Part shown: positions 1 through 22,398 of the stretch, in pieces | Layout: the number at the start of each line of letters is the position of its first letter | Numbering within the stretch: position 1 is the first letter of the stretch | Virus record (IMG/VR): IMGVR_UViG_3300017788_000196 | Span: 1 to 22,398 of that record | DNA length: 22,398 nt | Strand: one strand, 5' to 3' | Origin: a virus | The notes under the pieces: generated by a model | Databases searched by the model: none | Told to the model about the DNA's origin: nothing | The model's input: only the letters and a program-made list of their open reading frames with translations | Made by a program: the position numbers and the translations under genes

Positions 1-11
1 ATTTTTTGGCT

Positions 12-245
12 TTATTTAAATGTCTCGTAAGCAAGATATACGATAACCAAAAACATCCTGAAATTGAATAAAAAACGATATCTGCAACCCAATATGAACC
101 AGTTAAATCCATGATTAACTTGAATAAAGCGTCGTAACCAAATGGGAGAAAGAACATCGCTAACATAAGAGATGTATCTCTGAAAAGGGTCATCCTCTTC
201 TCCTTCTTTTTGTATTTGTTTAGATTCTTGATCACCTTCGTCCAT
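12..245 (-). CDS. Small hydrophobic protein, unknown function
   Basis: A 77-residue protein if translation starts at the ATG at 245. It has an acidic, charged N-terminus (residues 1-20, rich in D, E, Q and K) and a hydrophobic, aromatic C-terminal half (about residues 46-72), which suggests one membrane-associated helix. The frame stays open to a TTG at 281, but that codon lies at the edge of the terminator T-tract of the preceding tail-tube unit, so ATG 245 is preferred. It is the last gene at the left edge and is separated from the tube genes by a terminator, so it probably has its own promoter or depends on readthrough. No family was recognised. Confidence 0.5.
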   Translation of the reverse strand: MDEGDQESKQIQKEGEEDDPFQRYISYVSDVLSPIWLRRFIQVNHGFNWFILGCRYRFLFNFRMFLVIVYLAYETFK

Positions 246-285
246 GGTTGGATAATGTTCTTCTTCTTTACAAAAAATCAATAAA

Positions 286-313
286 AAAAGGCTTATTTGT
301 AGATAAGCCTTTT
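286..313. terminator. Bidirectional intrinsic terminator after the tail-tube genes
   Basis: Perfect 9-bp inverted repeat (AAGGCTTAT at 288-296, ATAAGCCTT at 303-311) around a 6-base loop, extended by flanking A and T runs. Read on the minus strand, the stem is followed by CTTTTTTATTG, a good U-tract. It lies 22 bases past the stop of the tail-tube gene that ends at 335, so it probably ends the sheath-tube transcript. Confidence 0.85.
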
Positions 314-334
314 ATATATTCAAATAAGAAATTT

Positions 335-916
335 TTAATTGAACGTGTCTTCGAAGTAGTCAGCTCTGAATGATATGTTTATATCATAAAGTCTATTTCC
401 TCCTCCCTCGTATGATAAAGGAATAGCTGTGATAGCTTCAGTTGGAAAGCAATTTAGAAATTTAACTCTTCTGAAAACGTCTCCTTGTTTGTTAAACATG
501 CTTACTAAAACATACGTGTTAGCTGTATAGGTGCTTTTAATTCCCATAGCACCGGTTAGAGGATTATAAACCAAATCTGACCATTCTCTCAATGTTTTGT
601 GAACATAGTTTGAATTGTTATCGTCTAGATTTGTGTGAAACTGTAGTCTAATTTTAGCACCAGTGTCTTCTACCGCTCCTCCTGCATATCTTCTTCTTGC
701 AAATTTGTAGTTTTGCTCTACTGGTCTTGGTGTTTTATCAACCTCCAATCCTGTTATAGAGATAATGTTTTCTACCAGAAGTGTTCTACCTGCATTTCCC
801 ACAGGGTTTGAAACTGCTGCAGGGGGTTGAATTATAACCTCAAACTGGTTTAAATAAACCGGTTCATAGAGGCTTACTGCTGCTTTTGAACTTGTAAAAT
901 GTGGTAGTCCTGCCAT
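335..916 (-). CDS. gp19: Tail tube protein, copy A (T4 gp19-like)
   Basis: A 193-residue protein of the contractile-phage tail tube family, whose members stack as hexameric rings to form the inner tube beneath the sheath. Length (T4 gp19 is 163 aa) and layout fit: an N-terminal NQFEVIIQPP strand, a central helix with WSDLVYNPLTG (about residues 111-121), then GDVFRRVKFLNCFPTEAI and a terminal DYFEDTFN. It lies directly downstream of a paralogue (931-1503) with the same opening (MAGLPH, TSSKAAV) and about half of its residues identical. Position after the sheath gene matches T4 order 18-19. Which copy is the major tube subunit cannot be told from sequence alone. The start is ATG after an A-rich leader (TTAAATAAAAA), with no Shine-Dalgarno. 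Confidence 0.88.
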   Translation of the reverse strand: MAGLPHFTSSKAAVSLYEPVYLNQFEVIIQPPAAVSNPVGNAGRTLLVENIISITGLEVDKTPRPVEQNYKFARRRYAGGAVEDTGAKIRLQFHTNLDDNNSNYVHKTLREWSDLVYNPLTGAMGIKSTYTANTYVLVSMFNKQGDVFRRVKFLNCFPTEAITAIPLSYEGGGNRLYDINISFRADYFEDTFN

Positions 917-940
917 TTTTTATTTAATTATTATAAAAAT
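917..940 (-). promoter_or_regulatory. TATAATAATTAAA-type element and A-rich leader before tube copy A
   Basis: On the minus strand the start codon is preceded by TATAATAATTAAATAAAAA. It partly overlaps the stop codon of the upstream tube gene. The same string (TATAATAATTAAA) occurs before the gene starting at 18620. It could be a promoter -10 region followed by an A-rich translation leader, as is usual in Bacteroidota. The AT-rich background makes this tentative. Confidence 0.35.
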
Positions 941-1503
941 ACGTCATCAAAGTAATCTACTGCCCACTGAGCTCTCAAACTAAATATTTGAGTGTTAGTG
1001 TAGTTAAGATCCATAGGAGTTAAACTTGCCATAAGAAAGCAGTCTTTGCATGTGATTCTTCTAAAAACGTCTCCTGCCTTATTGAATGCACTAATTACTA
1101 TGGTACCAGTATAATCTCTTTTTAAACCCTGAGCTCCTGTAAGTGGATTATAAATTAAATCCGCCCACTGTCTCATTGTTTTAAAAACGTACATGGAATT
1201 ATTTTCGTCAAGGTTTACCTCAAAGTTGATCGTTAAATCAAATCCTGTTTGGTTTGGTCTTGCTCCAGAGTAGTATCTCTTAGCATTTTTATACTGCTGA
1301 GCGATTTCTCCAGGGTTTTGATCAACTCCTAATCCTTCTACACTTTTTACGTGTTCTAAAAGGATGTTGCCATTATTAGGATTTCCCTGAGAGGGAACCA
1401 CGGAAGCAGGTGGGGTAATAACAACTTCGAACTGATTTGTATAAATCGGCTCAAATTTGTTTACCGCTGCTTTCGAACTCGTATAATGTGGTAATCCTGC
1501 CAT
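931..1503 (-). CDS. gp19: Tail tube protein, copy B (T4 gp19-like paralogue)
   Basis: A 190-residue paralogue of the next gene (335-916). Both share MAGLPH, TSSKAAV, NQFEV, the W-D-L-YNPLTGA core and the GDVFRR block, while the loops (residues 35-90) and the C-terminal third diverge. This is a tandem duplication of the tail tube gene that has diverged considerably, so the copies may have distinct roles, such as main tube versus a specialised first or last ring. It follows the sheath gene in the T4 order and precedes copy A by 14 bases. The start is ATG behind ATAAAATAAAAA, with a TATATA element just upstream. Confidence 0.87.
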   Translation of the reverse strand: MAGLPHYTSSKAAVNKFEPIYTNQFEVVITPPASVVPSQGNPNNGNILLEHVKSVEGLGVDQNPGEIAQQYKNAKRYYSGARPNQTGFDLTINFEVNLDENNSMYVFKTMRQWADLIYNPLTGAQGLKRDYTGTIVISAFNKAGDVFRRITCKDCFLMASLTPMDLNYTNTQIFSLRAQWAVDYFDDVFL

Positions 1504-1510
1504 TTTTTAT

Positions 1511-1520
1511 TTTATATATT
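1511..1520 (-). promoter_or_regulatory. TATATA promoter-like element before tube copy B
   Basis: Minus-strand AATATATAAA ends seven bases before the ATG. TATATAAA is close to the T4 late promoter core TATAAATA. It sits in the 40-base gap after the sheath gene, so the abundant tube proteins could have their own transcript in addition to sheath readthrough. Confidence 0.4.
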
Positions 1521-1543
1521 TCCTCTTTTCCGTATTCATCAAA

Positions 1544-4500
1544 TTAACTGAATTGAATGAAACCTCCGGAAGCAATACCACCAGTTCTTGTAACAGTTAC
1601 TCTATTGATAAACTTATGAATACCTCTAGCAGGCTCGATGATGATATCGATAATTCCTAAGTTTTGATCAATAATAGCTGGAGTATTATTAGAAGAATCC
1701 ATAATAGTTAAGTAGTTATAGATACCTCCTACGTTTTTAACACCGCTTAAGTAGTTATCTACAATAGTTTTGATTTCAAGTCTGATTGAATCCTCATTGA
1801 AATCAAATACGTAGTTGGAAAGGATATCTTCAACGCTTTCTTCAAGATTGATTAGAAGATCTCTAACATGCAAATTGTTAAATGCTGAGTTAGTTCTTTG
1901 ATATCCGGTTTGATTACCAAATATCACCAATCCAATGTTTCTTTTTCTGATGATTGGGTTGAATCCAAAAGGTTCTAAGAAATCTCTGTCATCTTGAGAG
2001 AAATCGTATTCAAGACCAACTAAGTTAGATCCTGAAAGTACCCCTCTTTTTTGGCCAGCTACGATAGAATAAGGTTCACCGGTAACAAATTTTCTAATAA
2101 AGTTGTTACTTACGTGAGCTGCTGGAGGAATATTGAAATTCTTACCATTTTCTCTGATAGTTAGGAAAGGTCCAAACACACCACAGAATTTAGCTCCACT
2201 GTCTTCATCAGGCAGAGTGAATCTGAATGAAGGATTTAATTCCAGATTTCCTCCCTCTGCAATATACTTTGCTCTTAGTAAAGGAGCAGGATCAGTTGCT
2301 GAAGGTGCATCAGTAAATCTTGGATCTATTGATTCCTTAAATTTCTCCATCGAAGGAGCATTAATTATTGCAAGACATTTTTGTCTGTCCTTAGCTAATT
2401 TAGCTAGCTGATGTTTAGAGTTAGTTTGAATTTGTCCATCAAACGTGTCAACAACATATCTGAATGTGATAATATTTCTATCAGCAAGCGTTTTAGAAAT
2501 ATTTGTGGTATTTAAAACGTCTAGGATTTCGTCCAATCTGTCATCAGATCCGTTAGGCTTATGCGAAGTCTTAAGTTGGAATCCAGGAAGATAAGTCATC
2601 TTGTAGGTTTCTACGAACTGATGTATTGGTCTAAACTTATTCACTCTTGCGCTAGCTCCAGAGTAAAGAAGAATAGGTCTATCCGTTTTCACGTAAATTG
2701 TGTAGTTTCCAGGTGATCCAGGAACTGCTACTTTTTTAGACTCTATAATTCTTGTTAATCTGTTTAATTTATTACCAACAGAGTTTTCAAAAAGATCCAG
2801 GTCTTGGGAAACTAGTAGATCCCCAACCTTTAGGGATGTAGCCGCTGCCTCTGTAACGGATACTTCAACTTGATTTGAAGATATTACAGAAATAAGATTA
2901 ACAAACTGGTTTAGGTTTCCAGCAATCGATACTATATTTACCTCATCAGAATCAACCGTATCAGAAGATCCCGTAGATGATGTCGTATAGCTAACTCCCA
3001 AAGCAACTACAGCTTCTGAGGTTGTAAAATCAGAGTCAACATATGCTTTCATCTCTACTGTTTCAAATCCGTCTCTGTCTACAGAGTTTTCAAATTTGAG
3101 ATATTGAACTAATGATCCGTCATATGCTTTATAAATTACGTCTCCGTCGCTAATTAATCCATTTTTATGATCTAAGAAAAGTTTAGATTCAGCATAACCA
3201 AAATATGCAAAGTTTCCAGTAACTTGAGGAACAATAGGAATTGGACTTCCGATTGTTCCAGGGCTTGTCTCGATCGGATCAAATCTATCAAAATAATCTG
3301 CTTTGCAGAATTGATAATGACTTCCTCCTAGATTTGTTCTGTAATAAGGAGAAACTAAAGGAGAAGCAGCTTTGAATAAAGGATGTGACCATTTAATTCT
3401 AAGTTGTACGTTTCCTGGAGAAACTGTTACTTCTTTTACTTCTTCGATCTTTAATTTAACTATATCATTAGCAGAGAAAGCTTTTTTAGCTTCAACATTA
3501 CCAGAAATGCTTCCAGTAACTTTACCAATGATAAATTTAGCTGCTGGTGATGTTGCAGTAACTGCCAAGAAATTCTTTAATGCAGTTTTTCTACTTGCAG
3601 CGTCAGCTCCTAAGAAATTTGTTTGTAAATATGGTAATCCCGAATCAAGATTCGTAGAGCTATATGCTGCAAAATTTTCTTCAAATACACCATCAACGCT
3701 AGGAGATCCGAAAGAATCAACAAAGGTTGTTCCTATTTCGATAAGATCTGAATAAGGACTATCAAGATCTGTTATTGTGTTGGCATTTTGAGTGTATGTA
3801 AAATCTGCTGTTAGCGGAGAACTGTAACTTAGGAAATCTATTTCGTTGATTTCAGGATTAGCAGGATTTAAAGCACCCGTTAGGTGGTGTCCAACTAAAT
3901 CTATATAAGAGTAATCCCCTGAAGATAGATCATCTAAAGCTTCTTCGTTAACTGCACATAAAACCCCTGTTTGTCCAACTTGATTGTTGATAAGAGTTTT
4001 AACGTATTGAGTGATTCCGTTTTGATCAACAAAATCAGGAATTAAACATCCAGTTACGCTTAACACTACGTTTACCTCTTTAAGAGCTAAGAAATTATCA
4101 ATTTGAGCTTTTACAAATCCCTTAGATGTAAAGTAAGATGAATAAATTGGATCCAAAGAAAGTTCTTGGTATTTAGTCCAATTACCACTTACCACGATAA
4201 CATCTACAAAGTAATCTGAAATGTAATCATACGGATTCATGAAGTTTGGAACGTTGTTAGCTCCAAAATATTCTTGAGCCGTAATGTCAAACCCTTTAAT
4301 AGGAAGTCTAGCATCCAAAGATTTCTTTACAATAACACTTATTGGGTTTTGGCTTAAGTTAACCAGACTGAACAATTTAGATTGCTCAGTTACATCTATT
4401 GTGGCAAGAAGCATGTTTGGATCTGGGAACCAAAACTTTTCTTTGTTATAATAAGAAGAAACCAATTTATCCTGCTTAGGAAGATTTGCGTTTACCTTAG

Positions 4501-4915
4501 TGTACTCATCAGTTGAGTTAGTTCCATTAGACTCTGCAGTGTCAACAGAAAAAGTTCTGTATCTAGCTATGTCAGCGCCATTGGCAACATCAGGATCGTC
4601 ACTTGTTGTGACTGAATTGTTCAACTTTAAAAGATTAAGAGCAAAAACAGGTCCACTGTTTAAGCATGTGAATATTGATCGATGGAAGAACGATCCTTTT
4701 TTCTCTAAAGATCTGTCGATGTCACCGAAAACTTTAATAGCTGTCTGAATGTCTGGCACATAAACTGGAGTGTTGAATGGGCCTTTGTTTGAAAATCCAA
4801 CCACTAATCTTACTGTCTGTGGATTTATTACAATATTTTCAGAAGCATCAAATTCTAAGGTATAGACACCAGAACTTTTAAAAACGGATAGATCCAGAGT
4901 TAACTTCTTTGCCAT
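1544..4915 (-). CDS. gp18: Contractile tail sheath protein (T4 gp18-like), enlarged
   Basis: A 1123-residue tail sheath subunit. Sheath proteins polymerise around the tube and contract to drive it through the host envelope. The C-terminal region carries the conserved sheath fold: IGLVIFGNQTGYQRTNSAF, then NNLHVRDLLINLEESVEDIL, a FDFNEDSIRLEIKTIVDNYL block, and a terminal hand-over strand (IDIIIEPARGIHKFINRVTV). The N-terminus has a typical opening (GVYTLEFD, then VGFSNKGPFNTPVYV). T4 gp18 is 659 aa, so this protein carries about 460 extra residues, probably as surface domains in the middle (about 330-800, rich in S, T, V and D), where sheath families vary. It lies between the large terminase and tube genes, as in T4. 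The start is ATG (MAKK) after an A-rich leader. Confidence 0.92.
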   Translation of the reverse strand: MAKKLTLDLSVFKSSGVYTLEFDASENIVINPQTVRLVVGFSNKGPFNTPVYVPDIQTAIKVFGDIDRSLEKKGSFFHRSIFTCLNSGPVFALNLLKLNNSVTTSDDPDVANGADIARYRTFSVDTAESNGTNSTDEYTKVNANLPKQDKLVSSYYNKEKFWFPDPNMLLATIDVTEQSKLFSLVNLSQNPISVIVKKSLDARLPIKGFDITAQEYFGANNVPNFMNPYDYISDYFVDVIVVSGNWTKYQELSLDPIYSSYFTSKGFVKAQIDNFLALKEVNVVLSVTGCLIPDFVDQNGITQYVKTLINNQVGQTGVLCAVNEEALDDLSSGDYSYIDLVGHHLTGALNPANPEINEIDFLSYSSPLTADFTYTQNANTITDLDSPYSDLIEIGTTFVDSFGSPSVDGVFEENFAAYSSTNLDSGLPYLQTNFLGADAASRKTALKNFLAVTATSPAAKFIIGKVTGSISGNVEAKKAFSANDIVKLKIEEVKEVTVSPGNVQLRIKWSHPLFKAASPLVSPYYRTNLGGSHYQFCKADYFDRFDPIETSPGTIGSPIPIVPQVTGNFAYFGYAESKLFLDHKNGLISDGDVIYKAYDGSLVQYLKFENSVDRDGFETVEMKAYVDSDFTTSEAVVALGVSYTTSSTGSSDTVDSDEVNIVSIAGNLNQFVNLISVISSNQVEVSVTEAAATSLKVGDLLVSQDLDLFENSVGNKLNRLTRIIESKKVAVPGSPGNYTIYVKTDRPILLYSGASARVNKFRPIHQFVETYKMTYLPGFQLKTSHKPNGSDDRLDEILDVLNTTNISKTLADRNIITFRYVVDTFDGQIQTNSKHQLAKLAKDRQKCLAIINAPSMEKFKESIDPRFTDAPSATDPAPLLRAKYIAEGGNLELNPSFRFTLPDEDSGAKFCGVFGPFLTIRENGKNFNIPPAAHVSNNFIRKFVTGEPYSIVAGQKRGVLSGSNLVGLEYDFSQDDRDFLEPFGFNPIIRKRNIGLVIFGNQTGYQRTNSAFNNLHVRDLLINLEESVEDILSNYVFDFNEDSIRLEIKTIVDNYLSGVKNVGGIYNYLTIMDSSNNTPAIIDQNLGIIDIIIEPARGIHKFINRVTVTRTGGIASGGFIQFS

Positions 4916-4931
4916 TTTGTATTTTTTACTT

Positions 4932-4986
4932 GTATATATCTTTTCGAGGTGAGAACTTCGGGAGTCCTGCTCTTAATCTATATATC
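4932..4986 (-). promoter_or_regulatory. Paired GATATATA elements with an intervening hairpin before the sheath gene
   Basis: Minus-strand GATATATA occurs twice in the 81-base gap between terminase and sheath: at 4978-4986, 11 bases after the terminase stop, and at 4932-4940, 17 bases before the sheath ATG. Between them GGACT-CCCGA-AGTTC (4953-4967) can form a 5-bp hairpin in minus-strand RNA, using a G-U pair that would be an A-C mismatch in plus-strand RNA. This looks like a dedicated strong promoter region for sheath and tube, possibly with a structured leader. It is inferred from pattern only. Confidence 0.45.
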
Positions 4987-4996
4987 AAAAAAATAC

Positions 4997-6808
4997 CTAA
5001 AAGAAGTCCTTGAAAACATTGTATGTTTCCATTTCTCTACTAGCAGCATCCCCTTGAATACCGGTTTCTCCGCTTTCTGATAGTTTTTTATTTATCGCGG
5101 TTTTGTATTTTTCAGAAATTGTATCGAAAACATCCATTACTAAATACATAAAATCCTGATATTCAAATATAGAATTGGCATTTACCAATGTCATTGCTAT
5201 GTCATCGTTTCCAATTTGGCTTTGATAAATCCCCTTACTAGTTTCCCCAAAATTGCTCAATTCCATGATTGTAGTAATGTCAGTTGGAATAATTTTTGAA
5301 TTTCTTGTGTTAATTTTTAGATCTTCGCAGTATTTTTCTTTGGTCTTTGGAGTCACTTTTACCCCGATTTTAAGCTGTTTGGAGCTTTCTGTGTGTTTGG
5401 TATATACAAACATTTCATTGAAAAGCTTTTCCCCAGTAAGCAATTTTTCAATTAAATATTCCCCTCTATAATCAACCTCTACCACCAATTTTATTTGTTC
5501 CGGATTAAAAATCTCAGCACATAATATTTCTAAAAATACCTTAAGTTCCTCTACCTGTATAGTGTTAGATCTAAAAACTCCGACTTGTAGCAGGGAGAAA
5601 AAATCGGATTCATCTTCAAAAAATTTCTTTTCTTCAATTAAAGCCAGGGGTTTAGGAGAGACTTTGAGAATGTTAACCACACTATAGTCGCCTCCCCCAC
5701 CAGCTGCTGTATCCACAGATATTACAAATCTTTTATTCTCCCCCTCTTCCCAGAGATTTGTCGGATCAAAATTTGGATGCCATAATAGGTTTTGGTAATC
5801 TATAATCGAGTTTTGGAATGGTAATAATTCCTTATGAACAAATTTAACCTCCGTTTTTTTGAGCTTTTTCAATGTGTATGAGTCCAAAAGAAGTTTAGAG
5901 GAGCTTAAGAATTGGTTACCATACTCCTGATTAAAATCCTCCTCTGATCCAAGATTGGCAATCTCTTTCTTTTTCCATTCCTCGTCTCTTCCAGGAACTT
6001 GCCACCAATCCACCCTAATCGGATTGAATTCGTTTTGTCCGTCGATAGCAGACTTATAGATTTCATAGAATTTATTCATCCCGTTCGGTGTTGAAGTGAT
6101 AATAATTCTAGAAATTTTAGACGACGAGATGGTTGGATATACCGATTTAAAGAATTGTCCTATGAAGTTGGGATTAATGTGAGCAAACTCGTCCATATAT
6201 AAAAAGTGAACAGTAAAACCAATAGACGATTGTTTAGTTGTTGTTTTTGCCATGATTCTACAACCATTATCAAATTTCATGGTCATAACGTTATAAACTA
6301 AAATACCTGGCTTCAAAAAGAAGGGAAGCCCCTTCATAATAATCTTGATTTTATCCATCAATTCGGTTGCAGTGTCCCCGATGTTTGCCAAAATCATGGC
6401 GTTTTTGTCATAATTAAACAACAAATACCACAATAGAAATATGGAAGATGTAACAGTTTTACCGCTTTGTCTTGGACTTAGAAAAATATTAAATCTATGT
6501 TTTTGATAATGGCTAAGAATTTGCTCTTGATAGTCACGAAGGGTTATCTTCCTAATACCCTCATCGGTCATTGCACTACAATATGTATTAGCAAAATAAA
6601 TAACATCCGATGCACACTTCTTTATTTCTGCTACCTCCCACTCAGTGTATTCGTAAAGAACCCCTCCCCTTCTAAGCTCTGGGTCATTTTCATGGAACGG
6701 ATTATCTACTTCCTTAAAATCTATACCTTTTTCGTCCGCGTTTTTGACAATTTCTTCAACCCTTGCGGATGTCCAATAGTTACTTTGTATTTTTTCCTCG
6801 ACTGCCAT
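4997..6808 (-). CDS. gp17: Terminase large subunit (T4 gp17-like)
   Basis: A 603-residue packaging motor ATPase and headful nuclease (T4 gp17 is 610 aa). ATPase domain: adenine-binding Q-motif region near RDYQEQIL (91-98), Walker A SPRQSGKT (111-118), Walker B with catalytic glutamate FLYMDEFAH (202-210), and coupling motif ITSTPNG (237-243). Nuclease domain (RNase H fold): SVDTAAGGGGDYS with D366, VVEVDYRGEY with E444 and D446, and GNDDIAM with D535/D536, matching the acidic triad layout of gp17. All key residues are present, so the enzyme should be active. It translocates DNA into the prohead and cuts the concatemer. It lies downstream of a gp16-size gene and an acidic 88-aa gene, and upstream of the sheath, in T4 order. 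Confidence 0.96.
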   Translation of the reverse strand: MAVEEKIQSNYWTSARVEEIVKNADEKGIDFKEVDNPFHENDPELRRGGVLYEYTEWEVAEIKKCASDVIYFANTYCSAMTDEGIRKITLRDYQEQILSHYQKHRFNIFLSPRQSGKTVTSSIFLLWYLLFNYDKNAMILANIGDTATELMDKIKIIMKGLPFFLKPGILVYNVMTMKFDNGCRIMAKTTTKQSSIGFTVHFLYMDEFAHINPNFIGQFFKSVYPTISSSKISRIIITSTPNGMNKFYEIYKSAIDGQNEFNPIRVDWWQVPGRDEEWKKKEIANLGSEEDFNQEYGNQFLSSSKLLLDSYTLKKLKKTEVKFVHKELLPFQNSIIDYQNLLWHPNFDPTNLWEEGENKRFVISVDTAAGGGGDYSVVNILKVSPKPLALIEEKKFFEDESDFFSLLQVGVFRSNTIQVEELKVFLEILCAEIFNPEQIKLVVEVDYRGEYLIEKLLTGEKLFNEMFVYTKHTESSKQLKIGVKVTPKTKEKYCEDLKINTRNSKIIPTDITTIMELSNFGETSKGIYQSQIGNDDIAMTLVNANSIFEYQDFMYLVMDVFDTISEKYKTAINKKLSESGETGIQGDAASREMETYNVFKDFF

Positions 6809-6810
6809 AA

Positions 6811-7077
6811 TTAAAATAGATCTTCGTCTAATTCTATTTTAGTTTCATCTTCGATCTGCTTCTTCAATTCTGTTTCCGGAGTAATCAGATCTTTCATTTT
6901 TGGATCAATTAAATTGCTTTCAGCTTCTTCTACAACCTGAGCTTTTTTAACTATTACCTCGGTTTTTATGACACTTTGAAGGCTTTCCATAAATCCTTTA
7001 TTGCCTCTAACTTTTACTGTTCCTCCTTCTCCCCCCAATCCAGGAATGGCTACTTCATTTCCCTCCCCGTCAAACAT
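6811..7077 (-). CDS. Small acidic protein between the two terminase genes
   Basis: An 88-residue protein of unknown function. The N-terminus is glycine-rich (IPGLGGEGG, 13-21), the middle helical and Lys/Val-rich (VIKTEVIVKKAQVVEEAES), and the C-terminus strongly acidic (IELDEDLF). The start is ATG at 7077. The frame is open upstream to about 7125 but offers no further start codon, so this is the longest supported form. It ends 2 bases before the terminase ATG, so it is probably translationally coupled to it. Position suggests a packaging accessory or scaffold-like role, but nothing in the sequence proves that. Confidence 0.65.
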   Translation of the reverse strand: MFDGEGNEVAIPGLGGEGGTVKVRGNKGFMESLQSVIKTEVIVKKAQVVEEAESNLIDPKMKDLITPETELKKQIEDETKIELDEDLF

Positions 7078-7118
7078 GAGAGGCTGTTTAGTGTTATCCT
7101 GAAGCTTAGCTTCATTGT

Positions 7119-7607
7119 TTAAATTTTTATATGTTTTTTCATGTCTGCTAAATAAGCTTGAAATTTGGCAGGCATTTGCATCAATTGGTTTTGCATTTGT
7201 GCTAGTACCTCAAAATTTCTAGCTTGGTATTGTCCTCCAGCATCTATTTCATCCAACATTTTGGTTACGGCGTGCTGTGCAGTTCTAATCTGAAAAGCCA
7301 TAGTTGAAATACTTAGAGCATCAACTTTTGCTCTGAATGAGATATAATCTTTCTCGTCGATTATATCGCTATCCATATAAAATTTAATCAGAGAATTCAG
7401 AATACTCTTGGCTTCCGTTTCAACTTCGGTCTTCAAAGAGTCAAAATTCATAACTCTTGACGGCTTCATTGAAGGAATATCAGGAGCAGTTAAACCATCT
7501 AAGGTTTCATTATTGAAAATTAGATCTTCTAATTCCTGCTTTTTTTTAAGAGCCTGCTCTTTGGAAATAAGTAATCCTTCCTTGTTTTTCGGCGGTCTTC
7601 TTGGCAT
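7119..7607 (-). CDS. gp16: Probable terminase small subunit (T4 gp16-like)
   Basis: A 162-residue, largely helical protein with a basic N-terminus (MPRRPPKNKEG), a helix rich in E, K and L (residues 17-35), a central helical pair (about 60-125), and a Met/Gln-rich helix (LAQMQNQLMQMPAKFQAYL). T4 gp16 is 164 aa and is also a central coiled-coil ring protein. Length, composition and position just upstream of the large terminase support the call. Small terminases diverge fast, so the call rests mainly on synteny. It would recognise phage DNA and stimulate gp17 ATPase and packaging initiation. Confidence 0.6.
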   Translation of the reverse strand: MPRRPPKNKEGLLISKEQALKKKQELEDLIFNNETLDGLTAPDIPSMKPSRVMNFDSLKTEVETEAKSILNSLIKFYMDSDIIDEKDYISFRAKVDALSISTMAFQIRTAQHAVTKMLDEIDAGGQYQARNFEVLAQMQNQLMQMPAKFQAYLADMKKHIKI

Positions 7608-7609
7608 AA

Positions 7610-9781
7610 TTATCTGTTTTTAGCAATTTTAGGTAGCTTTAATACCGGTTTAGCATTATCTATAATAACTGCTAACTGAGAATCTCCGACAACATTCTGA
7701 TTTAAGATTGCAGATTGTTTTTCTTTTTCAATCATGTTTTGGAAAATCCTCAAATTGGTTAATAAAAGCGGACTCCCTAATACTTTGTATGCATTATTAT
7801 CAGTTTTCCAAGTTTCTTTCTGGTTATCTAATTCAATATTTGAAGGTATATTATAAGTGTATTTTTCAGTGATTACACCCTCTTTATTATGAATCAATCC
7901 AAGATCAGAAGTTTGAGCCTCTGGATTTTCTGGGTCATAAAGCATTTTCCAAACGTTTATGGAGTATTGTTTAAATATATTTGAAAAGTTAAATACAAAC
8001 CCATACCAATCGTCTAATAAAGGTATGAACTGTCCTAATGACGCGGTTGTTCCTGCACCAAAAGGTGAGAGTATTTCTAAACCGTTTATTAAGATTCTAA
8101 AAGATCCCGTTTGTATGTAACTAGTTCCTGTTTCGGTTTCATTCGATCCTGACCATATCATCTGTATCCAAATTCCCTGACTATCCTTTCTTCCATAAAG
8201 TAATGTTCTAGATTGTGCTTTCTGCATTTTCCAGGTCGAGATAGATGATGTGATAGGAACACCTAAATCTTTTACTGTGAAGTTGTAAGCATCTGGAATA
8301 CCTACTATTTTAAATCCACCACTTCTTGGCCCGTCAGCTAAAACAGAAACATATCCTTCCGGATTTGTTCCCATACTTAATTTGTGAGCTATTGGATAGG
8401 TTGAATATGTTATCAATCCATCTGCTTGTGTATATGATGTTATTGATATTTTAGAAGCAGGCTTATTGACTAATTTTGTTTTATCTATATAATTCTTAAC
8501 CTTAAACCAGCATGTAAAAGATATCTCTTCGCCGTCACCTAGTACAGGTAAAGATTTATATCTAACTGCTTGTCTTTGCTCATCAGTTTTAGAAGTAGAT
8601 TTTGGATCCTCATACAAGAATCTTTCTAGATCATAATAGCTATTAAAGACTATTGTCCAGTTATTATTTAAATCATATTCTATGATAGGAAGGTAATAAT
8701 CTATATAAGCTCTAGTTGGATCCTCATTTCTTCTTTGAGAAGAAACAAAATATTGTTGGGGTTTAACTATTTTTTCTACTTCTTCCTGGGTATCTTCTCC
8801 AAAAAGATCTTGGGTGTTTACTGTGTAATCTAGCAATTCCTTTTCATCTTCTTTGTTTATGAATTGGGTGTTTTTCTTTACCTCGTATTTCATCAATTGA
8901 CACTTAAAGAAAACTGGATATAAATTAAAATCTCTATGTAAATATGTTGATTCTATCTGGTAGATTCTGTTTGTTAATGGAAAAAATATAATATCCCTTT
9001 TCCTCGGTTGCGCACCCTTTCCGAAAATACTTTCAAAGTATTTTCTGTCTATATGAATTTCTAAAGGCTGCTCAAACTGAATTCCGAACGTGTCATAAAT
9101 TGGTTTATTGTCTGGAAAATTGTTACCAGGAACCATTACCTTAACACATTTTTCAGCAACAACATCGAAGAGACTATATTCTCTGAGAACCACATCTTTA
9201 CCTCTTCCGTTTGGCTGTACTGAATAGTAATTAACTTCGTGCCCAAATAAGGTGTTTACTGTCTTACTTAGATCTTGATAAACGTTTATTCCCCTATTTA
9301 CATCATAAGGTTTAAATACTTTGTCCGGATCGCAATTATCGTTGAAGATAATAGATCTGGTGTACATTTCTCTGGAGCAAAGAACAGCAGGTTTAGTTAT
9401 CAGATCTCTATAATCAGGTACAAAGTATTCAAGATCTAAATCAAAATTTTCAATCTCAATTACAGGATCCAATTGGGATCCCTCAGAAAAGTGCGGACTA
9501 GCGTCCTCGTCAGAAAATGCAGTAAACTTGAATTCTAAATACAGCTTATTGCCCGGATTTAAATCTAAAGCATTAGTGTTTTCCTCTGTTAATTCTATCC
9601 ACAGAGACCAATTGCTATTGTTTAAACTCCATCTAAATTCCTTTTTAAGGTATCTAGAAACCCCCGATTCACCGGTGGCCTCTATAATCCATCCCTTAAA
9701 CTTTTTAACGTCGCTAAAAGCCTCGCTATAGTTAATAATTCTGTAATTTCCAATGCTGGAAAAAATAATTGGATTTGCCAT
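7610..9781 (-). CDS. Large multidomain virion protein, neck (gp14-like) candidate with a LamG-like region
   Basis: A 723-residue protein in the position where T4 neck/tail-connector genes lie, just upstream of gp16. Residues about 180-305 (FGHEVNYY, EPLEIHIDRKYFESIFG-like segment, RKRDIIFFPLTNRIYQIES, FFKCQLMKYEV) recall T4-type gp14 neck proteins in order and spacing; this is a resemblance from memory, not an alignment. A linker (310-350) leads to a beta-rich region: EISFTCWFKVKN (419-430), a small inserted domain (about 445-510), SFRILINGLEI (560-570) and DDWYGFVFNFSN (590-601), which resembles a concanavalin/LamG jelly roll with its recurring Trp and Asn strands. If right, a neck protein carries a displayed carbohydrate-binding domain. 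The start is ATG directly after GATATATATGAGAA. Confidence 0.5.
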   Translation of the reverse strand: MANPIIFSSIGNYRIINYSEAFSDVKKFKGWIIEATGESGVSRYLKKEFRWSLNNSNWSLWIELTEENTNALDLNPGNKLYLEFKFTAFSDEDASPHFSEGSQLDPVIEIENFDLDLEYFVPDYRDLITKPAVLCSREMYTRSIIFNDNCDPDKVFKPYDVNRGINVYQDLSKTVNTLFGHEVNYYSVQPNGRGKDVVLREYSLFDVVAEKCVKVMVPGNNFPDNKPIYDTFGIQFEQPLEIHIDRKYFESIFGKGAQPRKRDIIFFPLTNRIYQIESTYLHRDFNLYPVFFKCQLMKYEVKKNTQFINKEDEKELLDYTVNTQDLFGEDTQEEVEKIVKPQQYFVSSQRRNEDPTRAYIDYYLPIIEYDLNNNWTIVFNSYYDLERFLYEDPKSTSKTDEQRQAVRYKSLPVLGDGEEISFTCWFKVKNYIDKTKLVNKPASKISITSYTQADGLITYSTYPIAHKLSMGTNPEGYVSVLADGPRSGGFKIVGIPDAYNFTVKDLGVPITSSISTWKMQKAQSRTLLYGRKDSQGIWIQMIWSGSNETETGTSYIQTGSFRILINGLEILSPFGAGTTASLGQFIPLLDDWYGFVFNFSNIFKQYSINVWKMLYDPENPEAQTSDLGLIHNKEGVITEKYTYNIPSNIELDNQKETWKTDNNAYKVLGSPLLLTNLRIFQNMIEKEKQSAILNQNVVGDSQLAVIIDNAKPVLKLPKIAKNR

Positions 9782-9785
9782 TTCT

Positions 9786-9795
9786 CATATATATC
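9786..9795. promoter_or_regulatory. Divergent GATATATATG/CATATATATC promoter-like element
   Basis: This near-palindromic ATATATAT lies in the 32-base gap between two divergent genes. On the minus strand TATATA ends six bases before ATG 9781; on the plus strand it lies about 19 bases before ATG 9814. One element may serve both directions. The minus-strand transcript would begin at or next to its start codon. Confidence 0.4.
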
Positions 9796-9813
9796 GGTGA
9801 ATAAAATCTAGGT

Positions 9814-10101
9814 ATGGGATTAAAAGATCTTAAAGAAATGATTAATAGATTCAGTTTTGCTCAAATGACCTCTAATTCAAATGGAAAAACATCTGCCAGC
9901 GGAACAATGGGAGTACTTATATGTACAATTGGTAGCATTTCCTTTCTCTACGGATCTCTAATTAGAGACAATGAGATTCTATTACAAACTGTTGTTTTTA
10001 CCGGAATTGGTGCTGGTCTTCTAGGATACAGAAAATCTCAAGATCCAGCTAAAAAGATCGAAAATGGCGAAGCAGTAGAGGATCAGCCTTTAAATTCTTA
10101 A
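9814..10101 (+). CDS. Two-helix membrane protein, possible holin or inner-membrane protein
   Basis: A 95-residue protein with two hydrophobic segments: about 31-50 (TMGVLICTIGSISFLYGSLI) and 55-71 (ILLQTVVFTGIGAGLLG), separated by a short charged turn (RDNE). The N-terminus is amphipathic and the C-terminus charged. The hairpin topology and size fit a class II-like holin or small phage inner-membrane protein, but no lysozyme or other lysis gene is adjacent. It is one of only two plus-strand genes here and is inserted inside the morphogenesis block. It converges on the gp15-like gene with no space: its stop codon abuts that gene's stop codon. Function is inferred from topology only. Confidence 0.7.
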   Translation: MGLKDLKEMINRFSFAQMTSNSNGKTSASGTMGVLICTIGSISFLYGSLIRDNEILLQTVVFTGIGAGLLGYRKSQDPAKKIENGEAVEDQPLNS

Positions 10102-10899
10102 TTATTTAATCGTGTTTTGTGAAAGGATAGTTATGCCTTTTAAAATAGCTGAATTGTCTGGGGGAACTACTCCTAATTCGGTCTTCAATTTGATCCCTCC
10201 TTGCATTAAATTTCCTCTAAATCTTTCAGTTGTAAGATCTAACTGTGGAAGATATGTCTCTGCATTCACATTGATAGAAAGTGTAATTCCCTCGCCCCTA
10301 GTGCTTCCATAACTAAAATTAAACGTGTTCGGAGCTTTATCAGGTAATTGATCAGCTAAAGATGCTTGAACCGGGACTCTAAATCCATTGTATTCAAAAT
10401 AGTAAACAAAATTCTTAAAAAGAACCTCGATAGTTCTAGCTTGAATTTTTAAAGCATCAGTTGTGGTATCCACCTTAATTTTCAAAGAGAATGTAGCATC
10501 GATTGGAATAGGGGTAAGATATGCTGAATAAGCTTTTATTTCAGATCCCCCAGATTCCTGCACAATTTCCTTCTCGTATGTTCCCCTTACATACTTATTT
10601 GTTGATGAGGATGTTGTTATCCTAGAGCTTTGATATTCTAAAATGCCTCTTGGAACAACATCATAGTTGCCCTCAGCAAAAAGAGGATTTCCGTCACAAT
10701 CCCCATAATTCAAATAAAAATCCTGTAAAAAAGATTCGTCACCAGCTAAAGAATAGAAAAAAGGAATATAAATCTCCTGTATTTTTCCACTGCTTGTTGT
10801 TTGATAGAAGGTGATCTTCTCATTCAAGGATTTTAGCATTCCAATGATTAAACCTCTGAAAAAAACATCGTCGCTGTTAAATTTATCTAAAAAATTCAT
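10102..10899 (-). CDS. gp15: Tail sheath stabiliser / tail completion protein (T4 gp15-like)
   Basis: A 265-residue protein, against 272 aa for T4 gp15, which caps the tail and joins it to the head neck. The N-terminal order matches the family: a helix (FFRGLIIGMLKSLNEKITFY), a beta hairpin ending in IYIPFFYS (43-50), a variable acidic loop, then DVVPRGILEYQSSRI (80-94), the counterpart of the ILPR-type stretch in gp15. A later P-IDATFSLKIKV strand precedes the helix IQARTIEVLFKNFVYYF. Synteny (before gp16/17/18/19) supports it. It overlaps the preceding gene by 4 bases (ATGA), indicating translational coupling. Identification rests on pattern and position, not a profile search. Confidence 0.7.
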   Translation of the reverse strand: MNFLDKFNSDDVFFRGLIIGMLKSLNEKITFYQTTSSGKIQEIYIPFFYSLAGDESFLQDFYLNYGDCDGNPLFAEGNYDVVPRGILEYQSSRITTSSSTNKYVRGTYEKEIVQESGGSEIKAYSAYLTPIPIDATFSLKIKVDTTTDALKIQARTIEVLFKNFVYYFEYNGFRVPVQASLADQLPDKAPNTFNFSYGSTRGEGITLSINVNAETYLPQLDLTTERFRGNLMQGGIKLKTELGVVPPDNSAILKGITILSQNTIK

Positions 10900-11222
10900 A
10901 CTGATTCTATATTTCTACTGACCTCGACAGGAACAGTTTTAATTGGTACATCTATGTATTTAAACTTTATATACTGATTCTTCTGGTTTCTGTACTTGGG
11001 ATGCTCAAAAGACCCTGTTTTAAACACTTCCTCCGACATTTGATAAACGTCAATTGTAAATTCGTCTTTCAAGTATTTTTTACCTCTCTCAGCAGAAACG
11101 GGATTGTCAAATTTATAGATATAAAATTCTATAATAGGTAGAGGGGATAAGTATCTCTTAACGCTTTTAGAAACGAAGAAATATGTAAACCTCTCGAGGT
11201 CATTTCTTGATGTGATAGCCAT
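10896..11222 (-). CDS. Small protein coupled to the gp15-like gene, unknown function
   Basis: A 108-residue protein rich in aromatic and basic residues (ERFTYFFVSKSVKRYLSPL, then IIEFYIYKFDNP). A short alpha/beta fold is likely. Its stop overlaps the start of the gp15-like gene (ATGA), so the two products are probably made together and may act together in neck or tail completion. It is too short to be gp14 or gp13 of T4 and I do not recognise a family. The start is ATG directly after TATATAGGAAT, making this the first gene of the morphogenesis transcript. Confidence 0.65.
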   Translation of the reverse strand: MAITSRNDLERFTYFFVSKSVKRYLSPLPIIEFYIYKFDNPVSAERGKKYLKDEFTIDVYQMSEEVFKTGSFEHPKYRNQKNQYIKFKYIDVPIKTVPVEVSRNIESV

Positions 11223-11227
11223 ATTCC

Positions 11228-11236
11228 TATATATTT
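11228..11236 (-). promoter_or_regulatory. TATATA promoter-like element heading the morphogenesis block
   Basis: Minus-strand AAATATATA with the TATATA ending five bases before ATG 11222. A -10 element here would place the transcript start on or next to the start codon, giving a leaderless mRNA. It falls exactly at the boundary between the recombination genes (ending at 11244) and the morphogenesis genes. Confidence 0.4.
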
Positions 11237-11243
11237 GAAAGGG

Positions 11244-12908
11244 CTATACCTTCTCTATTAAAAGATCTGAGAAGTTGTTTCTTTTCTGAATTTCTATCTT
11301 GTAATCAAAGATTTCGGTTGGCATAGGAGCATGATTGATCACGAATACATTTAAACCATGATCGTCACAAACTTTTCGAAGAGTATTCAGAATGGTGTAA
11401 ACCCCATCAGGATCTACCGAACTAAAAATTTCATCCAAAAACAGAAGATTTATGCTACTGAATCTTATTTTCATTAGCTTTATTACAGAAAGAAGAACAG
11501 CAAAATCAACTTTTTTCATTTCTCCTGTACTTAAGGTTGAAATTGATATATCCTCCCCCATATGGATTATAGAGGCATTAAAATCTTCGTCAAATGTAAC
11601 TGTATATGAAAGGTGCAGGGATTGCATTAGATCTGCTATGTGGTTATTTAAAGAAGGAAGAATAGTTTTAAGAGCTAATTGTTTAATTCCCTTATCGCCT
11701 AGAATCTCTTCTATTTTCTTGAGCCACTCACTTTTTTTGTCTTCTTTTGATTTTTCTTCAGTAAATCCTTGGATATTATTTCTCGTCTCTTCTGCTATTT
11801 TTTTAAGAGAATCTATTCCATCTGACGAAGCTCCTGATTTTAGTTTTTTTAATTCATCTTTTGCAGAGTTTATATTAACTACAATCTTGTTACCTTTAGT
11901 GTTTATTTCCTCTCTTTCTTTTCTTAGATTTGCTTCTTTGGAAGAGCAATCGTCATAATTTTTTTGAGCATCTAGAATTTCTTTTTTAAAATCGTCGATC
12001 TGTTTAAGTAGCCCATCCTTTATCCCCTGGTGAAAAATACTGGAAAGATCCGAAGCACATGTGGGACATTTATCATTATTATAAAGTCTTATCTTTTCTT
12101 CTACACCTCTTAACGATCCTTTAGATTCTGTTAATATTTTATATGATTTTCTAGTTTCCCCTTGAAGATCCGATTCTAATTTTGAAAATTCAGACGTTTT
12201 TGTTTTGTGTATTTCCAGGAGCTGATTATACTTGGAAATTTTTTCTTCTAAATCACTTATCTTATCCTTAGAAACTTCCAGAATTTTCTTGGAGAGAGCA
12301 TCCATTTCTTCTTGTGTTCTGCCCAGTGTTTTAGAAAGAGAATCAACCTCTCCCGAAATTCTAATTAAATTTTCCCTAATAGATTTAGTTTCTTCCTTTA
12401 GCAGGTCCCTCATTTCATTAATGACATAAAATCCAAATATCTTATCGATAATTGATTTTTTGTCTGACGGAGACATTTTAAGAAAGCTCTTAAAATCGTT
12501 AATTGATAGAGAAATAGTATTATTAAAAACGTAATTGGGAATTTGAATTATATCATCAGTCAAATAATCTTGGACTGATCTAGAACCAGCTTTGTCATAT
12601 AATGAACCGTTAACGTAAAGATTAAAAATTGAGGGATCTAAACCCCTCTCAACGGAATATTCTTCTCCATTAACGGAGAATGTTATTTTAACCCAAGCAT
12701 TTCCGTTAATTCTATTAGGAATGTCTTTGAGTTTTTTGCCTTCTAACTTACCGTAAAGTCCAAAGGTTATAACGTCAGATATGGTTGATTTACCTGCTCC
12801 GTTTTCTCCTACTACTAAATATAATCCAGGGTTATCCCCGAAAGTCAGAGATTGTATTTTATTTCCATAGGAAGCAAAATTTCTCCATTCTATTTTTGAT
12901 AATCTCAT
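11244..12908 (-). CDS. gp46: Recombination exonuclease ATPase subunit (T4 gp46, SbcC/Rad50-like)
   Basis: A 554-residue SMC-like ATPase (T4 gp46 is 560 aa). Walker A GENGAGKS (34-41) follows the usual N-terminal FASYG opening. Two coiled-coil arms (about 165-275 and 300-400, rich in K, E, S and L) flank a Rad50-type zinc hook CPTC (281-284). The C-terminal half has the ABC signature LSTGEMKK (459-466), Walker B LLFLDEIFSSVD (488-499) and a D-loop/H-loop region ending in VFVINHAP. With gp47 it forms the nuclease complex that resects DNA ends for recombination-dependent replication and degrades host DNA. It overlaps the gp47 gene by 4 bases (ATGA), so the two are coupled. All motifs are intact. 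Confidence 0.95.
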   Translation of the reverse strand: MRLSKIEWRNFASYGNKIQSLTFGDNPGLYLVVGENGAGKSTISDVITFGLYGKLEGKKLKDIPNRINGNAWVKITFSVNGEEYSVERGLDPSIFNLYVNGSLYDKAGSRSVQDYLTDDIIQIPNYVFNNTISLSINDFKSFLKMSPSDKKSIIDKIFGFYVINEMRDLLKEETKSIRENLIRISGEVDSLSKTLGRTQEEMDALSKKILEVSKDKISDLEEKISKYNQLLEIHKTKTSEFSKLESDLQGETRKSYKILTESKGSLRGVEEKIRLYNNDKCPTCASDLSSIFHQGIKDGLLKQIDDFKKEILDAQKNYDDCSSKEANLRKEREEINTKGNKIVVNINSAKDELKKLKSGASSDGIDSLKKIAEETRNNIQGFTEEKSKEDKKSEWLKKIEEILGDKGIKQLALKTILPSLNNHIADLMQSLHLSYTVTFDEDFNASIIHMGEDISISTLSTGEMKKVDFAVLLSVIKLMKIRFSSINLLFLDEIFSSVDPDGVYTILNTLRKVCDDHGLNVFVINHAPMPTEIFDYKIEIQKRNNFSDLLIEKV

Positions 12909-13999
12909 TCTTTTTCCTCTTTGTGGGCTATTCTGTTATAGAGAACTTTTATTGTTTTTTTCATTCTTTCCTTAACTTCTTCTGGTTCATCCAAAGCACC
13001 GATATATTGGTCAGCAAAATCTATAATAGAAAAATTCTTACCATCTAAATTAAATAATGTTTCTTCTACGTTTTGGTCTGCCTGATTTTCAGTTATTGGA
13101 GTGAAATTTGTTTTCAGCTGGGTTGATACCATTTCGGTTAAAATACCAAGAGAAGCTTTTACTGCTAATTTCGGATCTATTAAGATATCAACAAAATTGT
13201 TTCTGAAAATATCACTAAGCTCCAAAGGTGTTTTTTCTAGAACTTTATCAAATCCCATTCTAATAAATTTGGGAGAAAAATTGTTCTCGAATATCATTTC
13301 TTCTTCTGTTTCTAAATCAAGCAAGAGAATTGCTTTTTTGTTATCCATATCAGATCTTGTTAACTGATATGGCGATCCTAACATTCTTACCTTGCCAAAA
13401 TTTTGAGAATAATGTATATGCCCAGAATAAACACGATTGAAATTTTCCAACTTATTATAACCGATTCCTTCCTCTATTTTTGTGTACTTATTGAAGCTGA
13501 GCCCCTTTATATCGCTATGGCAAAAAAGATAATCATGTTCTTCCGCCTCTGAAAGCAATTCAACAGCAGATTCTTCACTAGTTCTCCAAGGCATCATGAG
13601 AACTTTTCTAGGACCAAATTTAATACTCTCTGGTTCTTCGTATATTTTCACATTTGGAATCCATTTTAAAGAACTGAGAGAATTTATATCATTAGATTCT
13701 TTAGAATAGCAATCATGATTTCCTAAAATCACATATACACCCTCCGGAAAAATCTTAGAAAGCTCACTAAAAATTTCAACACATAGATTGAGTACTTTGA
13801 GGTTTATGCTCTGTCTTGAATCGTAAACATCACCCAAGTGAACTATTGCGTCTCCAGGTTTATATTTTTTTTTAACTAGAGGTATTAACCATTCGAAAAA
13901 ATATTTTCTCATAATTTGGATCCACTCCTCCGAGCTATTTCTAACACCCAAATGGGTATCAGTTATCATCCAAATTCTTTTAATCTTTGATGAATCCAT
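12905..13999 (-). CDS. gp47: Recombination nuclease subunit (T4 gp47, SbcD/Mre11-like)
   Basis: A 364-residue calcineurin-like phosphoesterase (T4 gp47 is 339 aa). The metal-binding motifs appear in order: DTHLG (14-18), GDVYD (56-60), GNHDC (93-97), CHSD (160-163) and GHIH (193-196). This is the catalytic partner of the gp46 ATPase encoded immediately downstream, with a 4-base overlap. The C-terminal part (about 260-364) is the variable capping or ATPase-binding region. It lies directly next to a short unknown gene whose stop codon is the next base, suggesting an operon with the helicase gene. Confidence 0.95.
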   Translation of the reverse strand: MDSSKIKRIWMITDTHLGVRNSSEEWIQIMRKYFFEWLIPLVKKKYKPGDAIVHLGDVYDSRQSINLKVLNLCVEIFSELSKIFPEGVYVILGNHDCYSKESNDINSLSSLKWIPNVKIYEEPESIKFGPRKVLMMPWRTSEESAVELLSEAEEHDYLFCHSDIKGLSFNKYTKIEEGIGYNKLENFNRVYSGHIHYSQNFGKVRMLGSPYQLTRSDMDNKKAILLLDLETEEEMIFENNFSPKFIRMGFDKVLEKTPLELSDIFRNNFVDILIDPKLAVKASLGILTEMVSTQLKTNFTPITENQADQNVEETLFNLDGKNFSIIDFADQYIGALDEPEEVKERMKKTIKVLYNRIAHKEEKE

Positions 14000-14458
14000 T
14001 TAGAATATTTTCTTAATCTTCTTTTTGGAAACAATTCCAAATTTTTGATCCATTTCGTTAACAATAGTTTCTTTATATTTCATGTGAATTAGTTCATAAG
14101 CCTTTTGATATCCCACATTCATGAAATCGCATATAGTCACAAATTTTTCAACCATGCTAAATTCCGTTTCTTCCATCTCTTCTAACAAATCTTGAAATAA
14201 AAATGGGATTAGATCTTTGGGAATCTTTTTATTTGGACCTAAAGCACACCATCTAGAGCGGTGAAAAATCTCATATACTAAAGTGTTTAATGCAGATAAA
14301 TGTCTGTAATTTTCGTCATCATTATCCTTACTGGTCTTAAATGAATGATAATCTCTGCTTCCATCATCTATGTGTAGGTATTCTTCAAATGTTGAATCCT
14401 GTGCGGGTAATTCTATTTCTTTCTTTTCTTCCTCTTCAATTAGTTTTTTTTGTTTCAT
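14000..14458 (-). CDS. Unknown protein between helicase and gp47
   Basis: A 152-residue protein with a highly charged N-terminus (KLIEEEEKKEIE), an acidic stretch (residues 30-50, D/N-rich), then a helical core: HLSALNTLVYEIFHRSRW, IPFLFQDLLEEMEETEFSMV, FVTICDFMNVGYQKAYELIH, and a very basic tail (KKKIKKIF). The helicase stop overlaps its start by one base (TAATG) and the gp47 start follows its stop directly, so it is cotranslated with replication proteins. The mix of acidic N-terminus, helical body and basic tail could suit a DNA- or protein-binding adaptor such as a helicase loader, but that is conjecture. No family was recognised. Confidence 0.65.
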   Translation of the reverse strand: MKQKKLIEEEEKKEIELPAQDSTFEEYLHIDDGSRDYHSFKTSKDNDDENYRHLSALNTLVYEIFHRSRWCALGPNKKIPKDLIPFLFQDLLEEMEETEFSMVEKFVTICDFMNVGYQKAYELIHMKYKETIVNEMDQKFGIVSKKKIKKIF

Positions 14459-15762
14459 TAAGACTCATTCATTATTTGGGAATTGGGATCTTCAGAGATC
14501 CTCATAAAGCTATAATCAACGAGGAATTTTTTATAAGAATTTTTGTATCCCTCATCTCTATTAGCTAGTACCTTTAATTTATATTCATTATTGGTGTACA
14601 TCAGCGGATCTTGAATAATACCAAACATACCGTCGACCGTTGCAACAAGCCCTGACGATTCAGAAGCTGAATTCATAGAAAGATCTGTAGCATCAAATTC
14701 AGATTGTTTTGTTTGTGTTGCTGTAATGACTGACCAATTGTTTCTCTGAGCCATTGCTCTTAGATCCTCCGCTATTTGCTTGATCTTCATATATGTATTC
14801 TCTGTGTTAGGGTTTCTCCAGTTTTTCATAATGTTGATATAATCTATAACAACAATCTTAAATTTAATACCCTTAACCTCCTCTACCTTTCTGAGCCATT
14901 TTTCAACATCTAAAACTGATGCCTGACTCGTTCCGAATTCCTTTACATAAAGTTGTCCAGGAACAGACAAGTTATCGAATGTTAGATTTCTAATTTTCTT
15001 CTTGATAAGTTCACCATCTTCTGTTGCATTATTGTATTCCGACATTTTAATACCAAGAAGATTGGCACCAACCCTTTTTATGTACTTGCGATCATTAAGT
15101 TCTAATGTTATAATTGCAACATTATTTGAAGCCCTGATTGCTTGTGCTGCTATATTTCCTAGCCATAAAGTTTTTCCCACTTTGGGCTGACCTAGGAAAA
15201 CATAAAGGTTTTTAGCAGAAAATCCACCTCCGAGGCAAATATCGATAAAGTCATATCCAGAAGAGAATGTATTAGATTTAGGCTGCTTGTGATTTTCTGG
15301 ATCGGTAAAATCCAATCCAAGATCGAAAGAAAAATCTAGACTGTTTCTTTCATTGATAATAGTTTTAAACGTATTGACTACATCCTTGATATTTTCAGGA
15401 GAAACCTCAGTTGATTTAATATATGAAATAGAATCCATCGCACTTTGCTCTAGATTCTTCCATTCTATCCAAGCCTCGGTGTTTTCTTTTAACCACTCTG
15501 AATCATAATCATTAAGCTTAATGTCAAAGATAACATCGATCTGTGATTCAGGAAGCTTATCATTCAACTTCAGCATCTTAACAATTTCCTTAACCTGTTG
15601 TGTAGAAGGAAGTTGCGAATATTTTTTCCAGAACGATTTAACTATCTTAAAACATTCTTGATATCTGACATCCTTAAAGAAAGAAGGTTTAGCAGACTCC
15701 ACATAAATTGGATCAGAAATTATGCTACAAAACCATACATTCTCTAAATGTGAATTAACCAT
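14458..15762 (-). CDS. gp41: Replicative DNA helicase (T4 gp41-like, DnaB family)
   Basis: A 434-residue RecA-fold helicase (T4 gp41 is 475 aa). The N-terminal helical domain (1-150) resembles the gp41/DnaB collar region (FWKKYSQLPSTQQVKEIVK). Motifs: Walker A GQPKVGKT (191-198), then AIITLEL (216-221), Walker B VVIDYIN (304-310), and the H3-like TATQTKQSEF (348-356). The SGYDFIDICLGGG segment just before Walker A is typical. As a hexamer on the lagging strand it unwinds the fork and works with a primase, which is not in this window. It forms a tight cluster with gp47 and gp46 downstream. The start is ATG after ATTAATAATT. Confidence 0.93.
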   Translation of the reverse strand: MVNSHLENVWFCSIISDPIYVESAKPSFFKDVRYQECFKIVKSFWKKYSQLPSTQQVKEIVKMLKLNDKLPESQIDVIFDIKLNDYDSEWLKENTEAWIEWKNLEQSAMDSISYIKSTEVSPENIKDVVNTFKTIINERNSLDFSFDLGLDFTDPENHKQPKSNTFSSGYDFIDICLGGGFSAKNLYVFLGQPKVGKTLWLGNIAAQAIRASNNVAIITLELNDRKYIKRVGANLLGIKMSEYNNATEDGELIKKKIRNLTFDNLSVPGQLYVKEFGTSQASVLDVEKWLRKVEEVKGIKFKIVVIDYINIMKNWRNPNTENTYMKIKQIAEDLRAMAQRNNWSVITATQTKQSEFDATDLSMNSASESSGLVATVDGMFGIIQDPLMYTNNEYKLKVLANRDEGYKNSYKKFLVDYSFMRISEDPNSQIMNES

Positions 15763-15767
15763 AATTA

Positions 15768-16058
15768 TTAATAATGAGGGTTATCTTTAATCTTATAAAC
15801 TATCTTATTTCCTTTAGACTTTTGTCGCTCAAAAATTCCCTTCTCGATTAAAGATTTTATTATTTCTCCGTGTTTTTTAGATTCCCAATCGTTGGGTAAA
15901 AAAGAATTGAAGGTTTGTTCTGAAAATTCCCCCTGCGGTCTGCCGTCCCTAATTAGATAAGAATTTAATTCAAAAATTACATCTTCTTCATGTGGATAAT
16001 CTGGAAGTTCTTTCCAGATACCCATGTGATATTTCATCTTTAGTTTATTCTTGTCCAT
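15768..16058 (-). CDS. Small protein overlapping the uvsX end, possible winged-helix fold
   Basis: A 96-residue protein from ATG 16058. Residues about 40-90 (EFSEQTFNSFL, HGEIIKSLIEKGIFERQKSKGNKIVYKI) read as helices followed by a beta wing with basic residues, like a small winged helix-turn-helix. The frame is open to ATG 16094, but that would overlap the uvsX coding region by 50 bases; ATG 16058 overlaps by 14 and follows the pattern of short overlaps seen here. It sits between the UvsX recombinase and gp41 helicase, so a DNA-binding accessory role is plausible but unproven. Confidence 0.6.
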   Translation of the reverse strand: MDKNKLKMKYHMGIWKELPDYPHEEDVIFELNSYLIRDGRPQGEFSEQTFNSFLPNDWESKKHGEIIKSLIEKGIFERQKSKGNKIVYKIKDNPHY

Positions 16059-17226
16059 CTTCTTCGTCTGATTCTTCTCTGTTAACGATAGCATCCAGCT
16101 CGTTCATGTCAAATAAATCAGGTAACAAGAAATGAGGTTTAATTGCTTTTTCGTCTATTTTTCTTAAAACCTCTTCAGTAAAAACTTCTGGAGTAAATAG
16201 CTGTGAGGAGAAGATAGATTTACCTAAATGAGCAATTGCCCATTTTGTAGAAGATGCGCTAGCTGTAAATTCTAATTCTCCGGTTTTTTTATCTACCTCG
16301 AGCTTACCTCTTTCAATTCCGCAAATGTCCCAGGAAACAAACTCTTCCAAACCAACATAAGGATTCATACCATTAATGAATGAAATATGAAATTTAGTTG
16401 CATAAGGCCTGGTAAATCTTGTTTTCTTTGGTGTTGACGTAACGATGATCCCAGTTTTCTTATCGTTGCTGTCCTTGAGTTGTGCCTTAGAAAGCATAAT
16501 AACATTACTCATAGAAAAAATTGGACCGTCACCTCCTGAAGCTTCTTTGGTTGTCATAAAACTTCCAATACCAGCAGTGGTTGTGTGATTGGTACAAATT
16601 AAAGGAATTCTAACACCAGTTAAATCTAACGTGATCTCTCTGAATAGTCCTCTCATTTCTTTCGATCTGATACCCATATCCATCGCAGTTTTACCTTTTA
16701 AAGCATCTGCAGATTCTTTCATCGTCGTAAGCATTCCCAAAGAATCTAGAACCAATAAGATTTTAGGATCTGCTCCATCTTTTCTAATTTTTTTAACCTG
16801 ATCTACTAAATTGGCAACAAATACTTTAAAATCTGAAATAGATTTAATTGGCTGATACCTTACTGTGTTAGTGTCAATTCCGAATTTCTTTGCCATTGAT
16901 CGATCAATAGCTCCTTCAGTGTCACAATAAATCACATTATATCCTTGCTTTTGTGATTCCCTCACAATATTCATACAAAGAAAGCTCTTTCCTGTTTGTG
17001 GATCTCCAGCTATTCCCATTGATCTGTTATTAGCTACTCCCCCGAAAAGACTTCCAGAAAGCTGAGCATTTAGAACATAATTTCCCGTTCCTATCCATTC
17101 GGTAACTTCTGAAAATTCGTTTTCCTCTAAAATTGAACCAGCTTCGAATCCCTCTATTTTTGAAAGTTGCTTATCGAGTTCTAGAAATGAAAATTCTTTC
17201 TTGGGTGTTGATTTTTCTTTAGCCAT
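16045..17226 (-). CDS. uvsX: UvsX recombinase (RecA/Rad51-like)
   Basis: A 393-residue strand-exchange protein (T4 UvsX is 391 aa). Walker A GDPQTGKS (74-81) is followed by NIVRESQKQGYNVIYCDTEGAID, with the catalytic glutamate in CDTEGAID. Walker B is ILLVLDSLGML (156-166), and loop L1/L2 regions are near GIRSKEMRG and TTTAGIGSFMTTKEASGGDG. The C-terminal tail is acidic (ESDEEDGQE), as is common for UvsX and RecA, where it regulates DNA binding. It coats ssDNA produced by gp46/gp47 and carries out strand invasion that primes replication. It starts the recombination/replication operon after a promoter-like leader. Confidence 0.95.
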   Translation of the reverse strand: MAKEKSTPKKEFSFLELDKQLSKIEGFEAGSILEENEFSEVTEWIGTGNYVLNAQLSGSLFGGVANNRSMGIAGDPQTGKSFLCMNIVRESQKQGYNVIYCDTEGAIDRSMAKKFGIDTNTVRYQPIKSISDFKVFVANLVDQVKKIRKDGADPKILLVLDSLGMLTTMKESADALKGKTAMDMGIRSKEMRGLFREITLDLTGVRIPLICTNHTTTAGIGSFMTTKEASGGDGPIFSMSNVIMLSKAQLKDSNDKKTGIIVTSTPKKTRFTRPYATKFHISFINGMNPYVGLEEFVSWDICGIERGKLEVDKKTGELEFTASASSTKWAIAHLGKSIFSSQLFTPEVFTEEVLRKIDEKAIKPHFLLPDLFDMNELDAIVNREESDEEDGQE

Positions 17227-17258
17227 ATTTTCTAATTAATTTAATATTATAGACCTGA
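17227..17258 (-). promoter_or_regulatory. Promoter-like leader before uvsX
   Basis: Minus strand reads CAGGTCTATAATATTAAATT followed by AATTAGAAAAT and the ATG. It aligns with the leader of the lipoprotein gene (17836-17867): both have AGGTnTATAA, a short spacer, then TTAAATTAAT and an A-rich stretch. The shared block of about 30 bases suggests a common promoter class plus an A-rich translation leader. Confidence 0.45.
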
Positions 17259-17265
17259 AACGGGA

Positions 17266-17571
17266 TTAGATTTCCACCTTATGAACTGCAAATTTTATAA
17301 TCTCTGAATCTGTTCTCTCCTCGTTTTCAAATCTTCCGTCTATTTCGCGGAGGATGAATAGATCTTTTCCGATTTCCCTAGCTATCTCCTCGAGGGAATC
17401 CTTGTCTCTTGTCAAGTCTAAATCCCCGTGCCATATCTTTCCCTCTCCTAAAACAAACACATTTGCATTAAAATAAACCTCATTGTCTGGATACATGTCA
17501 CGATATCCAGATTTGGATCCACTGATCATTCTTCCCGGAATGAAACCTTTTGAATAAAATACGTCTTTCAT
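17266..17571 (-). CDS. Small protein upstream of uvsX, unknown function
   Basis: A 101-residue protein from ATG 17571 (MKDVFYSKGF). The reading frame extends to a TTG at 17592, but that codon lies inside the T-tract of the lipoprotein gene's terminator, so ATG is preferred. It has an alternating beta-type pattern (EVYFNANVFVLGEGKIWHGDLDLT) followed by a helix (SLEEIAREIGKDLFILREID). The gene lacks any motif I recognise. It ends 40 bases before the uvsX start and is read in the same direction. Confidence 0.6.
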   Translation of the reverse strand: MKDVFYSKGFIPGRMISGSKSGYRDMYPDNEVYFNANVFVLGEGKIWHGDLDLTRDKDSLEEIAREIGKDLFILREIDGRFENEERTDSEIIKFAVHKVEI

Positions 17572-17590
17572 TTTGATATTTTTAGTGGGC

Positions 17591-17617
17591 AATAAAAAAA
17601 GCAGACTCTCGTCTGCT
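17591..17617 (-). terminator. Intrinsic terminator after the lipoprotein gene
   Basis: Minus-strand hairpin AGCAGAC-GAGA-GTCTGCT, a perfect 7-bp stem with a GNRA-type tetraloop, followed directly by TTTTTATT. It lies 24 bases past the lipoprotein stop, so that gene is a separate unit with its own terminator. Confidence 0.9.
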
Positions 17618-17640
17618 TCTTCTATTCAAATTCTTTCAAG

Positions 17641-17835
17641 TTATTTCACTTGTTCTGCTGATTCAGCTGGTGCTTCTTCAGTTGGGATTTGAGCCGTTGT
17701 TGAGTCGTTTGCAGTTACTGCTGAAGAATCAACTTGCGCTGCTAAAGAATCTACTGTAGATTCTGAAGTAGAAGCTCCAGAACCACAAGAAGCTAAAACA
17801 AAAGCTAGTGCGAAAATTCCTAAGATTTTTTTCAT
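17641..17835 (-). CDS. Small secreted lipoprotein
   Basis: A 64-residue lipoprotein: basic N-terminus (MKKI), hydrophobic core (LGIFALAFVLA), lipobox LASC with the lipidated Cys at residue 17, then a short, low-complexity, Ser/Thr/Ala/Glu-rich mature part with no folded domain. Signal peptidase II would process it and it would be anchored in a host membrane. Gly-Ser follows the Cys with no acidic run, so there is no obvious Bacteroidota surface-export signal and periplasmic orientation is plausible. It has its own promoter-like leader and terminator, and sits among intracellular DNA enzymes. Small phage lipoproteins often act in superinfection exclusion or receptor masking; that role here is inference. 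Confidence 0.8.
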   Translation of the reverse strand: MKKILGIFALAFVLASCGSGASTSESTVDSLAAQVDSSAVTANDSTTAQIPTEEAPAESAEQVK

Positions 17836-17867
17836 GTTTTTTGATTAATTTAAGACTTATATACCTA
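17836..17867 (-). promoter_or_regulatory. Promoter-like leader before the lipoprotein gene
   Basis: Minus strand: AGGTATATAAGTCTTAAATT, then AATCAAAAAAC and ATG. It aligns with the uvsX leader over the AGGTnTATAA and TTAAATTAAT blocks. TATATA here is 22 bases before the start codon, leaving room for an A-rich ribosome-binding leader. Confidence 0.45.
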
Positions 17868-17882
17868 AAATGGAATTTGGTT

Positions 17883-18341
17883 TCAGCGGCAAAGTTCGTT
17901 TGCTGCACTAATCGCGATAAGTGTTTCGGGTTTCACCGCATAATTATATCCCATGCTCTCCACATATCCAACTGCAGCTTTTAAAACTATGTTAGACTTG
18001 TATTTTGGACTTGTATTGTAATCCAGATCGATCTGATGAATATCAATTTTTCCCTCAAATTTCAAATATCCTGCAACATCTATAGCTCTATTAAGCTCTC
18101 CCCAGAGTTTAGACCAAAGATCCTTGACCTTTGGAATAACTTCTCTCTTATAAATCACATGTGCTCCTTTGTTTTCATATCTAAAAACAACTGTTGTAAC
18201 GTAAACAGTTTTTGTTGCATATGACTGGCTATCACATCCCACATGTATTTTAGAATCCGGGTTTTTTGTTAAGATTTCACTTGTGTATGATAATAGATCT
18301 GGTACATTTTCTCCTCCGATCTTTTTAAATTCTCTCGTCAT
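17883..18341 (-). CDS. YkuK-like (DUF458) RNase H-fold protein, putative nuclease
   Basis: A 152-residue protein matching the YkuK/DUF458 family, predicted RNase H-like nucleases. Family-typical features in order: HVGCDSQ (33-39) with the first catalytic Asp D37, a beta hairpin VYVTTVVFRYENKG, a helix with E82 (LWGELNRAIDVAGYL), the KIDIHQIDLDYN strand with D105/D107, and a C-terminal VKPETLIAISAANEL. In the family the last motif usually carries an Asp after Ala; here it reads AANEL, with N148-E149 instead, which may alter metal binding. It lies next to recombination genes, so a nucleic-acid processing role is plausible. Recognition is by motif pattern only. Confidence 0.7.
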   Translation of the reverse strand: MTREFKKIGGENVPDLLSYTSEILTKNPDSKIHVGCDSQSYATKTVYVTTVVFRYENKGAHVIYKREVIPKVKDLWSKLWGELNRAIDVAGYLKFEGKIDIHQIDLDYNTSPKYKSNIVLKAAVGYVESMGYNYAVKPETLIAISAANELCR

Positions 18342-18350
18342 CTTTCTTCT

Positions 18351-18620
18351 TTATTTTCGAGAAAATTCCTTAACGAACTTTTCCCCCGAAACAAACCACC
18401 TAGAATCATCATCTAGTCTTTTTAAAATAAAGGTATGCTCGCTGACCTGCCCAATTATGAAATATTCAAGTTGTTCGCTAATCCATGTATCTTCGAGATC
18501 TGACATCTTAAGATTCCATTTCCAGATAAATTTAGTGGCATTTCTTTCGAAATACTTTTTATAATAAATCTCTAGATCCGAGCTAATGTCTTTGACTCTT
18601 CTAAAATTCTTGTCAGCCAT
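18351..18620 (-). CDS. Small protein upstream of the YkuK-like gene, unknown
   Basis: An 89-residue protein. Residues about 20-40 are basic and aromatic (YKKYFERNATKFIWKWNLK), followed by an acidic stretch (MSDLEDTWISEQLEYF), then a beta-rich end (FIIGQVSEHTFILKRL, SRWFVSGEKFVKEF). The C-terminal half reads like a small SH3- or PAS-like sheet, but no family is recognised. The stop lies 9 bases before the YkuK-like start, so the pair is cotranscribed. The start ATG follows TATAATAATTAAAAATAAACC, the same leader type as tube copy A. Confidence 0.6.
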   Translation of the reverse strand: MADKNFRRVKDISSDLEIYYKKYFERNATKFIWKWNLKMSDLEDTWISEQLEYFIIGQVSEHTFILKRLDDDSRWFVSGEKFVKEFSRK

Positions 18621-18643
18621 GGTTTATTTTTAATTATTATACA
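18621..18643 (-). promoter_or_regulatory. TATAATAATTAAA-type element before the 89-aa gene
   Basis: Minus strand: TATAATAATTAAAAATAAAC followed by C and ATG, sharing its first 13 bases with the element before tube copy A (917-940). It directly follows the terminator of the upstream gene, where a new promoter is expected. Confidence 0.45.
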
Positions 18644-18645
18644 AT

Positions 18646-18674
18646 AAAAAAGCCCCGGGGTTTCCGAGGCTTTT
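18646..18674. terminator. Intrinsic terminator after the 121-aa gene
   Basis: AAAAGCC and GGCTTTT arms enclose CGG/CCG with one C-A or G-T mismatch and a 5-base loop (GGTTT); in minus-strand RNA the mismatch becomes a U-G pair. The minus strand ends in GGCTTTTTTATTG. It lies about 20 bases past the stop at 18695 and separates that gene from the next. Confidence 0.85.
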
Positions 18675-18694
18675 AATTATTAGCTAAGATATTT

Positions 18695-19060
18695 TTAATC
18701 TCTGTACTTGTAATAGTTATAAACCTCTTCAATATCATCTGCCGAAGTAGTAATATGATCAACCGCCCATTGCTCAACTTTACCCGAGCTTTGAACCATA
18801 GAAACTAATTGATTAGCTTGGTCGCAGATTTTCTTCAGATTTGCCAATACCATATATGGTTTAGCTTCGCCTGGTTCTATTTCTATTTGTCCAGGAATCT
18901 CTTGAGAGAAAGTTGGTTCTTCCGCAACGTCCATATCCATTTCTTTCCCGCCCTCTGTATTTTCCATGTCTAGATTGTCATCAGCAACAGGAGTCTCTTC
19001 AACAGCGGATTTATTCATCCTGTCCTTTTTATAATCTTCCATTTGTTTTAGGTTCTGCAT
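18695..19060 (-). CDS. Acidic protein with a C-terminal helical domain, unknown
   Basis: A 121-residue protein. The first half is disordered-looking and acidic, with Met-rich repeats (DNLDMENTEGGKEMDMDVAEE). The second half is helical: VLANLKKICDQANQLVSMV, then WAVDHITTSADDIEEVYNYY. The latter pattern (W, HIT, A-D-I, VY-Y) resembles a short helical domain I recall from small proteins of marine T4-like phages; this is from memory and untested. A start at Met 7 is also possible. It has its own terminator and a TATATA element upstream, so it is a single-gene unit. Function unknown. Confidence 0.65.
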   Translation of the reverse strand: MQNLKQMEDYKKDRMNKSAVEETPVADDNLDMENTEGGKEMDMDVAEEPTFSQEIPGQIEIEPGEAKPYMVLANLKKICDQANQLVSMVQSSGKVEQWAVDHITTSADDIEEVYNYYKYRD

Positions 19061-19084
19061 AGTAATATATTATATTTCTGTCCT

Positions 19085-19092
19085 TATATATT
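19085..19092 (-). promoter_or_regulatory. TATATA element upstream of the 121-aa gene
   Basis: Minus strand AATATATAAGGACAG, 24 bases before ATG 19060, followed by a second AT-rich block (ATATAATATATTACT) that touches the start codon. Either could be the promoter; the first leaves a usable leader. Confidence 0.3.
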
Positions 19093-19130
19093 CTTCCGGC
19101 AGTAAATTTTCCCTAAAAAGAAGGCCATTT

Positions 19131-19361
19131 TTAAATTTTTTCCAGGATCTTGGAAAGAAAATGACACTTTTCATACTCTTCCTTGGAAGAAAAATAGTCT
19201 AACATTTCTCTGATTTCTTTTTTAGAACCTATTTTTCTAGCGATTCTAACTGAATCACCAAGCATAAAGCAGTTATACATGCTGTTATAAGCAACATCTA
19301 TTTGGGCATCTGCCTCCGCTTCAAATTGTTCTTCGCTTAGAATTTTTTCAAAATTTTTCAT
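19131..19361 (-). CDS. Small helical protein, unknown function
   Basis: A 76-residue, nearly all-helical acidic protein: KILSEEQFEAEADAQIDVAYNSMYNCFML, then VRIARKIGSKKEIREMLDYFSS and EEYEKCHFLSKILEKI. The helix-turn-helix-like repeats of alternating charge suggest a small protein-protein interaction module. The start is ATG after an A-rich leader (AAATTTAAAAG). It is transcribed divergently from the plus-strand gene at 19432. No family was recognised. Confidence 0.6.
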   Translation of the reverse strand: MKNFEKILSEEQFEAEADAQIDVAYNSMYNCFMLGDSVRIARKIGSKKEIREMLDYFSSKEEYEKCHFLSKILEKI

Positions 19362-19418
19362 CTTTTAAATTTGTTGTAAAAATAAGAATTTTCCCGCAAA
19401 GATAAAAATGTAAATTTT

Positions 19419-19426
19419 GATATATA
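19419..19426 (+). promoter_or_regulatory. GATATATA element abutting the start of the plus-strand gene
   Basis: GATATATAAAGGTATG: TATATA ends 5 bases before the ATG at 19432, the same spacing as at 11228-11236 (5) and 9786-9795 (6). If it is the -10 element, transcription starts near the A of the ATG. It overlaps a TTG at 19417 that could otherwise be taken for the start. Confidence 0.45.
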
Positions 19427-19431
19427 AAGGT

Positions 19432-20106
19432 ATGGAATTTTTGACCAGATATAGCGATTATCGAAATTCCCTAGTAAATGAGTTTGTTTTTACTGAGGAT
19501 CAAATAACAGAAAGCCTTATTATGCTAGAATCTAGTGATGAGCTATTTGAGTATTGGTATAATACGGTATTCGATTTTGCTGCCTTGATACCCGGAATTG
19601 GATCTTTTTTTGAGGGAATAAATTTAGTATCTTATGCTAAACAGGGGGAATACCTTTTAGCAGGTCTTTGTGCCATAGGTTTAATTCCAATATTTGGGCA
19701 ATATATTGGAGCAGGAGGTTCTCTTATAGTAAAAGCTTTAAAGGGAACGGGTAAAATAGGGTCTAAAATGCTCGCTCCTGTAGCCTCTTTGGTCTCTAAA
19801 TTTTTTCCCAAAATTACCAAGTTTTTAAAAAGCGCAGAATTTACCTCAAAGTTTAAGGGAATAGGAAAATACACAGATAACATGATATTAGCTCTGAAGG
19901 ATCTTTCAGCAGGGAAAAAGGTCGGTATTATGGGGAAGGTATTTACTGCTAGAACAGAAGGAAAATCACTTACTAAATTAGGACAGTGGTTAATCCCAGG
20001 AGGTAAAGGATCTCAAGCAGTTTCTGTCACAGATCCAAGAATAGCCTCTACTGCAGAAGAAAATTGGGAGCAGTTCATAAAAGCAGTTCCCATTCAAACC
20101 ACATAA
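19432..20106 (+). CDS. Hydrophobic glycine-rich protein, pre-toxin (PT-TG)-like or membrane-active
   Basis: A 224-residue protein from ATG 19432. A helical N-terminus (1-44) precedes two hydrophobic blocks: FDFAALIPGIGSFFEGINLV (47-66) and YLLAGLCAIGLIPIFGQYIG (74-93), with GAGG just after. The repeated (I/L)IPG(I/V)G and GLIPIFG patterns resemble the pre-toxin TG domain found in polymorphic toxins and in some T4-like virion proteins. The rest (105-190) is basic and Gly/Lys-rich (ALKGTGKIGSK, LSAGKKVGIMGK). It could be a virion-carried membrane-penetration or pilot-like protein, or an early membrane-acting effector. It is an isolated plus-strand gene with its own terminator region at 20104-20127. 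The family match is inferred by eye. Confidence 0.65.
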   Translation: MEFLTRYSDYRNSLVNEFVFTEDQITESLIMLESSDELFEYWYNTVFDFAALIPGIGSFFEGINLVSYAKQGEYLLAGLCAIGLIPIFGQYIGAGGSLIVKALKGTGKIGSKMLAPVASLVSKFFPKITKFLKSAEFTSKFKGIGKYTDNMILALKDLSAGKKVGIMGKVFTARTEGKSLTKLGQWLIPGGKGSQAVSVTDPRIASTAEENWEQFIKAVPIQTT

Positions 20107-20127
20107 AAAATCCGCCTTTCGGCGGAT
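20104..20127. terminator. Intrinsic terminator between convergent genes
   Basis: ATCCGCC-TTTC-GGCGGAT (20110-20127) is a perfect 7-bp GC-rich stem with a 4-base loop. On the minus strand it is followed by TTTTTATG, a strong U-tract that ends the zinc-ribbon gene transcript. On the plus strand it is followed by CTTCTATC, a weaker tail, so plus-strand termination is less sure. Confidence 0.85.
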
Positions 20128-20153
20128 CTTCTATCACGAGTTTAAATTTTAGT

Positions 20154-20939
20154 TTAGAATTTGTTACCGCAGGTTGGACAGAATTTCCAGTCTTGTCTGT
20201 TTCTAGTTCCACATTCTGTGCAATATGATCGAATTTCTTTAGCTTCCACATTTTTCTGTGAAGCTGGTAAAATTTGATATTCTATCACATTACATGGCCA
20301 AGAATTGAAATTACCATTAGCATCTTTAAAGTCCTGATCAGATTTAGATCCACTTTCTATTCTTCCCGTTTCTATAGAGTCGGATCTCTTGTTGGCATTT
20401 CTAAAAAAATCTGGTGATGATGTACTTAAGCTCCCTGCAACACTAGAAGTGTATGAAATGTTCGAGTTATAAAAAGTACTAGTTGTGGTTGAATTACTCC
20501 ATCCTCCTGTAGTGTTTCCATAGATATACGGATTTGTAACCCATGTTATTCCAGAAGTGGAAAATGCACTATACTCATCATAAAACTCAATTTTAACTAA
20601 ACCATTATTAGCAATGGCTTCTTTAACCTCTTGAGAATTGTTTACCTTGTAGGTAGAGAATTTGAATTTTTCGGGGGAGTCTAAAAATCTCTCTAGAAAA
20701 ACTCTCTGTCCAGGGTTAAGAATTATCCCTCTTTCAGAAATTCTTTTTCCGTTAATACTAATCTTAGCTAAGACCGGGGAAGTTTTTGGATTGAAAAGTT
20801 CAATCTCGAATTCATCTCCATCATTCAGATAAACTTGATCTTTTGATGATGGATAAACCTTTAATCGGTTTTTCTTTTTTGTGATTTGGGCAACGCACGG
20901 CTTAATAGCGTAATACCCACTTGTTGAAGTGATATACAT
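20154..20939 (-). CDS. Beta-rich protein with C-terminal zinc ribbon, probable virion or capsid-decoration protein
   Basis: A 261-residue protein. The N-terminal half (1-120) is beta-rich: DQVYLNDGDEFEIELFNPK, LAKISINGKRISERGIILNP, and RVFLERFLDSPEKFKF, a jelly-roll or Ig-like pattern with a conserved GxxLxPGQ loop. I recall similar domains in T4-like and some giant-virus proteins, but this is untested. The middle (about 125-190) is Ser/Thr/Asn/Gly-rich and low-complexity. The C-terminus is a zinc ribbon, C240, C243, C254 and C257 (CTECG, then CPTCG). A zinc ribbon on a phage surface-type domain is unusual. It follows a structured leader of about 100 bases and has a strong terminator downstream, so it is a single-gene transcript. 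Confidence 0.6.
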   Translation of the reverse strand: MYITSTSGYYAIKPCVAQITKKKNRLKVYPSSKDQVYLNDGDEFEIELFNPKTSPVLAKISINGKRISERGIILNPGQRVFLERFLDSPEKFKFSTYKVNNSQEVKEAIANNGLVKIEFYDEYSAFSTSGITWVTNPYIYGNTTGGWSNSTTTSTFYNSNISYTSSVAGSLSTSSPDFFRNANKRSDSIETGRIESGSKSDQDFKDANGNFNSWPCNVIEYQILPASQKNVEAKEIRSYCTECGTRNRQDWKFCPTCGNKF

Positions 20940-20963
20940 GATTTTTTAACCTATATTTAGCAA

Positions 20964-21035
20964 CTTCCTTCGTGTCCCCTTTCAAGACACTCCAAGGCTG
21001 GTAGACCCGGAAGCAACTTAGAGTTAAGTCTCTAA
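20964..21035 (-). other. Structured, GC-richer leader of the zinc-ribbon gene
   Basis: The 120-base gap between 20939 and 21060 is not coding. It holds three inverted repeats: TTAGAG/CTCTAA (21018-21023 with 21030-21035), CTTCC/GGAAG (20964-20968 with 21009-21013), and inside the latter GTGTC/GACAC (20972-20976 with 20986-20990). GCAACTT occurs twice, at the two ends of the larger stem. The block is visibly richer in G and C than its surroundings. With a TATATA element upstream (21042-21051) it could be a structured 5' leader or a small RNA; the TTAGAG/CTCTAA hairpin could instead end the 144-aa gene upstream. Confidence 0.4.
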
Positions 21036-21041
21036 ATCTAA

Positions 21042-21051
21042 TGTATATATG
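21042..21051 (-). promoter_or_regulatory. TATATA element before the structured leader
   Basis: Minus strand CATATATACATTAG, located 9 bases past the stop of the 144-aa gene (21060). It is about 100 bases from ATG 20939, far longer than the spacing at other genes, which would give that mRNA a long leader. Confidence 0.35.
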
Positions 21052-21059
21052 AAAGAAAA

Positions 21060-21494
21060 TCAGAGAAGTTCGTAGAGCTTATCCTTTTCAATTAGTTGCT
21101 CGTGAACTCTTCCAAGTGATGATGTTAATTTATCTACGATCTTTTTATCTGCAGATCTTTTTTTAGACTCAAGATGATTTAAATATTTTTTAGAGAAATC
21201 ATAAAGTATTACCTCATTGACACTAATGTTATATGAATAAAGTCCATTTGTTATCACTATGCTGTCTTTTTCTATTTTACATATAACATCATGAAGCTCC
21301 ATATACATAGAATGGGAAAGAGCAGAATAAACAAATTTTGTTTCTGAATTGGTCATTATATAATTTGCAATTTCAACTATCTTTGATTGATTGCTGTAAA
21401 GAGTTTTGAAAGCACTTTTAAGATCCTTACTCCTTCTTTTGGAAATATATCTTTTGATTTTAAACCAGATTCTGCCTTTTAATCGAGTAAACAT
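21060..21494 (-). CDS. Basic helical protein of unknown function
   Basis: A 144-residue protein with a very basic N-terminus (RLKGRIWFKIKRYISKRRSK), a helix (DLKSAFKTLYSNQSKIVEIANYIM), a beta strand pair (DSIVITNGLYSYNISVNEVILYDF), and a charged helical C-terminus (HLESKKRSADKKIVDKLTSSLGRVHEQLIEK). The basic tip may bind nucleic acid or membrane. It lies between the deoxyribonucleotidase gene (3-base gap) and the zinc-ribbon gene. No family was recognised. Confidence 0.6.
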   Translation of the reverse strand: MFTRLKGRIWFKIKRYISKRRSKDLKSAFKTLYSNQSKIVEIANYIMTNSETKFVYSALSHSMYMELHDVICKIEKDSIVITNGLYSYNISVNEVILYDFSKKYLNHLESKKRSADKKIVDKLTSSLGRVHEQLIEKDKLYELL

Positions 21495-21497
21495 GTT

Positions 21498-21995
21498 TTA
21501 TTTGGTTAGTAAGTATTGTAAAACCTCTTTCCACGTCGGGAATTTTTCCGTTCCGAAGTGAATATGCTCACCTTCGAAATCAGCAACACCATTAGCTACC
21601 CTGTCATCTATCAAATATTCCCCTCTCAATAATCCCTTATTGTGTGAAAGTATTAATTTTTTGTTGGCACTTTTTCCTAAATACTTTTGAACCCAAACCC
21701 TCTTATCTGTCCATGCTTCTACGTTTGACCACATAGCGGTTGAAAGTATGTAGGCGTCGTATTTTTCCTGTAAAGTGTGCCAGGCTTCTATTGCTCCAGG
21801 AATTGGGTCTAAATCTTTAAAAGCAAGAGTGTGATTAAAAGCCTGATACTGCTTGATGCCTCTGGCTGATAATTCTTCCTGTCTTTTATCAAAATCACAG
21901 AGAACCCCGTCCATATCAATATAAAGAACTGGCTTCTCCGTTTTTAAGGAGGCTCTTAGATAGCTGGGGATTTTTTGATTAATTTCCTCTGTCAT
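21498..21995 (-). CDS. 5'(3')-deoxyribonucleotidase, HAD superfamily (NT5C type)
   Basis: A 165-residue HAD phosphatase of the 5'-nucleotidase, deoxy (NT5C) family, which removes phosphate from (deoxy)nucleoside monophosphates. Motif I is YIDMDGVLCDFD with nucleophile D27 and acid/base D29. Motif II is ILSTA (83-87), motif III K120 in HNKGLLRG, and motif IV LIDDR (128-132) with D130 and D131. The length fits the family and the residues are intact. It is next to a thymidylate synthase/dCMP hydroxymethylase-like gene, so a role in dNMP pool control is likely. A promoter-like TAATAATTAAACAA lies about 30-45 bases upstream. Confidence 0.85.
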   Translation of the reverse strand: MTEEINQKIPSYLRASLKTEKPVLYIDMDGVLCDFDKRQEELSARGIKQYQAFNHTLAFKDLDPIPGAIEAWHTLQEKYDAYILSTAMWSNVEAWTDKRVWVQKYLGKSANKKLILSHNKGLLRGEYLIDDRVANGVADFEGEHIHFGTEKFPTWKEVLQYLLTK

Positions 21996-22020
21996 TTCCT
22001 GAATTTTTGATAAAAAATAA

Positions 22021-22040
22021 AAGTTGTTTAATTATTAGTG
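22021..22040 (-). promoter_or_regulatory. TAATAATTAAA-type element before the deoxyribonucleotidase gene
   Basis: Minus strand CACTAATAATTAAACAACTT in the 85-base gap between two cotranscribed nucleotide genes. It shares TAATAATTAAA with the elements at 917-940 and 18621-18643 but lacks the leading TA, so it is the weakest of the three. Confidence 0.3.
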
Positions 22041-22080
22041 TAAATCTAATAAGAAATTTCAGGAAATAAAAATGTAATTC

Positions 22081-22398
22081 CTACTTAGAGAGTAGGTACT
22101 TTTCGCTTTTAAACGCATGTAATGAAGTGATATGCATAGTAAACATACCCGGTTTGACATCATTCCAAAAAGAATCTCTTTCCCTTAATCTTTCGAGAAG
22201 CCATAAAACTTTTCTACAGCAGAGATAAATGTCATCTCTAAAGTGCCTAAAGAAATCGCAGGATCTTATATAATAAACGACATGCATGTACCCGTGCCTC
22301 ATAATAAAGTGATAGCCAATAGTGCAAGGAACCCTTTCCCCGTTTGCACCTCCGGTGTCTTCTGGGAACCAAATGGGGAGAAAAGCTTGCCTGGTTGA
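22081..22398 (-). CDS. Thymidylate synthase / dCMP hydroxymethylase-family enzyme, N-terminus outside the window
   Basis: An open frame runs from the window's right edge to the TAG at 22081 (105 residues seen). The ATG at 22302 is internal: the frame continues upstream with LPIWFPEDTGGANG and then RVPCTIGYHF, the TS active-site region with the catalytic Cys in VPC. Next comes YYIRSCDFFRHFRDDIY, matching the phosphate-binding RSCD motif of TS, then MHITSLHAF, matching the SLH motif. In E. coli TS, Asn177 follows RSCD by eight residues; here that position is Asp (second D of RDDI), as in dCMP hydroxymethylases such as T4 gp42. This suggests dCMP rather than dUMP as substrate. Family call is strong, substrate is inference. 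Confidence 0.85.
   Translation of the reverse strand, partial: STRQAFLPIWFPEDTGGANGERVPCTIGYHFIMRHGYMHVVYYIRSCDFFRHFRDDIYLCCRKVLWLLERLRERDSFWNDVKPGMFTMHITSLHAFKSEKYLLSK

Follow-up and report, generated by a model that had tools for sequence, protein, structure and literature searches.

A thymidylate synthase-like phage gene at the end of a viral contig likely encodes a dCMP-specific enzyme of a distinct clade

Introduction

The described enzymes closest to the one analysed here are gp42 of phage T4, a dCMP hydroxymethylase (PDB 1b49, 1b5d and 6a9b), MilA, a CMP 5-hydroxymethylase (PDB 5jnh and 5b6d), and AfhB of phage HY126, a flavin-dependent dCMP hydroxylase (PDB 9iqu and 9iqc), which is taken together here with the Mosigvirus 5-hydroxy-dCMP (5-hodCMP) synthase, described in PMC13390438 as an enzyme of the thymidylate synthase (TS) superfamily. 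In gp42, Trp82 packs on the PABA ring of the folate and Asp171 reaches the pterin through an ordered water, according to PMC6400193. A further point of comparison is the set of TS/carbamoyltransferase cassettes found on cytosine-modified contigs by MetaGPA (433 TS sequences); in PMC8670742, positions 177 and 147 are those that best separate the TS proteins of contigs with modified cytosine from those of unmodified contigs.

The window studied here (the whole stretch of DNA that was analysed, 22,398 bases) is a complete IMG/VR record ending within a TS-like gene. A first-pass annotation had proposed that this gene might encode a dCMP hydroxymethylase like that of T4, and that the phage might make modified cytosine. 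The gene was compared with its relatives in IMG/VR and GenBank and with the enzymes above.

Results and discussion

The contig ends inside a TS-superfamily gene

The minus-strand frame at the end of the window (Table 1) is open up to the edge and encodes RVPCTIGYHF and RSCDFFRHFRDD. Since the record stops at position 22,398, the contig does not include the remainder of the gene. Four sister loci in IMG/VR (L001-L004) contain a complete TS-like gene specifying 258 amino acids (in L002 at positions 9542-10318). The segment of the window between 12091 and 22398 is colinear with L002, L003 and L004, with 87.8% nucleotide identity to each of them, and L001 matches the window in two pieces (87.6-87.9% nucleotide identity); given these values, the sister loci may be one phage. 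The fragment in the window corresponds to residues 154-258 of the sister protein, from which it departs by one residue change. At the DNA level 45 codons differ, 44 of them synonymously and one non-synonymously, and by codon position the differences number 2/0/44. This excess of synonymous changes rules out a chance open reading frame and reveals selection on the protein. Such selection also acts on the part of the frame preceding the ATG at 22302, a part that the first-pass annotation had correctly read as open and as encoding the catalytic-Cys region of a TS. Its warning that a gene called from this ATG would miss the active site was also justified, since the ATG is Met186 of the sister protein and a gene starting there loses the catalytic Cys178.

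Membership of the TS family, also claimed before, is borne out by the match of the fragment to phrog_160 'thymidylate synthase' (2.8e-18). The Pfam check suggested at the time (PF00303) gave values below the cut-off of 24.3 bits for the fragment (12.6), the full sister protein (21.4) and the L051 protein (21.6); in a genome search, the PMBT14 and Serbin relatives exceeded it. The next gene downstream is of the NT5C deoxyribonucleotidase type, a clustered homologue of which is found in 11 of the 80 loci sampled, on the same strand as the TS-like gene and 0.8-1.5 kb from its start. The adjacent deoxynucleotidase had been taken as a hint of modified cytosine; the gene is real, and as a pointer to such a modification it counts for little. 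Searches of the window with PF00303, phrog_173, phrog_139, PF16861, PF11440, PF02511 and PF00406 returned no partner beyond this nucleotidase.

Table 1. Coordinates of the features discussed in the text (window coordinates unless a locus is named)
Feature	Position	Strand	Remarks
TS-superfamily gene, 3' part (last 105 codons and stop)	22081..22398	-	153 more codons beyond the record, as judged from the sister protein
Catalytic Cys codon (ThyA Cys146; sister residue 178)	22324..22326	-	Cys in 86/86
Thr at the ThyA His147 column	22321..22323	-	Thr 78, Ser 8 of 86
Internal Met186, start-like ATG	22300..22302	-	Sister protein numbering; lies after Cys178
Asp at the ThyA Asp169 / T4 Asp171 column, pterin side	22255..22257	-	Asp in 86/86; Asn in AfhB group 5/5
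Asp at the ThyA Asn177 / T4 Asp179 column, putative cytosine specificity	22231..22233	-	Asp in 86/86; MAFFT and E-INS-i
NT5C-type deoxyribonucleotidase, next gene downstream	21498..21995	-	PF06941, 1.8e-15
Second TS-fold protein, directly upstream of the TS-like gene	L087 6700-7488, L088 6637-7446, L086 6643-7482, L159 4001-4822, others		Predicted fold

Diagnostic residues of the family

Residue roles given here without a source, such as that of the catalytic Cys, are general knowledge of TS enzymes, and columns carry E. coli ThyA numbers. Relatives were found in GenBank by tblastn and in IMG/VR by six search patterns, and 80 IMG/VR loci plus six GenBank relatives were aligned using MAFFT with E. 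coli ThyA, T4 gp42 and SPO1 gp29. The first-pass annotation had placed an Asp at the Asn177 position; this holds for the window and for all the members (86/86), a count that overstates independence since the loci, the best 80 among 174, encode 64 distinct proteins and were gathered with patterns of which one spans this Asp. The same column assignment was obtained in a second alignment, made with E-INS-i and containing 43 sequences (21 family rows, five of the gp42 group and five of the AfhB group among them). At columns 177 and 147, T4 gp42 has Asp and Thr, SPO1 gp29 has Asn and Asn, and ThyA has Asn and His. In the MAFFT alignment, Cys146, Arg126, Arg166, Asp169, His207 and Trp80 are each kept in 86/86 members, and Ser167 in 85/86; the Arg127 column is Gln in 86/86, and that of Tyr209 is Phe in 64 and Trp in 22.

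The likeness to T4 gp42 extends to the equivalents of Cys148, Thr at 147, Arg168, Asp171, Asp179, Trp82 and His216, to the TS fold, and to a C-terminus shorter than that of TS (11 residues follow His207 in the L002 protein, 30 in gp42 and 57 in ThyA). The family differs from gp42 in that Gln replaces the second Arg of the DP..RR motif, Phe or Trp replaces Tyr218, Asn or Asp occupies the Glu60 column, and an additional Trp/Pro-rich stretch, recognised by eye, precedes the DP..RR motif. MilA is the best PDB match by sequence (E 6.9e-5, profile) and shares the cytosine-type Asp. Its preference for ribose is attributed to Ala176 and Lys133 in PMC5175136; at these columns the family has Ser (85/86) and Arg (86/86), as in deoxy-specific enzymes.

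Predicted fold and phylogenetic position

The sister protein was modelled with AlphaFold from 60 aligned relatives; the model reached a mean pLDDT of 84.0 and a pTM of 0.85, and is weak at residues 81-130. Foldseek returned 396 chains at E<=0.001, and all of the 50 matches listed carry TS-superfamily titles; MilA came first, followed by AfhB, and the T4 gp42 entries occupied ranks 10, 11 and 14. In VIA-align 2, the Z values of the 50 matches listed ranged from 16.6 to 17.7, MilA being again the first (17.7; 217 aligned, 2.7 Å), with Staphylococcus aureus TS at 17.6, AfhB at 17.5 (202 aligned, 2.8 Å) and other TS near 17; T4 gp42 was absent from these 50. The sister protein is thus predicted to adopt the TS fold and, since MilA, AfhB and TS are tied in Z, the fold does not pick the chemistry.

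In a tree of 43 proteins, from which columns 147 and 177 had been removed, the 21 family rows formed one clade (100/100), separate from gp42 (five rows; 99/97), AfhB (100/99) and TS (100/99). The family sits on a long branch, and long branches leave the deeper joins of the tree unsure. This branch of enzymes is widespread, a distant cousin of that of T4 and a distinct variant; a search of the open-licence literature found no paper naming the clade in its title or abstract. As a separate observation, gene 42 of Edwardsiella phage PEi20 (L129 241-939), labelled dCMP hydroxymethylase in GenBank AP014714, matches the AfhB structure 9iqu at E 4e-133, and labels of this type likely represent a class of misannotation.

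Partner genes in the large relatives and in siphophages

Three kinds of partner gene had been suggested for inspection: dCTPase, dNMP kinase and glucosyltransferase. A gp56-type dCTPase is indeed present in the sister record G001 (219 kb; positions 217886-218356, beside a DNA polymerase B gene) and, with G001 counted, in 18 of 24 large relatives, which are not independent, as sizes and scores suggest that G017, G019, G020 and G021 are near copies. The remaining six, the close relative G002 among them, gave no dCTPase match (these records may be fragments), and none was found in the 22-kb window. Of the kinases, the T4 gp1 type matched weakly outside T4, over short stretches the size of a P-loop, and an ADK-type kinase was found in 17/24 large relatives, some 4-5 kb from the dCTPase, with none in G001. 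No T4 alpha-glucosyltransferase was found in G000-G024, the T4 control being the one match among 28 records. A carbamoyltransferase (PF16861) is present in 4/24 large relatives, ∼1.3 kb from the TS-like gene in G013 and more than 20 kb away in the other three. The order in G013 is carbamoyltransferase, two genes, TS-like gene, GT34/FkbM fusion, and a GT-like protein with no Pfam hit; that in L104 is dCTPase, NrdB, NrdA, ADK-type kinase and, one gene further on, a GT2-type protein.

Two minor observations concern these surroundings. A DNA polymerase B piece of 466-469 amino acids lies just before the dCTPase in L103 (16470-17879), L104 (4919-6325) and L106 (4750-6150); that of L103, the one scanned, comprises the exonuclease and the beginning of the polymerase domain but not the rest of it, which suggests a split polymerase gene. 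The phage record G013 also carries a glutamine-synthetase-like gene (L125 4724-5794), separated from the TS-like gene by a few genes.

Five GenBank siphophages were examined (Strzyga, PMBT14, Serbin, Margaret and NoShow). All five have the same order, namely a gene labelled as P-loop, thymidylate or polynucleotide kinase, a MazG/dUTPase-type pyrophosphatase, a hypothetical gene and the TS-like gene; in four of them an annotated deaminase follows. MW202777, annotated as 'pyrimidine hmase', has a similar cassette lacking the hypothetical gene. The likeness to the MetaGPA cassettes lies in Asp177, in the carbamoyltransferase of the four large relatives, and in PF01503 and PF00383/PF14437, which PMBT14 carries and which, in the wet-lab screen reported in PMC8670742, co-occur with TS on modified contigs. 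Considered together, Asp177, Thr or Ser at column 147, the dCTPase and the cassette genes make it likely that the protein is a TS-superfamily enzyme specific for dCMP, and likely that cytosine is modified in the phage DNA.

A folate-dependent or a flavin-dependent enzyme

The explanation we consider reasonably probable is that of a dCMP-specific TS-superfamily enzyme, most likely a folate-dependent dCMP 5-hydroxymethylase, that feeds modified cytosine into DNA. The substrate, product, pathway and partner genes that we infer for the window's own phage would be as follows. Cys178 would attack C6 of dCMP, and Asp209 (ThyA 177) would recognise and protonate the cytosine ring; C5 would then gain a one-carbon unit from methylene-THF, and water would complete the reaction to 5-hydroxymethyl-dCMP. 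A kinase, perhaps the ADK-type protein of the relatives, would lead to the triphosphate, a gp56-type dCTPase would remove dCTP, and the replicative polymerase would incorporate the modified base. In some relatives the base might be further decorated by a glycosyl- or carbamoyltransferase. The earlier claim of a preference for dCMP over dUMP is, given Asp177, probably right. That of a dCMP hydroxymethylase like gp42 fares less evenly: Asp177 speaks for it, whereas the separate clade, the Asn or Asp at the Glu58 column and the presence of Asp177 in AfhB as well tell against a simple equivalence.

Since AfhB and its relatives have Asp177 too, this residue by itself does not reveal which chemistry is used. 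An enzyme of the AfhB or 5-hodCMP synthase kind, a flavin-dependent dCMP 5-hydroxylase with FAD in place of folate and making 5-hydroxycytosine that is then glycosylated, would share with the family Asp177, Thr147, in most members Phe209, the short tail and the fold, AfhB being among the tied best fold matches. Profile comparison (hhalign) scores the gp42 set and PEi20, an AfhB relative, about equally, and in two of the 80 loci (L048 and L058) a GT34/FkbM fusion lies directly 3' of the TS-like gene. The altered Glu58 column might be added to these points; however, four of the five AfhB-group rows keep Glu58, so that the Asn of the family is no pointer to AfhB, and the family clade is separate. 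In the E-INS-i alignment, Trp80 and Asp169 are kept in 21/21 family rows, whereas the AfhB group has Ala and Asn in 5/5; the signature Asn169 plus Ala80, an unpublished definition based on the five rows seen here, is found in 0/21 family rows, and at position 173 the family has His and the AfhB group Val. The retention of Trp80 and Asp169, lost by the AfhB relatives, favours folate-dependent 5-hydroxymethylation. Trp80 is no strict mark of folate use, since it is absent from 3/3 Asn177 phage rows (SPO1, Molly_4 and LuckyBarnes) and from 2/5 of the gp42 group; Asp169 is the only one of the pair common to all non-AfhB groups. A flavin enzyme is therefore considered unlikely on balance, and 5-hydroxymethylation is the best single reading.

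The Glu58 column and a second TS-fold protein

In PMC6400193, Glu58/60 is described as conserved in all TS/dCH members. In the MAFFT alignment, the corresponding column of the family holds 84 Asn and two Asp among 86 members, an assignment made by sequence alignment rather than by residue-level structure alignment. Comparison with gp42 by hhalign pairs the same Asn with Glu60, and comparison with a mixed TS/gp42/AfhB set places Glu60 in a gap; in global mode, hhalign of the family against a canonical TS set gave no useful alignment. The conservation of Trp61, three residues past the column, makes the Asn/Asp assignment plausible. Three other acids, Glu45, Glu79 and Glu117, are invariant (86/86), and any of them could stand in for Glu58. 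As a direct partner of Glu58, Glu45 (in 'IEILN') was tried and rejected: the model places it on a strand, and hhalign pairs 'IEILN' with 'IEII' of T4.

In siphophages, the product of the hypothetical gene directly upstream of the TS-like gene is likewise predicted to adopt a TS fold, so that two such genes stand side by side. The model of this partner has a pLDDT of 85.8 and its best fold match is AfhB (Z 12.7). Cys115, Arg136 and Asp147 are invariant in 19 sequences, with a spacing like that of T4 Cys148, Arg168 and Asp179, and in 21 of 22 loci (20 contigs) the partner gene is followed closely by a TS-like gene. Comparing the sequence profiles of the partner and the family gave a negative result (probability 0.3%), PDB and Pfam searches gave no hit, and one further partner scan found nothing; the tie of the partner to TS comes from its predicted fold. 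The siphophage pair is a possible heteromeric TS-fold enzyme.

A rather speculative further reading can be put forward, in which the clade, widespread in large phages and siphophages, would represent a third type of TS-fold enzyme modifying dCMP, one that arose independently, that works without Glu58 as general acid and that, in siphophages, forms a heteromer with an unannotated TS-fold partner keeping the Cys, Arg and Asp. Another alternative, in which a different C5 chemistry is carried out on dCMP, or the TS-fold enzyme is catalytically altered or heteromeric and employs an acid other than Glu58, would accommodate the Asn/Asp column with its three invariant Glu residues, the Gln at Arg127 and the siphophage pairing. 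It seems improbable, as neither the window nor its 24 large relatives yielded such a partner and the Glu58 column itself comes from sequence alignment.

Methylation of dCMP or of dUMP

A dCMP methylase producing 5-methyl-dCMP (5mdCMP) has precedents in the XP12 enzyme, named in PMC5175136, and in TS itself, in which the Asn177Asp change yields 5mdCMP (PMC8670742). The Trp80 kept by the family would agree with this activity. Against it, the protein lacks the long C-terminal part found in TS, and MilA, AfhB and gp42 are among the best Foldseek matches, all of which renders a methylase quite improbable.

An ordinary TS acting on dUMP is what the GenBank labels imply (54 of the 60 matches listed read thymidylate synthase, out of 122 matching phage records, the weakest of which may fall outside the clade), and sister record G001 lacks a canonical ThyA or ThyX match, but the possibility is highly improbable and was set aside, since Asp177 and Thr147 of the family stand against Asn177 and His147 (with Glu58) in 13/13 canonical ThyA copies, and 19 of 24 large relatives carry a canonical ThyA as well. 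These 13 copies come from 13 of those 19 relatives, and indicate that these 13 phages keep a separate dUMP enzyme. There was no strong canonical ThyA match in G001 or G002, so this two-enzyme argument does not extend to the nearest relatives. ThyX, the FAD-type thymidylate synthase (PF02511), was found in 0/28 records; MW202777, which is outside those 28, is annotated with an FAD-type enzyme.

Wider occurrence and other features of the window

Relatives are encoded by 174 IMG/VR stretches in addition to the GenBank records. If the preferred reading, a dCMP-specific enzyme feeding modified cytosine into DNA, is true, many such 'thymidylate synthases' would be cytosine-modifying enzymes, and the DNA of these phages may be protected against restriction and Cas nucleases. 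Several of the relatives have been cultured, among them Pseudomonas phage PMBT14 and Gordonia phage Margaret. With Asn or Asp at the Glu58 column, the clade would also be well suited to testing in what way TS-fold enzymes activate their one-carbon donor.

Elsewhere in the window, a 229-amino acid ORF (19417-20106, plus strand) runs on the strand opposite to its neighbours; its cluster is found in 29/80 loci, always opposite to the TS-like gene. Two adjacent and similar ORFs on the minus strand (335-916 and 931-1503) both start with MAGLPH.TSSKAAV and adjoin a tail-sheath-like protein (PF17482, 1.3e-4, below the cut-off). The first of them had no Pfam hit; by eye, the two look like duplicated tail-tube genes.
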